Source of the DNA: Flammeovirgaceae bacterium
GTDB taxonomy: Bacteria > Bacteroidota > Bacteroidia > Cytophagales > Cyclobacteriaceae
NCBI GenBank assembly: GCA_015180985.1
Contig: CP054185.1
Span: forward strand, 558,001-622,000
DNA: 64,000 nucleotides
Direction: 5' to 3'
Below, one piece after another: positions 1 through 64,000 of this stretch (positions are counted from its first letter, which is position 1; every line of letters starts with the position of its first letter). Under the pieces are notes generated by a model that was given only the letters and a program-made list of their open reading frames with translations, was not told the origin of the DNA and ran no database searches. The translations under genes were made by a program, and so were the position numbers.

Positions 1-1626
1 TTTTCATTCATCGGATTAGTGACCCGTGAAATAAAAATCAGTACAACCAACGTGATTGATGTGGCAATGTCGTTAGACGTGACCCAACTCAGCGAAGTGG
101 TAGTAACCGGATATGGAATCAAAAGCCGGCTCAAAAAAGATAAAGCTATGGGTGCACCGGCCGAATATGAGCCCATGTATTTCGACAATCCGAAACCCCA
201 GTGGAACACGGAAGAGTATGATGCCATTCATGAAAATATCTTTCATGATGCGCTGCGCAACCCGCTCTCTACTTTTTCTATTGATGTGGATGCTGCTTCG
301 TATGCCAACATCCGCAGGTTTATAAACAACGGCCAGCGCCCGCCCAAGGATGCCGTGCGCATTGAAGAGCTGGTTAATTATTTCGATTATGATTACGAAC
401 AACCTAAAAATGAACACCCCTTCAATATTATCACCGAAATATCAGATGCCCCCTGGAACCGCAAGCATAAACTGGTGCACATTGGGTTGCAGGGTAAACG
501 CATCCCCACCGAAAACCTGCCCCCGTCAAACCTGGTGTTTCTGATTGATGTTTCCGGCTCAATGGACGAACCGAACAAACTTCCGCTGCTAAAGTCATCG
601 TTTAAGATGCTTGTTAACGAACTGCGCGAGCAGGATCACGTGGCCATTGTGGTGTATGCCGGTGCGGCCGGACTGGTACTGGAGCCAACAAGCGGTGCTG
701 ATAAGAAAAAAATTATCGATGCGCTCGACAGGCTTGAGGCGGGCGGATCTACCGCAGGTGGTGCCGGGTTACGGTTGGCGTATGCCACCGCACGCGAGTA
801 CTTTAAAAAAGGCGGCAACAACCGGGTTATATTGGCCACCGATGGCGACTTTAACGTAGGTGAGTCGAGCAATGCCGCGATGGAACGGTTAATTGAAGAG
901 GAAAAGAAAAGTGGGGTTTACCTTACCGTGCTGGGTTTTGGCATGGGCAACTATAAAGATTCGAAAATGGAAACGCTCTCCAACAAAGGCAATGGTAATT
1001 ACGCGTACATTGACACCATTACCGAGGCGAAAAAAGTATTGGTGAATGAATTTGGCGGTACGCTGTTTACCATTGCCAAAGATGTGAAACTGCAGATTGA
1101 GTTCAACCCGGCAAAAGTGCAGGCCTACCGGCTGATTGGTTACGAAAACCGTATGCTGAAAAATGAAGACTTCAACAACGATAAAAAAGATGCAGGCGAT
1201 TTGGGTTCAGGCCATACAGTAACCGCGCTTTATGAGATTATACCTACCGGAGTGGAGAGTGAGTTTTTCAAAATTGATGAACTTAAGTATCAAACCATCA
1301 AAACAGATCCTTCAGCTCAGAAGTCCAGGGAACTGATGACGGTGAAATTCCGCTACAAAAATCCGGATGAAGATGTAAGCAAGCTCATTGTGCATCCGCT
1401 GGTTGACTCTTCGGTAGCTCTTGAAAAAACAACCGACAATTTCAGATGGTCGGCTGCGGTAGCAGGCTTTGGTATGCTGCTGCGCGATTCGGAATACATC
1501 AAAAATTTCAGTTATGAAGATGTGATTCAACTGGCACAAAATGCCCGGGGTATTGATAAAGAAGGGTATCGGATAGAATTCATCCGCATGGTGAAATCGT
1601 TAAATGGTGTAGTTGCAAAACGGTAA
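1..1626 (+). CDS. YfbK-like von Willebrand factor A protein (5' end outside window)
   Basis: The reading frame is open to the first base, so the start lies upstream. The first ~40 visible residues end in LSEVVVTGYG, the tail of a carboxypeptidase-regulatory/TonB-plug-like segment usual in Bacteroidota outer-membrane or periplasmic proteins. A YfbK-type N-terminal region follows (FSIDVDAASYANIRRF). Then comes a vWA domain with the MIDAS signature DVSGSMD and the second metal-site stretch ATDGDFNVG, and last a DUF3520-like C-terminus. Members bind metal and presumably a protein partner outside the inner membrane; the exact role is unknown. A strong terminator follows the stop. Family assignment is firm; function is not. 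Confidence 0.85.
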   Translation, partial: FSFIGLVTREIKISTTNVIDVAMSLDVTQLSEVVVTGYGIKSRLKKDKAMGAPAEYEPMYFDNPKPQWNTEEYDAIHENIFHDALRNPLSTFSIDVDAASYANIRRFINNGQRPPKDAVRIEELVNYFDYDYEQPKNEHPFNIITEISDAPWNRKHKLVHIGLQGKRIPTENLPPSNLVFLIDVSGSMDEPNKLPLLKSSFKMLVNELREQDHVAIVVYAGAAGLVLEPTSGADKKKIIDALDRLEAGGSTAGGAGLRLAYATAREYFKKGGNNRVILATDGDFNVGESSNAAMERLIEEEKKSGVYLTVLGFGMGNYKDSKMETLSNKGNGNYAYIDTITEAKKVLVNEFGGTLFTIAKDVKLQIEFNPAKVQAYRLIGYENRMLKNEDFNNDKKDAGDLGSGHTVTALYEIIPTGVESEFFKIDELKYQTIKTDPSAQKSRELMTVKFRYKNPDEDVSKLIVHPLVDSSVALEKTTDNFRWSAAVAGFGMLLRDSEYIKNFSYEDVIQLAQNARGIDKEGYRIEFIRMVKSLNGVVAKR

Positions 1627-1644
1627 GCCTGCTGCCCCTTACTT

Positions 1645-1676
1645 AAAGTCGTTGCCCGCGGGCAGCGACTTTTTTA
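1645..1676 (+). terminator. Rho-independent terminator after the vWA gene
   Basis: A 12-bp stem (AGTCGTTGCCCG pairing with CGGGCAGCGACT, one G-U pair) is followed at once by a run of T. It separates the vWA gene from the sigma-factor operon. Confidence 0.85.
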
Positions 1677-1701
1677 TTTATAATTTATCTAAAGAAGTTG
1701 C

Positions 1702-1709
1702 TACTTTTG
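1702..1709 (+). promoter_or_regulatory. Bacteroidota -7 box before the ECF sigma gene
   Basis: TACTTTTG matches the Bacteroidota -7 consensus TAnnTTTG exactly. The best start codon (1716) is only 6 nt downstream, so the transcript would have little or no leader. No clear -33 box is seen. Confidence 0.5.
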
Positions 1710-1715
1710 AAGCCC

Positions 1716-2300
1716 ATGGAAGAACCCATCAGCCAGCACTACAGTGAAACGGAGAAGCACCGCATCTTCCATTCTGAGTTTATGCCTCATATAAACTCCA
1801 TGCACAATTTTGCTTACCGGCTTACGCTGGATGCCGATGATGCAAGCGATTTGGTTCAGGACACCTATTTAAAGGCCTACCGCTTCATTGATTCCTTCCA
1901 GCAAGGAACTAATGCCAAAGCCTGGCTGTTTCGGATTTTAAAAAACAGCTTCATTAACGACTACCGCAAGAAGAGCAAGGAGCCTTCGAAGGTAGATTAC
2001 CAGGAGGTTGAAACGTACTATAACTCGGATGATGTAAACCGGCAGATTACACCGGATTTGCGTGTTGAGGCCCTGCAGGATATGATTGGCGATGAGATCT
2101 CCAATGCCCTTAACTCGCTGGATGTTGACTTCAGAACGGTGATTATCCTGTGTGATTTGGAAGGTTTTAAATACGATGAAATGGCCAAGATTCTCGATAT
2201 TCCAATCGGAACGGTGCGCAGCCGCCTGCACCGGGCGCGCAACCTGCTGAAAGAAAAGCTAACCGATTACGCCAGAAAAATGGGTTACAAAAACACGTAA
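1716..2300 (+). CDS. RNA polymerase sigma factor, ECF subfamily
   Basis: A 194-residue sigma-70 family protein of ECF type. Region 2 is visible as DASDLVQDTYLKAYR followed by the promoter-melting segment AWLFRILKNSFINDYRK. Region 4 carries the helix-turn-helix LEGFKYDEMAKILDIP with GTVRSRLHRAR. It would direct core polymerase to a stress or envelope regulon. I chose ATG 1716 over TTG 1698 because the upstream codons overlap a perfect -7 box. Four bases after its stop begins a zinc anti-sigma gene, the normal partner, and gmk and nadD follow in the same operon. SigH/RpoE-like; the regulon cannot be told from here. Confidence 0.92.
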   Translation: MEEPISQHYSETEKHRIFHSEFMPHINSMHNFAYRLTLDADDASDLVQDTYLKAYRFIDSFQQGTNAKAWLFRILKNSFINDYRKKSKEPSKVDYQEVETYYNSDDVNRQITPDLRVEALQDMIGDEISNALNSLDVDFRTVIILCDLEGFKYDEMAKILDIPIGTVRSRLHRARNLLKEKLTDYARKMGYKNT

Positions 2301-2304
2301 GCGT

Positions 2305-2568
2305 ATGCCAAAACCTCCCGACTCATCCGATCCCTCCAAGGCTATCAACTGCAGGGAAATGCTTCAGAAAATCCTTGATGGTGAAGCCACCCCCGAACAG
2401 CAACAACAGTTTAAAGCACACATGGAAGAGTGCATGCCTTGCTATAAGGGCTACGAACTGGAAATGGCCATCAAGGCCCTGCTTCAAAAAAAATGCAACG
2501 GCCATGGCGCCCCGCCCGACCTGATTGAAAAAATTAAAAATCAAATCAGCCACAATACCCCGCATTAA
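2305..2568 (+). CDS. Zinc-finger anti-sigma factor (ZAS family)
   Basis: An 87-residue soluble protein with the H-x3-C-x2-C zinc motif (H39, C43, C46) in [12 protein letters not shown], plus an upstream C16 that could complete the site. This is the ZAS fold of anti-sigma factors such as RsrA, which bind their cognate ECF sigma and often release it on thiol oxidation. It starts 4 nt after the sigma gene, which supports a cognate pair. There is no membrane segment, so it acts in the cytoplasm. Its stop overlaps the gmk start by one base (TAATG), implying coupled translation. Confidence 0.85.
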
Positions 2569-3137
2569 TGGCCGGCAAAGCGTTAATCTTTTCTGCACCC
2601 TCCGGTTCCGGTAAGACCACCATTGTAAAACACCTGCTGCAAAACAATTCCGATCTTGGGTTTTCGATTTCGGCTTCTACGCGCGACAAACGCGGGCGTT
2701 CCGAACAACACGGAAAAGACTATTACTTTCTTACGCCCGAAGAATTCAAAAAGAAAATAGATAACGATGAGTTTATAGAATGGGAAGAAGTGTACGAAGG
2801 AAACTACTACGGCACGCTGAAATCAGAAATTGAGCGCATCTGGAAAGAAGGTAAAAATGTAATCTTTGACGTAGACGTAAAAGGCGGACTGAACCTGAAA
2901 AAATATTTTGGCAACAAGGCCCTGGCTGTCTTTGTAAAAGTTCCATCGCTGGAAGTTCTGGAAGAACGATTAAAAATGCGGGGTACCGAATCGCACGGCA
3001 GCCTGTCGCAACGCCTGTTCAAGGCAAAATTCGAAATGACATTTCAGGATAAGTTTGATGTAGTACTGGTTAATGAGGATTTGAACAAATCGCTGGCCAA
3101 AGCCCAGCAGCTCTACGAGGAATTCAAGAAGAAGTAA
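2568..3137 (+). CDS. gmk: Guanylate kinase
   Basis: A 189-residue enzyme that phosphorylates GMP to GDP with ATP. The P-loop APSGSGKTT is at residues 9-17, and the GMP-binding stretch includes [18 protein letters not shown] and the conserved YEGNYYGT. Length and motif order are normal. Its ATG overlaps the TAA of the anti-sigma gene, so this housekeeping gene is translated from the sigma/anti-sigma transcript. nadD follows 4 nt later. Confidence is very high. Confidence 0.97.
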
Positions 3138-3141
3138 CCAA

Positions 3142-3714
3142 ATGAAAATCGGTCTTTTCTTCGGCTCCTTCAACCCCATCCATACCGGCCACATGATCAT
3201 TGCCAACATCATGGCCGAAACCACCGACCTGAAAAAAGTGTGGTTCGTTGTAACACCTCAAAACCCACTGAAACCCAGCAAAGGTTTACTGCATGATTTT
3301 GACCGGTATGACATGGTGCGCGCTGCCGCCTATGATAACTACAAACTGGAAGTATCGGATGTGGAGTTTCATCTGCCCAAACCGAATTACACCATTCATA
3401 CGCTGGTACACCTGTCTGAAAAACACCCCGATAAGCAGTTTAAAGTAATTATCGGTGAAGACAACCTGGAAACCTTTACCCGCTGGAAGAATTACGAAAG
3501 AATACTTAAGGATTACGGGTTGTATGTTTACCCCAGACCCAACGTAACAAATTCAGAACTAAAGCGTCACCCAAACGTTAAACTGGTCGAAGCGCCCATG
3601 ATCGACATATCTGCCACCTTTATCCGCAACTGCATCCGAAAAGGCCAATCCGTGCGTTATCTTGTTCCCGATCCGGTGGAAGAAATGATTCGCACCCGTA
3701 ATTTTTACAGGTAA
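3142..3714 (+). CDS. nadD: Nicotinate-nucleotide adenylyltransferase
   Basis: A 190-residue enzyme that transfers AMP from ATP to nicotinate mononucleotide, the penultimate step of NAD synthesis. The nucleotidyltransferase signature GSFNPIHTGH is at residues 9-18 and the C-terminal ISATFIRNCIRKG motif matches the family. It is directly downstream of gmk, probably in the same transcript. No anomalies. Confidence 0.96.
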   Translation: MKIGLFFGSFNPIHTGHMIIANIMAETTDLKKVWFVVTPQNPLKPSKGLLHDFDRYDMVRAAAYDNYKLEVSDVEFHLPKPNYTIHTLVHLSEKHPDKQFKVIIGEDNLETFTRWKNYERILKDYGLYVYPRPNVTNSELKRHPNVKLVEAPMIDISATFIRNCIRKGQSVRYLVPDPVEEMIRTRNFYR

Positions 3715-3751
3715 GCAACCCGACAGGTAATTTTACAATCTTCAGGTCAGC

Positions 3752-6388
3752 ATGCAAAAAGTCTACTCACAAGCATGGAACATCCGGTTAACCTGCCTGG
3801 GGTTTTTGCTGGCGCTTACTCCTCCGCTTTTTGCCGGTGGTATTCGTGGAACGGTTAAAGCCGATGATGGAACGTTGCTTTCCTACGCTACTATTTATGT
3901 AAAGCAAGCAGGAACCGGCACGACCACCAACGTAAACGGCTATTACGAATTATCCATTCCGCCCGGCAACTATAACATTGTGTACCAATACCTCGGCTAT
4001 GAAACGCAGGAGCGCCAGGTAACCGTAGCTGAAAAATTTGAAGAGATTAACATCGTCATGAAGCAACAGGTAATCGTGTTGCAGCAGGTTACCATTTCAT
4101 CGGGTAATGAAGACCCGGCCTATACCATCATGCGCAAAGCCATCGCCAAAGCGAAGTACCATACCCAACAAATTGATAGTTTTTCGGCACGTGTTTATAT
4201 AAAGGGTGCAGGTAAGCTAAAAGATTACCCGTGGCTGGCAAAAAAGGCCCTGGAAAAAGAAGGGATTAAAAAAGATCGCGTGTTTATCTCTGAATCCGTC
4301 AGCGAAATCCGGTACAGGCGCCCTGCAACATTCTCTGAAAAAGTAATTTCCATCCGCAGCGATGGCAAAGACAACAACACTTCGCCCAACGCATTCATCT
4401 TCGGCAGTTTTTACCAGCCCGTGATTGCCGAAACCGTGTCACCGCTGTCGCCCGCTGCTTTTGGCTATTATAAATTTGAATACCAGGGCACATTTAAAGA
4501 TCGCAACTACGACATCAGCCGCATAAAAGTTACCCCGCGCAGCCGGGGCGACAATGTAGTTGAAGGAACCATTTACATTGTAGAAGACTGGTGGAGCATC
4601 CACAGCCTGGATGTAATTACAACAAAGCTGGGAGTAAAAATCGGGGTGAAGCAAGTTTATGCACCGATTGATGATAAAGCCTGGTTGCCCGTTTCACAAC
4701 AATTTGTTGTGGATGGCCGCTTTTTCGGCTTTGAGTTTGAATACAACTACCTGGCAACTGTAAGCGACTATAAAATTATGCTTAATCCTGAACTGGTTGT
4801 AGAAACCATGGAAGTAATTGATGACAAACTCCATAAAGAACAGGCAAAAGAGATTGAAAAGAAATTCGGGCAGAAAAACCAGCAACTGCAGGAGCGGATG
4901 GCTTCCGGTAAGGAGATTACCCGGAAAGAACTGAAAACGATACTGAAAGAATACGAGAAAGAAGAACGCAAAGAACTAAAAGAACCGGAAGTGCTCTACA
5001 ACACTTCGTTTAAGGTGGATAGTGGTGCTTATAAAAAAGATTCGGCCTATTGGTCACTCATCCGGCCGGTGCCCTTAACCCTCGAAGAAGTAAAGGGTTA
5101 CAAAATCACTGATAGCATCGCCATCGAAGAAAAGAAACGCGAAGAGGGCGATACAATTAAACGGGCTCAAAAGAACAAAAAAGGCTTTCAGCCGTGGGAC
5201 CTTATCGTTGGCGATTATTATAAAATCTCAAAACATTCAAACCTGCAAATTGAATTCCCTCAAGTTTGGTTTAACACGGTGGAAGGATTCAACCTGATTT
5301 ACCGCCTGAACTATGGCATCATCGTTCAGGATACAAACCGCACACACATCAACATCAGGCCCACGTTCCGGTATGCGTTTTCAAGAGAAACCGCCAGCGG
5401 TACGCTGCGTCTTCAGATACGCAACCGAAACCACCGGTTTGAACTGGAAGGAGGCCGGTACATACGGCAATTCAATGCCGATGAACCCATACTGCCGGTA
5501 GTCAACACATTTACAACTCTTTTTTTAGAACAAAACTGGATGAAAATATATGAGCGCGATTTCATCGCGCTGTCATATCGAAAGCGTTTCTCACCAAAAT
5601 ATTCAGCCGAAACAACCTGGTCATGGGCACAGCGCAGGGAACTTTTCAACACCACAAACTATAAATGGATTGACCGCGATAAAATTGAAGACTACACACC
5701 TAATGCCCCCGTTAATGCCGAACTTATAAACACAGGCTTTGCTGAACATTATGCCTTTATCGGATCGGTTGGTCTTTCGGCACGGCCCTGGCTGAAATAC
5801 CGCATCCGTAACGGAAGAAAAGCTGAAATCGAAAATTCCTCACCCACCTTCAACCTGTATTACGAAAAAGGGTTCACCGGCCTGCAAAGTGAACTGGATT
5901 TCGACCGGATAGAAATTGGCGGACGCCATGAATTTGGCATTGGCGTACGCGGCCGCATGCACCTGGCACTGCGGGGCGGAGCTTTTTTAAATGCCGACAG
6001 CCTGGCGTTTATTGATTTCAAACACTTCTTAGGTAACCGCACGCCATTGGCCACCACCGACCCGATTGGAAGTTTCCGCCTGCTCGACTATTATATACAC
6101 AGTACGGCTGATAAATACCTTATCGCCAATATGCATTACCAGTTCAGGCGTTTCCTGGTGTCATCTATTTACGAAGTACGCATGCTGGGCATCCGCGAAA
6201 ATATTTTTGTGAATTACCTGGCCACCCCCACCTCCAGAAACTACACCGAACTCGGCTACAGTATCAATGGCATCCTGCGCTTCTTCCGGATTGAGGCAGC
6301 CGTGGCTTTTCAGGATGGAAAATACCAGTCGTACGGATTCCGGTTTGGCATCGCCACCAACCTGGCTGTCCGGTTCTCCGATAATTAA
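3752..6388 (+). CDS. DUF5686 / carboxypeptidase-regulatory-domain outer-membrane protein
   Basis: An 878-residue predicted outer-membrane protein. A signal peptide ends near LTPPLFAGG. Residues ~30-115 form a CarboxypepD_reg-like beta-sandwich (GTVKADDGTLLSYATIYVKQ, then GYETQERQVTV). A DUF5686 region follows, with a charged linker near residues 360-410 (KEIEKKFGQKNQQ), and the C-terminal third is rich in aromatic beta-strand repeats typical of a barrel. Such proteins are common in Bacteroidota; their substrate is unknown. It stands alone after nadD with a 37-nt gap. The domain call is good; no function is claimed. Confidence 0.85.
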   Translation: MQKVYSQAWNIRLTCLGFLLALTPPLFAGGIRGTVKADDGTLLSYATIYVKQAGTGTTTNVNGYYELSIPPGNYNIVYQYLGYETQERQVTVAEKFEEINIVMKQQVIVLQQVTISSGNEDPAYTIMRKAIAKAKYHTQQIDSFSARVYIKGAGKLKDYPWLAKKALEKEGIKKDRVFISESVSEIRYRRPATFSEKVISIRSDGKDNNTSPNAFIFGSFYQPVIAETVSPLSPAAFGYYKFEYQGTFKDRNYDISRIKVTPRSRGDNVVEGTIYIVEDWWSIHSLDVITTKLGVKIGVKQVYAPIDDKAWLPVSQQFVVDGRFFGFEFEYNYLATVSDYKIMLNPELVVETMEVIDDKLHKEQAKEIEKKFGQKNQQLQERMASGKEITRKELKTILKEYEKEERKELKEPEVLYNTSFKVDSGAYKKDSAYWSLIRPVPLTLEEVKGYKITDSIAIEEKKREEGDTIKRAQKNKKGFQPWDLIVGDYYKISKHSNLQIEFPQVWFNTVEGFNLIYRLNYGIIVQDTNRTHINIRPTFRYAFSRETASGTLRLQIRNRNHRFELEGGRYIRQFNADEPILPVVNTFTTLFLEQNWMKIYERDFIALSYRKRFSPKYSAETTWSWAQRRELFNTTNYKWIDRDKIEDYTPNAPVNAELINTGFAEHYAFIGSVGLSARPWLKYRIRNGRKAEIENSSPTFNLYYEKGFTGLQSELDFDRIEIGGRHEFGIGVRGRMHLALRGGAFLNADSLAFIDFKHFLGNRTPLATTDPIGSFRLLDYYIHSTADKYLIANMHYQFRRFLVSSIYEVRMLGIRENIFVNYLATPTSRNYTELGYSINGILRFFRIEAAVAFQDGKYQSYGFRFGIATNLAVRFSDN

Positions 6389-6432
6389 CAAGCAGTTTTT
6401 GGCAGATGATCTGATCATGCTAACTTCAAGGC

Positions 6433-7449
6433 GTGGTCATCTCGCCCGAAGAATTCTTATCGCTCCGTAAATTACTGCCCGTAGTGGATGTCCGCTGCGA
6501 AGGCGAATTTCATAACGGACACATACCCGGAGCCATTAACATTCCGTTGCTGAACAACACCGAACGGGCAGCCGTGGGCACAGATTACAAACAAAAAGGA
6601 CAAGCGGAAGCAATTAAAACCGGTTTCCGGCTGGTAGGCCCGCGGTTAGTTGATATTGTTAACGAAGCTGAAAGAATTGCATCAAACAACGAAATGATTG
6701 TTCATTGCTGGCGCGGAGGCATGCGCTCAACGTTTTTCAGCCGCTTTGTGGAAATGGCCGGTATTAAAACCCGCCAATTGAAAGGAGGCTACAAAGCGTA
6801 CCGAAACATGGTGCAGGGTTCGTTTCAATTACCCTTTAAACTAATCGTAATTGGCGGATTCACCGGCAGCGGTAAAACCGAAATCCTTCGGGCACTGGAA
6901 AAAGCCGGTGAGCAGGTGATTAACCTGGAGCATCTCGCCCATCACAAGGGCTCAGTATTTGGCGGATTGCGGATGCCCCCCCAACCTACTACCGAACAAT
7001 TTGAAAATGATCTGTTTGAGGTGATCCTTTCGCTGGATACAACCAGACCAATCTGGATTGAAGATGAATCCATTGCCATAGGCACGGTATTTCTTCCACT
7101 TGCCTTCTGGAAAACCCTAAGCGCAAGCCCGGTGATAGAAATTGATGTTGATAAATCCGTTCGGGTGCATCGCCTGGTAACGGAATACAGCCAATCCGAT
7201 CCGACTGATTTTCTGAACGCCCTTACCGGCATTACTAAAAAACTGGGCGGCCAACACTACAAAGCGGCCAAAGAGAAACTGCTGGCCGGTGATTGGCACA
7301 GTACCATTGATATTGTGCTGACCTATTACGACAAAGCCTACCGAAACGGACTGGAGCGAAAACAACATCGGATTATCAGGCGATTACCTTGGGATGGGAA
7401 AAATGTAGAATTGATTTTGAAAAATTTATTAACAGCCCAGGTGGTTTAA
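6433..7449 (+). CDS. mnmH: tRNA 2-selenouridine synthase
   Basis: A 338-residue enzyme (SelU/YbbB) that replaces the sulfur of 2-thiouridine at tRNA position 34 with selenium, using selenophosphate, through a geranylated intermediate. It has an N-terminal rhodanese domain with the active cysteine in HCWRGGMRS (C92) and a C-terminal P-loop domain GGFTGSGKT (141-149). Translation starts at GTG 6433; no ATG fits as well. selD, which makes the selenium donor, begins 6 nt after the stop, so the pair forms a dedicated selenouridine operon. Confidence 0.95.
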   Translation: MVISPEEFLSLRKLLPVVDVRCEGEFHNGHIPGAINIPLLNNTERAAVGTDYKQKGQAEAIKTGFRLVGPRLVDIVNEAERIASNNEMIVHCWRGGMRSTFFSRFVEMAGIKTRQLKGGYKAYRNMVQGSFQLPFKLIVIGGFTGSGKTEILRALEKAGEQVINLEHLAHHKGSVFGGLRMPPQPTTEQFENDLFEVILSLDTTRPIWIEDESIAIGTVFLPLAFWKTLSASPVIEIDVDKSVRVHRLVTEYSQSDPTDFLNALTGITKKLGGQHYKAAKEKLLAGDWHSTIDIVLTYYDKAYRNGLERKQHRIIRRLPWDGKNVELILKNLLTAQVV

Positions 7450-7455
7450 ATTGCT

Positions 7456-8487
7456 ATGAACGAAATGAAACTAACGCTATTCTCGCACGGAGCGGGCTGT
7501 GGTTGCAAAATTGCCCCGGCTGTACTTGAAGAAATTCTGCAATCATACCAGCTACCTTCATCATTCTCCCGCTTATTGGTGGGCAATGAAACGAAAGACG
7601 ATGCAGCCGTATATGAACTTACCGATGGAACCTGCATCATCAGCACCACCGACTTTTTTATGCCTATTGTGGATGACCCGTTTACGTTTGGTGCTATTGC
7701 ATCGGCCAATGCATTAAGCGATGTGTATGCCATGGGGGGCACACCGCTGATGGCGCTGGCCATCCTGGGCTGGCCGGTTGACAAACTTCCGGTAGAAGCA
7801 GCACAGCAGGTACTAAAAGGCAGTCGATCAATGTGTGAGCAGGCCGGCATTCCGCTGGCCGGTGGGCACAGTATCGACAGCCAGGAACCGATTTTTGGCC
7901 TGGCTGTAACAGGAACTGTAAAAAAGCAAAACCTGAAACGTAACAATACCGCTAAACCAGGCGATTTACTTTACCTTACAAAACCGCTTGGAACCGGTAT
8001 TATAACCACTGCCCAAAAACGCGGGCAGGCCCTTGCCGCAGATGTGGAAGAAGCCGTACGTGTAATGACACAGTTAAACACGCTGGGTGAAAAAATGGGC
8101 GAAATCCAGGCGGTTACGGCCATGACCGATGTTACCGGCTTCGGATTACTGGGCCATCTGCTGGAAGTGTGTGAAAGCAGCGGAGTATCGGCCGAGATTG
8201 ATTACACCAAAATTCCGCTTATCAACCAACTTTCGGATTACACTGCTAGAATGATTTACCCTGACAACACCATGCGTAACTGGCAAAGTTTTCAGTCGAA
8301 GGTAAACGGCATCGGAAGTGAATCGTTACTAACCCTGTGCGACCCGCAAACAAGCGGAGGCTTGTTGATTTGTGTGCAGGCGGAATACAAAAATACCTTC
8401 GAGCAGAGATTTGGCGTACAAGGGCTGCAGCCGATTGGAAAATTAACTAAAGAACAACCTTCTACAATCACCATACACCATGGATGA
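7456..8487 (+). CDS. selD: Selenide, water dikinase (selenophosphate synthetase)
   Basis: A 343-residue enzyme that makes selenophosphate from selenide and ATP. The active-site stretch SHGAGCGCK has cysteines (C15, C17) followed by the catalytic lysine K18, so this is the cysteine form and not a selenoprotein. Conserved DDAA-type metal/ATP motifs follow (ETKDDAAVY, DFFMPIVDDP). The gene overlaps the next ORF by 8 nt. With mnmH immediately upstream, the product is probably used for tRNA modification; no selA or selB is seen in the window. Confidence 0.96.
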   Translation: MNEMKLTLFSHGAGCGCKIAPAVLEEILQSYQLPSSFSRLLVGNETKDDAAVYELTDGTCIISTTDFFMPIVDDPFTFGAIASANALSDVYAMGGTPLMALAILGWPVDKLPVEAAQQVLKGSRSMCEQAGIPLAGGHSIDSQEPIFGLAVTGTVKKQNLKRNNTAKPGDLLYLTKPLGTGIITTAQKRGQALAADVEEAVRVMTQLNTLGEKMGEIQAVTAMTDVTGFGLLGHLLEVCESSGVSAEIDYTKIPLINQLSDYTARMIYPDNTMRNWQSFQSKVNGIGSESLLTLCDPQTSGGLLICVQAEYKNTFEQRFGVQGLQPIGKLTKEQPSTITIHHG

Positions 8488-8785
8488 AACAACCGAATTA
8501 CTATGGCGTGCCTCGGAAGAAAAACTGACCTGCCGCATCCAAATGCTGCATGAGCCTTTACCGCGTATTGTTCATCCGTACGGTATTTGCCGCACCACAC
8601 GCAACCAGGTGGTAGTGGTGTGCTGGCAGGAGCGCGGCTTTACCAAAGCCGGTGCCACGGCCGGCTACCGCAACCTGCAACTTGACGAGATCGCAGAAGC
8701 GGAGGTGACAGACCAACACTTTTTTAAACGCGATGATTTCAATCCGCGCGATGGTCAGTACAAGGAGTGGGTTTATCACATTTAA
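8480..8785 (+). CDS. Small WYL-like domain protein
   Basis: A 101-residue cytoplasmic protein starting inside the end of selD (ATG 8480). The stretch HPYGICRTTRNQVVVVCWQ, with the following RNLQLDEIAEAEV and FNPRD, looks like a stand-alone WYL-type beta-barrel domain, normally a ligand-sensing part of transcription regulators. No DNA-binding helix-turn-helix is present. Position in the mnmH-selD operon suggests co-expression, but a role in selenium metabolism is only a guess. It converges on the next gene with a 4-nt overlap. Confidence 0.7.
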   Translation: MDETTELLWRASEEKLTCRIQMLHEPLPRIVHPYGICRTTRNQVVVVCWQERGFTKAGATAGYRNLQLDEIAEAEVTDQHFFKRDDFNPRDGQYKEWVYHI

Positions 8786-9474
8786 TTCTGCCGGCTTACC
8801 AGCAATGTGTATGATGCAAGGTTGCCGTTCTTATCGTACGCCTCCGATTTGACCATGCCCGCTTTTTCGGCAAACCATTCAACCGAAGAAAAATTCAGGT
8901 TCATGGCAACACCCATTTGCATCTGCGTGCTTGACTTACCGGAAATCTTCCAGCACTCAAACGTTCCGGCTGGTGTGGTAATCGTCTCCTTCCCTTCCAC
9001 CTTCCTATCGGTAATGTTTACTGTAATTTTCATCGGTATCGGACTCCCCACGGCTGTCATCGTAACCGAACCGTTTTTTAAAGACTGCCCGGCCGAAAGT
9101 TTCGAGGGCAGTTCCAGGTTCTCGGTTTCAAATTTCAGTTCATACGAATCGAACGCCTTTTGCTGTTCCTGCGGAATAAACCTGCGCATATCCATAATAA
9201 AAACACCACCCTCACATTTAACGTCCAGATCAGCCTCGGTAAGTTTTTTACCCTTTTCATTAAACACAACGGTATGGATGGTAGCCTTATACCCGCCCGC
9301 TGCTGCCTGATAGGCCGTTACTTTCTGTTCGTTTTTACCAACTGGTTTGCCTTTACCGTTATAATTTTCATAGGTCCAGGTAGTTCCATCGGCCAGTACA
9401 TAAAAATCGTTACACTGAGCAAATGTGTAGACCGTGAAAAGAAGCAATGCAAAACTAAAGACGATGCGTTTCAT
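8782..9474 (-). CDS. Secreted TapB-like/DUF3108-like protein of unknown function
   Basis: A 230-residue protein with a clear signal peptide (MKRIVFSFALLLFTVYTFAQ). The rest is beta-rich: it opens with YVLADGTTWTYENYNGKGK and has ITTPAGTFECWKISGKS, a pattern of TapB-like or DUF3108-like periplasmic proteins. It is probably exported to the periplasm. The stop overlaps the convergent upstream gene by 4 nt. No catalytic motif was recognised. Confidence 0.7.
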   Translation of the reverse strand: MKRIVFSFALLLFTVYTFAQCNDFYVLADGTTWTYENYNGKGKPVGKNEQKVTAYQAAAGGYKATIHTVVFNEKGKKLTEADLDVKCEGGVFIMDMRRFIPQEQQKAFDSYELKFETENLELPSKLSAGQSLKNGSVTMTAVGSPIPMKITVNITDRKVEGKETITTPAGTFECWKISGKSSTQMQMGVAMNLNFSSVEWFAEKAGMVKSEAYDKNGNLASYTLLVSRQN

Positions 9475-9535
9475 AGTAATTGAAATGTTGTATTGCCGAA
9501 AGTAGATAAAAGTTTAAAACCGGTCAAAAATTACT

Positions 9536-10588
9536 TCAGCCGGTGCGGGTAGTTCCGCTTATTTCCAGTATCAGATTTGCCCCATACGCCATAGCCGGAG
9601 TGTGAAAGCCGGGGTTTAAATTTTTATTAAGAATTTTCTCTGCAATCAGTACACTGGTTTTGGCGGTAAGCATGTAACCGTTTAACGTTTGTATACGGGC
9701 ATGTAATTCATTTCCGGCATCGTCCTTCACGCGGCCCCATAAATAGCTGCGGGCCGTGGCCAGCTTTTCAGCCGAAGGCCCGGGCGGCTGGTTTTCAATC
9801 TGTCGTTGCAGGAAATTTTTCACCCACCGTTGACCAAGCAACGGGTTTAAAAAATTACTTGCCTTCAGAAACCGGATAGTTTTGCTGCTCACACCGGCAT
9901 ATACTTCAATGTTGGGTATGCCGGTGCTGCGCCAGGCGGTGGCAATATCACCCCAGGGAATGCACACCGCCTTGCTTGTAAACGGCCCAAAGTCAACATC
10001 CAAAACCTTTTCAGCAGTTTTAAGGGTTACATATTTGCCTTCTTTACGGATGGTGCTTCCGTAACCAAGTCCTTCAACCATGGTTTTGGAAGTACCCCTT
10101 GAAAATCCGCCTGACGAGGCAAATGCAAGTTGCAGACTGGTGGCCGTGGGGAGTTTTTCTTTGAGGTAAAGCGCCAGGCAATCCGATGGCACCACGTCAA
10201 AGCCGGTGCCGGGCATCAGCATAATACCTTTATTCCTTGCAGCCTCAGCGTAACTGAAAATCTTATCAAACACCTGGTATTCACCGGTAATGTCGGTGTA
10301 ATGGGTGCCGGTATTCAAACAGGCTTCCACCATGTGTCGGGCGGTAAACTGAAACGGGCCCGCACAATGAATAACCACAGCTCCTCTTTCAAGCAGGGCA
10401 TGCAGTGCCTTTGTATCCGATAACGCAACCGATTGGACCGGATAACCCGTTTCGGCCCCTTGTTCAGCTAACTGCCGGCCATCGCGGCCCGATAAAATAG
10501 CATTAAGTCCGCGCCTGCGGCATTCCTCCACAATCAACCGGCCGGTATAGCCGTACGAACCGTAAACAATAATTGTATCAGCTTTCAT
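9536..10588 (-). CDS. Saccharopine dehydrogenase-like NAD(P)-binding oxidoreductase
   Basis: A 350-residue protein opening with a Rossmann motif, IIVYGSYGYTGRLIVEEC, typical of the saccharopine-dehydrogenase/trans-acting enoyl reductase group. I chose ATG 10588 (MKADT); the ~80 codons of open frame upstream show no family-like residues and overlap the next gene. A hydrophobic patch near GTGFDVVPSDCLALYL is shared with the family. The substrate is unknown. The start overlaps the end of the preceding minus-strand gene by 11 nt, suggesting a joint transcript. Confidence 0.8.
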   Translation of the reverse strand: MKADTIIVYGSYGYTGRLIVEECRRRGLNAILSGRDGRQLAEQGAETGYPVQSVALSDTKALHALLERGAVVIHCAGPFQFTARHMVEACLNTGTHYTDITGEYQVFDKIFSYAEAARNKGIMLMPGTGFDVVPSDCLALYLKEKLPTATSLQLAFASSGGFSRGTSKTMVEGLGYGSTIRKEGKYVTLKTAEKVLDVDFGPFTSKAVCIPWGDIATAWRSTGIPNIEVYAGVSSKTIRFLKASNFLNPLLGQRWVKNFLQRQIENQPPGPSAEKLATARSYLWGRVKDDAGNELHARIQTLNGYMLTAKTSVLIAEKILNKNLNPGFHTPAMAYGANLILEISGTTRTG

Positions 10589-11096
10589 CATTAGCCGGTT
10601 TATACCGGTGTAGTTTCGGCAGCAGGCTTTTGTACTGATCAGGGTTGCCCAGTATATAAAAAGTTTTTGTTGCTGTGCCCGTAATAAACCCGATAAACCC
10701 TCCGGCAAAAGCGCCCAGCAAACCGCTTCCTGCGGCATGCCCCAATTGATTAATGTTGGTACCGCTGCCGGTGTTAAACTCATCCCAGCCAATAGCAAAA
10801 CCAAGCGTAAAGCCAATGCCTGCACCAATGAGGGTATTGCGTTTCACACTGTTAACTTTTCGGATTTCTAATCGATATATTTCATCCGGGGTAAATTCTT
10901 CTGTATCGGCCAGGTTGGAAAGACGGGCTATCGTCATTCCGGTGTCACCGGCATCCATCAGTATACCGGTGTACTGCTCTCCGTTCTTCAGGTATAATTT
11001 TATCAGCGAAGCACCCTTGGGGTAATTGATTTTTTGTTGCGCTCCGGCAACAGTAAAACTAAAAATAAGTGAAACTAAAAAGGCTATCTGCCTCAT
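10578..11096 (-). CDS. Secreted small protein with glycine-rich hydrophobic segments
   Basis: A 172-residue product starting at ATG 11096 with a signal peptide (MRQIAFLVSLIFSFTVAGAQQ). It then has a short beta-rich domain (IKLYLKNGEQYTGILMDAG) and two glycine-rich hydrophobic stretches (GAGIGFTLGFAIG and GLLGAFAGGFIGF) that could be membrane hairpins. It overlaps both neighbours slightly, consistent with an operon. No named family was recognised beyond similarity to small Bacteroidota envelope proteins. Confidence 0.65.
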   Translation of the reverse strand: MRQIAFLVSLIFSFTVAGAQQKINYPKGASLIKLYLKNGEQYTGILMDAGDTGMTIARLSNLADTEEFTPDEIYRLEIRKVNSVKRNTLIGAGIGFTLGFAIGWDEFNTGSGTNINQLGHAAGSGLLGAFAGGFIGFITGTATKTFYILGNPDQYKSLLPKLHRYKPANDES

Positions 11097-11515
11097 GGCT
11101 GCGGGCCTCGTTCCACACGGGTAACAAACACCCGGGTATCGCCACGCCACGGAAATTTCATGTAGCGTTTTACAAAATGAAGATTCACTCGTTCGCCCGT
11201 TAACGCCACGGCCTGCAGTTCTTTCAGCACTTCGGCTTCGCTGGACTCAACCGAAAAATCATAGGTTTCGGCAAGCGGGCTGGTTCCTTTGAGTGAGCCG
11301 AATGCTTCGCGACTGAGTTGGCCCTCGTAGGTTTTAAAGATTACGCCCTTCTCGGCAATGCGCAAAACTTTGCCGGCCATTACTCCACGTTCAAAAACGC
11401 CAAAATACATAAACACCGTCACCGCCAGGCCCAGACCCAGTAAAATTAGAAGTAAGCGTTTAACGAATTTCATGGTTGCCGTTTTCGCACGACTTACAAA
11501 GCCCTGGTCTTCCAT
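11093..11515 (-). CDS. Single-pass membrane protein of unknown function
   Basis: A 140-residue protein with one N-terminal membrane helix (VKRLLLILLGLGLAVTVFMYFG) and a soluble tail containing KVLRIAEKGVIFKTYEGQL. Similar small proteins occur in many Bacteroidota and are sometimes misnamed 6-phosphogluconate dehydrogenase; nothing here supports that. Its first ATG (11515) lies 2 nt after the frr stop; ATG 11473 (MKFVKRL) is an alternative start. It is probably co-transcribed with pyrH-frr. Confidence 0.65.
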   Translation of the reverse strand: MEDQGFVSRAKTATMKFVKRLLLILLGLGLAVTVFMYFGVFERGVMAGKVLRIAEKGVIFKTYEGQLSREAFGSLKGTSPLAETYDFSVESSEAEVLKELQAVALTGERVNLHFVKRYMKFPWRGDTRVFVTRVERGPQP

Positions 11516-11517
11516 GT

Positions 11518-12072
11518 TTAAACAGTTAGAATTTCACTTTCCTTCTTCTTCATCAAGGCGTCAATCTTGGCTATAAACTCATCGGTAAATTTCTGTACTG
11601 TGGCTTCGGCATCTTTAATATCATCTTCGCTGGTGCCTTTTATCTTCTTCAGGTGTTCGTTGGTTTCTTTGCGGATGTTACGGATGCTGATCCGGCCCTG
11701 CTCGCACTCGTGCCCAACCTGTTTTACCAGTTGTTTGCGTCTTTCTTCGGTTAGCATCGGTATGTTAACAATTACCTGCTGGCCGTCATTTTGCGGATTA
11801 AGACCGAGGTTGGCATCGCGGATGGCCTTTTCAATTTCAGGAATGAGGTTCTTCTCCCAGGGTTTGATAAAGATGGTTCGTGCATCGGGTGTAGTCATTG
11901 ACGACACCTGGTTTAGCGGTGTCATGGTGCCATAATAAGAAACCTGTACCCCATCGAGCATAGCCGGGTTGGCTTTGCCCGCTCGGATTTTCGTTAGCTC
12001 ATGCCCCACATGGTTAAGGGTCTTCATCATGTGTTCTTTGGCATCTTCAAGGTACATTTCAATTTCTTCCAT
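11518..12072 (-). CDS. frr: Ribosome recycling factor
   Basis: A 184-residue protein that works with EF-G to split post-termination ribosomes. The family core is visible: KTLNHVGHELTKIRAGKANP near the start, IPMLTEERRKQLVKQ in the middle, and RNIRKETNEHLKKIKG. Length is normal. pyrH lies 63 nt upstream on the same strand, the usual bacterial gene order pyrH-frr. Confidence 0.97.
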   Translation of the reverse strand: MEEIEMYLEDAKEHMMKTLNHVGHELTKIRAGKANPAMLDGVQVSYYGTMTPLNQVSSMTTPDARTIFIKPWEKNLIPEIEKAIRDANLGLNPQNDGQQVIVNIPMLTEERRKQLVKQVGHECEQGRISIRNIRKETNEHLKKIKGTSEDDIKDAEATVQKFTDEFIAKIDALMKKKESEILTV

Positions 12073-12135
12073 AACAAAACGGTTTTCTATCGAAACAACA
12101 CTACGTACAAATTACACTGTGCGCTGAAAATAAAC

Positions 12136-12843
12136 CTAACTGATGAGGGTGCCGGCTTCTTCGCCCATGGCTACTTTCAGCAGGTTACCTTTCTTATTCA
12201 TATCGAAAACGATTATCGGCAATTTGTTTTCCATGCACAGGGTAAAGGCCGTCATGTCCATGATGTTGAGGTTTTTCTCATAAGCTTCCTGAAACGACAG
12301 TTTGCTGTACCTGACGGCATCGTTAAATTTTTCGGGATCTTTATTGTACACACCATCTACGCGTGTCCCCTTCAGTACCACGTTGGCCTGTATTTCAATA
12401 GCCCGCAGGCTGGCGGTGGAATCGGTAGTGAAATACGGGTTGCCGATGCCTGCCCCGAAAATAACAATCCGCCCCTTTTCGAGGTGGCGGATTGCCCTGC
12501 GCCTGATAAACGGCTCGCAAACCTGCTCCATTTTAATACCCGACATCAGCCGGGTGTACAGTCCGTGTCGTTCAAGCGCACTTTGCAGGGCCATGGCATT
12601 GATAACGGTTGCCAGCATACCCATGTAATCGCCCTGTACGCGGTCAATGCCCAATACATCGGCTTCGCCACCGCGAAAAATATTTCCGCCTCCTATCACA
12701 ATCGCCAGTTCAACGCCTTTCTCCTTTACACGCTTAACTTCTTCGGAATATTGCTCAAGCATGGCCGGGTCGATGTGGGTTTCTTTGTTGGAGCCCTGCA
12801 GGGCCTCTCCGCTAAGTTTGAGCAGGATGCGCTTGTATTTCAT
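12136..12843 (-). CDS. pyrH: UMP kinase
   Basis: A 235-residue amino-acid-kinase-fold enzyme that converts UMP to UDP. Diagnostic stretches are [13 protein letters not shown] at the start, [13 protein letters not shown], and the late [12 protein letters not shown] and [12 protein letters not shown]. It precedes frr in the conserved order. Activity in the family is controlled by GTP and UTP. No anomalies. Confidence 0.97.
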
Positions 12844-12903
12844 AGAATGCTGACTAAAATCCCGGCAATATATTCAGAAATGCAGCATGCATCAAAAAAC
12901 ACA

Positions 12904-13410
12904 TCAGCTGCCAAATTCAATCAGCACCTGCCCTTTTTCCACGCTGTCGCCTTTTTTTACCTTAACGGTTTTAACAGTGGCCGGTCCGGAGGCCTTTAGT
13001 ACATTTTCCATTTTCATGGCTTCCAGGATGAGCAGCGCATCACCCGTATGGACTGTATCGCCAACAGCTACCTTCAGGTCCACAATTAGCCCGGGCATGG
13101 GCGCTTTGATGGAATGCAGCGCACCGGCCGAAGCACTGTTCATGCCTAGTTTTTCCAGCAGTAAATCAAAGCGATCCTTAACCATCACTTCGTACTTGGT
13201 GCCATTGATTTTAATGGTGAACGCCTTGGCTGCCGGGTCGGCCTTCACTACCTCTGCTCGGTAGCTTTGGTTGTTGTGAATAATATGAAAATACCCTACG
13301 CTGATTTCAACAACATCCCAATCCAGTTTTTCACCATTAACAAGCAGGCCGTCAGGCGAGGAGGCCAGCGAAAAGGTGCGGTTATTAACCTGAGCCGTAA
13401 GCATGGCCAA
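12904..13410 (-). CDS. Biotin carboxyl carrier protein (acyl-CoA carboxylase subunit)
   Basis: A 168-residue protein whose C-terminal ~70 residues form a biotinyl domain. The biotinylated lysine is K133 in EAMKMEN, with the family proline/glycine turn APMPGLIV before it. The N-terminal half is the beta-rich extension seen in Bacteroidota propionyl/methylmalonyl/acetyl-CoA carboxylase carrier subunits. The carboxylase partners are not adjacent. Start is ATG 13410; ATG 13404 is two codons in and equally possible. Confidence 0.88.
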   Translation of the reverse strand: MAMLTAQVNNRTFSLASSPDGLLVNGEKLDWDVVEISVGYFHIIHNNQSYRAEVVKADPAAKAFTIKINGTKYEVMVKDRFDLLLEKLGMNSASAGALHSIKAPMPGLIVDLKVAVGDTVHTGDALLILEAMKMENVLKASGPATVKTVKVKKGDSVEKGQVLIEFGS

Positions 13411-13449
13411 AAATAGAACTTACCCTGCAGAAATCAGAATACAGATGAT

Positions 13450-13457
13450 TACCTTTG
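13450..13457 (+). promoter_or_regulatory. Bacteroidota -7 box before the TPP riboswitch
   Basis: TACCTTTG fits TAnnTTTG exactly and lies a few bases before the riboswitch aptamer, where a promoter for the leader RNA is expected. Confidence 0.5.
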
Positions 13458-13462
13458 CACCA

Positions 13463-13535
13463 AGGGGTGCCTTAAAATAACGGGCTGAGATTATACCCAT
13501 AGAACCTGATGCCGGTAATGCGGCCGAAGGGAGGC
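13463..13535 (+). promoter_or_regulatory. TPP riboswitch (THI element)
   Basis: The conserved aptamer blocks appear in order: GGGGTGCC, GGGCTGAGA, ATACCC, GAACCTGAT, GGTAATGC and CGAAGGGA. This RNA binds thiamin pyrophosphate and lowers expression of the downstream gene when the vitamin is plentiful. It sits ~75 nt before the TonB receptor start at 13609. A second structure between aptamer and gene (GGTTTAA at 13554-13560 with TTAAACC at 13594-13600) is a candidate expression platform near the start codon. Confidence 0.93.
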
Positions 13536-13608
13536 AAAGTCCTGATGCAGGACGGTTTAATGTAAGCGGCACATTCCCCTGTGTGCGGCAGGCTTAAACC
13601 AGTTAAAC

Positions 13609-15963
13609 ATGATAAAAAAGATTGCAGTTGTTTGCATGCTGCTGGCAGGCAGCGGTGCATACACCCAACACCGTATTCACGGCAAAGTTGAAGACGCCAA
13701 AACCAAAACCGCCCTGGCGGGCGCCACCGTTACACGGTTGAGTGACCGGTTAACAACCGTAACCGATGGTGATGGTTATTTCAGTATCGTCCAATCGAAT
13801 GAAAAAGCAGTTACGCTTGAGATTCGGTTTGTTGGTTATGAAACGCAACAGGTAACGGTAAAACCAGGCGAGGAAGAGTTGCTTATCGCGTTAGCTGAAG
13901 CAACCCTCCTTACCGATGAGGTGATTATCGTAGCCACCCGGGCGGGCGAAAAAACACCGACTACTTTTACTACTGTTTCAAAAGAAGAATTGCAGCAGCA
14001 AAATTTCGGACAGGATTTACCCCTGTTACTCAACTGGACACCCTCGCTGGTTACCACCTCCGATGCCGGTAACGGCATTGGCTATACCGGCATGCGCATC
14101 CGCGGAAGCGATGCCACCCGCATTAATGTAACCATCAACGGCATTCCGTATAACGACAGCGAATCGCAGGGCACCTTTTGGGTTGACATACCTGATATTG
14201 CTTCATCTACCCAGAGCATCCAAATCCAGCGGGGAGTCGGCACTTCTTCCAATGGCGCAGGTGCATTTGGTGCCACCGTAAATTTACAGACCAATACATT
14301 AAAAGCTGAGCCGTATGCCGAGGCCATTGTTTCGGCCGGATCGTTTAATACCCAACGCTATACATTTCAATCCGGCACAGGGTTACTCAACAATCGCTGG
14401 GCTTTTGATGCCCGGCTTTCCAGGATTACTTCTGACGGCTACGTGGAGCGCGCCTCCTCTGATTTGGGTTCGTATTTCCTTAGCGCGGGCTATCACGGAA
14501 AAAATACGCTGGTTAAGGCCCTTGTTTTTGGCGGTAATGAGGTTACGTACCAGTCGTGGTACGGGCTGGATGAAGCAACCATGAAATTAAACAGGCGGTT
14601 TAATTATGCCGGTGCGATTTATGATGAAAACTATAATGTGGTGCGGTACTACGAAAACCAGGTAGACGATTACACACAACATCATTACCAATTGCATGTT
14701 TCACAAAAACTGAATCCGTACTGGAATGCCAATATGGCCCTTCATTATACCCGTGGATTTGGTTTTTATGAAGAATACCACCAGGGCGATTCGCTGAAAT
14801 ACCTGGGCCTGCCCGATTACACCGTTGGCGATACTACTATTTCAGCCATGGATGTGGTGGTACAGCGGTGGCTCGATAACCATTTTTACGGCACGACCTT
14901 CTCATTTAATTACGAAAAGGATCGCACCAACCTGATTATCGGTGGTGCACTGAATCAATACGGCCACGCGCGCCACTTCGGCAAGCTGCTTTGGGCCCAG
15001 TTTGCCGATGCAGTTCCTTCTACCAACTACACCTATTACAACGGCTCCTCCTTAAAGAATGATTTCAACGGGTACATTAAACTACATTACGATATAACAA
15101 ACCGGGTAAATGGATTTATCGACTTGCAGTACAGGCACGTATTTTACAAAACAGCGGGGCTGCGCGATGATCAAAGCAGTTATGCTGTAAATGAAACCTT
15201 CAATTTCTTTAATCCGAAAGCTGGTATTAGCTACACGCTGGCTGATCAGAGCATGCTGTATGCTTCCTATGCCATCGCCCACCGTGAACCGAACCGCACC
15301 GATTACCTGGAAAACGACAACAAGCCTAAACCTGAACGACTTGGCAACCTGGAAGCCGGCTGGCGTAAACGATTAACACGGTATACCCTCGAAATAAATT
15401 ATTACCTGATGAACTATAAAGACCAACTGGTGCTTACCGGTGAGCTCGACAACGCGGGCTATCCCATCCGCGCCAACGTGGGCAGCAGCTACCGCACCGG
15501 CATTGAAGTATCTTCAGTTATTCGATTAAATCAGGCGCTTACGTGGAATGTTAACACAACGCTCAGTAAAAACATGAACCGCAACTATACGTTTACCAAC
15601 AGCAACAACGATTTGATTACACGCAACACTCCAATTATTCTTTCACCCAATTTCGTTGCCGGCAGCCAGCTTTCCTGGCAAATCAACCGGATAGTTACTG
15701 CATCGCTTTTAAGCAAATATGTTGGCGGGCAATTTCTTGACAATACCGGAAACGAATCGCTTAAACTGGATGCTTATTTTGTAAATGATTTGCGTTTAAA
15801 CTTTCGTACTCCATTTAAAACATTCGGTATGGAAGTTAACCTGTTGGTAAATAATGTGCTTAATGTGGAGTATGCGGCCAATGGTTACGCTTATTACGGA
15901 ACCGCGTATTTTTACCCACAGGCCGGCCGGCATTTTATGGCCATGCTGCACATAAAATTTTAG
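13609..15963 (+). CDS. TonB-dependent receptor under TPP control, probable thiamin uptake (OMR1-like)
   Basis: A 784-residue outer-membrane receptor. A signal peptide ends near SGAYTQ. A CarboxypepD_reg domain covers residues ~22-100 (HGKVEDAKTKTALAGATVT, FVGYETQQVTV). The plug follows (IIVATRAGEKTPTTFTTVS, then IRGSDATRINVTINGIPYN), then a 22-strand-type barrel ending in LHIKF with a terminal aromatic. The TPP riboswitch in its leader points to thiamin or a precursor as substrate, as predicted for OMR1 receptors in Bacteroidota. Energy comes from TonB-ExbBD, not encoded here. Confidence 0.9.
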   Translation: MIKKIAVVCMLLAGSGAYTQHRIHGKVEDAKTKTALAGATVTRLSDRLTTVTDGDGYFSIVQSNEKAVTLEIRFVGYETQQVTVKPGEEELLIALAEATLLTDEVIIVATRAGEKTPTTFTTVSKEELQQQNFGQDLPLLLNWTPSLVTTSDAGNGIGYTGMRIRGSDATRINVTINGIPYNDSESQGTFWVDIPDIASSTQSIQIQRGVGTSSNGAGAFGATVNLQTNTLKAEPYAEAIVSAGSFNTQRYTFQSGTGLLNNRWAFDARLSRITSDGYVERASSDLGSYFLSAGYHGKNTLVKALVFGGNEVTYQSWYGLDEATMKLNRRFNYAGAIYDENYNVVRYYENQVDDYTQHHYQLHVSQKLNPYWNANMALHYTRGFGFYEEYHQGDSLKYLGLPDYTVGDTTISAMDVVVQRWLDNHFYGTTFSFNYEKDRTNLIIGGALNQYGHARHFGKLLWAQFADAVPSTNYTYYNGSSLKNDFNGYIKLHYDITNRVNGFIDLQYRHVFYKTAGLRDDQSSYAVNETFNFFNPKAGISYTLADQSMLYASYAIAHREPNRTDYLENDNKPKPERLGNLEAGWRKRLTRYTLEINYYLMNYKDQLVLTGELDNAGYPIRANVGSSYRTGIEVSSVIRLNQALTWNVNTTLSKNMNRNYTFTNSNNDLITRNTPIILSPNFVAGSQLSWQINRIVTASLLSKYVGGQFLDNTGNESLKLDAYFVNDLRLNFRTPFKTFGMEVNLLVNNVLNVEYAANGYAYYGTAYFYPQAGRHFMAMLHIKF

Positions 15964-16018
15964 CAACTCTTTTAGCCGGTAATCTTAAAGTGTGTAAGGA
16001 AATGGCCGGGGCTGTGCT

Positions 16019-16026
16019 TACTTTTG
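16019..16026 (+). promoter_or_regulatory. Bacteroidota -7 box before the UbiA gene
   Basis: TACTTTTG, an exact match to TAnnTTTG, lies 12 nt before the chosen start at 16039. No clear -33 partner is seen. Confidence 0.45.
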
Positions 16027-16038
16027 TTCTCTCCGGCC

Positions 16039-16884
16039 ATGACCTCCTTTAAAGCCCTTGCTGAATCATTACTGCGCCTGACACGGGCCTGGAACCTGAT
16101 TATTCTGGCACTTGCTCAGTATTTTACGGCTTATTTTCTTATCGGCAGCCATACCCTGCCGGACTGGCGGTTGTTTATACTGGCGGTCTCAACCACCATG
16201 GTTGCCGCAGCGGGGTACGTGATCAACGACTATTACGATATGAAAATAGACATCATCAACCGGCCCGGCCGGGTGGTGGTGGGCAGGCTCATTCACCGCA
16301 GGTTTGCCATCATCCTGCACGCAGCACTTTCGTTTGCCGGCATTGCGCTGGGTTTTTTATTGTCATACTGGATTGTCGCAATTAATATCTTTTCGGTGGT
16401 TTTATTGTGGTTTTATTCCAGTCTGCTGAAGCGATTACCATTTGTGGGCAACCTGGCCGTTTCAGTATTAACCGGACTTTCCATTGCGGTGATTAACATT
16501 TTGTACCATACACCCAACCTGCTGGTAATTATCTACGCGGTCTTTGCATTTTTTATGACGCTGATTCGTGAGATTATCAAAGACATGGAAGATTTAAAAG
16601 GCGATAATACGTATGGATGCAAAACACTTCCCATCGTTTGGGGAATTCGCAAAACAAAAATATTTCTATATACACTTATAACCCTGTTTGCATTAAGTGT
16701 CTTGTTTATCAACTACGCTTATGTAAAGTTAGAGATGATTTATTTTATAATGTTCCTGTTCGTTCCGTTGGCCTGGCTGGTGTCGCGCCTGGCCCGGGCT
16801 GATACCATGCGCGATTTCGGGTGGCTGAGTAGTTTTTGCAAAGTGATTCTGCTGCTCGGAATTTTAAGCATGGCTCTTGTTTAG
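16039..16884 (+). CDS. UbiA-family prenyltransferase
   Basis: A 281-residue multi-pass membrane protein. The first aspartate-rich motif NDYYDMKID (63-71) and the second, KDMEDLKGD, bind magnesium-prenyl diphosphate in this family. The sequence resembles Bacteroidota proteins annotated as geranylgeranylglycerol-phosphate geranylgeranyltransferase-like, but the acceptor cannot be read from sequence. Start ATG 16039 (MTSFKAL) lies just after a -7 box. purN follows 10 nt after the stop, probably sharing the transcript. Confidence 0.88.
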   Translation: MTSFKALAESLLRLTRAWNLIILALAQYFTAYFLIGSHTLPDWRLFILAVSTTMVAAAGYVINDYYDMKIDIINRPGRVVVGRLIHRRFAIILHAALSFAGIALGFLLSYWIVAINIFSVVLLWFYSSLLKRLPFVGNLAVSVLTGLSIAVINILYHTPNLLVIIYAVFAFFMTLIREIIKDMEDLKGDNTYGCKTLPIVWGIRKTKIFLYTLITLFALSVLFINYAYVKLEMIYFIMFLFVPLAWLVSRLARADTMRDFGWLSSFCKVILLLGILSMALV

Positions 16885-16894
16885 TTCTTATTCT

Positions 16895-17503
16895 ATGCAA
16901 ACACAACTGTCCGGTTCCGACAACTCCACACACGAAAAACGGCTGGCCATCTTTGCTTCCGGCAGCGGCACGAATGCCGAGGCGATTATGACGCATTTTG
17001 CAAATCATCCGCTGGTTGCCGTTGCCGCATTACTCAGTAATAATCCGCACGCCTATGCGCTGCAGCGCGCACAAAAATTTAACGTACCGACTTTTGTATT
17101 TAATCGTCACCAGTTTAAGGAGTCGCATGAAGTGTTGAACTGGCTCACCGAAAAGAAAATCACCCACCTGGTGCTGGCCGGCTTTATGTGGCTGGTGCCC
17201 GATTACCTGGTAAAAGCCTATGCCGGAAGAATCATTAACATCCACCCGGCCCTGCTGCCCCGGTATGGAGGCAAGGGCATGTACGGCATGCACGTGCACC
17301 AGGCTGTAAAGGCTGCCGGTGAAAAGGAGACTGGCATTACCATCCACCTGGTTAATGAGCGATACGATGAAGGGAAAATTTTGCTTCAGGCACGGGTTAA
17401 ATTAACAGGCACTGAAACAGCCGAAGAGATTGCCGCTAAAGTACACGAACTGGAATACCGGCACTACCCGGACGTAATTGAAAAATGGGCTAGAAATTCC
17501 TGA
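16895..17503 (+). CDS. purN: Phosphoribosylglycinamide formyltransferase
   Basis: A 202-residue enzyme that formylates GAR with 10-formyl-THF in purine synthesis. The glycine-rich start AIFASGSGTNAEAIM binds the phosphoribosyl group. The catalytic region NIHPALLPRYGGKGMYG carries the invariant Asn and His. ATG 16895 was chosen over the overlapping upstream codons. The gene converges on the next one with stops in adjacent positions (17503/17504). Confidence 0.95.
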   Translation: MQTQLSGSDNSTHEKRLAIFASGSGTNAEAIMTHFANHPLVAVAALLSNNPHAYALQRAQKFNVPTFVFNRHQFKESHEVLNWLTEKKITHLVLAGFMWLVPDYLVKAYAGRIINIHPALLPRYGGKGMYGMHVHQAVKAAGEKETGITIHLVNERYDEGKILLQARVKLTGTETAEEIAAKVHELEYRHYPDVIEKWARNS

Positions 17504-18463
17504 TCAGCCAAACCGTTTCTCGATGATCTCGATAAACTCAAGGTATTCATCGCTCTCCCTGTCCCATGAGTCCTCAAACTGGCTGATGTATTTAAGCGCC
17601 CCGGCTATAGAATCCTGCCGGTCAATGTCATCAACAGCTTTACTGAACAATTCGAAATCGCCATTGAACAGCACTTTGGTGAACATGAATTTCTGATTGA
17701 TTGTCAGCCGGTCTTTGATTTTATCAATCTTCTGAAAATTATCAGCCAGGGTGGCCCTTTGCTTTTTTTCTTCTTGAGACCTTGTCTTGGTCGGTGCCGG
17801 CTTATCAACCGGTTTTGGTGCCGGCTCTGCTTTTTTTACATAAAAACCCTCAGGGTTTAATTTTTCAATTTTGCTGAATTGCTCAAAGAAAGGCTCCACA
17901 TCTTCGGGTGTAAAGTTTACTGCTTCCAGAATCTGATCCAACATGGCAAACGCTTCGTTGCCCGAAATTGCAGTCACGTTCCGATCCTCGAGTTGTTGAA
18001 CAAGTTTTTCGAGCGGAGCTTTATTGATTTTGAGGTATTTGATCTCGTCCCGGAATGCAGCTACCTCCAGTTTATTGTTGACACCCGAGATCAGCACCGA
18101 GAAATAATCATACGGATTAAAAATCACCAGCAGCGTTGCACTTACCGCTTTCTTCAGCAAGGGTGCAAAGTGGGCGCGATCAATGGAAATATGTTGCGAT
18201 AAAACGCCCAGGTATTGTTCCAGGGCTTCTTTAACCTCCTGGTGCTCGTAATCAAAATAGGGGCTTTTCAGTTTTTTTGTTTCATCACGCCACAGGCGGA
18301 ATAACTCGCGGATAACAAACAGGTTTACCTGCTGCACCTCGCACAGCGAGAGGATTTCCTTACCGGTAATACGCTCTTTTTTATCAAAAAATTTTGCCAA
18401 TACCTTTTCTGCAAACGCATCGCTGTACAGGGCTATAGCTTCCAGACTGATTTTTTCATCCAT
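17504..18463 (-). CDS. Conserved Bacteroidota protein of unknown function
   Basis: A 319-residue soluble, largely helical protein. A low-complexity linker rich in Pro, Lys and Ala near residues 210-235 (PAPKPVDKPAPTKTRSQ) joins an N-terminal helical domain to a C-terminal one (NQKFMFTKVLFNGDFELFS). The C-terminal part, with repeated acidic and aromatic residues (SQFEDSWDRESDEYLEFI), resembles proteins found next to purN or tdk in Cytophagales. No catalytic motif or membrane segment is seen. Function is unknown. Confidence 0.7.
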   Translation of the reverse strand: MDEKISLEAIALYSDAFAEKVLAKFFDKKERITGKEILSLCEVQQVNLFVIRELFRLWRDETKKLKSPYFDYEHQEVKEALEQYLGVLSQHISIDRAHFAPLLKKAVSATLLVIFNPYDYFSVLISGVNNKLEVAAFRDEIKYLKINKAPLEKLVQQLEDRNVTAISGNEAFAMLDQILEAVNFTPEDVEPFFEQFSKIEKLNPEGFYVKKAEPAPKPVDKPAPTKTRSQEEKKQRATLADNFQKIDKIKDRLTINQKFMFTKVLFNGDFELFSKAVDDIDRQDSIAGALKYISQFEDSWDRESDEYLEFIEIIEKRFG

Positions 18464-18618
18464 AAGGTATCAACCGTTAGCAGGGTTTAACGTCAAAAAT
18501 AGCAAGGCAGGTATATCTCCGCCATGCAATATGGTAAGATTTTGATGGAACTTTTACCTCCTCCTTCAGAAGTTAGTCGCTACCGATAAACTAAAGCCTG
18601 TACTCACTAAATTGCACC

Positions 18619-19236
18619 ATGTTTATCGAACCGCAACTTCATAAAAACAATCCCCCCGGCCGGGCCGGCTGGATTGAAGTGATCTGCGGCTGTATGTTTT
18701 CGGGTAAAACCGAAGAACTTATCCGAAGACTTAACCGTGCACTGATTGCCCGGCAACATGTGGAAATATTTAAACCGGTTACCGATAAGCGGTATCACGA
18801 GCAAAACATTGTATCGCATAACGAGCGGGCCATCCGTTCGACTCCCGTAAACTTTGCTTCCGACATTTTGCTGCTGGCCGGTGATTGCGATGTAGTGGGT
18901 ATTGATGAAGCCCAGTTTTTTGATGAGGCCATCGTGGAGGTTTGTAACACACTGGCTAACAGCGGCAAACGGGTTATCGTAGCCGGGCTGGATATGGATT
19001 TTGAGGGCAAACCTTTCGGTCCCATGCCGAACCTGCTCGCGGTGGCCGAGTTTGTAACAAAAGTCCATGCCATCTGCGCACAAACCGGAGAGCTTGCTTC
19101 GTTTTCGTTCAGGCTTACCGAGCACAACCAGCAGGTTCTGCTCGGTGAAAAGGCACAATACGAAGCCCGCAGCCGCAGCAGTTTTAATGAGGGCATGAGG
19201 AAAAGAAAAAATGAGCCGCCAAAAATACAAGAATAA
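18619..19236 (+). CDS. tdk: Thymidine kinase
   Basis: A 205-residue type II thymidine kinase of the nucleotide salvage pathway. The P-loop is GCMFSGKT (24-31), with Walker B-like [12 protein letters not shown] and the lasso region [12 protein letters not shown]. The usual zinc cysteines of the C-terminal domain are reduced: [14 protein letters not shown] retains one, and the second pair is replaced. The porZ-like gene starts 26 nt before the tdk stop, so the two are probably translated together. Confidence 0.95.
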
Positions 19237-21421
19237 CAAGAGTTGGTTTTTTACCGGCATCCTTCTGTTTACGGTAAAGGTTTTTGCCCAGGAAATACCC
19301 CTCGGTACCTGGCGTACACACATTTCTTATAATTCAATTCACTCCATCACACAAAGCTCATCAAAAATTTATGGGGCCACTTTCAACGGAATTAGTATTG
19401 TTGATCGGGCTGACGGATCGATCACTTCACTCAATAAACTTAATGGGCTTAGCGGAACCGGCATTACTGCGATGGCCTTTGATAACAACCGGAATCAAGT
19501 AGTGGTTGGCTATGCTGACGGCAACCTTGACATTGTAAAACAAAACGAGATTATCAATTTCAATGCACTGAAAAACTCACCAACTATTATCGGCTCCAAG
19601 CGAATAAATCAGGTGAGCATTCAACAACCCTATGCTTACCTGGCAACCGACTTTGGCGTGGTGGTATTTGATCTTATCCGTCTGGAAATCAAAGAAACCT
19701 GGCGCGACCTCGGGGTAAGTGGCTCGCAACTGAAAATTTTCGGCAGCACCTTTAAAACCGACAGCATTTTTCTGGCTACTGATAACGGAGTGATTGCCGG
19801 TGATCTGGATGACAACCTGATGGATTTTAACAACTGGAAACGTTTTAACCAGGGCAGTTTTAACAATGCAGTTCAATCAATCACTTATTTCAATACCAAA
19901 GTATATGCGGCAATTAATGGTGATGGGATTTACAACTATGTTAACGGAATCTGGACAAAAGAAATCTTTTTACAAAACGAAGACTTTACAAGCCTTTCTT
20001 CTTTCACTGATTTGTTGATCACAACTTCTTCACAGGTATGGAAAATCAGCAGTGCCGGTGTCCTGACGGAGGTAACCAATAGTCTTACTCAAAAACCACT
20101 ATGCGCTGTGGAAGATAGTAGTGGAAAATTGTGGATTGGTGACGGCCGGAATGGGCTTGTATCGAACACCAGCGGAACCTTTCAGACGTCCAATCCCAAT
20201 GGCCCTTCATTCTCAGGCAGCTTCAGGCTCAAGCACTTTTCCGGTACGGTGTACGCACTGGCCGGTGGCTTTAAGCCTGATTTTACACCAGCCGGAAAAA
20301 CTGAATACGTAAACTACTTTAGTTTGGGCAACTGGAATACCCTGCCAGACTATTTTCAAGAGGATGTTACAGGCGTTGACTTTTCTGCTGACAAAACCTA
20401 TGTATCATCCTTTACCCTGGGGCTTCAGGTACATACCAACACCGTTACCATTTTTAACAGCAGCAACAGTCCGTTAACCAACAGCCGGGTTTCGGCCATT
20501 GCGTCTTCAGCCGAAGGGGTGTGGGTTGCCAATTACAATGCCCCGCAGCCGCTGCACCTGCTTAAGCCGGATAACACGTGGCAGTCGTTCTCCTTTCCGG
20601 TAAGTGCAGCGCAGTACCCGGTTAACCTGCTGGTTGATAACCTGGGCCAGGTTTGGATGATGCTCAATCCATCAGCCGGAGGCATTCTTGTTTTCAACAA
20701 GTCAACCAATCAGCATGTTTATTTAACGGAAGCCCCGGGCGCAGGCGCTTTGCCCAGTCGCAAAGTGTATGCGTTGGCAAACGATCGCAACGGTGCAGTT
20801 TGGGTGGGCACGGATGCGGGTGTTGCTTATTTTCCTGATCCTTCGCGAATATTCAGCGGAAACATCAATTCGGTAAAACCGCTAGTGAATGGAAGGGTAC
20901 TCCTTAACGATGAAAAAACGACCGCCATTGCTGTTGATGGTGGAAACCGGAAATGGATTGGTACCGAACGGGGTGTTTGGTTATTCGATCAGTTTGGCGA
21001 AACACAACTTCTGCACTTCAATGAATCAAACAGCCCGCTGCTGTCTGATAAAATCAATGCCATTGAAATACATCCGTCAACCGGTGAAGTGTTTTTTGCA
21101 ACCGATGCAGGTATTGTTTCTTACCGGTCCGATGCCACTGCAGGTACACCTTCTTTTTCCAACATCAAAATATTTCCAAACCCGGTAACGGCCACATTTA
21201 CAGGCACAGTTGGAATTACCGGCCTCGCCACCGATGCCACGGTAAAGATTACCGATGTATCCGGCCGGTTGGTATGGCAAACGCAGGCCAACGGAAGCAC
21301 TGCTACCTGGAATGTGCGGGATGTCTCGGGCCGCAGGGCATCAACGGGTATTTACCTGGTTATTGCCATTTCGCAGGACGGGAGCGAAAGCATGATTGGA
21401 AAAATCGCTGTTATTAACTGA
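19211..21421 (+). CDS. porZ: PorZ-like type IX secretion beta-propeller protein
   Basis: A 736-residue exported protein. After the signal peptide ([14 protein letters not shown]) comes [16 protein letters not shown], the typical N-terminus of PorZ. Two seven-bladed-propeller-like regions follow (for example [44 protein letters not shown]). The C-terminus is a type A sorting domain ([11 protein letters not shown] through GIYLVIA). PorZ is a surface component of the attachment complex that handles cargo A-LPS. Identity is inferred from architecture; other propeller proteins with a sorting tail are possible. recO follows after 6 nt. Confidence 0.78.
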
Positions 21422-21427
21422 ATTGCT

Positions 21428-22096
21428 GTGCTGCAGAAAACGCGAGGCATCGTATTTCGATTTACCCGGTTCAGGGAAACCTCCATCATCGTTACCATTT
21501 TTACTGAGCATTTTGGATTACAGTCGTATATCGTTAACGGAGTGCGCAGTGCTTCGGCTAAAGGAAAGATGGCCCTGTATCAGCCGTTAACACTTCTTGA
21601 CCTGGTTGCGTATCATAAGGAACATGGCAACATCATGCGGCTTAAAGAAGTAAAATGTTTATACCATTATCAAACCATTTCAACTAACATTAAAAAATCA
21701 ACCATCGTGTTGTTTTTAGCCGAGCTGGTAAGCAAAACAGTTAAGGATGAAAGCCACGCCCCTGAATTATTTGATTTTCTATCCGGCTCACTGATTACGC
21801 TCGATGAAATGAAATCCGGATTCGAAAATTTCCACCTGGTGTTCCTGGTACGGCTTAGTCGCCTGCTTGGGTTTGGGGCATATTCAACAACGGATATTAC
21901 AGGCGGGAGGCATGCCGATGAAACCCTCCTCTCCTTAATCGGCAAGTTGGTAACCTGCGATTACCAGGACCACTTGGAATTGAGCCTTGTGCAACGCAGG
22001 GATATTTTAGACTGGCTTCTGCGGTTTTACAAAACCCACATGGATTCACTGGGTGAGTTTAAATCGGTGCAGGTGTTAAAGGAAGTACTGAGTTAA
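21428..22096 (+). CDS. recO: DNA repair protein RecO
   Basis: A 222-residue mediator that loads RecA with RecF and RecR. The N-terminal OB-fold is visible in TRGIVFRFTRFRETSIIVTIFTEHFG, and the rest is helical with no zinc cysteine cluster. Translation begins at GTG 21428. recR of the same pathway lies about 1.7 kb away on the opposite strand. The gene converges on a TerB-like gene with a 4-nt overlap. Confidence 0.92.
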   Translation: MLQKTRGIVFRFTRFRETSIIVTIFTEHFGLQSYIVNGVRSASAKGKMALYQPLTLLDLVAYHKEHGNIMRLKEVKCLYHYQTISTNIKKSTIVLFLAELVSKTVKDESHAPELFDFLSGSLITLDEMKSGFENFHLVFLVRLSRLLGFGAYSTTDITGGRHADETLLSLIGKLVTCDYQDHLELSLVQRRDILDWLLRFYKTHMDSLGEFKSVQVLKEVLS

Positions 22097-22506
22097 GCCA
22101 CCCGTTTGTGCAATTGATTTACAGAACCTGCACCGGATAGCCTGGCGCTCAGCATCACATCTTCAAACTCAATCTTTGTCTGTTTCAGCGAGTACAGCAG
22201 AAACCTCACCTCTTTCATGTCCATCCGGTCGTCAGCCTGGGCAAGTCGGTACAGGTGTACAAAAGCACTCAGCTTTTCCTCCTCATCGCATTGATTAAGT
22301 CGCTCAACGCCTGTTCTGTAGCTTTGCTGCTCGGATAGCCGTGATGCTACATTCAAAAAGTAGGTGTATAGTGTGTGTGGAATTTCCTCTTCATTTCGGA
22401 TACGTTCCAACATTGCTTTTTCCTGTTCATCAATCTTACCATCTGCACTCATCAGCAAATGGGCAAAATGAAGCAGACCTAACTGGAAATTAAGTGAGCG
22501 GCTCAT
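22093..22506 (-). CDS. TerB-like helical protein
   Basis: A 137-residue all-helical protein with the repeated DGKIDEQEKAML and DDRMDMKEVRFLL motifs of the TerB/DjlA family, which bind metal through acidic residues. Isolated TerB domains are common and need not mean tellurite resistance. No other ter genes are near, so the role is unknown. Confidence 0.75.
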   Translation of the reverse strand: MSRSLNFQLGLLHFAHLLMSADGKIDEQEKAMLERIRNEEEIPHTLYTYFLNVASRLSEQQSYRTGVERLNQCDEEEKLSAFVHLYRLAQADDRMDMKEVRFLLYSLKQTKIEFEDVMLSARLSGAGSVNQLHKRVA

Positions 22507-22566
22507 GGAGTTTTTACCCCTTAGTGAAAAAAGTACAGGGAAGTAACCCGGTATCTGTTTAAAAAA

Positions 22567-23763
22567 TTACCTGAGCTTTTGAAGAGCCTCCTTCATTCGT
22601 TTTAAAGCCTCCCGCAACTCCTTTTCTGAAGCTGCATACGACAGCCTGATGCAGCGGTCATCGCCAAACGCACCGCCTGGGACCAGCGAAACGTGCGCCT
22701 TGTCCAGCAAATACATGCACAGGTCAAAATCGTTCGTTACGGTAATGGTGCCATCCGACTTGCCAAAATAGGATGATACATCAGGGAAGAAGTAAAAAGC
22801 ACCTTGAGGGAAATTAGACTTTACACCGGGTATTTCCTTCAACAGGTTGTACACGATCTCCCTGCGGTTTCGGTACTCCTCTACCATTTTGCGGGTTGGG
22901 CCTTGATCGCCTGTGATGGCCGCCAGTGCAGCACGCTGGGCAATGGAGCAATTGGCAGACGTAAGCTGGCCTTGAATTTTATTACACCCATCCGCAATCC
23001 ATTTTGGCGCCCCGATATACCCCACACGCCAGCCCGTCATGGCATACCCTTTGGCAAACCCATTTACCGTAATGGTGCGCTCAAACATTCCCGGCAGGGA
23101 AGCAATGCTTACCGAATCACCGGTGAAATTGATGTGTTCATAAATTTCATCGGCAATTACCAACAGGTTTTCATGCCTCAATACTACCGAAGCAATGGCT
23201 TCAATTTCCTTGCGGGAAAAAACAGAGCCGGTCGGGTTGCACGGAGAAGAAAAAATAATCGCCTTTGTTCTTTTGGTTATCGCCTTTTCAACCTGACCGG
23301 CTGTTACTTTAAAATCATTTTCAATACTTCCCTTTACAATAACCGGAGTGGCTTCCGATAATCGGATAAGCGCATCGTAGCTTACCCAATACGGTGAAAA
23401 CACAATCACCTCATCGCCCGGGTTGAGCAACGCCAGCATGGCATTCGCAATGGACTGCTTGGCGCCATTGGACACCACCATGTTCTCTGCTTTATACGGA
23501 ACGTTGTTTTCTTTCCGGTACTTGGCCGCCAGCGCTTCGCGAAAATCCTGATAGCCCGCTACCGGGGGGTACGCGAAATACTTTCCTTCATCAATGGCTT
23601 TTTTGGCCGCTTCGCAAATGTGTTGCGGTGTTTTAAAATCGGGCTCGCCCAAACTCAGGTTGATTACATCCAGCCCGCGGTTTTTGTACTCGCGCGCTTT
23701 GGCCGCCATGGCCAGGGTGGCCGATTCTTCAATGGCATTGATACGATCGGAAAGGCTATTCAT
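22567..23763 (-). CDS. PLP-dependent aspartate-type aminotransferase
   Basis: A 398-residue class I/II aminotransferase. The family N-terminus is LSDRINAIEESATLAMAAKA, the substrate loop NLSLGEPDFKTP, the PLP-binding aspartate lies in VIADEIYEHI, and the Schiff-base lysine in NGFAKGYAMTGWR. The late arginine is in IRLSYAAS. It most resembles AspC/AatA-type aspartate (or prephenate) aminotransferases, moving an amino group between aspartate and 2-oxoglutarate. Exact substrate range is not certain. It is upstream of no obvious pathway partner. Confidence 0.92.
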   Translation of the reverse strand: MNSLSDRINAIEESATLAMAAKAREYKNRGLDVINLSLGEPDFKTPQHICEAAKKAIDEGKYFAYPPVAGYQDFREALAAKYRKENNVPYKAENMVVSNGAKQSIANAMLALLNPGDEVIVFSPYWVSYDALIRLSEATPVIVKGSIENDFKVTAGQVEKAITKRTKAIIFSSPCNPTGSVFSRKEIEAIASVVLRHENLLVIADEIYEHINFTGDSVSIASLPGMFERTITVNGFAKGYAMTGWRVGYIGAPKWIADGCNKIQGQLTSANCSIAQRAALAAITGDQGPTRKMVEEYRNRREIVYNLLKEIPGVKSNFPQGAFYFFPDVSSYFGKSDGTITVTNDFDLCMYLLDKAHVSLVPGGAFGDDRCIRLSYAASEKELREALKRMKEALQKLR

Positions 23764-23831
23764 TGCTGGGTGAGTTGTAAAAACAAAGAAAGAGATTAAT
23801 TCGGGAAGTTGAAACCCAAAAGATGCATGAG

Positions 23832-24440
23832 CTAGTTGAAAATTGTTCTTGCAGTTATGCTGCGGCCAAGTGTTATTTCATCGGCATATTCCAGCTCGCC
23901 ACCGACCGGCACACCGCGCGCAATAACGCTTACCTTAACGGGAATATCTTTTACGCGTTTGTGAATGTAAAAAGCGGTTGTGTCGCCCTCAAGTGTAGGG
24001 CTTAATGCCAATATTATCTCCCTGATCTCCGATTGACCGTGATTGAGGCGATTAACAAGCGACTCAATTTTCAGTTCGCCAGGTCCGATGCCGTTAATGG
24101 GCGATATGACTCCGCCCAGCACATGGTAGAGCCCGTTAAACTGGGCTGTGTTTTCAATGGCCAGCACATCGTTGGCATTTTCAACAACGCACAGCACCGA
24201 GCGGTCGCGTTTTACGCCTGCACAGATGGAGCACACCTCCGCATCGGAAATGTTATGACAGTGAACACAAAACCGGATACCAGAACGAAGCTTATTCAAT
24301 GCCTCGGTTAACGAGAAGGTGCACTCCTCCTTTTCCTTAACCAGGTGCAGCACCAGGCGCAGAGCCGTTTTTTTACCGATTCCCGGCAACCGGGAAATCT
24401 GGTTCACAGCTTCTTCAATAAGCTTTGAGGAGTATTCCAC
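23832..24440 (-). CDS. recR: Recombination protein RecR
   Basis: A 202-residue ring-forming partner of RecO and RecF. It has a helix-hairpin-helix near the start (ISRLPGIGKKTALRLVLHLV), a C4 zinc finger (CVHCHNISDAEVCSIC) and a Toprim domain (LCVVENANDVLAIENT). Length is normal. clpS is immediately upstream on the same strand, 5 nt away. Confidence 0.97.
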   Translation of the reverse strand: MEYSSKLIEEAVNQISRLPGIGKKTALRLVLHLVKEKEECTFSLTEALNKLRSGIRFCVHCHNISDAEVCSICAGVKRDRSVLCVVENANDVLAIENTAQFNGLYHVLGGVISPINGIGPGELKIESLVNRLNHGQSEIREIILALSPTLEGDTTAFYIHKRVKDIPVKVSVIARGVPVGGELEYADEITLGRSITARTIFN

Positions 24441-24445
24441 AGGTG

Positions 24446-24736
24446 TTAGATTATTCGGGCGTCAATTCCCGCTTCACAAATAGCATCACGCATCGGCTTG
24501 AGTTCAGCAAGCGTTCCGTGTTTTACCGTGCACTTTCCTTTATGATGGATAATCCAGGTGCACTGTTCGGCCTGCTCAACCGTATGGCGGCAAACCCGAA
24601 TGAGGGTATCAATCACATGGTCAAACGTGTTGAAGTCATCGTTAAACACTACCAGGTCGAGCAAGTCGGTAGTTTCAACAACTTCAAGCACATCAACCAA
24701 TTCCTGTTCCCGTGTTACAGTGCCTGCGCGTATCAT
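24446..24736 (-). CDS. clpS: ClpS-family adaptor protein
   Basis: A 96-residue adaptor that delivers N-degron substrates to ClpAP. The ClpS core is clear: LVVFNDDFNTFDHVIDTLIRVC at residues ~28-49, and HTVEQAEQ with the partner-binding IIHHKGKC. It is directly upstream of recR. The product is slightly shorter at the N-terminus than proteobacterial ClpS. Confidence 0.92.
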   Translation of the reverse strand: MIRAGTVTREQELVDVLEVVETTDLLDLVVFNDDFNTFDHVIDTLIRVCRHTVEQAEQCTWIIHHKGKCTVKHGTLAELKPMRDAICEAGIDARII

Positions 24737-24793
24737 GTCGCTGCAAAATTAAAATAGTTAAGGCAATTCCCCATATGGGTTTTTACGCCAAAA

Positions 24794-24824
24794 TTTGAAA
24801 TTCAACTGAATTACCCATTCTTTG
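24794..24824 (+). promoter_or_regulatory. Likely promoter of the symporter gene
   Basis: TTTG at 24794-24797 and ATTCTTTG at 24817-24824 are spaced 19 nt apart, as in the Bacteroidota -33/-7 promoter, though the first two bases of the -7 box deviate. The start codon is 4 nt downstream, implying a leaderless transcript. Confidence 0.4.
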
Positions 24825-24828
24825 CACC

Positions 24829-26304
24829 ATGTCACCGGCCTTTATTATCTCCATCATCAGCGTTTATTTCCTGGTTCTTATTCTAATTTCGTATTTCACT
24901 TCCAAAGGCGCCACGACTGACACCTTTTTCACAGCCAACCGGCAATCGCCCTGGTACCTGGTGGCTTTTGGTATGATTGGCGCTTCGCTTTCGGGGGTAA
25001 CGTTCATTTCCGTTCCGGGGAACGTAGGCAAAATCGGGTTCGGGTATTTCCAGGTGGTGCTGGGGTATGTGCTCGGCTATTGGGCAATCATTGGTGTGCT
25101 GATGCCGCTGTACTACAGGCTTAATGTCGTTTCAATCTATACCTACCTTGAGCAACGATTCAGTTTCTGGTCGTACAAAACAGGGGCTTTCTTCTTCCTG
25201 GTTTCACGTACCATCGGTTCATCCCTTCGCCTGTACCTGGCAGCAACCGTGCTTCAACTCTTTCTGTTCGATGCCTGGAACATTCCGTTTTTTGTTACCG
25301 TAGCCACTACCATTGTGCTGATCTGGATTTACACCTTTCGCGGAGGGATTAAAACCATTGTCTGGACGGATACGTTCCAAACATTCTTTCTTGTATCAGC
25401 TGTGGCTATCTCGGTTTGGCAGGTGGCCACGCGGCTTAATTTGTCGTTTGGCGAAATGGTGCAAACCATCCGTGAAAGCAAGTATGCCACCGTATTTTAC
25501 TTTGATGATGTGAACTCACCCCTCTACTTCTGGAAGCAATTTCTTGGCGGAGCCTTCATTGCGCTGACGATGACGGGCATGGATCAGGAAATCATGCAAA
25601 AAAATTTAACCTGCCGAACCCTGAAAGATGCACAGAAAAATATGTTCTGGCTCAGCAACATTATTGTTGTTGTTAACCTGATGTTTCTCACGCTTGGCGC
25701 ACTGCTGTACATCTACAGCACAAAAAATAACCTGCCTGTTCCGGTCGTATCCGATGAACTCTTTCCGCGACTGGCCCTGAATGAATTCGGATTGCTGGTT
25801 GGCATTTTTTTTATCCTCGGTATAACGGCTTCTTCGTATGCCAGTGCGGATTCGGCCCTGGCCGGATTAACCACTTCGTTTTGCATCGATTTCCTGAATT
25901 TTAAGGATAAGAATGAACAGGTTAAACAGCGTCAGAAGTTTTATGTACACATTGGGTTTTCACTGCTGTTCCTTCTTATCATTCTAATCTTTAAAGAAGT
26001 AAACAACCGGGCGGTAATTGATGCTGTACTCGGTGTTGCCGGCTATACCTATGGGCCGCTTTTAGGGCTCTTCACATTTGGATTATTTACCCGTTACCGG
26101 GTACGCGATAACCTGGTTCCGGTCGTCTGCGTATCATCCCCAATTCTATCGTATATACTCAGCCTTAACGCACCAACATGGTTCAATGGATATGTCATCA
26201 GCATTGAAATTCTTATCATTAATGGCCTCATTACGTTTGCCGGCCTTTGGCTGATAGCCTATAAAAAAGGAAAAGGCCATTCCGAAATTTCGGAACGACC
26301 TTAA
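24829..26304 (+). CDS. Sodium:solute symporter
   Basis: A 491-residue inner-membrane transporter of the SSS family with about 13 membrane helices. Family features include the N-terminal FFTANRQSPWYLVAFGMIGASLSGVTF region and SYASADSALAGLTTSFCIDF, where serines take part in sodium binding. The substrate (sugar, amino acid, sialic acid or other) cannot be read from sequence. Its last codons overlap a palindrome that acts as a terminator for the opposite-strand neighbour. Confidence 0.9.
   Translation: MSPAFIISIISVYFLVLILISYFTSKGATTDTFFTANRQSPWYLVAFGMIGASLSGVTFISVPGNVGKIGFGYFQVVLGYVLGYWAIIGVLMPLYYRLNVVSIYTYLEQRFSFWSYKTGAFFFLVSRTIGSSLRLYLAATVLQLFLFDAWNIPFFVTVATTIVLIWIYTFRGGIKTIVWTDTFQTFFLVSAVAISVWQVATRLNLSFGEMVQTIRESKYATVFYFDDVNSPLYFWKQFLGGAFIALTMTGMDQEIMQKNLTCRTLKDAQKNMFWLSNIIVVVNLMFLTLGALLYIYSTKNNLPVPVVSDELFPRLALNEFGLLVGIFFILGITASSYASADSALAGLTTSFCIDFLNFKDKNEQVKQRQKFYVHIGFSLLFLLIILIFKEVNNRAVIDAVLGVAGYTYGPLLGLFTFGLFTRYRVRDNLVPVVCVSSPILSYILSLNAPTWFNGYVISIEILIINGLITFAGLWLIAYKKGKGHSEISERP
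26273..26302 (-). terminator. Terminator of the minus-strand gene, hidden in the symporter 3' end
   Basis: A 15-bp palindrome around TTCCGAAATTTCGGAA. On the minus-strand RNA its two irregular positions become G-U pairs, giving a continuous 15-bp stem, and a T-rich run (TTTTCCTTTTTT in minus orientation, counting the last two stem bases) follows. This fits an intrinsic terminator for the gene ending at 26358. Confidence 0.65.
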
Positions 26305-26357
26305 CCCGATTAAAACCAACCCCACGTTGGTGTTGCTGTTAATCCGCTCGGGCGGAA

Positions 26358-26684
26358 TTATTTCTTTACATAATGAAACTCCTGTTTCTCATTTCCTTTC
26401 GTAATACGGATGGTGTATTCACCAAACTTCACATCACAGAAGTCGATAATCATTTTTCTCCGGTGCAGTCGCTGAGCCGTTACCAGGTCGCCATTCATCG
26501 AGTACACCTCAACCCTGGCACCGATTAATTTTCTTTCAGCTTTGAATACAAACAGGTTTTTGTATTTGGTGTTGACGATATCAACTACCTCTTCATGCTT
26601 GCTGGGTATTACTGCAGCCGCTGACAGGGACATGGCTGTGGCCAGAAGAAGGCTAAGGGCCAGCAGCAGAACTATCTTTTTCAT
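26358..26684 (-). CDS. Small secreted protein with sorting-domain-like fold
   Basis: A 108-residue protein with a signal peptide (MKKIVLLLALSLLLATAMSL). The remainder (YKNLFVFKAERKLIGARVEVYSMNGDLV, then GEYTIRITKGN) resembles a single Ig-like domain of the type IX sorting-domain kind, without a cargo domain. It may be a minimal exported protein or a degraded remnant of one. Function is unknown. Confidence 0.65.
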   Translation of the reverse strand: MKKIVLLLALSLLLATAMSLSAAAVIPSKHEEVVDIVNTKYKNLFVFKAERKLIGARVEVYSMNGDLVTAQRLHRRKMIIDFCDVKFGEYTIRITKGNEKQEFHYVKK

Positions 26685-26822
26685 AGGTATTACGTTTCAG
26701 TTTCGCGTACCTATGCCAATACTTGTGCCGTGTAAGAAACAGGGCTTTTTTGCAGAATTTCAGGGATCTGGCTTTGAGAAATTCCAGAATTGGGAGGGCT
26801 GATTCCTGATTTTGAACCGTTA

Positions 26823-27167
26823 TCAGGGGAGTTCGCGGGCAGGATCCCAGAAAATGTCGCCAAACCCCACAATTTTATCGTTAAGCACCCGAATGCCTTC
26901 TCTTTCAAGTAAGCGCTGCATCGTGTAAGGTGTTTTAAAATGATGTTTACCAGTAAGCAGGCCATTGCGGTTTACCACCCGGTGGGCAGGAACACCCTTT
27001 GGTGCCCCGTGCATAGCCCAGCCCACCATACGCGAACTCATTTTTGTGCCCAGGTACCTGGCTATGGCCCCATAGCTTGTTACACGGCCTTTTGGAATAA
27101 GCCGGGTAACTGCATATACATCGTTGAAGAAATTCGATTTCCCGTAAGGCTTTTTCTTACCTGCCAT
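26823..27167 (-). CDS. Alkyltransferase-like protein (MGMT homologue lacking the acceptor cysteine)
   Basis: A 114-residue protein with the winged-helix DNA-binding domain of O6-methylguanine-DNA methyltransferase: RLIPKGRVTSYGAIARYLG and SSRMVGWAMHG with the arginine finger. The normal PCHR active site reads PAHRVV, so the methyl-accepting cysteine is replaced by alanine. In the known ATL family this position is often tryptophan or alanine, and the proteins flag alkylated guanine for nucleotide excision repair. So it probably binds and does not repair lesions itself. Confidence 0.88.
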   Translation of the reverse strand: MAGKKKPYGKSNFFNDVYAVTRLIPKGRVTSYGAIARYLGTKMSSRMVGWAMHGAPKGVPAHRVVNRNGLLTGKHHFKTPYTMQRLLEREGIRVLNDKIVGFGDIFWDPARELP

Positions 27168-27189
27168 ACCGTTAGCGCGATTGTCTTGT

Positions 27190-27197
27190 TAAATTTG
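27190..27197 (+). promoter_or_regulatory. Bacteroidota -7 box before the Ig-domain gene
   Basis: TAAATTTG matches TAnnTTTG and sits 25 nt before the GTG start at 27223, in the divergent gap from the alkyltransferase-like gene. Confidence 0.45.
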
Positions 27198-27222
27198 CGG
27201 CCACTTTTAAGGTAAACCAACT

Positions 27223-28758
27223 GTGTTCAGAATTTTTTCAATCGTATTTATTCTATCCGGGCACACGTTGCTTGCCCAGAACGGGCACGATTTGATATTT
27301 CCTGATTCCGCAGGCTGGAGTGTGCGTAGTGAGGGCGAAATAATCACATTCCGGATAAAAGCCATACCCCAGGAGGGCATACAAAGCATTTCTATTACCG
27401 GACTTGAGACATTCGGAATGCAGGTTGACTCTACCGGAAATTTTACCTGGACGCCTGCTTATAATCTGGTTGACCGTATTGAGCAAACCCGCGATTTTGC
27501 CTTACCGGTAATCGGGTTATGGAAAGATGGCACGCGCATCCGGAAAATGATAACATTTACCATCCGCCATGTTAACCGGCCTCCGGTAATTGAAGAGTTG
27601 CCCGTATTTTACGTAAAACAGGCAACCCGAAACAGCTACCAGGTACCCGCTGAATATGTTACTGACCCTGATGGAGATCCCATCGTCTTCAAACCGGTTT
27701 CATCCAGTTTGCCCGAAGGCGCCACGATGACTTCGCAAGGCCTCATTACCTGGACGCCCAGCCGAAAGCAGTTTACTACCCTTAAGGGAAACCCGTTAAC
27801 GATCGAGTTTATTGTACAGGACCAACCCAGCAAGGCAGAAACACGCGGCAAACTTCGTATTGCACAGACACAACTGGATTTACCCCCGGAGATTCTTATC
27901 GTTCCCGGTGACTCTGCTTTTACAATAAAGGAAGACGCTACCATTAGCCTAAAACTATACGTATCCGATCCGAATGGCGATGATGATGTGTTAAGTGTGG
28001 GATTTATTCCATCGGACCAGCGAATTTCACAGAATGCTTTAAAAGAAAACACACAATTACAATACGAGTTCATCTGGACACCCGGTTACGATTTTGTAGA
28101 TGATGCCCAGAAAAGCCTGAAGACTGACCTGGTCTTCTTTTGTGTGGATAAGGAAGGCAACCGGACCCAGAGAAAAGCAACCGTTGTGGTTATCGATACA
28201 GAAAACCTGTTGCTAAAGGATGGCCTCCAATATCAAAAATACCGTAACAGCCTGTTGAACGCCATGGAGCTGATAAATCTGCTTGATGAAAATCAGAAAA
28301 AACTAAATGTAGATTACAAGAAGGCCAAGAAGGGCAAGAAGAAGCGCTCCATGGTTAACGCATCACTGGGTGCCGTAACGGGGTTTTCGCCCGTGATGTT
28401 TGAGCCTGAACAGGCGAAGGTGGTCTCGGCTGTTGGCGGCACAACGGTGTTGACCATGAATACACTTGAGGTAACAGAAGTTATCGGTAAGTCGAAAGAC
28501 GATATCATGGATAAGATCAAAATCAATGTGGATATCCGCAACCGGGCACAATCGGCCGGTGATGAGTTTGCCCGAAAGTATGCTCAAAAATCGGCACGGA
28601 GGACGATCGAGTTTGAGAGGGACATTGATAAACTCAGAACAATATTGAATGACCAGCGCATTGTGTTGTTGGAATTAGACGCATTTAAGAAAAAGCAGCC
28701 CGAATACACCAATAAAGATTTGAAGAAAACGTTTGCCGATTTTTCGGAGGAGAATTAG
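27223..28758 (+). CDS. Secreted protein with tandem putative Ig (cadherin-like) domains
   Basis: A 511-residue exported protein starting at GTG 27223 with a signal peptide (MFRIFSIVFILSGHTLLA). At least two or three Ig/cadherin-like repeats are visible by the recurring pattern VTDPDGDPIVFKPVS, FTWTPAYNLVDR and EFIWTPGYDFVDDAQKS. Residues ~340-500 are charged, helical and probably coiled-coil (KKAKKGKKKR, IDKLRTILNDQRIVLLEL). Likely periplasmic or surface associated. No catalytic motif was recognised. Confidence 0.75.
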   Translation: MFRIFSIVFILSGHTLLAQNGHDLIFPDSAGWSVRSEGEIITFRIKAIPQEGIQSISITGLETFGMQVDSTGNFTWTPAYNLVDRIEQTRDFALPVIGLWKDGTRIRKMITFTIRHVNRPPVIEELPVFYVKQATRNSYQVPAEYVTDPDGDPIVFKPVSSSLPEGATMTSQGLITWTPSRKQFTTLKGNPLTIEFIVQDQPSKAETRGKLRIAQTQLDLPPEILIVPGDSAFTIKEDATISLKLYVSDPNGDDDVLSVGFIPSDQRISQNALKENTQLQYEFIWTPGYDFVDDAQKSLKTDLVFFCVDKEGNRTQRKATVVVIDTENLLLKDGLQYQKYRNSLLNAMELINLLDENQKKLNVDYKKAKKGKKKRSMVNASLGAVTGFSPVMFEPEQAKVVSAVGGTTVLTMNTLEVTEVIGKSKDDIMDKIKINVDIRNRAQSAGDEFARKYAQKSARRTIEFERDIDKLRTILNDQRIVLLELDAFKKKQPEYTNKDLKKTFADFSEEN

Positions 28759-28818
28759 TGTGAGTTGGTAGTGCTGGTTAATTCTTATAGATTTGCAGTC
28801 CAAAATTTAAGCAACCGT

Positions 28819-28838
28819 TAATACAGAGGAGTGGCAGA
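28819..28838 (+). repeat. Direct repeat, left copy (start of broken tRNA-Ser)
   Basis: A 20-bp sequence identical to 29214-29233. Both copies open a tRNA-Ser sequence (ACAGAGGAGTGGCAGA within it). They flank the GIY-YIG nuclease gene. Confidence 0.85.
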
Positions 28839-28858
28839 CCTGCCTGACGGCAGGCAGG
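28839..28858 (+). repeat. 20-nt palindrome inserted in the tRNA relic
   Basis: CCTGCCTG and CAGGCAGG form a perfect 8-bp stem around ACGG. It breaks the tRNA-Ser homology exactly between GTGGCAGA and GCGGTTG. Confidence 0.8.
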
Positions 28859-28865
28859 GCGGTTG

Positions 28866-28924
28866 TGGCAAAGCCATCCCTTTGGGGATTGCACCGGTCT
28901 TGCCCCGAAGGGATGCCTACGGCA
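28866..28924 (+). repeat. Paired 22-nt inserts forming a long hairpin around the anticodon segment
   Basis: Insert 28866-28887 and insert 28903-28924 are inverted copies of each other at 17 of 22 positions (core CATCCCTT with GGGG, and CCCC with AAGGGATG). They bracket the 15-nt tRNA block 28888-28902, so a transcript would fold into a long stem with the broken anticodon segment at its tip. Confidence 0.8.
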
Positions 28925-28973
28925 AAAACCGGCAGCCCTTCACCACTAATCGTTCTTTGACTAATTTTATAGT

Positions 28974-29216
28974 ATGTTCTATACTTACATCCTGATAAGT
29001 GCAAAGGACGGAACTCATTATTACGGGCATTCCAACGACCCGAATAAAAGAATCCAGAGGCATAATCAGGGAAAAGTAAGATACACCAAAACAAAACGTC
29101 CATGGAAGTTGGTGTATCAGGAGCAGTTTGAAACTAAATCAGAAGCGTATAAAAGAGAATTGTTCTTTAAATCAATTGAAGGATACAACTACCTGAAGAA
29201 AAAAGGTATCATTTAA
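28974..29216 (+). CDS. GIY-YIG family endonuclease, stand-alone
   Basis: An 80-residue protein that is almost only a GIY-YIG nuclease domain: YTYILISAKDGTHYYG holds the two signature strands, RIQRHNQG the catalytic arginine and asparagine, and KSEAYKRELFFKS the metal-binding glutamate. Such domains cut DNA as homing enzymes, repair nucleases or restriction enzymes. It lies exactly between a broken tRNA-Ser half and the intact tRNA-Ser, inside a 20-bp direct repeat, and its stop codon forms the first bases of the right repeat. This suggests a small homing-like element using tRNA-Ser. Confidence 0.9.
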   Translation: MFYTYILISAKDGTHYYGHSNDPNKRIQRHNQGKVRYTKTKRPWKLVYQEQFETKSEAYKRELFFKSIEGYNYLKKKGII

Positions 29217-29233
29217 TACAGAGGAGTGGCAGA
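29214..29233 (+). repeat. Direct repeat, right copy (start of intact tRNA-Ser)
   Basis: Identical over 20 bp to 28819-28838. The TAA at 29214-29216 is also the stop codon of the GIY-YIG gene. Confidence 0.85.
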
Positions 29234-29306
29234 GCGGTTGATTGCACCGGTCTTGAAAACCGGCAGCCCTTCACGGGGCTCGGGGGTTCGAATCCCTCCT
29301 CCTCTG
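29220..29306 (+). tRNA. tRNA-Ser (anticodon TGA)
   Basis: An 87-nt cloverleaf: 7-bp acceptor stem (AGAGGAG at 29220-29226 with CTCCTCT at 29299-29305), discriminator G 29306, anticodon stem CCGGT/ACCGG with loop CTTGAAA and anticodon TGA at 29254-29256, a long variable arm typical of serine tRNAs, and T-loop TTCGAAT closed by a 5-bp stem. The CCA end is not encoded. It reads UCA-type serine codons. A terminator follows and a tyrosine integrase lies next, as expected of a tRNA used as an integration site. Confidence 0.97.
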
Positions 29307-29329
29307 CTGATAACATTATCAAAGACAGT

Positions 29330-29366
29330 AAAAAGCCTGCAAATCGAATGATTTCAGGCTTTTTTC
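29330..29366 (+). terminator. Rho-independent terminator after tRNA-Ser
   Basis: AAAGCCTG and CAGGCTTT form an 8-bp stem with an AT-rich loop, followed by a run of T. It closes the tRNA transcript and separates it from the integrase. Confidence 0.85.
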
Positions 29367-29560
29367 GTTTTTGCGCATCTCAAATTATTCATCCAATCTC
29401 AAGAAAATGGTGAGTAATTCGGTGAGTCAAAAACTTCTCAAAAATCGACTCACCAGTTTCGTTGCAACTATCTGATAGTCAACAAGTCCAACTGCTGGAC
29501 ATCTTGATCTACCCCGACTGCACTTCCTATTTTAAATGTCAAACTAAAACAGGTGTAGTT

Positions 29561-30823
29561 ATGAGTAGAAGATTCAGTTTGCTGTTCTATCTGAAGAAGC
29601 CAAGAAATTATTCAGGTGGCCCAGTTCCAATTTACATGCGCATAAGCATTGGCGGCAGAAGGACAGAGTTCGCGACCCAACGCGAAGCCGATCCCACAAA
29701 ATGGAAAGCACAAGCCGGTCGTGTCAATGGCACGAAAGAAGAAGTCAGGGCACTCAATGCATTTCTTGACACACTGCAAGCGAAGGTTTATGAAGCGCAA
29801 CGAAAGCTTGTAGAGGCGGATGAAAACGTCAACGTCAACACTATCCGCGAGATCATTGTCGGTAAGAAAGAAAAATCAAAAACGCTTCTCGAAGTTTTTG
29901 AGTACCACAACACTCAAATGAAAGCACTGGTGGATGTTGATTTCGCTCCAGGCACAATGGAGCGATATACAACCGCTTTATCCCATACCAAGGATTTCAT
30001 TAAATGGAAATATAATCTTGACGACATTGAGATCGACAAGCTCAATTATGAGTTCGTGACCGAAATGGAGTTCTATTTCAAATCGGTTAGGAAGTGCTGC
30101 CATAACACTTCAGTGAAGTACATCAGCAACGTAAAAAAGATAGTGAACATCTGTATCAAGAATGGCTGGATACAAAAAGATCCCTTCTTCGGGTATAAGA
30201 TGAACAAGAAGCAGGTTATCCGAGAATACCTTTCATCAGATGAAATCAATGCTGTCTATCAAAAAGAATTTCTTACAGATAGACTTACGCTGGTCAGAGA
30301 CATTTTCATTTTCAGTTGCTTCACGGGTCTTTCATACGCAGATATTCAAAAGCTAAAACGATCCGAGGTTATCATAGGCATTGATGGTGACAAGTGGATT
30401 TCAACCACTAGACAAAAGACAGATACAGTTTCAAAGATTCCATTGCTTCCAATTGCATTGGAAATTCTCGAAAAATATAAGGAACATCCCAAGTGCGTCA
30501 ATCAGGACGTACTACTTCCTATCCTTAGCAATCAGAACATGAATGCTTACCTGAAGGAAATAGCAGATTTAGTCGGCATTAAAAAGAACTTCACGTTCCA
30601 TTGCGCTCGCCACACCTTCGCAACAACTGTGACTCTCACGAATGGAGTGCCTATTGAAAGTGTATCCAAAATGCTTGGTCATAGTAATCTTAAGACCACT
30701 CAACACTATGCTAAGATTCTTGACTTAAAAGTGAGCGAAGATATGAGCAAGCTTCGAAGTAAACTCAGCGTAAGTCGCGAGAGCACTGAACGTGCACAAA
30801 TAAAAATCATTTCTAATTCTTAA
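29561..30823 (+). CDS. Tyrosine recombinase/integrase, IntDOT-like
   Basis: A 420-residue site-specific recombinase from ATG 29561 (MSRRFSLLFYLKKP); codons upstream carry no family signal. It has an Arm-type DNA-binding N-terminus, a SAM-like core-binding region (TLLEVFEYHNTQMKALVD), and a catalytic domain with the box HCARHTFATTV, MLGHSNLKTTQHYAKI and the nucleophilic tyrosine. The first catalytic Arg position reads FTGLSYAD, with Ser in place of Arg, as in IntDOT of Bacteroides conjugative transposons. Its place just after tRNA-Ser implies integration at that tRNA. Confidence 0.93.
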   Translation: MSRRFSLLFYLKKPRNYSGGPVPIYMRISIGGRRTEFATQREADPTKWKAQAGRVNGTKEEVRALNAFLDTLQAKVYEAQRKLVEADENVNVNTIREIIVGKKEKSKTLLEVFEYHNTQMKALVDVDFAPGTMERYTTALSHTKDFIKWKYNLDDIEIDKLNYEFVTEMEFYFKSVRKCCHNTSVKYISNVKKIVNICIKNGWIQKDPFFGYKMNKKQVIREYLSSDEINAVYQKEFLTDRLTLVRDIFIFSCFTGLSYADIQKLKRSEVIIGIDGDKWISTTRQKTDTVSKIPLLPIALEILEKYKEHPKCVNQDVLLPILSNQNMNAYLKEIADLVGIKKNFTFHCARHTFATTVTLTNGVPIESVSKMLGHSNLKTTQHYAKILDLKVSEDMSKLRSKLSVSRESTERAQIKIISNS

Positions 30824-30835
30824 CCCGAACTCAAA

Positions 30836-31411
30836 ATGAATAAACTAGTCACATACCTTGAAAGCAAAGAAGTCGTTTTTCACGGAGCGCTTATATTGAT
30901 CCTGCTTTACGTTCCACATGCCGGTCATCTTTTCAAGCAACTGGAACATCTTGATATGACCTTCTTTGGTTTCTCCTTCCTTAATTGGATTTACGGCATA
31001 GCATTGGCAGGAGTCATCGAATTCATCATCCTGGTCTTCATTATCAACGGCTATCGAACAACAGGTAAGTTCTACGCGGTAGTGAGTTTCTTTATAAATG
31101 CTTTCTACTATGACCACTGGTTCCTTGCACTTCAGGAGCCGACTATGTTAAACATCAAATTGGCAACAATCAGCTTCCTGATATGCTTCTGCCATTCTCT
31201 GGCTGTTTGGCAATTGAGCGAACTGTTCTACAAGCGACTGAAAGCCGACAAAGAGAAGGTCGTTGAGTATTGGTGCCCGGAGTGCGAAGCTGGTCCGTTC
31301 CCAAACAAAAGGTCAATGGAAGGTCATATTTCCAAGGCTCACAAATACTACAAAAGGATTTTGGAAAACGACAAGAATTCCAAAACCCATTTGAATGGCA
31401 TTAGTTTTTAA
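30836..31411 (+). CDS. Membrane protein with C-terminal C2H2-like zinc motif
   Basis: A 191-residue protein with about four membrane helices (for example ALILILLYVPHAGHLF, GIALAGVIEFIILVFII, FFINAFYYDHWFLAL, ATISFLICFCHSLAVW). The cytoplasmic tail carries CPEC-x12-H-x3-H, a C2H2-type finger (YWCPECEAGPFPNKRSMEGH). It starts 12 nt after the integrase stop, so it is probably co-expressed. No named family was recognised; in mobile elements such proteins may act at the membrane in entry exclusion or sensing, but that is a guess. Confidence 0.75.
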   Translation: MNKLVTYLESKEVVFHGALILILLYVPHAGHLFKQLEHLDMTFFGFSFLNWIYGIALAGVIEFIILVFIINGYRTTGKFYAVVSFFINAFYYDHWFLALQEPTMLNIKLATISFLICFCHSLAVWQLSELFYKRLKADKEKVVEYWCPECEAGPFPNKRSMEGHISKAHKYYKRILENDKNSKTHLNGISF

Positions 31412-31419
31412 CGACTGAC

Positions 31420-31452
31420 TGAAACGCTGAGGCTTAAACCTCAGCGTTTTTG
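31420..31452. terminator. Bidirectional terminator between convergent genes
   Basis: AAACGCTGAGG and CCTCAGCGTTT make an 11-bp perfect stem with a CTTAAA loop. T-runs follow on the plus strand and A-runs precede it, so it can stop both the integrase operon and the leftward helicase operon, whose last stop codon lies inside it. Confidence 0.85.
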
Positions 31453-31923
31453 TTTCCGCACATTGTACAGAACAGGCCCAAGGTTTTCGGTGATCTTCTC
31501 CAGGGATCTTCCCGCCACATAGCCACCCACACCTAAGTCCATCAATGTCCAAATGTGATCATCGAGCGTTGTTACGGGAAGGTTGAAGTATGGCACCAGC
31601 ACGTAGTTGTTGAATACGATAAACATGCAAATGCACATGAGTATCGGTCGCCAATTACGCTGGAGCCAGCTTTCACCTTTCGTCTCCGATTCAATGATTT
31701 TCGATTTGTTCTCGAGTAGCTTGCTTTCGTAGTCAATGCAAGCTCCCTCAATGTTCATGAGAAGCTCTTTGTATTTGAGCTGAAGCTCAAGCTTCTCATC
31801 CGACTTGTCGATCTTATCAATCGCGTTTCCGATTGAATCGACTGTTTCCTTTACACCGGCACCAAGAATTTTAGACAAAAATCCTCCGATGCCAGGTTTT
31901 TTTGCAACTTCACCTGCCTCCAT
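31441..31923 (-). CDS. 3TM-type holin-like protein
   Basis: A 160-residue protein. The N-terminal 90 residues are charged and helical (VKETVDSIGNAIDKIDKSDEKLELQLKYKEL), followed by WLQRNWRPILMCICMFIVFNNYVLVPYF and a second hydrophobic stretch DLGVGGYVAGRSLEK. This is the layout of the 3TM holin family of phages and gene-transfer agents, which form membrane holes for endolysin release. No endolysin is nearby. It is the last gene of the leftward operon, 30 nt after the RecA-like ATPase gene. Confidence 0.8.
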   Translation of the reverse strand: MEAGEVAKKPGIGGFLSKILGAGVKETVDSIGNAIDKIDKSDEKLELQLKYKELLMNIEGACIDYESKLLENKSKIIESETKGESWLQRNWRPILMCICMFIVFNNYVLVPYFNLPVTTLDDHIWTLMDLGVGGYVAGRSLEKITENLGPVLYNVRKQKR

Positions 31924-31953
31924 TATAGTATAGTTAATTGTTAAGTAATTCTG

Positions 31954-33567
31954 TTAGTAGTGTTGGTTATCGCTGGTGATAAGGTCACCATTGATAGGAA
32001 TTGACTTTAGTTTTTGCTTACTGACCGGCTCTTGCCATTGCAAACCAAACTGACTGAAGAAGTTCAACGTGTTTTTAGGTGCGTATCTGTTCTTGGTAAT
32101 GTTGACAACACCTTTGTGAACCTCTCCGGCAATCTCGGCAATGTGCTCCCAATCCTTTCCTCCCTTAAAGTCACCCGCCTTCGTGTGCTGAAGGATGAAG
32201 ATGAACGCCTTGTCGGGATGATCCTTCCGGAGTTCCTTATACTCGTTGATCTTCAATCCAAGGTCGTTCACAGAGTCAAGGATGATAAACTGATACTGCG
32301 AAAGGTCGGGGTCTTGAAGATTTTCCGCGAAATGCAACCTTGAAGGGAGCGGGCTGAGAAACTCACTGACCTTTTTCGTCATCGTGGGTGATGCAAATTC
32401 CTCCGATGACACATAAAGGACTTCTCCAAAGTTTTCGGCAAGGTATTGCGCAAGCTTTAGCAGGAAGATCGTCTTTCCATTGTGAGGCTCTCCATGAAAC
32501 ATCATTGTGAAATTCCTGGCAGGATTGCCAAACAAGGAATGCCAGAATGAAAAGAAATTCAAAAGGTCGAGCTTCCGGTTAGCCATTTCTTCGGCTGTTA
32601 GCACCCCATTCAAACCTTTATTGTGCGAACACGCGCCACGGCTTGCATCGGAGTACGTCTTACTTTTACAAGGTCTCAACCTTCGGCCACCAGTGTCATA
32701 TATCTTACCGACCTCGTGTTTGCATCCACAAGCTTTTACGATTCCTTCCAGACCATTTAGTTCAGCTCTGGATATGGCAATCTTGGCACTGCTTCTCTGC
32801 TTAATGCTTTTGTAGATCGCATTTACCTTATCTGCATACGGATCATCTTTGGTGATCTTCTTTTTCTCGAGGAGGTTTTCGAGGTACTTCATGAAACTGT
32901 GAATTTTCTTCTCATCGGATTGTCCCTGTAAGCCAATGTATCGCTTAATGACAGCGATGGACGGATAGACAGCCTCTCCACCTGCAATCGCCACCAGGTG
33001 ATTCAAGTCTTTCTCGTTGATGGCGAAAGACTCATCACCTTTCATCTTGTTGTACGCCTGAACAAGTTTATTTTGAATCATTTCAATCTCGCCTGACAAA
33101 GGCGATGTCTTACGGATCAACTTTTGAACGATTGACCGCTGCAATGCTTTGATGAAAGCCAAGATGGCGTTGGGTGTCTTCACCTTGTTGTGAAGACCGA
33201 CATATCTTTTGATGAACTTCACTTCCTCGCGGATATGCTCAACATGCTTTACGTTCTTTGGTTCTTTTGATTGCCTTACCTTTTTCTCCTTGGGCGTTGA
33301 TTCCTTTTTCTTGGCCACAGGACGAGTGGTTGGCTTTGCGGTATTGGTACTTGACTGCTTAGGATTTCTTGTGCTGGCATACTCATTCAGTTTCTGAAAA
33401 TACAGGTCAACTACTTTCTTGATCCCTTCACTATTGCGATAGTTCCCCCAGTTTGTACCATTGGATGTACTTTTTACTACCAGGTCGTGCCCCTTCTTCA
33501 GCGTCTCCGGCAAAGTACTGACACCGATACGCTCCACTTCTTCAAAATAATTACTTGATGTTATCAT
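31954..33567 (-). CDS. RecA/DnaB-like P-loop ATPase with tandem helical repeats
   Basis: A 537-residue protein. Residues ~118-198 and ~206-281 are two copies of one domain (FIKRYVGLHN... and VIKRYIGLQG..., each ending LNHLVAIAGG or LNGLEGIVKACG). A cysteine/histidine cluster follows (CGCKHEV, RPCKSK, GACSHNKG), probably zinc-binding. The C-terminal ATPase has Walker A GEPHNGKT (359-366), Walker B-like FIILDSVND and an ILQHTKAG sensor. Residues ~70-105 are a basic linker. It starts within the TAATG overlap of the helicase stop, so translation is coupled. A replication or DNA-processing role in the element is likely. Confidence 0.78.
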   Translation of the reverse strand: MITSSNYFEEVERIGVSTLPETLKKGHDLVVKSTSNGTNWGNYRNSEGIKKVVDLYFQKLNEYASTRNPKQSSTNTAKPTTRPVAKKKESTPKEKKVRQSKEPKNVKHVEHIREEVKFIKRYVGLHNKVKTPNAILAFIKALQRSIVQKLIRKTSPLSGEIEMIQNKLVQAYNKMKGDESFAINEKDLNHLVAIAGGEAVYPSIAVIKRYIGLQGQSDEKKIHSFMKYLENLLEKKKITKDDPYADKVNAIYKSIKQRSSAKIAISRAELNGLEGIVKACGCKHEVGKIYDTGGRRLRPCKSKTYSDASRGACSHNKGLNGVLTAEEMANRKLDLLNFFSFWHSLFGNPARNFTMMFHGEPHNGKTIFLLKLAQYLAENFGEVLYVSSEEFASPTMTKKVSEFLSPLPSRLHFAENLQDPDLSQYQFIILDSVNDLGLKINEYKELRKDHPDKAFIFILQHTKAGDFKGGKDWEHIAEIAGEVHKGVVNITKNRYAPKNTLNFFSQFGLQWQEPVSKQKLKSIPINGDLITSDNQHY

Positions 33568-36500
33568 TACGCTGCAAAGTTTAATAGTTCTAATTCCAGT
33601 TCGAGAGCAAGAGCCTCAAGCTCCAACTGCGCTACTTCTGACTGCGATTGTTTCGGAAAAACAACCATCGTAGGTTTAGCTTTAACTTCTTTCTTGGGTA
33701 TCTCCCTTTTAATCAACTCATACTGTGATGGATTGAGTGAAATGGTGTCGTTGAATTTATCCTGTAAGATTTCCACTAAGAGATCAATGTTGTCTTCATG
33801 GACAGTAGCAGTCATTTTATCTGATACCTTTTCAAAATTCTTTCGATCCACTACTTCTAGGATGTCAGGATCGAGGTAAACATCCCCTCCACGTGATCTT
33901 GCCGATGAAACCAATATCTTGTACGTGACCCCTGATTGCTTAAAAATTGAAATCAGATTATTCGTAGTGATGCTTGACCCAGAGGTCATCGAACGAATCA
34001 CCTTCATCGCTCTTGAGATTGGTACGACCGTTTTTTGCTGGACTGCATTCCCTGGCTCCCAATACTCTGGCATGAGAATGCCTTTCTTGATCCCTCCATC
34101 AATAGTCGTGTAGCTAACAAGTTTTCCCTTGTAGGCTCCGAAAGCTTGAAGAACGTTTCCGGTAATAATGTGACGCAACTTTCTGTCAACGATATTCTCC
34201 TTAATGGCAGATTCCCACTTAGCCAAGAGAGCTTCCTTATCCAGGTGAGGCAATCCAACGCTGGCACCGATAATGGCTCTGACGTCCTGTGAATAGCTGG
34301 CAGGAATAGCGATATACTTGTTGCCACTGGCCAGAGCAAATCTCAAACGCATTGCACTTGGCGCGTATGGGTTTTTCTTCTTCTTGTCGATGATGAATCC
34401 CAGGAAAACTGCCGGAGCAAGTTCCTGACCGCCATCGTAGCTATTCACCGGATAGCTAAGGTTCCTGCCAATGTAGAATGAGTTGAAGATCGATTCGAGA
34501 TATAATTTCCGATTGTTATATCCCTTCTTAATCTTCTCTTCTGCATCGGCCATCGCCTTATGAAGTTCACTCGTTCTCGCTTTGATTGCCTCTTGCGATT
34601 CGACTGAGTTTCCCTTCTCAACCAGCTTCAAGATTTTCTTTTCCTGTGGAACATTCTGCATTAGCTCCTCATAGTGAGCTACGTTATCGGCAATCTCCTT
34701 TTTCAACTGTTCTTCAATGTATCCCTCGTACTCAAGTGTGACTTCCTTTTGTATTTCGCGACCATCGCGACCTTGAAGAGCTTCAGCCAGGAGATTGCCA
34801 AGTTCCTGCGTTGTGAAAGGTTTCTTCAGCACATTCGCCATAACTGTTTCAAGGATACTATCGTCACCAAACTCACTTGTTCCACCTTTACCAACAATCA
34901 CCGGCCTCATCGACTTCGTTTCGGTTTGAAGATCCATTGCCTCCACTTCCAAATCATACTCACCAATCTGCTTAAGGTACTCGACATACTCATTATATCG
35001 GTTTGAGATTTCGTTATAAAAAGTCTTGCTGCATGGCTGTTGACAAAACTGCGACTCTACCGGAAACCCGATGAGCGGCATCTTCCAATTCCACCCCATC
35101 AACTTCGCGGGTTGCCAATCCCAATGGGTCATCCAGGAGCATATTTACCTCCATGTTCTCTTTCAGATATTCCGCAACGATCCGATCACCATACTTATTC
35201 AGGAAATCAGGGACGTCCAGGATTTTTGTGGACGACTTCTGATTGGATGTGGTATTCGCGTCAAGTGACTTTAGTTTCTTCTGAAGCATCATCATCAAAC
35301 GCTTTTCTGCCGGAATAGCTGAGTTGACATAATCGTAGATCGGTTTGAAAATCTGACCTGTGCGGTTAATCCGGCCACGCTTTTGAACCTCTGTGTTAAT
35401 GTCAAGTTCCGCTTGCAATACGATCATCACCCTCTGCTTCACCTGTTCCTTGGAAACTTTTGGAGTAACAATCGCATGTGCAGACGCTCCGGTACTTCCG
35501 GATTGGTTGATCAGAAGAACATCCACTTCGTTGTTGTTGAACTGCCGAAAAGCGTCATTGGTATTGACACGCTTTCTAGTCATCACCAGGGCTTTGTTTG
35601 TTTTCGGATTTATTTGAAGTTCGTACTTACGCCCGGTAACTTCGGCAACCTTGTATCCGGCTTCTGTGATCTTTCGGATAATCACGTCAATGGGAGAAAT
35701 TGTGATCCCTGTTGTTGCTTCGCTAATCCGATCACCAATCCGATGATATTCCGCTTGCGCTTCAGGCGGAAATTCCGAGATGTCAAACGTCTTGAAAATC
35801 TTTTGACCATCGGCATCAGTTTCAGTATAGCGAAGAATTCCATCGAGTCCTTTTTGAAGCACGACCGAAAAATCTGCATTGATAGTATCACCATCTGTAA
35901 CAGATAGCCCGGCATCACTTTCCATTTGTTCAATGAAACTTCCCATTGTGCTGGCAAAGGCAATGACCGGTTTCTTTCCCTCTTTCAATCTCGCAATTGC
36001 TCTTTCGGCAACAGCTTCCGCTTTGATGCTGAATAGCATTTGGTTGATCACATTGAACACCTTCGAGAAGTATGGAAGGTTATCAACTCCGGCTTGAGAA
36101 GTACCTTCCCGAATCTCCACTTGCTTACCTTCAGCCACTGCGATGTTGTCAAGTTCATCGACAATTTCATCTACATACTTTGTTTGAAATTTGATGATGT
36201 CTCGGATGATTGAGGTGATGTTATCAGCAATGGCTTTATGTTCCTGTTCTTTGTCCTCCAGCGTAACATAGTTTACCTCAACACCTTCAAAAGATCTTTC
36301 TCTCCGGATCATCTGACCTTCGGCCACGAGCTGACTCGCCAGAATCTCCTGCAACGCAACTCCACCTTTCGTAATTGCTTCAATGAGTGCATCGCGTGTC
36401 ATGCTTGCATCGCGAATTGAAGTCTTCATCGCGTAGATGGGCATGTTATCCGGACGTTTGGCAAACGTGGCTGAGAGAAATACAACCCCTTTCGATTTCG

Positions 36501-38238
36501 ACAAAGCGGACTGCATGAAGTTTCCCGTGTTGCCAGAACCGGATGAGTTGTGAGCCTCGTCCATGATGACAATGTTATCTTCAGCGATTGCATTCAGGAA
36601 TGCTGGCTTTGTAGGTTTCTTGTCAGGAGAATTGAATTGCGAATAAGTTGCTACCGTGAAATGGAAATTCTTAGGGACTCGTTTACTCTCGAAAATCCTG
36701 CTCTGGTCCGCGACAGGCAAGGCCTGGTAAACAATCTCTCCATCTTCGTTCTTGATGTCAGTCTTACTCTCGCGAGAGTTTACGATAAATGGAACAAGAT
36801 GAGCCGAACCAATGGCAACCAGGTCGCGATAAATGTCGGAGAACAAGTTCGCTTTCTCCGTAATAAAGACTGGCTGAACACCAGACTCAACTGCATAGCG
36901 AATTATAGATGCAGCAATTCGCCCTTTACCAATACCAGTCTGATCACCGATGATCATACCCACACCACGCTCCTCAATATTGTAAACAGACATAGCCACC
37001 GCATCAATCTGCTCGGCAGACAATGCCTTACACAATTCAACATGACTTCGGTAGTTGAGCTTGATCCTGACGTACTCATCAATATCACCACCAACTGCCT
37101 CTTTGATTCGTTGCAATGCCGCATGTGTTTCAAAACCCATTGAGTCGGGCACAACCGTATTCAAAACAATACAACTACTGGATGCTGGTGTGTATGGCAT
37201 TCCGAGTTCATCAAAACTCATGAGTTCAAGCTCCAGGGCTAGTGCCTGAGCTTCCAGTTCAATCTTCGTAATAGAATTTTCCTTTCGCGGAGTCGTTACC
37301 CGCTTTACTCTTTCAAATAGTTCTTCAAATGAATCGACAACCTTATCTCGTTCATCATCCTTCAATGGCGCAGCTCCAAATGGTTTCGTCTTCCTTCCAT
37401 CAATGAGAATCAGCCGGGTATCGAAAGAAGTCCCTTGACGCGAATAAAGCTTCTTGCCATCTATAGGAATAATGTCAGGCACATTGTATCGACTGAAGAG
37501 ATAGTTAAAGAAGAAACGATTCTTTCCTTTTTGTATTCGTCCCTTCTTATCGTATCGGGTGTGACCACCAATGATAATAGCTGCCTTGCCATTGTCTTTC
37601 ATGCAGTCCAATGCGCGTAAGGCCATTAAGTGATCGAGGACTTCGATACTGAACGTTTCGTATTTCACATCGCGTTCAAGCAATCCGAAAGGCGGATTCG
37701 TAAGCACCGCATCAAACTTCTTTTCAAATCCTTTGAATGGTTGAGTTGCATCTTGAGACAAGACTTGTTTGTATCCCTGGTCTTGGAGATTTGATCGTCT
37801 CAGATTATCAATCTCGTTCACTATCACGCGAGAAGGATTTGCGGTAATCGTGAGAAGGCCATTCCCTGCTGATGGCTCGAAAACAGAAACGTTATGCTCC
37901 GCATTGACAAAGATTCCGGCTAAGAAAGAGATGGGTGCTGGTGTACTGTATTGTTGAAGCAACATGCTTTGGCTTGTGCGGTGTGAAATATTCACCTGGC
38001 TTCTATACAGCTCAACAATACTTTGGTATTTGGCTTCGAGTGGAATGATCGAAAGCGAAATGCTTCTTGCTTTGAGAACAATAGCAAGCTCGGTGTATTC
38101 TTTTACTTCAGACTTGTCATTGATCCCATAAGACGCAGCGATACGCTCAATAGATTTTCTATTGTTCTTGCTCTTTGCATCTAGTCCGTTCCGAACGCTC
38201 TGAAGAAATTGTGCCTTTATAATCGTTTTAACCTTCAT
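33567..38238 (-). pseudogene. Strawberry-notch helicase fused to N6-adenine methylase, split by a frameshift
   Basis: Read from 38238 the first frame gives 1074 residues: a class-I methylase with EPSAGNG (121-127) and NPPF (181-184), a linker with an LE-rich segment (327-341), then a strawberry-notch helicase with Walker A DQTGIGKGR (432-440), DEAH (560-563) and GRINRTGQ. It stops at 35014. The missing C-terminal helicase part continues in another frame (YNEISNRYNEYVEYL...) down to 33567. Removing one T from the TTTTT run near 35018 joins both into about 1556 residues. It may be a recent mutation, a sequencing error or, less likely, a programmed shift. Confidence 0.82.
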
Positions 38239-38547
38239 TCTGACAAATGTAAAATATGGCCAGAGTAGAGATTAAGGATTGTAATAGACTTTGAAGGATT
38301 TTGAACAATAATGAATGATTCTAAAACCTTTTAGTGAATTTTCCAGACACCATTTTAGAAATGGCTCTTACAACTGGGGAAGTCTTTCAACTTATACCCG
38401 AAACAACAAGCAAAATTAAGTTTGTAGTGAAATAGACTGCCAAGAGTACGATTGCCTAATGTCAATTATTACTGAGAGAAACGTTTTATTAAAGAAACAT
38501 TAAAACTGAACCAAGTATTGCCGATCCGTTGTAATGTCGATATTGTT
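38239..38547. other. Intergenic region without a supported gene
   Basis: An AT-rich gap between the element operon and the DUF6958-like gene. It should hold the promoter of the leftward helicase operon. The only structure seen is a perfect 8-bp hairpin, TGTCGATA (38535-38542) with TATCGACA (38549-38556), which covers the stop codon of the next gene and may be a weak terminator. A possible right boundary of the integrative element lies near here, but no repeat of the tRNA end was found. Confidence 0.4.
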
Positions 38548-38847
38548 TTATCGACACTTTGTAAGTTTATATTTTTGTGGTAATGTCTTTGGAACTCTTG
38601 AAATAATTTGTCTTGCTTCAAGGTCAAGTTTAACCCATTCAAGGTACCAGTTTAACGAGCCGTTAAATATTATTTTTTTGTCCTTAAAACTTTGAGCAAT
38701 TGACTTTTTCATTTCCAAAAATGACCCATCTTTCTTTTCAGCCAGGTATTGAATCGTTTCTGTTGACAATAAATCATACTTGTCCTTATTAATGCTGACC
38801 GCTTTTTTTCCTTGCGGATGTTTGAGTTGTATTTTTTCTTCCCCCAT
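38548..38847 (-). CDS. DUF6958-like small protein
   Basis: A 99-residue cytoplasmic protein. Its pattern (EKIQLKHPQGKKAVSINKDKYDLL at the start, GSLNWYLEWVKLDLEARQIISRVP at the end) matches a widespread small winged-helix-like family that I recognise as DUF6958. The function of the family is unknown. It is the last of three small leftward genes that are 6-10 nt apart and probably share a transcript. Confidence 0.72.
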   Translation of the reverse strand: MGEEKIQLKHPQGKKAVSINKDKYDLLSTETIQYLAEKKDGSFLEMKKSIAQSFKDKKIIFNGSLNWYLEWVKLDLEARQIISRVPKTLPQKYKLTKCR

Positions 38848-38853
38848 AATCTG

Positions 38854-39249
38854 TCATTTAGATAGTTTATACCCCAAGTAACTGCCAAGAAATTTTGCTG
38901 TATTTGCAATAGCAAAGATTAAAATAAAGTCAGACCATTTCACACCTGCTGCTGTTATTATGGCAATATCCAGTAGAACATAAATGAGGGGGAAAAGAAT
39001 TGCTAATTTGAACACATTCGGGTATTCCTTTTTTTTCCAATGTCGTACAGTGAAAAAAAACAATATGAAACCGAAAATTCCTGAAATATACGGTGCAGAT
39101 AAGTTAGCGTGTGCTTCATAGGTACTTTGGTCTTGTCCTGGATTTATGAGATAAGAATATGCTGCTACTTCAATGAATGAAATAAAAACCAAAGTCATCA
39201 TTGTGAGTATTGCAAGTCCAACTAATTTTAAGATAATATATTTTTTCAT
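38854..39249 (-). CDS. Four-helix membrane protein of unknown function
   Basis: A 131-residue protein with about four hydrophobic helices (LVGLAILTMMTLVFISFIEV, ISGIFGFILFFFTV, FKLAILFPLIYVLLDIAII, FILIFAIANTAKFLG). No motif identifies a family. Six nt separate its stop from the next gene. Confidence 0.65.
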   Translation of the reverse strand: MKKYIILKLVGLAILTMMTLVFISFIEVAAYSYLINPGQDQSTYEAHANLSAPYISGIFGFILFFFTVRHWKKKEYPNVFKLAILFPLIYVLLDIAIITAAGVKWSDFILIFAIANTAKFLGSYLGYKLSK

Positions 39250-39259
39250 AGTTAATGTT

Positions 39260-39697
39260 TTATTTTACTCTACAAGAACATTCGTGGCGCTCACTAATAT
39301 ATTTGATTGATTCAATGCAAAGTTCTTTCAATGCGGATATCTTGATATCTGAAAGTTTCTTTACATAGATACACCCTTTTGTTATTTTGAATTTACCAAG
39401 ATCGGCTAATGCTAATTTGCTTTTTTCTGTGTCAGAATATACATAAAGTGTAAGTGCGGGTTTTCTTGGTGAAAAGCCTAGAACTGGTGCATCGCCTTCA
39501 TGTCCGCTTGCGTATTTATATTGATAATTACCAAAACCGATTATGCTCGTTCCCCACATTTTAGGTTCAGAGTCAGACCACTCTTGCATTAGCTCAATAA
39601 GTTGAAAACTGTCGGTTCTTTTTTGGTAATTGTCAACGTAAGAGTTGATAAAGTCTGTAACGTTTTTTCCTGTGTAAGTTGTCTTGGTTTTTGCCAT
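39260..39697 (-). CDS. DUF1801 domain protein
   Basis: A 145-residue protein with the DUF1801/YdhG pattern: TDFINSYVDNYQKRTDSFQLIELM near the start, PKMWGTSIIGFGNYQYKY, then FSPRKPALTLYVY and KGCIYVKKLSDI. The family fold resembles frataxin-like/PH domains and has no settled function. First gene of the small leftward trio. Confidence 0.82.
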   Translation of the reverse strand: MAKTKTTYTGKNVTDFINSYVDNYQKRTDSFQLIELMQEWSDSEPKMWGTSIIGFGNYQYKYASGHEGDAPVLGFSPRKPALTLYVYSDTEKSKLALADLGKFKITKGCIYVKKLSDIKISALKELCIESIKYISERHECSCRVK

Positions 39698-39792
39698 ATT
39701 TAGTTTTAAACAAACAGTTGTCTGTCCTGATTGACTGGTTATCTTGAACTTCGAACTAAATCTAACCTGTTGTTATTTATTCTTTCTTCAAA

Positions 39793-41433
39793 TTACTGTC
39801 CCAGAAGAGAAGGCAATAGATACTTATCCACTATTCTGTCTGCCTGCAAATGCATGTAAGGAGTATTAAAGGCTTCCGCTGCAATGACTATTACAACAGG
39901 AATTTCCCTAAATACATAAATCTTATTGCCACCATTGCCTGTACAAAAGTACGTTTCATATTTCTTTCCACTTACTTCATATATTTTCTGCCACCATAAG
40001 TAGCCGTATCCCGATGATGACCCCGTAGAATGATATGATTTTAGTGATTCTTCAACCCAATTTTTGGGAATGATTTGTCGCTGATTCCAAATCCCCTTAT
40101 TCTGGTATACAAAACCAAACTTTGCCATGTCTAAAGACCTTAATCTTATACCTCCAGCGGTTGATGGTACATTTTGTGGTGTATACACCCATTTATAATT
40201 ACTTATGCCTAAAGGCATAAAGAGTTTATTATCAGCATAGATTTTCATCCCTCCAGGAACACTTTTATTTATTATATCTCCAAGCAGCATAGAGCCTGCT
40301 GTAAAATAGGCCCATGTTCGATTCTTAATTCTGTTGCTATCAATAGGAAGATTAAGTGTCCACTCTACCCAGTTACTTTTATCATACATGTTACTCTCAT
40401 TCCCAGGAGAATTTTCATCATCATCATTACCCTTGAAAGCAGAAGTCATTGTTATAAGTTGACGCAGGCTCACGGAATCCTTATAGGTACTGTAATTTGA
40501 AAATGTCTTTAAATTGTAAAACGATGAAAGAGTTTGGTCAATATTTTTTATATACCCATCTGATATTGCAATACCCATTAAAGCAGAACCAAATGTTTTA
40601 CCTACTGAACGGGTATCATGAAGACTGTCTCGGCTGCTTCCATTGAAATACTCTTCAATAAGAAGTTGTCCGCTTTTTATCACCACAATGCTTTTTATTT
40701 TTTTAAACCTGTTTTGCAGTATTTTCCTGTTTAGCTCCTCAATTTTTTCTTTATCATATGTTTCAGAAGAAATTTTCCAGTCATTGTCTTGTTCTATTGT
40801 TTGAACTGCGGCCAGTTTATTGTTGATATGTGGCCTAACTATCTGCAAATTGATTTCACCTTTTGCGATCACACTGCCAGTTTTAGAGCGGCTATTTTTT
40901 AGCCAATAGGGGTGAATTTGTAATTTTAAAACATGTTTTCCATCGGTCAACACTTCTTCCCCTCCATTCAGCAAGAACCGCGTCCATAGAAACCCCGGTT
41001 CGGGCCTTTGTATAGACCATGTAAACATGGTTTCTTCATTTTTTTCAGTAGAGCTCAATAAGGAAGGGAACAGCAATTCTGTATAAATCTTTTTGTTATC
41101 CACGAAATAAGTAATTTGGAAGGAGCCCGACTCCTCAATGTCTTGACTATCTAAAGATGGTTCAAGCTTTCGAATACATTTAACTAAAGAGTTATTAATA
41201 AAGAACCTGAAGTAGAGTGTGCTACTGTCAGTTAAAGTATATGTATTCAAAAAGTCAGATTCACGGGTTCTACTCTGTTCAATATTATCTTGGATAAAGA
41301 CAATCTTGCCAGTATTTCTTTTAAGCATTGTTGCGGTATTCTTGTCTATTTCTGAATCAGAAACCTGACCGACTGCATTGGCATTTAATACAAAAAAAAG
41401 AACACTTAATGTGAAATAGCACTTCGGTTGCAT
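39793..41433 (-). CDS. Exported serine hydrolase, beta-lactamase class C fold
   Basis: A 546-residue protein with a signal peptide (CYFTLSVLFFVLNANAVGQ). Residues ~30-210 form a beta-rich N-terminal domain. The rest is a penicillin-binding/class C fold: catalytic SVGK (S-x-x-K) in RSVGKTFGSALMGIAI, the second motif near TWAYFTAGSMLL, and GSSSGYGYLWW near the end. It may be an esterase, peptidase or PBP-like enzyme; resistance to beta-lactams cannot be assumed. It is preceded by an intergenic hairpin repeat (41522-41548) also found near the AraC genes. Confidence 0.82.
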   Translation of the reverse strand: MQPKCYFTLSVLFFVLNANAVGQVSDSEIDKNTATMLKRNTGKIVFIQDNIEQSRTRESDFLNTYTLTDSSTLYFRFFINNSLVKCIRKLEPSLDSQDIEESGSFQITYFVDNKKIYTELLFPSLLSSTEKNEETMFTWSIQRPEPGFLWTRFLLNGGEEVLTDGKHVLKLQIHPYWLKNSRSKTGSVIAKGEINLQIVRPHINNKLAAVQTIEQDNDWKISSETYDKEKIEELNRKILQNRFKKIKSIVVIKSGQLLIEEYFNGSSRDSLHDTRSVGKTFGSALMGIAISDGYIKNIDQTLSSFYNLKTFSNYSTYKDSVSLRQLITMTSAFKGNDDDENSPGNESNMYDKSNWVEWTLNLPIDSNRIKNRTWAYFTAGSMLLGDIINKSVPGGMKIYADNKLFMPLGISNYKWVYTPQNVPSTAGGIRLRSLDMAKFGFVYQNKGIWNQRQIIPKNWVEESLKSYHSTGSSSGYGYLWWQKIYEVSGKKYETYFCTGNGGNKIYVFREIPVVIVIAAEAFNTPYMHLQADRIVDKYLLPSLLGQ

Positions 41434-41521
41434 GGATATTTTCTTTGGCTTTTTTCAAAATGGATTAATATGTGATTTTTTGTATTGTATTACCGATACA
41501 AAATGGAGATTCGAGACACGT

Positions 41522-41548
41522 TTGTCGCCTCAACTTAGAAGTTGATAC
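41522..41548. repeat. Intergenic hairpin repeat, copy 1
   Basis: A 27-bp sequence matching 44044-44070 at 25 positions. Its centre TCAACTT-AG-AAGTTGA is a perfect hairpin. Both copies are followed ~30 nt later by AAATCAGGC. Confidence 0.7.
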
Positions 41549-41620
41549 CTGCTCTTTGTAGATTTAAGTCCAAAATCAGGCATCAGGCTATTAATAAAGA
41601 GGCCGCAGTACATGATTACT

Positions 41621-42694
41621 CTAATGCACCGTGTTTTCAAAAACAAAAGGGATCATATCATTGTAAATCCTGCCTCTTAACCCCCAAAGTCGATTGCGGT
41701 GATCTCCATTATACTCTTCAAATTGGTGTGGAATTTTGAGGGTCGTTAGTTTCTTAGAAAACAACCTGTTGTTTTCTACAATAAAGAGAAATTCATCTTC
41801 GCTACCCGAATCAAATTTTATAGCTTTTAATTTTGCCAAATTGCTTTTGAACCTCTCAGCCATTTGCACCGGATTATTAGCAATCCATTTATTGTAGGTA
41901 TTTGTATCGGGTATTAGTTTTGTTCCAACCATTTTATAAGGCTTATCTGCATAAAAAGGTGGATTGTTAGTGTTAGGGGAAAATGCCTGAGAAACTGTCA
42001 ACATACCAATTGCTATTAGGCTTTTCGTTTCTAATAGATCTTCATAGCTGGTTGACTTTACAAATTTCACGATATCAGGGTTACTAGGTTTTATTTCTCC
42101 GCAAAAGCAAATAAAGGCTGAATTCATGCCATACGTAACACTAAACACCTCAGGGTACGTCATTGCCAATGTGATGGCGCCATAGCCGCCCATTGAATGC
42201 CCTGCCACCGCCCTGGAATTTTCGTTGGGAATAGTCCTGTATTTTGAATCAATATACCTGACTAATTCTATTGCTGTAAAATTGGCCCAATTACCTGTGG
42301 CTGTTGAATTACTATAGAAACTGCCAAACCAGTTGGTTTTTTCGTTGGGCATTACAATTATCATTTCACCAAATTTTTTGGCTGCAATGCCAGCATTCAT
42401 CAAATCTTGTATGTTATTATATCTTGTTGTATCACCTGTAAAAGTTTCCTGGTCATCACCAATTCCGTGCAATAAGTACAAAACAGGAAACCGTTTGGTG
42501 GAAGTATTATATCCCGGAGGGAGGTATACAGCCACTTGCCTTACCGCATTTTCACCCGTAAGTGTATTGGCAAGAGATTTACTCACAATACTGTCGCGAA
42601 TCAGTTGGCCTTTTTGGCAATAGCAGGTAGTACTTACCTGAAGCAAAAATGCCGCTAAGAGAATTTTTGAGAATGACCTGTCTAATGAGCTCAT
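41621..42694 (-). CDS. Esterase D/feruloyl-esterase-like alpha/beta hydrolase
   Basis: A 357-residue exported enzyme from ATG 42694 (MSSLDRSFSKILLAAF), with a signal peptide ending near TCYCQ. The catalytic serine is in the nucleophile elbow GHSMGGYGA, with the oxyanion region YLPPGYNTSTKRFPVLYLLHGIGDD. The acid is likely the Asp of the late strand and the histidine lies in NGDHRNRLWG. It belongs to the group that includes S-formylglutathione hydrolase and xylan/feruloyl esterases. The AraC regulator upstream on the same strand may control it. Confidence 0.88.
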   Translation of the reverse strand: MSSLDRSFSKILLAAFLLQVSTTCYCQKGQLIRDSIVSKSLANTLTGENAVRQVAVYLPPGYNTSTKRFPVLYLLHGIGDDQETFTGDTTRYNNIQDLMNAGIAAKKFGEMIIVMPNEKTNWFGSFYSNSTATGNWANFTAIELVRYIDSKYRTIPNENSRAVAGHSMGGYGAITLAMTYPEVFSVTYGMNSAFICFCGEIKPSNPDIVKFVKSTSYEDLLETKSLIAIGMLTVSQAFSPNTNNPPFYADKPYKMVGTKLIPDTNTYNKWIANNPVQMAERFKSNLAKLKAIKFDSGSEDEFLFIVENNRLFSKKLTTLKIPHQFEEYNGDHRNRLWGLRGRIYNDMIPFVFENTVH

Positions 42695-42809
42695 TGTTTC
42701 ATTGTTTAGATGTAAACTTTTTTTGTCTGAGCCCAAAATTGTGGGTCCTCCTTCAGTTAAATGTCCTATCCGATCAGATTGAACATCCTGAAATACAAAG
42801 GCCGTCTAT

Positions 42810-43937
42810 TTAAAGGAATTTTTTGGCCTTTTTAAAACCTGTGGGGGTAAATCCGGTAATTTCTTTGAAAGCCTGGTTAAATAGGCTTTTACTGTTAAAC
42901 CCACAATCAAGAGCAATACCATAAATTGAAAGGTGTGCATACTTTTCATCCTGAAGACGCTTAACGGCTTCCTGAATGCGGAGTTCTTTTATTACCTGAG
43001 GGTATGTTTTGCCAAAACTCTCATTAAATGTTTGGGATAACTGATGCGTACTAATATTTAAAACCTGCGAGAGCTGGCTGAAGCTGAACTCAAAATCAAG
43101 ATAAGGTTTCTCCTTTTCAAAATAAGCGTTTATTGTTGCTGCATATTCAGCTATCTGCTCTTTAGTTAGAGATGATTTGGAATATTTCTGTACAGATGCT
43201 CTTTTGTCTTTGCTTACTATTTCACCACTTTTAACAGGTGTCATTATTTCAAATTCATTAGCACTGTCTTTTGCTCTATTTTTGCTGGAAGAGAATATCC
43301 TGTCTGTAATAATAAAGGAGAGGTAGTAAATAATTATCAAAACGGTGCAATAAACTATGTAAAAAAGGTTTGCTGCCCAAATAACATCAAACGGCTTAAT
43401 AATTTTGGAAATAAGTGCAACTAACCAGGCACATAAAAACATCCAAACCAACAACTGCAACCACTTCAACTCTTTATCGTGCTTTTTACTGTCGACTTTA
43501 TACAACAGATACAGGCAATAGACTGTGTACGATAGACCATGAAGGCAAAGTAACAGTGAAAAAAAAAGACCTAACCATTCTGTTATAGAAGAAGCTACTG
43601 AAGGCTGTGAAACAATGGTTATTACCATTAGTTTCATCAGAATAAAAGCATAAAAATGGATTGCCCTATTTTTTACTGGTGTTGCTAACTGACAATTAAT
43701 TGCCAGGAACATCAATGGACCAAATAGGAACTCGTTGCCATTCCATAAAATTTGGATAAGTCGGCTTTCTTCCTTTAAAATACCTGTATCCATTAATGCA
43801 CCTAATGAAAGCAGTATGATGAGTAATGCGAGATGCCTGTTCTGACTGCTTTTAAATACAGATGCTGCGGTAATTAGCCCCTGAAAAAAAGCTAATAAAA
43901 ATGGTATGTATATCCAATAGTTAACTGGGGTATTCAT
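42810..43937 (-). CDS. AraC-family regulator with multi-pass membrane N-terminus (copy A)
   Basis: A 375-residue protein. The N-terminal ~220 residues hold about seven membrane helices (YIPFLLAFFQGLITAASV, HLALLIILLSLGALMD and others). The C-terminal ~100 residues are an AraC DNA-binding domain: FSQLSQVLNISTHQLSQTFNE and the second helix-turn-helix DCGFNSKSLFNQAFKEITGFTPTGFK. This Bacteroidota architecture is thought to sense a signal in the membrane and regulate nearby genes. The paralogue copy B lies 184 nt upstream on the same strand. Confidence 0.9.
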   Translation of the reverse strand: MNTPVNYWIYIPFLLAFFQGLITAASVFKSSQNRHLALLIILLSLGALMDTGILKEESRLIQILWNGNEFLFGPLMFLAINCQLATPVKNRAIHFYAFILMKLMVITIVSQPSVASSITEWLGLFFSLLLCLHGLSYTVYCLYLLYKVDSKKHDKELKWLQLLVWMFLCAWLVALISKIIKPFDVIWAANLFYIVYCTVLIIIYYLSFIITDRIFSSSKNRAKDSANEFEIMTPVKSGEIVSKDKRASVQKYSKSSLTKEQIAEYAATINAYFEKEKPYLDFEFSFSQLSQVLNISTHQLSQTFNESFGKTYPQVIKELRIQEAVKRLQDEKYAHLSIYGIALDCGFNSKSLFNQAFKEITGFTPTGFKKAKKFL

Positions 43938-44043
43938 GATTTAACTTAGTTAGACAATGTATCCTGAACAAAAATTTGTTTAAGACAGAGATTCAAATTA
44001 TTCGAATTAGAAAATAAATTTAAGATTCTTAATAAGGGCCTAC

Positions 44044-44070
44044 TTGTCGTCTCAATTTAGAAGTTGATAC
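44044..44070. repeat. Intergenic hairpin repeat, copy 2
   Basis: Matches 41522-41548 at 25 of 27 positions. The central hairpin TCAATTT-AG-AAGTTGA is kept through a G-U pair. It lies between the two AraC genes. Confidence 0.7.
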
Positions 44071-44121
44071 GTTGATCCCTGATAATCTCAAGCTTTGAGA
44101 CCTAAATCAGGCCTCAATTGA

Positions 44122-45309
44122 TTACCCTGACACTTCACGACTTGACAATGGTAGTGAGAACTTCTCCTTAAATTGGGATGGAGTGAGGTCGGTAAATTTC
44201 TTAAAGACCCGATTAAAAGTAGCCTTGCTGTTGAACCCAACTTCATAGGCAATAGCTAGTATTTTATAATTACTGCCTTCCTGAAGTAGCAATTTTTTGG
44301 CATCTTCAATCCGGTATTTGTTAATGAAATCATAAAAATTGACGAGGAACTCATCATTAATAAGCTGCGAAAGCTGGTAGTAGGGTACGGAAAGGGAATC
44401 AGCCAATTCAGAAATTTTTAAATCGCTTTTGAGATAGGGTTTATCGGTTTCCATATACTGCAAAAGCTTTTCTTTTATCTCCTGTATTCTAATACTGCTT
44501 TTAAGTTCAGTATGCGGTGTTGAGATGCTTGGCGCTAAACGACTATATTCAAGGTCGGGAAATGATCTGAAAATTTCTGGACTTTGAAAAGCTGAATATC
44601 CAATCGCATAAAGTGAAAAAGATGTAATGAGAAGCATTATATAATCCATTTCAAACTGATATGAATTAAGAAATGTTAGGGCTAAGACGAGCAAAAAATA
44701 GAGCAGGAGGTAAATCCCGAAATACAAACTAAAATTATTAAGCCAGCTTATATTTTTTACTACCAATACATTCGATGAAAATTCCTTTAGTTCTTCTTCT
44801 TTTTTTGCAATGAATTTGTATGCCGTATAAACATAAATGACGGTTTGCAGAACGTGTATTGCCATAAAGGCAAGCTGTTCTGCCGGAATTGCCAAGTTGC
44901 CGTTTGTTTCAAGGTTCAATATGAAATTGATTTTTTGGTTTGCCGGCATTGTATAAAAGGGCATCATCATAAACAATACTAAAAGAGCCGGTACAAAATG
45001 CAGTAGGCTTTTAATCGTGACTTCATAATTCTTATCTAAGAGGTAATGACAGTATATGTAGTAGAATGGCCCTAAGCAAAAAAGCAATGGATATGTTGAA
45101 GCAAGCAAAAAAGGATACATCAGAGCTATGCCTGAAATATCTGCCCCGTATTCAAAAAGGTGGAGTGAAATTGCTACAAGAAGAAAAGCAAGCCACTTAT
45201 TGGCGTCACGGTTTTCGGATTTTGTTAAGAGGTAAAAAGATATAAATAGGCCTTGTGCTCCTCCAAGAAGAATTATGACTGACCAGAAGTTAAAAGTAAT
45301 TCCAGGCAT
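44122..45309 (-). CDS. AraC-family regulator with multi-pass membrane N-terminus (copy B)
   Basis: A 395-residue paralogue of the gene just downstream. Seven or so N-terminal membrane helices (FWSVIILLGGAQGLFISFYL, FVPALLVLFMMMPFYTM, IYLLLYFLLVLALTF) are followed by an AraC domain: ISELADSLSVPYYQLSQLIND and YEVGFNSKATFNRVFKKFTDLTPSQFKEKF. Two such genes in tandem, with shared intergenic repeats, suggest local duplication of a regulator-target unit. Targets are unproven; the hydrolase and esterase downstream are candidates. Confidence 0.9.
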   Translation of the reverse strand: MPGITFNFWSVIILLGGAQGLFISFYLLTKSENRDANKWLAFLLVAISLHLFEYGADISGIALMYPFLLASTYPLLFCLGPFYYIYCHYLLDKNYEVTIKSLLHFVPALLVLFMMMPFYTMPANQKINFILNLETNGNLAIPAEQLAFMAIHVLQTVIYVYTAYKFIAKKEEELKEFSSNVLVVKNISWLNNFSLYFGIYLLLYFLLVLALTFLNSYQFEMDYIMLLITSFSLYAIGYSAFQSPEIFRSFPDLEYSRLAPSISTPHTELKSSIRIQEIKEKLLQYMETDKPYLKSDLKISELADSLSVPYYQLSQLINDEFLVNFYDFINKYRIEDAKKLLLQEGSNYKILAIAYEVGFNSKATFNRVFKKFTDLTPSQFKEKFSLPLSSREVSG

Positions 45310-45518
45310 TGCCTTTTCATATTCAATTGTCGGGAAAACAAAGATAGGAATTTAATATCGTTGGCTTTTAATTGACACTCGTGTCTCAATGCGAATCTTT
45401 GCCTTTGTAAAGCATCATCAAGGCTTACGGGCGATGAGACCTATTATTACTTATATCACTTTCAGGAAAATTCATCCTTTGCAAAGGGATGCGTTCAGTC
45501 CATTTAAGCGTTACTGAT

Positions 45519-45791
45519 TTACGCAGCCTTAAACATCTCCTCTACTTCCGACAACGACACCTTGAACCGTTTAGGCATTCCGAATATCTTGAAGATAATA
45601 AGTACCTGCTTAATACTGTAGAAGTGGCCGTTCTTCTTTCCGATTTCTTCATCGTGCTTCTTTACCCAACGCTGAAACGTTAACCAGCACACACCGTAGA
45701 AGTCCGCCAGTTGCTTGTGATTGTAGGGTTTCAATACAAAGATTTCTGGTTTGTTTCCGGTTTCCTCGGTTTTTGTGATCTCGCGCTTCAT
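45519..45791 (-). CDS. Small helix-turn-helix protein (paralogue A)
   Basis: A 90-residue protein with a MerR/DUF4248-like DNA-binding fold: EIFVLKPYNHKQLADFYGVCWLTFQRWVKKH holds the helix-turn-helix, followed by GKKNGHFYSIKQVLIIFKIFGMPKRF. It is clearly paralogous to the 94-residue protein encoded at 46675-46959 (both share the HKQLA-YGV-WLTFQ-W pattern). It is divergently transcribed from the S24 repressor across a 90-bp gap, the classic layout of a phage-type control region. Confidence 0.8.
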   Translation of the reverse strand: MKREITKTEETGNKPEIFVLKPYNHKQLADFYGVCWLTFQRWVKKHDEEIGKKNGHFYSIKQVLIIFKIFGMPKRFKVSLSEVEEMFKAA

Positions 45792-45880
45792 ATATGTTTG
45801 TCTTTATTATTTACGTGGTCAGTTTGCAATGTTAAGTAATACTGACTAATATTGTCAAGTTTTACTAAACAAATTAATTT

Positions 45881-46669
45881 ATGCTGTCAAAAGATGTCGT
45901 AGGCAACCAAATTAAGGCATTAAGACTTGAAAAAGGCCTTTCTCAGGAGGAATTCGGGGCTTCTGTGGATTTGAGCAGGTCTGCTGTATCGCAAATAGAG
46001 AGCGGCCAAATATATCCCTCTTTAGAGACAATTGATAAGATTGTAAAGCATTACTCAACAACTTGGGATCATCTAACAGGCAATGCAAAGCCTGCCAAGA
46101 CAGGTGGTTTGCGAGAGGTTCGGATTGTTTTGTCCACAGTGGACAATACCGGAAAAGACAACATTGTGTTAGTGCCAATAAAAGCCCAAGCTGGTTACTT
46201 GGTAGGAGCGCAACAACAGGAGTTTATAGAAAACCTTCCGGCTTTTTGGCTCCCTGGACTTGGTCACGGCTCCTTTCGTGCGTTTGAGGTGAGTGGGTAC
46301 AGTATGCTCGCTGACAGGCAAGGTTTTTACCCAGGCGACATTGTTATCGCGGAATTTGTGGAACGGATCGAGGACATACGTGATGGCTTTGTCTATGTTC
46401 TTGTAAACAACGCGCAAGAAGTCGACAACATCGTTTTGAAGCGCTGCCTCAACTACCTGGACAAAGGTGGTGTCATTATTTGCAAGTCTGACAACAAAGA
46501 CCCGCAATACCCAACGTTTCCTTTGCCAGTCGAAAACATCAAGGAGGTCTGGAAATTCAAAATGAAACTGACACGCCAGGCTCCTGAGCCTTCGGGATTA
46601 TATGAGCGTATTAACGCTCTTGAAGGAGACTTGGTGCTGTTGAAGGAACAACTCAAAAAGGCTATTTAG
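45881..46669 (+). CDS. XRE/S24 LexA-like (CI-type) repressor
   Basis: A 262-residue regulator. An N-terminal Xre helix-turn-helix (IKALRLEKGLSQEEFGASVDLSRSAVSQIESG) is joined to an S24 peptidase domain. The likely self-cleavage site is Ala-Gly in KAQAGYLVG, the catalytic serine is in EVSGYSMLAD, and the lysine in IVLKRCLN. A C-terminal coiled-coil (YERINALEGDLVLLKEQLKKAI) probably mediates dimers. DNA damage would trigger RecA-assisted cleavage in this family. Small DNA-binding paralogues lie on both sides. Confidence 0.9.
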   Translation: MLSKDVVGNQIKALRLEKGLSQEEFGASVDLSRSAVSQIESGQIYPSLETIDKIVKHYSTTWDHLTGNAKPAKTGGLREVRIVLSTVDNTGKDNIVLVPIKAQAGYLVGAQQQEFIENLPAFWLPGLGHGSFRAFEVSGYSMLADRQGFYPGDIVIAEFVERIEDIRDGFVYVLVNNAQEVDNIVLKRCLNYLDKGGVIICKSDNKDPQYPTFPLPVENIKEVWKFKMKLTRQAPEPSGLYERINALEGDLVLLKEQLKKAI

Positions 46670-46674
46670 AGGCT

Positions 46675-46959
46675 CTATTGTTTTTCAAGAGCGAATAGCT
46701 TTTCAAATTCGCTGAGCGTCATGTTTATCAGCTTTGGCATTCCAAAGAGCTGAAAGATTTTTCTTACCTGCGGGACGTGGTAGAAGTGGCCGGTCTTTTT
46801 ACCCACTTCATTCTCCACACGCTTGATCCAATTCTGAAATGTCAACCAACTTACTCCATACATCTGCGCGAGTTGCTTATGCGTAAGCGGTCGCAAAACA
46901 AAAATTCTTTCCTTCGTCACATTGCCATCCTTCACCATATTTCTTTTTCGTTTCTGCAA
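46675..46959 (-). CDS. Small helix-turn-helix protein (paralogue B)
   Basis: A 94-residue protein, paralogous to the 90-residue product at 45519-45791: ERIFVLRPLTHKQLAQMYGVSWLTFQNWIKR is the DNA-binding part, then GKKTGHFYHVPQVRKIFQLFGMPKLI. The start could be 46959 or ATG 46938 (MVKDGN). It converges on the S24 repressor with 5 nt between stops. Two dyads lie upstream of its start. Confidence 0.78.
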   Translation of the reverse strand: MQKRKRNMVKDGNVTKERIFVLRPLTHKQLAQMYGVSWLTFQNWIKRVENEVGKKTGHFYHVPQVRKIFQLFGMPKLINMTLSEFEKLFALEKQ

Positions 46960-47266
46960 TTATGTACCCTATAAGAAGTGAAGTTCAATGGTTTTGAACG
47001 ATTGTTAATTATTGTGAATGAATTTTCACGATTTCATTCGATTATGAATGAAATGAAATGACAAAGACAGATTCATGCAAGAGTTGGAAAAATGTTCAAA
47101 TGGAGTCGAATTAAACTTAAAAAACGTTGAAGGGAGTTGGCTATACCATGCATTATGGTCAAAAACCCGCTTTTTTTACAGAATCTCTCCAGAATCTTGA
47201 TTTACTATTGCTCAACAATCCACGTGGAAAAGCCGAAATGGTGGTGTCCGGGGTTTACAAAATGGT
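46960..47266. promoter_or_regulatory. Regulatory gap with two inverted repeats
   Basis: No gene is supported here. Two dyads lie close together: GTGAA (47014-47018) with TTCAC (47025-47029), and TTTCATTC (47032-47039) with GAATGAAA (47046-47053), each with a 6-nt spacer. They sit upstream of the minus-strand small DNA-binding gene and of the glycosyltransferase operon and may be operators for the S24 repressor or its small partners. Confidence 0.45.
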
Positions 47267-48016
47267 ATGGAGGATTCGCTTACAATTATTATTCCTGTAT
47301 ATAACGAAGAGGCGTGTCTTGAACCTCTTTTTCTGGCGATAACAGAATTTCTTAACCGGATCAAATTTTCAATTCATGTCTTGTTCGTCAACGATGGATC
47401 TACTGATAGTAGTGCTGAAAGGATTGAAAAAATTTGCAGCATCGACAGCCGGTATTCTTTTATTTCTCTTGAGCGAAACAGTGGATTGAGTACCGCCTTG
47501 AAAGCCGGCATAGATCATTGTAATACCAAGTTTATTGGATACATGGATGCAGATCTGCAGACATCACCCTCCGATTTTGAAAAATTGCTTGAGTTCAAAT
47601 ATGAGTATGAACTGGTAATGGGTTATCGCGAAAATCGCAAAGATACCCTTGTAAAGAGGCTCTCATCGCTGATAGCCAACTCATTCAGGCAATGGCTCCT
47701 TGAAGATGAAATCATTGACACTGGATGTCCGCTAAAAATTATGCGCACGGACGTAGCCAAGCAAATGCCTTTTTTTAAAGGGATGCACCGGTTTATCCCC
47801 GATATGGTAATACTACTAGGCGGAAGAGTAAAGCAAGTTCCAATTAAGCATTTCCCCCGAGTTGCAGGAAAGGCTAAGTACAACCTCATGAATAGAATGC
47901 TTGGTCCACTCATAGATGCCTTTGTGTTCCGTTGGATGCAACGTAATTTCATTCACTATAACATAAAGAAATTGAGCCACGAAATGGCTCAGGAACATGA
48001 CGAACTCGCCCGATAA
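47267..48016 (+). CDS. Family 2 glycosyltransferase, dolichol/undecaprenyl-phosphate sugar type
   Basis: A 249-residue GT-A enzyme: LTIIIPVYNEEACLEPLF, the nucleotide-sugar strand VLFVNDGSTDSS, the DxD motif in YMDADLQTSPSD, and a C-terminal amphipathic part (HYNIKKLSHEMAQ). It resembles DPM1 and ArnC-like enzymes that make polyprenyl-phosphate sugars. The next two genes, a GT39 transferase and a lipid-A-N-terminal-domain protein, use or flip such donors, supporting a three-gene pathway. It overlaps the next gene by 20 nt. Confidence 0.88.
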   Translation: MEDSLTIIIPVYNEEACLEPLFLAITEFLNRIKFSIHVLFVNDGSTDSSAERIEKICSIDSRYSFISLERNSGLSTALKAGIDHCNTKFIGYMDADLQTSPSDFEKLLEFKYEYELVMGYRENRKDTLVKRLSSLIANSFRQWLLEDEIIDTGCPLKIMRTDVAKQMPFFKGMHRFIPDMVILLGGRVKQVPIKHFPRVAGKAKYNLMNRMLGPLIDAFVFRWMQRNFIHYNIKKLSHEMAQEHDELAR

Positions 48017-49607
48017 GAAGATTCCTATTGCAGTTGCAATCCTTTGTATTTTCATGTTGTTGACTGGGAATTTATGGGGTGTGATCGAGACGAGCGAAGC
48101 GCGGTATGCTGAAATAAGCCGTGAGATGTATCGCTCGGGTGATTGGCTACATCCAAGTCTATTGAACATCCATCATTACCATAAACCCCCAGTTACTTAT
48201 TGGGTTACAGCAACAGCTTTCTCAATATTCGGAGTCAATGCCTTCGCAGCCCGTTTCTTTTTAGTACTATCATTTGGTGTTCAGGTGCTCCTTCTATTCC
48301 GAATAGCCAGACTTTTATTTAAGAATAAGGAAATCGCTGGTTACTGTGCGCTTGTGTACGCCACTTTGCCGCTTACGTTAATTTCTGTGAGAGGATTAAC
48401 TACCGATTCATACTTAACCACATTCGTCCTGCTCAGTCTCTTCTACGGGCTCAAGTTCATTGAAAGCAAGAAAGTTCTTTTCCTCTATGGAATGGCATTT
48501 GCTTTGGGCGTAGGATTTCTTGTCAAAGGGCCAGTTATTTTTATCGTTCCTGTCTTGGCAATTGCGAGCATGTGGAACCATGCCCGTATCAAAATAAATG
48601 AGGGAACCATCGCATTGCTGATATTCGTAACGGTGGGATTTTCCTGGTTTGCATTTCTTGTAGCCGAAGACTCACGCTTTGCCGACTACTTCTTCTTCCG
48701 TCATTTTGTTGACAGACTTGCAAATGCAGAAGTTTTTGCGAGGAAAGAACCTTGGTATTATTATTTACCTATCATTCCATTGGTCACACTTCCGTGGATC
48801 ATTATTTTTATTGGAGGCATTCTAGCCAAGAAAGCAACAGGGGATGATCGAAGAATGATAAATCGTTTGCTCCTTTGGTGGATACTGCTTCCACTCATAG
48901 TCTTCTCTATTTCAAGTTCCAAACTGGTGCTCTATATCCTGCCTCTTTCCATTGGTTTTAGCTTGGCTGCTGGATATTTTCTTGCTGGCGGAATATCGAA
49001 AATCCTATTTAAGTTCTTTTTGGCTATACCTATAATTATCAATCTATGCCTAATCTCTATCCCAATTTTTTTCTCACGATTTAACTTCAATAACACTCTT
49101 TACATTTCCTCTAGTTTTACATTGGTTGCTTGTCTAGTAGTATGGTTTCTAATATTACAACGCGAACTTGCTGTCTTATTGGCGAGTACCCTTTTCACAA
49201 TCAATCTGATCCTGTTTTCTTCTCAGTTCTTCAGCCTTAATGCTAATGAAGTCAATTCACTGGCAACCGTAACATCCTTCATTAAGCAGCAGGGGCTTCA
49301 CGACAGAACAATTATCGCTTATGACGAGCTACTGCCCTCTGTTGCTTTTGAACTTGACAAGGAGATAATCTCCGTTTACGCGGGCGACCGTTCACTAAAA
49401 CGCGAAACACAATTTGAACCTGACGACCAATGGAAAAATTATTTGATTGATGTAAATGATCGGACTAGCCTTCAACACTTTAAAACCATATTGTCAAAAC
49501 AATCTGTGGTGATTGTCAAGAATGAATTGCCGGCAAAATTGGATTCACTATTAGTTGGAAGATGGATTCATAAAGATTTTGAGAAATGGAAAGTGTATTA
49601 CAATTGA
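47997..49607 (+). CDS. ArnT/PMT-like GT39 glycosyltransferase
   Basis: A 536-residue integral membrane enzyme with about 11-12 helices. The first loop has the family signature NLWGVIETSEARYAEISREMYRSGDWLHP, with the acidic pair, and HHYHKPPVTYW. Further landmarks are YATLPLTLISVRGLTTDSYLTTF and GFLVKGPV. ArnT enzymes move a sugar from undecaprenyl phosphate onto lipid A; Pmt enzymes act on proteins. With its two partners a lipid A or lipid substrate is more likely, but this is inference. Confidence 0.88.
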   Translation: MTNSPDKKIPIAVAILCIFMLLTGNLWGVIETSEARYAEISREMYRSGDWLHPSLLNIHHYHKPPVTYWVTATAFSIFGVNAFAARFFLVLSFGVQVLLLFRIARLLFKNKEIAGYCALVYATLPLTLISVRGLTTDSYLTTFVLLSLFYGLKFIESKKVLFLYGMAFALGVGFLVKGPVIFIVPVLAIASMWNHARIKINEGTIALLIFVTVGFSWFAFLVAEDSRFADYFFFRHFVDRLANAEVFARKEPWYYYLPIIPLVTLPWIIIFIGGILAKKATGDDRRMINRLLLWWILLPLIVFSISSSKLVLYILPLSIGFSLAAGYFLAGGISKILFKFFLAIPIIINLCLISIPIFFSRFNFNNTLYISSSFTLVACLVVWFLILQRELAVLLASTLFTINLILFSSQFFSLNANEVNSLATVTSFIKQQGLHDRTIIAYDELLPSVAFELDKEIISVYAGDRSLKRETQFEPDDQWKNYLIDVNDRTSLQHFKTILSKQSVVIVKNELPAKLDSLLVGRWIHKDFEKWKVYYN

Positions 49608-49608
49608 A

Positions 49609-50235
49609 ATGGAGATAATTAGAACTTATTGGATTTTTGGAGTAGGATTCCTCGCACAATTGCTGTTCGGCATCCGCATCGTGATTCAATGGTGGATTGC
49701 AGAGAAAAGAAGGGAATCAGTTTCACCCAGTCTATTTTGGAAATTCAGTCTTGCAGGTTCAGCAATATTTCTTGTCTACGGTATTCTGCGAACTGACATC
49801 GTGATAATAGTCGGTCAAATTATTTCTTATGTTATCTACATAAGAAATCTCCAGCTAAAGGGAGATTGGCCTAAACTTTCTGGAGTATTGAGGTTTTTTC
49901 TTGCCTCCATCCCACCGATATGTATGTTATGGACGTTGGGAATGGCGCACGAAGTTAGTTTTACAACTGCACTATTTCAGGATATGAATGGTTTCCTACT
50001 TGTGGGCGCTGTTGGTCAGGTATTCCTTAACCTTAGGTTCCTTTACCAATGGTACTATTCAGAAAAACAAAAGCAGTCTATACTACCAACAGGCTTTTGG
50101 TGGCTGAGTATATCAGGCGGAGTTCTTGTGATTATCTACTCCATTTACAGACGTGATCCTGTTCTGCTACTCGCACAAGGTATGGCAATTGTCCCCTACA
50201 CAAGAAATCTGATTCTAAGCACAAAAAGGAATTAG
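49609..50235 (+). CDS. Lipid-A biosynthesis N-terminal (LABNT) domain protein, two repeats
   Basis: A 208-residue membrane protein starting 1 nt after the GT39 stop. Two copies of the LABNT domain are visible: FLAQLLFGIRIVIQWWIAEKRRESVSPSLFWKFSLAGS, and FLNLRFLYQWYYSEKQKQSILPTGFWWLSISGG. Such proteins accompany DPM-like and ArnT-like enzymes in many genomes, perhaps handling the lipid-linked sugar across the membrane. It ends 4 nt inside the convergent HD gene. Confidence 0.86.
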   Translation: MEIIRTYWIFGVGFLAQLLFGIRIVIQWWIAEKRRESVSPSLFWKFSLAGSAIFLVYGILRTDIVIIVGQIISYVIYIRNLQLKGDWPKLSGVLRFFLASIPPICMLWTLGMAHEVSFTTALFQDMNGFLLVGAVGQVFLNLRFLYQWYYSEKQKQSILPTGFWWLSISGGVLVIIYSIYRRDPVLLLAQGMAIVPYTRNLILSTKRN

Positions 50236-50873
50236 AGAAAAATTACCAACTGCTTATTGGCTTGAACATTTTTTTTCTTACTTTCATCCCAAAGCATTTT
50301 TGCAGAGTCTGTTTTGTAAGAGTGTGAAAGGAGGAAATCCAGATTCTGCTTAAACCACTCCTCGTCAGTGAAATCCTGGTCTTGAAGCACCTTCAACTCT
50401 TTGCGAAGGGCTGGGAGCAAACTGAAATAGTGCTCACTTGCCAGGTGAGCCATATCCGCATCTTGTATTATCATTTCCAATTTGGATTGAGCTTCTGCGC
50501 CACGCTTCGTTGACTGAATACATTTAACCACTTGTTCCATGTCCTCTTTAGGATAACCATACTTGGTCAAATAGGTAGAAGCGATGTGTATGCTTTCGTC
50601 TTCGTGAAAATTGTACACGCGTGTAAAGCCCGTGTCGTGAAACAAGGCTGCCAATCTTACTATCTCTTTCTCTTTATCACTAACCTTCTCCAACACACTG
50701 AGCTGCGATGCGGCATCCATCACATTCAATGTGTGTTGCAGATTGTGAAATGTAAATTCAGGTTTCAATCTTTCAGCAAGGAGTTTTTTAACAAACTTTT
50801 CCGCCTCTTCAAAAGTTGCACTTGAAACTCGTAACTCTAACTCAAAACCGAATATCTTTAAGCGGAAACTCAT
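50232..50873 (-). CDS. HD-domain phosphohydrolase
   Basis: A 213-residue soluble protein from ATG 50873. The HD metal motif is complete: FHNLQHTLNVMDA with His, AALFHDTG with HD, and QDADMAH late in the domain. HD proteins hydrolyse phosphate esters, nucleotides or cyclic nucleotides; the substrate is unknown. It begins 2 nt after the PAP2 stop (TAATAATG), so the two genes are tightly coupled. Confidence 0.85.
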   Translation of the reverse strand: MSFRLKIFGFELELRVSSATFEEAEKFVKKLLAERLKPEFTFHNLQHTLNVMDAASQLSVLEKVSDKEKEIVRLAALFHDTGFTRVYNFHEDESIHIASTYLTKYGYPKEDMEQVVKCIQSTKRGAEAQSKLEMIIQDADMAHLASEHYFSLLPALRKELKVLQDQDFTDEEWFKQNLDFLLSHSYKTDSAKMLWDESKKKNVQANKQLVIFL

Positions 50874-50875
50874 TA

Positions 50876-51649
50876 TTAGTTTATAGTTATGATTAGGCAT
50901 GCCCCCATGCTCCCGTAGTTGAAAGCGGGTGTCCACACTGCCGTGCTTTTGTTTCTTTTGGTTGGAATATTTCTGTGGAGCAGATAGGTTATGTTAGTAG
51001 ACAATATTCCGATACCAGCGCCAGCAAGAACATCTGAAGCCCAGTGCCTGTTGTTCATTACCCGCATGACACCAACCCCCGTTGCAACGGTGTATGCCCC
51101 GATGCTATACCAGACACTTTTATATCCATACTCTTTTGCCATAAACGTTGCTGCTGCGAATGCCTGGGCTGTGTGTCCGGATGGAAATGAGCTTGGCTGG
51201 CCTGTATCTGGTCGGGGAACAGTCGTGATCTTCTTGAGTGAATAAACCATTGCTCCCATCAGCAATTCGGTTTTTATCAGCAACCATGTTCGGTTCTTCA
51301 AGTCATTTTTCCCCTTTATCCCCAAAATATTTAGGCCATAAACTGCCGCAATAGGCGCGTACTGAATGTAATCGTCCGCACCATGATGAAACGCTGGTGC
51401 CCACTCATTGCGCTCCTCCTGTACCTCCAGGTTGTTGATCACATCATTATCGGTACTGGCGTAGAGCCCACTCGCTATCAATATCGTAGGAACAATTACT
51501 GCCCTTTGAAAAGACTTCGATCTAAATAATCCCTGAGTATAGGTTAAATTGGTTGATACAAGAGTATCATTAGCGTGTTGGATCTGTGCAAATAAATAAT
51601 TGATCTTAATAAATAGTAAGATGAGCAGGCAACTAAGAAAGTATTTCAT
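50876..51649 (-). CDS. PAP2-family lipid phosphatase
   Basis: A 257-residue membrane protein with the three PAP2 motifs: KKITTVPRPDTG, PSSFPSGHTAQAFAA and MRVMNNRHWASDVLAG. An N-terminal signal/anchor is present. The family removes phosphate from lipid A (LpxE-like), undecaprenyl pyrophosphate or phosphatidic acid. The adjacent ArnT/LABNT operon favours an envelope-lipid substrate, but the exact one is open. Confidence 0.86.
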   Translation of the reverse strand: MKYFLSCLLILLFIKINYLFAQIQHANDTLVSTNLTYTQGLFRSKSFQRAVIVPTILIASGLYASTDNDVINNLEVQEERNEWAPAFHHGADDYIQYAPIAAVYGLNILGIKGKNDLKNRTWLLIKTELLMGAMVYSLKKITTVPRPDTGQPSSFPSGHTAQAFAAATFMAKEYGYKSVWYSIGAYTVATGVGVMRVMNNRHWASDVLAGAGIGILSTNITYLLHRNIPTKRNKSTAVWTPAFNYGSMGACLIITIN

Positions 51650-51788
51650 GGGAAGACAGCACTTGAGAAAAGCTGATGCATTTTAAATGGTATCTATTTG
51701 ACAAAATCAAAAGACAAGCTCCGGTCTTGTCAGTTTCATCACGCAAGAATACGGTGTGATTTTGTAGGGATTCTGTAGGGAAAAAAAC

Positions 51789-52241
51789 TTAATCCTTATC
51801 CTCTTGTTGCTTCAATTCTTTTTTAAGCAATTTGCCTTCCACATCGAAAATAAGATCGAACGTTTGCTCTCCAATCTCTACTTCAACCTCATAAGTAATT
51901 GCGCCATTGGCATCAATCTTAGCAGCTTCTTCTATTTCATACTCTGAGTAGTCCTTCTTCAGTGTGGCTAGAATTGCAGAGGGGAGATCCTTTTTGTTAA
52001 TTTCTGTTTCGGTTTCAAGAATATTGCCGGCTGCATCAAAAAGAACGGATACTTCTTCGCCTTTTTGTTTAAAGCTTGCCTCATATTTGTCATCCTCCTT
52101 TTCCCAGTTTGCATTTTTTCCAGAATATTTTTTGGCCAGGTTGTTTTTGGCACCAGCAGGCACATCTTTACTGTCAAGCTTTTGGGCATGAGCATGAACT
52201 GCCAGAAACACTAGTAGCGAAGCGATCATTGTTTTTTTCAT
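51789..52241 (-). CDS. PepSY-like secreted protein
   Basis: A 150-residue protein with a signal peptide (MKKTMIASLLVFLAVHAHAQ). Two PepSY/BLIP-like repeats follow (AKKYSGKNANWEKEDDKYEASF and EVEVEIGEQTFDLIFDVEGKLLK). Similar proteins in Bacteroidota often accompany two-component systems that sense envelope stress. It probably acts in the periplasm. Confidence 0.8.
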   Translation of the reverse strand: MKKTMIASLLVFLAVHAHAQKLDSKDVPAGAKNNLAKKYSGKNANWEKEDDKYEASFKQKGEEVSVLFDAAGNILETETEINKKDLPSAILATLKKDYSEYEIEEAAKIDANGAITYEVEVEIGEQTFDLIFDVEGKLLKKELKQQEDKD

Positions 52242-52318
52242 GGTTGATTGATTTAGATATTGACTAAATCAACAAAGACATTTTGGAGCAATTCTGGATT
52301 TGAATAATTCCGCGAAAA

Positions 52319-52741
52319 TTATTTCCAAACAAGTACAATCATGCCTATGAAAATAAGGAAGGCACCAATCAAAATTTTTGGTGTTACTGGCTCTTTTAAC
52401 AGCAGGAAAGATAATAGCAGAGTAATGAGGATGCTGGCCTTGTCTATCGCAGCCACATACGAGACCAAGCCGTCTTTCATCGCTCTGTAGTAGAAAATCC
52501 AACTAAGGGTTGTAGTAATACCCGATGCAATCAGTAGCAGTATTTGTAATCCGGTGAGGTTGACAATTTCCTTGTACTTTTCCCCAAATAAATTGATGAC
52601 TGCAATGATTACAAAAATCACGGTTGTCCTGATTCCGAGTCCAAAGTCGGCACTGATGTTTTGAAGACCATATTTTGCCAATACAGAAGTAAGTCCTGCA
52701 AAAATCATTGCCAGAATTGCATAGATGATCCAGGTCTGCAT
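52319..52741 (-). CDS. EamA-family small transporter
   Basis: A 140-residue protein with four or five membrane helices and one EamA/DMT unit (IYAILAMIFAGLTSVLAKYGL, IFYYRAMKDGLVSYVAAIDK, ILIGAFLIFIGMIVLVWK). Half-size EamA proteins work as dimers in metabolite or polyamine export. It lies 23 nt after the TonB receptor gene and could be part of the same operon. Confidence 0.85.
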   Translation of the reverse strand: MQTWIIYAILAMIFAGLTSVLAKYGLQNISADFGLGIRTTVIFVIIAVINLFGEKYKEIVNLTGLQILLLIASGITTTLSWIFYYRAMKDGLVSYVAAIDKASILITLLLSFLLLKEPVTPKILIGAFLIFIGMIVLVWK

Positions 52742-52764
52742 ATCTCAAGTGTTTGGCTTAATCT

Positions 52765-55170
52765 CTAAAATTTAAACGTATATCCGATTCGAACGACTTG
52801 TGTTTCAAAGTAGTCCGTACTTACATACCTGAAGCCATCGCCATCAACTTCGCGTTTGATTCGAAGGGTGTTAGCAATGTCAGTTGCGTTCAGATATATT
52901 TCGCCCTTCCCTTGTTGAACAGCTTTTTTAATTCCAAAGTCAACATAGAAACGTGAGTAAGTTTTCCCTTGGGGCACAACATCCGGAGCCATATATACAG
53001 TGTTAAATTGAAGGTCGTAGTTTCCATTCAAATGAAAGAGACCATTTAATTTCAGGCTTCCTGAAAACGCCTTCTGCTTCTCAGCCGAGAAAGTGTTTTC
53101 CTCCGGATATTTGTTAACAACCGTGAATGCCTCAATAACATTTTGGTAGCCATTCACATTGAAATTGAAGGTTGCCCACTTCCCTATATTGTGAGATACA
53201 ATTAGTTCCAACCCTGTTGAATAGCTGTCCCCTGCGTTTTGAAATATGTTATAAATCAGAGTACTGCCGGGCACAATGCTCCCAATACGCGTAATAGTTG
53301 ATTCCATACGCTTATGGTAAAGTGCTGAATAAAGATAGCCATTGCTCCAACTTGATTTGTAGCCCAACTCGAACGAGTTCGTAAACTGAGGGCGAAGTCC
53401 AGGGTTACCAACTTTGATTATTTCAACATCATCGTATTTAGGAAATATGCGGATATCAACCTCGTTCGGTCTGTCTACTCTTCGGTTGTAGAATATTGAG
53501 AATGTATTATTACCATTCGCCTTGTAAGCTAGCCTCAGATTGGGAAATGGTTGCGTGTAGCTATACCCATCACTCTTATAGGTATTATGATCGGGATTTA
53601 CGTCATAGTAGATGTTAACGTACTCTACCCGTAAGCCAGCTTCAATTTCAAAATTTTTATTTTCAACAAAATAGTTGCCGTAGATGGCTGGTATTTTTTC
53701 ACTGTACGTTGCCCAACCGCCAGCACTCACATCCAAGGGAGAATTCAATCCTGGAATGAACTGCATGTTGGTAGGTATATATCTGTTTCTAAATTTAATA
53801 CCTGTCTCAAATCGTCCGTATTTGAGTGGATGCGAGTAATCAATGTTGAAATCCCCAACATGCTCATCGGAGATCAATTTAAATGAGTCGAGACCCGTAT
53901 AGTTGGGAGTGATGTTGGTGAAAAAATATTTCTCATCTTCCCTATGAAAAGTGTAGTTCACACCAACATTAAGTAACCTGCCAGGTTGCTTAAACTTATG
54001 CTGCCATGTGGCCATTTCAGTGCCCGTTGTTTTTACTTCATCTTCCAGAAATTGCCAGAGTCTCAATCGCTCAGAAAAATCCGCATTGAAAAAAGGCTCA
54101 TCTCCTTCATCCAGAATCTTTTCCCTGCTAACAAGGCCTGATACGGTGATAGTGTTACGTTCATTTAAATACCAATCAAAGCCACCTTTAGCTGTTATGA
54201 TATTGGTAGTCCGGTTTCGCATAGTCTGTTGCCGGATAGTATCTCCGTTTTCATAATATCTGTCAACAAACTCATTCTTGTTCAAAGTTTTCGTATAAAG
54301 GTCATCAGCCTGGAGAAAGAGATTTAGTTTTTTCTTTCTGTAGTTAATCGAAACAGAAGGGTTGATCTTGGGTGTTGCTTGATATTGTTCGCGGATTGTC
54401 GGATAATTCTTTTCCTTGATCCATAGAGCACCTAAGCCACCCGCTAAGCCGACCTGGCCGTTAAATCCCTCTCTTACGTCTTTCTTATAAATAATATTGA
54501 TAATTCCAGCATTGCCATTGGCATCGTACTTAGAAGATGGATTGTTGATGACTTCTATCTTTTCAATTGCCGATGCTGGAATATTTTCAAGAGCGCGTTG
54601 ATTGCCAAAACCTGTAAGCGCAGTTTGCTTTCCATCAATCAGTACAACCACCTTGTTACTTCCTCTCAATTGCACTGTTCCCTCCTGGCTTACAGTTACT
54701 CCGGGTAGTGTTTGCATAACCTGAAGCAGTGAACCTCCGCTCTGGCTGACATTGTCTGACACCGAGAAAATTTTTTTATCTAAAGTCTCAGAAACGGCAT
54801 CCCTTGTACCGGACACAACAATTTCGTTAAGAGCTGTGACATTCTCCATTAGCTCAATTATTCCGAGGTCGATATATTCACTGAATTTGCCCACAACCAT
54901 TGATGTACTTAATGTGTTATAGCCCACGAGTGATGTTTCCAGAATATAATTACCTGGTGATAGATTGGTTATCGAAAAACTACCATCATCTGTTGAGACC
55001 GCACCCGATACAAACGAGCTGTCCTTTTCATTCTTGATAATCACATTCACATAAGCCAGACCACTTTTCGATAAGTGGTCTTTCAACACGCCAGATACGG
55101 TGACACTTTTTACCTGAGAAAAGGTAACCGTTGAACATACCAATAGAAAAAATAGAACCGATTTTCGCAT
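52765..55170 (-). CDS. TonB-dependent receptor-like outer-membrane barrel protein
   Basis: An 801-residue protein from ATG 55170 with a signal peptide (SVLFFLLVCSTVTFSQ). It has a carboxypeptidase-regulatory domain (LAYVNVIIKNEKDSSFVSGA, FSITNLSPGNYIL), a plug (NEIVVSGTRDAVSETLDKKIF, LPGVTVSQEGTVQLRGSNKVV) and an OMP-b-brl_3-type barrel ending in VRIGYTFKF. The ligand is unknown. The histidine kinase gene ends 10 nt upstream, so the receptor is probably co-transcribed with, or controlled by, the two-component system. Confidence 0.88.
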   Translation of the reverse strand: MRKSVLFFLLVCSTVTFSQVKSVTVSGVLKDHLSKSGLAYVNVIIKNEKDSSFVSGAVSTDDGSFSITNLSPGNYILETSLVGYNTLSTSMVVGKFSEYIDLGIIELMENVTALNEIVVSGTRDAVSETLDKKIFSVSDNVSQSGGSLLQVMQTLPGVTVSQEGTVQLRGSNKVVVLIDGKQTALTGFGNQRALENIPASAIEKIEVINNPSSKYDANGNAGIINIIYKKDVREGFNGQVGLAGGLGALWIKEKNYPTIREQYQATPKINPSVSINYRKKKLNLFLQADDLYTKTLNKNEFVDRYYENGDTIRQQTMRNRTTNIITAKGGFDWYLNERNTITVSGLVSREKILDEGDEPFFNADFSERLRLWQFLEDEVKTTGTEMATWQHKFKQPGRLLNVGVNYTFHREDEKYFFTNITPNYTGLDSFKLISDEHVGDFNIDYSHPLKYGRFETGIKFRNRYIPTNMQFIPGLNSPLDVSAGGWATYSEKIPAIYGNYFVENKNFEIEAGLRVEYVNIYYDVNPDHNTYKSDGYSYTQPFPNLRLAYKANGNNTFSIFYNRRVDRPNEVDIRIFPKYDDVEIIKVGNPGLRPQFTNSFELGYKSSWSNGYLYSALYHKRMESTITRIGSIVPGSTLIYNIFQNAGDSYSTGLELIVSHNIGKWATFNFNVNGYQNVIEAFTVVNKYPEENTFSAEKQKAFSGSLKLNGLFHLNGNYDLQFNTVYMAPDVVPQGKTYSRFYVDFGIKKAVQQGKGEIYLNATDIANTLRIKREVDGDGFRYVSTDYFETQVVRIGYTFKF

Positions 55171-55180
55171 TTGTGTGATT

Positions 55181-56452
55181 TTAAAAAATAATTGTGAACG
55201 TGTGAATTCCGTCAAAAAAGGAGTAGCTCAGCTTGTAGGAGCAAGCATCGCATATGCGTTTAACTATTGCCAACCCGAGACCAGAACTATTCTCGTCCTT
55301 GCTTTCTTTGCTGAAACGATCAAACATTCTGGAGGCATCCATTTTCATTGGACTGCCGGTATTGGCTACGGTTAGAGTACCGTTTGAAATTTCAATACTT
55401 ACTTTGCCATTACTGTTGCTGTGACGAATGGCATTGTGGAATAGGTTTGAGAGAAGCACCTCAATTAATGTACCATTGGCCTTAGTTGTCAGCGGGTCAA
55501 TCTTCTTCTGAATTGATATGCTCCCCAAATCGGACATCGACTGAAGATTTGAGAGTAGCTTATTCGCCATCATCGCCACATCAACTTCCACTTGTTCGGT
55601 AAATTGATTGTTATCAATCTTGCTCAACAATAGAAGGTTCTTGTTGAGTTTTGACATCCTCATGGCAGTTTCTTCAAGCTCAAGAATGGTTGCGGCCCCC
55701 GCTTCATTGAGTCCGGGTATCTGCATCAAAGTATCAAGCTTCGACTGGAAAATAGACAGCGGGGTTTGAAGTTCATGAGATGCATTCTCAATAAACTCCT
55801 TTTGCTCCAGGTATACCTTCCTGTTTCTTTCAGTAAGATGACTGACCGTCTTATTCAGGTCATCAAATTCGATTATGTCAGTTTTTTCCGGAGTTATTAA
55901 TTCGCTTTTATCAAGCTCATATGCTTTAAGTTGATTGAGGGTGCGATAAAATGGTCTCCATAGCTTTTTCGAGAGGGACCGATTTAGGAGCAATAATCCT
56001 GCGGCAAGGATCACGATAAGAGTAATCTGCACCGCGCCTAAGGTGATAAGCAATTCATTATTATCTACCAACGATAAGCGTATCGTCAAAAGGTATGGCT
56101 TGTCTTTTATAACGACAGACGAAGTTAGAGTCCGGAATGAATTTGATTCCTTAGCCGCGCTATCATACATGACCACGGTTTCGTAGCGCCTGGTTGGTAA
56201 AGATTCAGTTGTTGGCTCTAATATAACATCATACGATAGCTGATCCCAGATTTTTAAATCCAAATCCAGGTCTTCAAGGTATTCATAGTTCTTGATGTGC
56301 TTTACGAATTGGTCAGAATGCAATGCGAGGGACTCATCAACTTCCTCGCTGAGGATTTCCCGGATGGTAAAAATAGAAACCGGAATGCTTATCAGCACAA
56401 TGATAAGCGAATATAAAAGCAATGCGCGTAGGCTAACTTGTAATAATCTCAT
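55181..56452 (-). CDS. Sensor histidine kinase
   Basis: A 423-residue membrane kinase. Two membrane helices (LLYSLIIVLISIPVSIFTI and LGAVQITLIVILAAGLLLL) flank a periplasmic sensor region, then a HisKA domain with the phospho-histidine in NASHELQTPLSI and a HATPase domain with FHNAIRHSN and SGLGLAIVKR. It overlaps its response regulator gene by 4 nt, so they form a cognate pair. The signal is not known; its neighbours suggest cell-envelope or metal/peptide stress. Confidence 0.93.
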   Translation of the reverse strand: MRLLQVSLRALLLYSLIIVLISIPVSIFTIREILSEEVDESLALHSDQFVKHIKNYEYLEDLDLDLKIWDQLSYDVILEPTTESLPTRRYETVVMYDSAAKESNSFRTLTSSVVIKDKPYLLTIRLSLVDNNELLITLGAVQITLIVILAAGLLLLNRSLSKKLWRPFYRTLNQLKAYELDKSELITPEKTDIIEFDDLNKTVSHLTERNRKVYLEQKEFIENASHELQTPLSIFQSKLDTLMQIPGLNEAGAATILELEETAMRMSKLNKNLLLLSKIDNNQFTEQVEVDVAMMANKLLSNLQSMSDLGSISIQKKIDPLTTKANGTLIEVLLSNLFHNAIRHSNSNGKVSIEISNGTLTVANTGSPMKMDASRMFDRFSKESKDENSSGLGLAIVKRICDACSYKLSYSFFDGIHTFTIIF

Positions 56453-57123
56453 GCTGTGAATTTGTATCCTAATCCGTACACTGTCTTAATATAGTCTTGA
56501 CACCCAGCATCATTTAATTTCTTTTTCAGATTCTTAATGTGGGAATAAATGAAATCAAACTTATTCAATAGCTCAGCGTCATCCCCTGAAAGGTGTTCTG
56601 CGATGGCATTTTTCGATAACACCCTGTTTTTGTTAGAGAGCAAGAAAATTAAAAGGTCAAACTCCTTCCGCGTCAATTCAACTTCGTTATTATTAACACT
56701 GACACTTTTGGCAAGTAAGTCAACCGTTATTTCACTGAAGGTGATTTTATTGTTGCCGTCAAAACGTTTTCTTCGAATTATGGATGATACACGAGCACTA
56801 AGCTCCGGAAGGTAAAAAGGCTTGGTCAAATAGTCATCCGCACCTAAATTCAACCCTTTGATCCTGTCATCAAATGAGTCTTTGGCACTGACAATAATCA
56901 CGCCATCGCTTTTATTATACTCTTTGAGTTTTTCAAGGATCTTTAAGCCGTTACCGTCCGGCAAGGTGATGTCAAGAAGCACGCAGTCGTAATCGAACAT
57001 GATGACTCTCTCTAACGCATCACTAGCCGTACTGGCAACTTCGCAAACGTAGCCCTCCTGGCGAAGAAATTCCTTCACGCTCTTTGCTAATTGCTTTTCG
57101 TCCTCAATAATTAAAATCTTCAT
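56449..57123 (-). CDS. OmpR-family response regulator
   Basis: A 224-residue regulator. The receiver domain has the acidic pocket IIEDEKQ, the phospho-acceptor aspartate in CVLLDITLPDG and the lysine in LTKPF. The C-terminal winged helix has VELTRKEFDLLIFLLSNKNRVLS and ends VYGLGYKFT. It is the first gene of the leftward operon with the kinase and TonB receptor. Confidence 0.94.
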   Translation of the reverse strand: MKILIIEDEKQLAKSVKEFLRQEGYVCEVASTASDALERVIMFDYDCVLLDITLPDGNGLKILEKLKEYNKSDGVIIVSAKDSFDDRIKGLNLGADDYLTKPFYLPELSARVSSIIRRKRFDGNNKITFSEITVDLLAKSVSVNNNEVELTRKEFDLLIFLLSNKNRVLSKNAIAEHLSGDDAELLNKFDFIYSHIKNLKKKLNDAGCQDYIKTVYGLGYKFTA

Positions 57124-57232
57124 GCTTTGCTCTAATTAATTAGCTGCATTTTACACTTGTGCTCAAATCAAGCCAAAGATTTTGGAGGAATTCTGAAGTC
57201 CAAAGATTTAACGGGACGTTAATAACTCCGTA

Positions 57233-57841
57233 CTAACAAAGCTCTCTTAATCCACACTTACTAACGAATCCGGACACGGTAAGTCTGTGTACACCTAAGA
57301 TTCTTCCAATGGCACTGTAGGATACTTTCTTATCCAGCAATTCTTTGATCTTCCTTTCTTGCCCTGTCAATTTTGTCTTGGCTGACTTTCTTCCGACAGG
57401 TCGGCCTAAAATGACGCCTTCAGCTTTTTTTCTGGCTAATGCCTCTTTGGTTCGTTGAGAAATTAGGTTGCGCTCTATTTCAGCAGAAAGACCAAACGCA
57501 AAGGCAAGAACTTTAGAGTTGATGTCGCTTCCTAAACGATAATTGTCCTTAATAGTCCAAACTTGTATCTCTCGATTCATGCACTCGTTTAGAATAGCCA
57601 TTATCATTAGCAAATTCCTTCCAAGTCTGGACAACTCAGAGCAAATTAGGACATCATCCTTTTTCATTCGTTTTAGGAGTTTGCCAATTTTTCGCTCGTT
57701 GATATTCTTTGCGCCAGAGATAGTTTCTTCAATCCATTTATCGACAACCAAGACATTTTTTTCACAGAATTGATTGACTTCGTAGCGTTGGTTTTCAACA
57801 GACTGTTTGTCGGTGCTTACACGAATGTAGCCGTAGATCAT
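57233..57841 (-). CDS. Serine recombinase/DNA invertase (Hin/Pin-like)
   Basis: A 202-residue small serine recombinase. The catalytic serine is S9 in YIRVSTDKQS, the arginine motif is SRLGRN, and the long helix E region is LAFAFGLSAEIERNLISQRTKEALARKK. The C-terminal helix-turn-helix binds the crossover site (VSYSAIGRILGVHRLTVSGFV). Size and layout match DNA invertases rather than large transposon integrases. It lies about 95 nt from an inverted repeat that also occurs inside the neighbouring restriction gene, so it is the likely enzyme flipping that segment. Confidence 0.92.
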   Translation of the reverse strand: MIYGYIRVSTDKQSVENQRYEVNQFCEKNVLVVDKWIEETISGAKNINERKIGKLLKRMKKDDVLICSELSRLGRNLLMIMAILNECMNREIQVWTIKDNYRLGSDINSKVLAFAFGLSAEIERNLISQRTKEALARKKAEGVILGRPVGRKSAKTKLTGQERKIKELLDKKVSYSAIGRILGVHRLTVSGFVSKCGLRELC

Positions 57842-57851
57842 AGGGGTTCAA

Positions 57852-57889
57852 GGTTTAAATTAATTAATGAGAAGTGTATAATTTAAACC
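57852..57889. promoter_or_regulatory. Perfect 11-bp inverted repeat at the recombinase promoter
   Basis: GGTTTAAATTA (57852-57862) and TAATTTAAACC (57879-57889) form a perfect dyad with a 16-nt spacer, starting 11 nt before the recombinase start codon. It may be an operator for autoregulation, an invertase enhancer-like site or a promoter element. Confidence 0.6.
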
Positions 57890-57932
57890 AAAACTGTCTA
57901 TAGAAAATATAGCCATTTTTTTATGCACTTAA

Positions 57933-58937
57933 ACTAGCGTTTTTATTAGACAACATGGCGGTTTTACCACCTTCTCTACCAGCCAAAGCTGGGCAATCTT
58001 ATCAAGCATTGAGCAACGAATTAAGGACAAAATTGAGTTGGCAGGCGTGCCGCTAAGGGATTGGGATATTCAAATATTTCGAGGTGTATTAACTGGCTAC
58101 AATGATGCATTTGTCATCAATCGGGAAAAAAAGGAAGAGCTAATCAAGGCAGATCCAAAATCAGCCGAAATTATACGACCGATTCTTAGAGGACGAGACA
58201 TTGCTCGGTACAAATACGAGTTTGCAGAATGTTACCTGATCGCGTTGTTTCCAGCAAAAGAATATAAAATAGATGATTATCCTGCCGTCAAGGATCATCT
58301 CCTCTCATTTGGGAAGGATTTGCTAATTAAGAATGGATTTTCCTGGGTAGCAGATAATTATCTCGAAGAATGGTGCCTAAGGCGTTTAGAGCAAACTGGG
58401 AAAAATATAGTTATCAATGGTGAAAGAATTAGCTTCAAAAAAAATGAAAAGGCCAGAAAAGCAAGCACTAATAAGTGGTATGAGACGCAGGATAGCATAA
58501 GTTATTGGGACGATTTTTCTAAACAGAAAATCATTTGGATTGAGTTAACTGATCACGCAAATTTTTGTCTGGATACCGAAGGCTATTACTTAAACAACAC
58601 GGTTTTCTTTCTGATTGGCGATAGACTTCCATACATTCTCTCTTTCCTTAATTCCAAACTGTGCGAATGGTACTTCGGAAAAATAGCAGCAACATCTGGA
58701 GTAGGGACAAGGAGATGGATCAAGCAGTACATAGAACAAATTTGTATCCCCCTTTCGCCTTCAAGCCACAATGAAATAGCATTAGGACAATTGGTAGTGG
58801 AGATCCAAAAACGTAAAAAGCAGAGATTGGATACCTCTGATCTTGAGAATCAGGTTGATGAGATAATCTTTTCGCTCTTTGAACTGTCATCAGACGAGAT
58901 CAACTTCATTAGTCACTTCGATTTGGCGGAAGCCTGA
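57933..58937 (+). pseudogene. Silent target-recognition cassette of the type IIG enzyme
   Basis: Open reading from 57933 without a start codon of its own at the homologous point; the first ATG-like start (58038) lies well inside. The product begins SVFIRQHG and continues SWAILSSIEQRIKDKIELAGVPLRDW, parallel to the active gene (SVFIRQHG, TWAILSPIEQRIKRKIELTGTPLKEW). It then shares SAEIIRPILRGRDI but differs through most of the ~240-residue recognition domain. It points toward the active gene and overlaps its end by 48 nt. It becomes expressed only if inverted and joined to the methylase half. Confidence 0.9.
57936..57958 (+). repeat. Inversion repeat IR-1 of the specificity switch
   Basis: A 23-bp sequence, AGCGTTTTTATT followed by AGACAACATGG, exactly inverted at 59776-59798. 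In the silent cassette it is read in frame as SVFIRQHG, the same residues and frame as in the active gene. Half-site symmetry (GTTnT...AnAAC) is compatible with a serine-invertase crossover site. Confidence 0.9.
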
Positions 58938-59775
58938 AAGGAGATATTCAATTTCGTCATCTGACAATTTGTAGAGTTCAAAAATCATTTGATCGAGCCG
59001 GTTTTCAAGTTCGTCCGTTTGTAAATTAGACTTTTTAGCCTCAAGAATTTGAAGGGCTAAGTCCGCAAAAGGTTTCTGTTTCACTTGGTCAATAACTGGA
59101 ACGGGCAATTTTTCTATGAACATCGGCTTGTATTCAAAGTAGCCTCCATTTCTAATAACTCCCAAATTTCTCACGTAATAATCACCTAGTGTTGAATTCA
59201 AGACGGCTAGTAGATATGGATTACCAGGCACTATCATAGGCGATGGAGCATTAACAAACATGCCTTCCTCTGCTAGGGTGTAAGACGCTCGAAGATTCAA
59301 ATTCCCCCAAACAATTTTCTGTTTAGAAAAATCGTCCATATAAGCACAGTTCCTCAAATTGTACGGAGTGTCACCCTTGTCTGCACGTTTTTCAAGCTCG
59401 GTATAGTACTTATCCAGGTGCTTTTTAATGGCAGGATAATCCTCTATCTGAATGGGTTTTAAACCCTTTTCCTTGATACCATTGTGTGTGTTGATCAACC
59501 ACAGATCCGCAAAGCTATTGGCGTATCTCTTTATGTCCCTGCCACGCAAAATCGGTCGTATAATTTCGGCTGATTTTGGATCAAGTTTTATCAATTCAGC
59601 TCGCTCTTTTCCAGTAATTATGAAGGCATCATTGAAACCTGTTTTGATCCCATAATTGATGGCTATTTCCCATTCTTTGAGTGGTGTTCCAGTCAATTCT
59701 ATCTTCCGCTTGATTCGTTGCTCAATTGGAGACAATATGGCCCAAGTATCCTTCGTATGAAATTCACTGGCTACC

Positions 59776-59798
59776 CCATGTTGTCTAATAAAAACGCT
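59776..59798 (-). repeat. Inversion repeat IR-2 of the specificity switch
   Basis: Exact reverse complement of 57936-57958, located inside the active gene and coding SVFIRQHG on the minus strand. Recombination with IR-1 would flip 1863 bp and swap the recognition domain in frame. Confidence 0.9.
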
Positions 59799-60192
59799 CA
59801 AATTATTTAACACCTTCTCAGTGACCGTACACGCAAATGTTTTGCCCTTGTTGGCGCCCTTTGTAAAGAGTAAAATATTCGTTACGACCGTTGCAGATTC
59901 GAAGATTTTTTGTTCTGGAAAATCAATGAGCAAAGTCGGGTTTGCATTGTTTGCAAGAAATCTCCGCGTGCCCTCTCCATACCCGGCTCTCATCCACTTA
60001 TTCGATGTGATGTAGCAGAGATTTCCGTTAGGTTTTAGAAGTTGCCATCCTCTTTCATAGAATAGTGAATAGATGTCACCCATTCTATCGAATGTCTGAT
60101 AATTAGCATTCTCATATAGATCAGCTAAATCACCACCGTCTTTTTGCAATTGGATATATGGCGGATTACCGATGACAATATCGAATCCTCCG

Positions 60193-60200
60193 TTTTCAAA
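60193..60200. repeat. Target-site duplication, left copy
   Basis: TTTTCAAA, repeated at 61602-61609. Removing the IS and one copy restores DIFENGGFDIVIGNPPY in frame. Confidence 0.92.
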
Positions 60201-60228
60201 GGTAACGACTAAGCAACTGTGTAAAGGC

Positions 60229-60283
60229 CCGATTCGGCCTTGCTGAAAGGGGATGTGGAATGTACCACTTTCAGCCGAATCGG
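60229..60283 (+). promoter_or_regulatory. Hairpin in the IS leader before the transposase
   Basis: CCGATTCG-GC...GCTGAAAG (60229-60249) pairs with CTTTCAGC-CGAATCGG (60268-60283), giving a long interrupted stem 36 nt before the transposase start. It could stop outside transcripts from expressing the transposase or hide its start. Confidence 0.6.
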
Positions 60284-60318
60284 TTGCATTTAAAGACTTA
60301 ACTTTAAACACAGTTACC

Positions 60319-61542
60319 ATGGAAAATCAAGAACAACACCCACTACTCAAAGAGATGCTCACCCCTGAGTTTCTCAAGCAATTTAAGAATTCGAAAGACC
60401 TCAACAGCTTTATCGATGAACTTTTCAAAAAGGGCATGGAGCAAATGCTGGAAGGTGAACTCGATGGCCATTTGGGCTATGCCAAACATTCACCAGAAGG
60501 GATTAACTCCGGGAACTCACGGAACGGAAAAACCCGTAAGACCATCAAGACCACGCGAGGTGAACTACAGATAGAAGTACCTCGGGATCGGAACAGCACG
60601 TTTGAGCCCGTCCTGGTTCCCAAGCGCAGCCGGTTCGTAGAAGGCATCGAAGAAATTATCATCTCCTTATATGCCCGGGGTATGAGCGTACGCGACATTG
60701 AAATACAAATCCGGGAAATCTATGGTGTGAATGTTTCGGATGCCACTATTTCCAACGTTACCTCGCGGGTACATACGTTGGTAACGGAGTGGCAAAGCAG
60801 GCCTCTTTCATCGGTGTACTTTGTGGTGTGGATGGATGGGATCGTATTCAAAGTCCGGCAGAATGGGAAGGTGATCAACAAAACCATTTACCTGGCCGTA
60901 GGCCTTAATGCTCAGGGGTTTAAGGAAGTATTGGGCATGTGGCTGGGTGAAAGCGAAAGTGCTTCATTCTGGATAAGTGTACTTACTGATTTAAAAAGCC
61001 GTGGCGTGGAAGATATTCTCATCACCAGCACCGATAATCTGAAGGGCTTCACCGATGCAATCACCAGCGTGTTTACCCAATCGGTAACCCAGATTTGTGT
61101 AGTTCATCAGATCAGAAATGCGCTTCGCTACGTTGTCTGGAAAGACAAGAAACAATTTGTAGCCGATTTGAAGACTGTTTACGGAGCACCAAACAAAGAG
61201 CTGGCTGCTCAAGCCTTAGAGCAGCTTGAAGTAACATGGGGCAAAAAATATCCGCATGCTATCAAGTCGTGGAAAACGAATTGGGATAACCTCACGCACT
61301 TCTTCGATTATCCGATCGAAATCCGAACGCTGATCTATACCACGAACATTATCGAAAATCTCAACGGAAAAATCCGCAAGTATACCAACAACAAACTTTC
61401 GTTCCCTGACGACCAGGCGGTGGTGAAAGCGGTGTACCTGGCTTTACGGGAGATCACCAAAAAATGGACCTTGCCCGTGAGAAACTGGCCACTAATCGTA
61501 AATCAATTTTTAACTATCTTCGAAGGCAGATGCAAAATATAA
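60319..61542 (+). CDS. IS256-family (Mutator-type) transposase
   Basis: A 407-residue DDE transposase from ATG 60319 (MENQEQHPLL). The family N-terminus is FIDELFKKGMEQMLEGELDGHLGYAKH with GNSRNGKTRKTIKTTRGELQIEVPRDRN. The catalytic aspartates lie in FVVWMDGIVFKV and TSTDNLKGF, and the C-terminal motif IYTTNIIENLNGKIRKYT carries the glutamate. Length is normal and the frame is intact, so the element may still be active. Confidence 0.96.
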   Translation: MENQEQHPLLKEMLTPEFLKQFKNSKDLNSFIDELFKKGMEQMLEGELDGHLGYAKHSPEGINSGNSRNGKTRKTIKTTRGELQIEVPRDRNSTFEPVLVPKRSRFVEGIEEIIISLYARGMSVRDIEIQIREIYGVNVSDATISNVTSRVHTLVTEWQSRPLSSVYFVVWMDGIVFKVRQNGKVINKTIYLAVGLNAQGFKEVLGMWLGESESASFWISVLTDLKSRGVEDILITSTDNLKGFTDAITSVFTQSVTQICVVHQIRNALRYVVWKDKKQFVADLKTVYGAPNKELAAQALEQLEVTWGKKYPHAIKSWKTNWDNLTHFFDYPIEIRTLIYTTNIIENLNGKIRKYTNNKLSFPDDQAVVKAVYLALREITKKWTLPVRNWPLIVNQFLTIFEGRCKI

Positions 61543-61585
61543 AACCTTTACGCAGTTGCTTAGTCGTTACCCAGCACTTACACAC

Positions 61586-63685
61586 TTAATTAGGCAGTGT
61601 CTTTTCAAAAATGTCAGAGAACCATAAGTGCCAAAGAAAGTACGGATATATTCTATTTTTCTGAATTTGCTTCAAGTCTTTCTCGATTCCTTTCAATCGC
61701 TCTTGTTCTTTAAGAATCCGATCCAAAATATTACGAAGTTTCTTCAGACTGTCTTCTTTCTTCTTCTTATCAGCATTCGTCTTTGGGGTTTGTCTATTTG
61801 CCGTGGCCAGCTTTAGCTCGATGTCATTGAGTGCATCATTATTCCGTCTGACTTTGTCTTGAATCTGCCCTTTGATGAACTTACTGACGATGTCATCTAT
61901 GCTATGTTGTAATTCTTTCTTTACTTCGCTATTGTCGGCTGCGAAATACTTTTTTACCAACGACTTAAGATGATCAATGTCCTCCCTACTAAATTTATTT
62001 TCATCCCTGAAGAGCTTTGTCTCTTCTTCAACTCTAACGCACAAATCCAAGTCCTCATAAGATTCTAATAAGCTATCGCCTTGCATGATTTTATAATCGA
62101 GGTTCGGCAATGGTCTTGGCTTATCCTCATCGACAACAAGGCTCAACCAAAATCTTAATCGTGCAATATCCACCGCACCCTTTTCAACGTCCACTCCATA
62201 AATAGAACCTTGGATGATTTTCTCCTTTGCACTTGCTGGATTCCAGCTTGAATTACTTCCATAGGCTATTACCTCTTTGATAGAGAAAATTTCCAGAAGA
62301 AGTCCCATTGGAAATGCGCCTGAACCAATTGCCGGGTCGCAAATTTTGACTCTGTCCAGGATACTTGCAACTTGAATTAATACGGCTGCTTCGATTTTAT
62401 CTACTTCCTTATATCGAACTAACCTTTCGACAGTGTCTCTTTTAAGTCCAGATTCTGTCACTATGTATTCCATCAAACTTTCTTGGCACATATAGTGAAC
62501 GATCTCCTTTGGAGTGTAGAAAGTACCCCGATCTTTGTTGTCTTCAAGGAGGTTTTCAAAAATATGTCCTAACATCTCAGGGTCAACTGCAATGGTGTGA
62601 TCGTCTGGACTATCTTCGTGAACTGTGAAATTAAATGCTTGTAAAAAGTCAAGAAATCCCCGTTGCTTTGGATCTTCATTGCTGTCCGGATTGTGAAAGA
62701 GTTTTGGATCAAAAGTGAGCACCTTTTGATCAATATCTTCCTTGTCAAAAAGGCCGCCATTCAGAAAAGGAATTTTCACCTTTTTCTTATCTGGCAATGC
62801 AAAGTCATCATTCGGTCTTCCCTTGTGATTATTTAATGTGTCGAAAAACAAAACTTTAAGCCATCTTTCGTAAAAGGTTTCATTTGCTCCGCTTGTTAAA
62901 TATAGATTCATTAAGAATTCAGGGTCTCCATCCTTATAGTCGACTGTGCTGGCTCCCAACCAACCCTTCTTTTGAACGAAGGAGAGAAAAACTAATCGCC
63001 CAAGAAGTTTCTTAACGAAGTCTCGAATAAGCTTTTCATTTCCATTAAATGCCGACTTCTTACAGTTTGATTGGTCTAAATATTTGAGGAACTTCTCATA
63101 GTGTAACTTGTATTCATCAAAGAATGCTTTGCTAAGTCTCTCGACTGAAAAGGCCTTTGTAAGAGCTTTTAGATCAATTGTTTTTTCAATTGATAGAGAT
63201 TCAAACCTCTCTGCTGCTGTCTTGCAACTTTCTCCAGGGCCCAATAAGAACGTATATCGTTTTGCGTTGGTCGATTTTTCTTTGATGCCGTCAGAGGTAA
63301 GCTCGCTATCTTTGGCTACCAATGTCAATCTCCAAATCTTCTTATTATCAGGCGAAACAAAACTGACCAAAGCAGCCTGTCCGGAAATTAGAAGTCTTCT
63401 TGCGTACTGTTGAATGGCTACCTTACTCTGTTCAATTCGGACTTTCGATTGAAGTGCAATTTCATAACAGGTTACTTCCGTTCCATCCTCCAGCGTTATT
63501 GCCCCATAGACTGAGATAGTATTTATTACCTTTTTCTCGGACGCAGTTGGCTGTATAGATGCTGGAGCTGGTGATTGCAGAAGTTTAAAATTGCTATTAA
63601 ATATTTGGCTCAAAACATCCTTTGAAAACAACAACCTATCATAAGGTCTTTGCAGTGATTGCTGAAGTTGTATTCTACTTGCCAT
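61586..63685 (-). pseudogene. Type IIG restriction-modification enzyme, N-terminal part (cut off by IS)
   Basis: The first ~694 native codons of an Eco57I-like enzyme, then TLPN and a stop supplied by the IS. It has the N-terminal region (QRPYDRLLFSKDVLSQIF), the helical YTPKEIVHYM segment, methylase motif I DPAIGSGAFPMGLL, and YGVDVEKGAVDIARLRFWLSLV. A charged coiled linker near the end (LKSLVKKYFAADN... to KDLKQIQKN) leads to WFSDIFE, where the IS sits. Motif IV (NPPY) and the recognition domain are on the other side, so this half alone cannot methylate. Confidence 0.92.
61602..61609. repeat. Target-site duplication, right copy
   Basis: TTTTCAAA, equal to 60193-60200. Confidence 0.92.
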
Positions 63686-63688
63686 ATC

Positions 63689-64000
63689 TTAAGAAAAGCT
63701 TTGGGTAAGGACAATTTTTGGATTTATTATACCTCTTGGCTTAGGTTCCTGTATTGGTTGCTCAGTAACTCTAGCTGACAAATCGTAGCGGTCAAGAACT
63801 TGCGTGAACAACAATTCAATAAAAGTTTCTGGAGTGCGCATTACTCTTTCATTATTTGTAAAAAAGTCGTTTATCTCCTTGGGAAATCCTTTCGAAGCAA
63901 ATGTTCCTTGCTTGATCAGTTCCAATGTCCTTAGAAGTACTTTTCTCTTTTGTTCCGTTGGGGCAATCTTGACAATTGCATTTATATTGGTGATTGCCTT
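63689..64000 (-). CDS. C-terminal part of an unidentified protein (continues beyond window)
   Basis: The frame is open to the right edge and ends at 63689, 3 nt before the restriction gene starts, so the two are probably one operon. About 104 residues are visible (NAIVKIAPTEQKRKVLLRT, then IKQGTFASKGFPKEINDFF and RVMRTPETFIELLFTQVL, ending in IINPKIVLTQSFS). No motif is recognisable. It may be a partner subunit or helicase of the restriction system, but the visible tail does not show this. Confidence 0.65.
   Translation of the reverse strand, partial: KAITNINAIVKIAPTEQKRKVLLRTLELIKQGTFASKGFPKEINDFFTNNERVMRTPETFIELLFTQVLDRYDLSARVTEQPIQEPKPRGIINPKIVLTQSFS

Follow-up and report, generated by a model that had tools for sequence, protein, structure and literature searches.

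A probable inversion switch of the recognition domain in a helicase-linked methyltransferase locus of a Flammeovirgaceae bacterium

Inversion-driven switching of specificity is well described for type I systems, in which a separate S subunit is shuffled, and inversions in pglX and in type II restriction-modification genes are also known. The Mpi family of serine invertases is known for capsule promoters. Type II restriction-modification systems are reportedly among the new target families described by Milman et al. in a 2023 NAR study of gene-altering programmed inversions, BREX pglX included. In the portions of PMC7394358 and PMC3090145 that deal with them, inverting type I hsdS loci (SpnD39III of Streptococcus pneumoniae and the hsdS shufflon of Bacteroides fragilis) combine inverted repeats in coding sequence, several copies of recognition domains and a recombinase gene in the locus with a swap of DNA specificity. 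The locus analysed here has the first three of these features in common with the hsdS systems as presented there. However, those systems switch a separate S subunit, with an adjacent tyrosine integrase in B. fragilis, whereas this locus has a serine invertase and a methyltransferase that carries the recognition domain in its own chain. Since inversions of hsdS, pglX and type II genes are known, specificity switching by inversion is an already known kind of switch, of which this locus is a variant. A literature search that covered papers in passages recognized no description of a helicase-linked switch family, and absence from print is not claimed.

The DNA analysed, hereafter the window, is a stretch of 64,000 nt from contig CP054185.1 (GCA_015180985.1, Flammeovirgaceae bacterium, positions 558,001 to 622,000), and all coordinates below are window positions. 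The locus contains the following features.

57233-57841, minus strand: Mpi-family serine recombinase (DNA invertase), 202 aa (Pfam Resolvase 6.7e-34; NCBIfam NF009949)
57936-59798, no strand: invertible segment, 1863 bp (inverted in the relatives SSA6 and UWPOB_CYTO1)
57936-57958, plus strand: recombination site on the cassette side, 23 bp (repeat scan; inversion breakpoint against SSA6)
57936-58937, plus strand: alternative cassette with a recognition domain, reading in frame from the site for 333 codons (TaqI_C 2.1e-15)
58890-59798, minus strand: recognition domain joined to the methyltransferase in the present orientation, 302 codons (TaqI_C 3.2e-9)
59776-59798, minus strand: recombination site on the gene side, 23-bp inverted copy, read SVFIRQHG (inversion breakpoint against SSA6)
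59799-60200, minus strand: NPPY-containing part of the methyltransferase domain, 134 codons lying between the IS element and the switch (Eco57I)
60193-60200, second copy at 61602-61609, no strand: 8-bp target duplication TTTTCAAA (single copy in SSA6)
60201-61601, plus strand: IS256-family insertion sequence, 1401 bp, splitting the methyltransferase gene (Transposase_mut 1e-110, NF033543)
61610-63685, minus strand: N-terminal part of the methyltransferase gene, 692 codons (PADLOC REase_MTase_IIG 4.8e-70)
63689-64000, minus strand: 3' end of a PLD-SNF2 helicase gene, 1118 aa, running past the window end (Helicase_C, SNF2, PLDc_2)

The sequence-only reading had described a serine recombinase gene and a 23-bp inverted repeat with two tail-to-tail recognition-domain cassettes in one frame between its copies, and all of these elements were confirmed. 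The repeat is perfect at 57936-57958 and 59776-59798, both copies are read as SVFIRQHG in the same frame, and the gene-side and cassette-side stretches from site to stop amount to 302 and 333 codons, in one frame. In its present orientation, the cassette frame stays open for a single codon upstream of the site. A search tolerating up to 3 mismatches found the 23-bp site only twice in the 3.38-Mb single-contig genome, and the reversed control gave no occurrence. The arms share a homologous block of about 250 bp, in which 160 of 249 columns match (64% identical), and this homology ends at the outer edge of the repeat, beyond which 16 of 60 positions are identical. Among 20,000 shuffles of the match/mismatch columns of the 249-column block, 31 produced a run of at least 23 matches and none had the 23 columns of the outer edge all matching; the 23-bp repeat is more than chance. 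Longer inverted repeats lie within the segment, of 33 bp (58152-58184/59550-59582) and of 24 bp (58508-58531/59314-59337). Crossover at the 33-bp repeat is ruled out, as the DNA from the 23-bp site to this repeat moves with the segment in SSA6, and crossover at the 24-bp repeat is excluded by the breakpoints against SSA6.

The recombinase scores 339.7 bits against NF009949, for a cut-off of 272, and is the sole match to this family in the genome. The Mpi master invertase of B. fragilis falls in the same NCBIfam equivalog, but here, in contrast to that enzyme, the genome holds two sites only, both at one locus, which rules out a global Mpi-like action at many sites (at up to 3 mismatches). The linkage of gene and sites suggests that the recombinase at 57233-57841 carries out the flip.

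On the comparative evidence, which decides the matter at the level of sequence, we take the inversion switch to be real. Finding a relative with the alternative orientation was a check named in advance, and both SSA6 and UWPOB_CYTO1 proved to be inverted. SSA6 (CP058703.1) is a metagenome-assembled genome whose 23.5-kb locus contains 37 ambiguous bases. In it, both flanks are ~99.7% identical to the window and the segment is inverted exactly from repeat to repeat, with 1856 of 1864 columns identical when aligned inverted versus 1080 of 2070 uninverted, and with the breakpoints falling at the 23-bp sites. The recognition domains have swapped places, the window cassette domain being 99% identical to the SSA6 gene-side domain and the window gene-side domain 99% identical to the SSA6 cassette-side domain, versus 46% for domains in the same place. 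This opposite orientation in a nearly identical genome points to recent flipping. Counting against this picture, the SSA6 methyltransferase gene has an in-frame stop at codon 167. UWPOB_CYTO1 carries the inverted segment between its own identical pair of sites, in both copies of which the same two bases differ from the window; its methyltransferase frame is intact (1125 aa), its cassette is open and its recombinase is 94% identical. The Lactococcus plasmids NZ_CP016750.2 and NZ_PP589677.1 form a second opposite-orientation pair, with identities of 46% and 49% between same-place domains and of 70% and 72% between crossed ones. This pair is more diverged, with flanks at 92%, and exact agreement between the two sites of plasmid L251 is limited to 12 bases. 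No other clean inversion pair was found among the remaining loci. In loci L237 and L238, the site letters are exchanged and the domains keep the same orientation (gene-gene 88%, cassette-cassette 91%), a pattern at odds with a simple flip.

The methyltransferase gene had been described as active, which does not hold in this genome, since it is split upstream of the switch by the IS256-family element at 60201-61601 (transposase ORF 60253-61542). The genome holds 17 complete or almost complete copies of this element, which is missing from the SSA6 locus; the insertion is probably recent. The ORF of the N-terminal part as it stands spans 61586-63685, this part shares 85% identity with its counterpart in UWPOB_CYTO1, where the open frame of 1125 aa is intact, and ORF 58893-60320 matches Eco57I (5.6e-32). 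The lengths of 1128 and 1159 residues proposed for the two orientations are correct as arithmetic, with 692 + 134 codons before the site and the insertion disregarded. Because the split lies upstream of the switch, however, neither form would be full-length here, and the switch is probably mute in the isolate read here.

The type IIG class proposed by the sequence-only reading stood in part. Methyltransferase and recognition domain do lie in one chain, Eco57I and TaqI_C being found in one frame of the intact UWPOB_CYTO1 relative, and the best-scoring defence families of the methyltransferase are those of PADLOC REase_MTase_IIG (PDLC03596, PDLC03601 and PDLC03612; 606 bits for the intact UWPOB_CYTO1 protein). 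The label does not establish a stand-alone enzyme: it comes from HMMs only and implies a nuclease of its own, whereas here a PLD-SNF2 helicase gene precedes the methyltransferase gene and a nuclease site was not found. Pfam gave no nuclease family in the intact relative up to E 0.1. A model of the N-terminal domain (180 aa, pLDDT 86) matched nothing in the PDB at E<=0.001, and Holliday resolvases were among its weak matches; N-terminal D67 and E75 are nearly invariant in 24 sequences, and the lysine of E-x-K was not found. The helicase gene (full position L157:9690-13046) lies 3 bp upstream of the methyltransferase gene, and a homologue is present in 94 of the 108 homologue loci retrieved (a number in which three records count twice) and in none of the five from Chryseobacterium. 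We infer that this helicase takes part in restriction. BREX PglX/BrxX and DISARM DrmMI also combine an Eco57I-like methyltransferase with a recognition domain, and the fold matches include PglX/BrxX structures, but the scores obtained here are below the curated cut-offs. Membership was rejected both for BREX-1 PglX (intact relative 91.9 bits and window fragment 58.5, cut-off 500) and for DISARM class 1 (helicase 145.2 bits, DrmD cut-off 610), partner genes having been scanned only in part, with two upstream neighbours covered, the PLD-SNF2 helicase and a GmrSD protein. In PADLOC, HKD+Snf2 outscores DrmD for the helicase.

Genome comparison establishes, at the sequence level, the architecture, the exact between-site inversion in close relatives, the frame, and the fact that both domains and the site are conserved. 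The locus is very probably a two-state site-specific inversion switch that would exchange the recognition half of the methyltransferase. In the proposed mechanism, a dedicated Mpi-family serine invertase would recombine the two 23-bp sites. The first separates the catalytic from the recognition domain within the methyltransferase gene, the second lies just beyond a recognition-domain cassette without its own start, and each flip would swap the whole C-terminal recognition half (302 versus 333 residues) in frame. The Eco57I-like N6-adenine methyltransferase, working with the upstream PLD-SNF2 helicase, would then direct modification and restriction to a different DNA motif, and a change of methylation specificity with the flip is predicted. 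Here the exchange, next to a serine invertase, would affect the methyltransferase protein itself, in its recognition half. If one recognition domain sets modification and restriction, each flip would alter both at once, and the cell would thus have to survive a moment with its chromosome unmodified for the new motif; how its own DNA escapes cleavage right after a flip would then be a testable problem. Workable hosts should exist, since the module is carried by Bacteroidota, among them Chryseobacterium, Pedobacter and Sphingobacterium, and by dairy Lactococcus plasmids.

The inversion could also be genuine and yet result from general homologous recombination between the conserved arms instead of the adjacent invertase. 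The arms do offer about 250 bp of homology (160 of 249 columns) and the segment contains the perfect 33-bp inverted repeat, but the breakpoints between SSA6 and the window fall at the outer 23-bp site, beyond that repeat. Moreover, UWPOB_CYTO1 has its 33-bp repeat reduced to 15 bp exact and keeps the 23-bp pair, although the inner 24-bp repeat is kept too, and the site is kept with the recombinase in several genera; we consider this origin of the inversion very unlikely. That one assembly has the segment the wrong way round is extremely improbable: SSA6 is indeed a metagenome-assembled genome with ambiguous bases, but the same kind of exchange is seen in a third genome, UWPOB_CYTO1, and in the Lactococcus plasmid pair, and 23-bp repeats are short compared with sequencing reads.

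Besides these origins of the inversion, its effect may be questioned. The interruption of the methyltransferase in the genome read here would fit a flip that leaves specificity unchanged, as an on/off or neutral exchange in which one domain has no activity or the two share a motif. This is unlikely given that the two recognition domains are 46% identical (window gene side versus SSA6 gene side), that both are under purifying selection between the window and UWPOB_CYTO1 (dN/dS 0.057 and 0.104, with high dS, 0.77 and 1.23), and that the cassette is full-length and in frame in all nine loci with both sites found. The cassette could also be a relic, a partial duplication from a past rearrangement with the switch dead throughout the lineage, as would be suggested by the IS element in the window gene, by the stop codon that interrupts the frame in the SSA6 assembly and by the decayed sites or short cassettes of some relatives. 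We judge this highly improbable in view of UWPOB_CYTO1, with its intact frame, open cassette and 94%-identical recombinase, and of the recent flipping implied by SSA6.

Whether the site-specific switch represents a horizontally moving module, made of an Mpi-type invertase, a coding site kept nearly letter for letter and an inverted cassette, and fitted to helicase-linked single-chain methyltransferases of Bacteroidota and Lactococcus plasmids with each flip changing modification and restriction together, appears evenly balanced. In favour of the inversion switch itself, methyltransferase, inverted cassette and recombinase occur together in 32 of 60 distinct recombinase loci (identity 50-100%); in 16 of the 60, the fetched stretch holds no such methyltransferase, which counts against the switch. 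Scanning found both sites in 9 of the 10 loci given, and in all nine the cassette continues the frame of the gene without a stop for 292-333 codons. Conservation of the repeat with the recombinase in relatives, also named in advance as a check, was borne out, site and recombinase being found together in several genera. Among the 17 rows marked as switch loci, the site is kept as DNA in 10, missing at its usual place in five (L111, L171, L172, L173 and L183) and variant in two (L109 and L174); L109, L171, L172 and L173 have a short cassette, and the outer repeat was not found in them. The site is absent in 64 of 70 homologues in which no recombinase was seen; one homologue, L052, has the gene-side site, with no recombinase found in the fetched stretch.

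In L111/L169 and in L183, an inverted repeat (20 and 26 bp, respectively) lies deeper in the recognition domain and is open in one frame on both sides. These repeats contain TTTTATT, like many class-1 sites but in another reading frame, and as a shared site feature this likeness is only suggestive because the conserved peptide FYS could yield the same letters. By a count made by eye, 13 of 42 loci have a contig end at most 2 kb upstream of the recombinase, where the cassette lies, and 0 of 42 have one within that distance on the opposite side, a bias that the presence of both orientations in the sequenced samples would be expected to produce; annotators should be warned that such loci may be broken or cut short in draft genomes. 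A related recombinase was found in 16 plasmid records; in the five others covered (H1, H4, H5, H7 and H12), no such methyltransferase cassette was present within 6-7 kb of it. A related recombinase is also present in seven phage records.

The switch was found in the opposite orientation in two relatives, as the sequence-only reading had sought. The Cyclobacteriaceae isolate SSA6 (CP058703.1) matches the window's genome at 99.7% identity along both flanks of the segment, 9.2 kb on one and 11.4 kb past the IS element on the other. In it the segment between the sites is inverted: once turned, it agrees with the window in 1856 of 1864 alignment columns, versus 1080 of 2070 unturned. The encoded domains agree crosswise (299/302 from the window's gene to the SSA6 cassette and 330/333 from cassette to gene) versus 46% in the same place. 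SSA6 is metagenome-assembled, and the 37 ambiguous bases in the locus and the in-frame stop at codon 167 bear on its coding status, leaving its orientation unaffected. UWPOB_CYTO1 (L079, the same record as G279/L047), which is 85% identical over the N-terminal part and has an intact 1125-aa frame, is also in the SSA6 orientation, with 92% gene-to-cassette and 81% cassette-to-gene protein identity to the window. Both of its sites share the same two substitutions, so the site pair evolves in concert. Purifying selection acts on both domains in the comparison of the window with UWPOB_CYTO1 (dN/dS 0.057 and 0.104, at high dS of 0.77 and 1.23), which would not be expected for a never-expressed silent copy. 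Type II RM systems were reportedly named among inversion targets by Milman et al. in 2023. Inverting hsdS systems are established, as passages of two papers describe (PMC7394358, PMC3090145). We regard the switch as a variation on already known inversion systems and leave priority in print unclaimed.

Features at and next to the switch
57233-57841, minus strand: serine recombinase ORF, 202 aa (Pfam Resolvase, 6.7e-34)
57936-57958 and 59776-59798: 23-bp inverted sites
60193-60200 and 61602-61609: 8-bp flanks TTTTCAAA of the IS256-family element
60201-61601: IS256-family element, transposase at 60253-61542
Directly upstream of the methyltransferase gene: PLD-SNF2 helicase, 1118 aa
L157:13262-15730 (the window's own locus extended; genome 625261-627729), just past the window and next to the helicase: divergent GmrSD-type (type IV restriction-like) protein

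Most of the architecture first read from the sequence was confirmed. The 23-bp repeat is perfect at both places, where it is read as SVFIRQHG in the same frame, and occurs just twice in the single-contig genome of 3,379,405 bases (up to 3 mismatches allowed). The recognition domains lie tail to tail, their reading frames overlapping at 58890-58937, and the site is followed by 302 codons up to the stop in the gene and by 333 in the cassette. The arm homology ends at the repeat's outer edge, outside of which 16 of 60 positions are identical; when the 249-column homologous block was shuffled, a run of at least 23 arose in 31 of 20000 shuffles, and never at the outer edge (0 of 20000). The serine recombinase was likewise upheld, by its Pfam match and by its score for NCBIfam NF009949, 'master DNA invertase Mpi family' (339.7 bits; cut-off 272), a family with no other match in the genome.

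The gene had also been called active, and here the reading failed: the IS256-family element splits the methyltransferase gene. Because the insertion precedes the switch and falls in the portion common to both forms, neither form would be full-length in the window's assembly. The predicted lengths of 1128 and 1159 residues apply to the gene without the insertion (692 + 134 codons ahead of the site, then 302 or 333) and not to the split gene. In SSA6 the insertion site is empty and the 8-bp sequence is single. The 3.38-Mb genome holds 17 full or nearly full copies of the element (the window copy and 16 elsewhere), and because all are 99-100% identical, the insertion is probably recent; the element has apparently expanded recently in this genome. 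It may interrupt further genes there.

In the intact relative UWPOB_CYTO1, an Eco57I methyltransferase and TaqI_C recognition domains were detected (Pfam), the best scores being with PADLOC type IIG families. Its AlphaFold2 model (mean pLDDT 84.5, pTM 0.78) gave fold matches to CamA, M.BseCI, PglX/BrxX, MmeI and BpuSI. In this model the switch site corresponds to residue 827, on a predicted helix spanning 823-833 that lies between the Pfam matches to the methyltransferase (ending at 816) and to the recognition domain (starting at 908). The N-terminal 180 residues are modelled fairly confidently (pLDDT 86.3) and gave no PDB match at E<=0.001, only weak matches, some to Holliday-junction resolvases; no E-x-K lysine is conserved among 24 sequences. 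By homology, type IIG is thus a fair label, with a nuclease in the same chain putative for this branch. The methyltransferase scores 91.9 for BREX PglX, far below the curated cut-off of 500, and the helicase 145.2 for DISARM DrmD, far below 610. Of the 108 homologue loci fetched (three records counted twice), 94 have a homologue of the helicase, which may supply cutting or translocation; none was found in the fetched stretch of the five Chryseobacterium loci, and the one scanned, L128, has a different N-terminus with DUF7149 and DUF7814. The GmrSD protein is 99% identical in SSA6 and went undetected in the stretch fetched for UWPOB_CYTO1, indicating that the defence neighbourhood varies among relatives.

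Recombinase searches matched 9 of the 395 phylum genomes (E<=1e-40) and 11 of the 395 class genomes (E<=1e-60), the window's own genome counted in each, 34 of the 399 genomes of family f4 (E<=1e-75), and also 16 plasmid records and 7 phage records (both at E<=1e-40). Merging identical recombinase sequences left 60 distinct loci, a biased set since ten entered via the methyltransferase and just seven plasmid records were fetched. The methyltransferase and inverted cassette are present at 32 of the 60, and at 16 neither was found in the fetched stretch. At the other 12 the cassette or the gene was classed as lying at the end of a contig; these include L227, a full arrangement passed over by the size rule, and L236, with the gene and no cassette. 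At recombinase identities of at least 80% (30 loci), 19 are full, 7 at a contig end and 4 without either; among these four, the contigs of L184 and L217 stop at the site itself, the L175 recombinase is degenerate, and L226 has no such gene nearby.

From the methyltransferase side, one-genome-per-species data yielded 79 loci with relatives of the enzyme (limited to the best 80 of 136 places). In ten of these, an inverted cassette is accompanied by a recombinase (85-99% identity): SSA6, UWPOB_CYTO1, Pedobacter, Mucilaginibacter, Sphingobacterium and five Chryseobacterium. In L126 (Epilithonimonas) the cassette is present and the contig stops short of any recombinase. Class-1 loci commonly have AGCG(T/A)TT(T/A)T(N)TTAG(A/G/T)CA at the same place in the gene; the recombination site is conserved as DNA. 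The repeat is retained with the recombinase in several genera, in favour of the sequence-only reading. Among 17 rows marked as switch loci (L126 lacking a recombinase on its contig), the site is clear in 10, variant in L109 and L174, and absent from the usual place in L111, L171, L172, L173 and L183. Both sites were found in 9 of 10 loci in a frame test, and each of these 9 has a cassette with 292-333 open codons in frame with the gene; among 39 distinct loci covered by a broader scan, which itself selects for frame, 20 had both sides open for at least 200 codons. Among 70 homologues without a recombinase seen, the site is absent from 64 and present in L052, L115, L127, L132, L135 and L147; in the last five, a recombinase may be out of sight because the contigs stop inside the gene or shortly past it.

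Contigs also end close to the recombinase. Judged by eye, an end lies less than 2 kb upstream in 13 of 42 loci, nearly all on the cassette side, and in 0 of 42 on the other side; the L217 contig stops at the last base of the site's 17-bp core and that of L184 three bases beyond. This pattern fits the presence of both orientations in the samples, although repeats elsewhere in the genome could have broken the contigs instead. Draft contigs break off at the site or inside the switch gene in L217, L184, L115, L127, L132, L135 and L147. Such breaks might offer a cheap screen for live invertible loci.

The Lactococcus plasmids NZ_CP016750.2 and NZ_PP589677.1 carry the helicase, the methyltransferase, an inverted cassette and an identical recombinase accession, with a site, GAGCGATTATGTACGACA, similar to that of Bacteroidota. 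Compared in the same place, their domains share 46% and 49% identity, as against 70% and 72% when compared crosswise; flank identity is 92%, and a 496-base domain stretch is 99% identical crosswise. The gene-side and cassette-side sites of NZ_PP589677.1 agree exactly over 12 bases only. By these comparisons, the plasmids form a second opposite-orientation pair, less clean than the first. A passage of a Lactococcus plasmid paper places NZ_CP016750.2, as pJM1D, among plasmids with an apparently complete type II system (PMC6458302); the words 'invertase' and 'phase variation' are absent from its main text.

Some loci depart from this layout. L174 is a switch locus with its recombinase in the opposite direction and very long inverted repeats, and in L111 and L183 an inverted repeat lies within the recognition domain, so that exchange would cover just about 122-124 C-terminal residues.

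Inverted repeats in these loci
L174:6025-6120/7767-7862 and 6122-6232/7655-7765: two adjoining perfect stretches, 96 and 111 bp
L111:13142-13161/13880-13899: inside the recognition domain
L183:7122-7147/7876-7901: inside the recognition domain

Between L237 and L238, the letters of the two recombination sites are exchanged, with the recognition domains in unchanged places.
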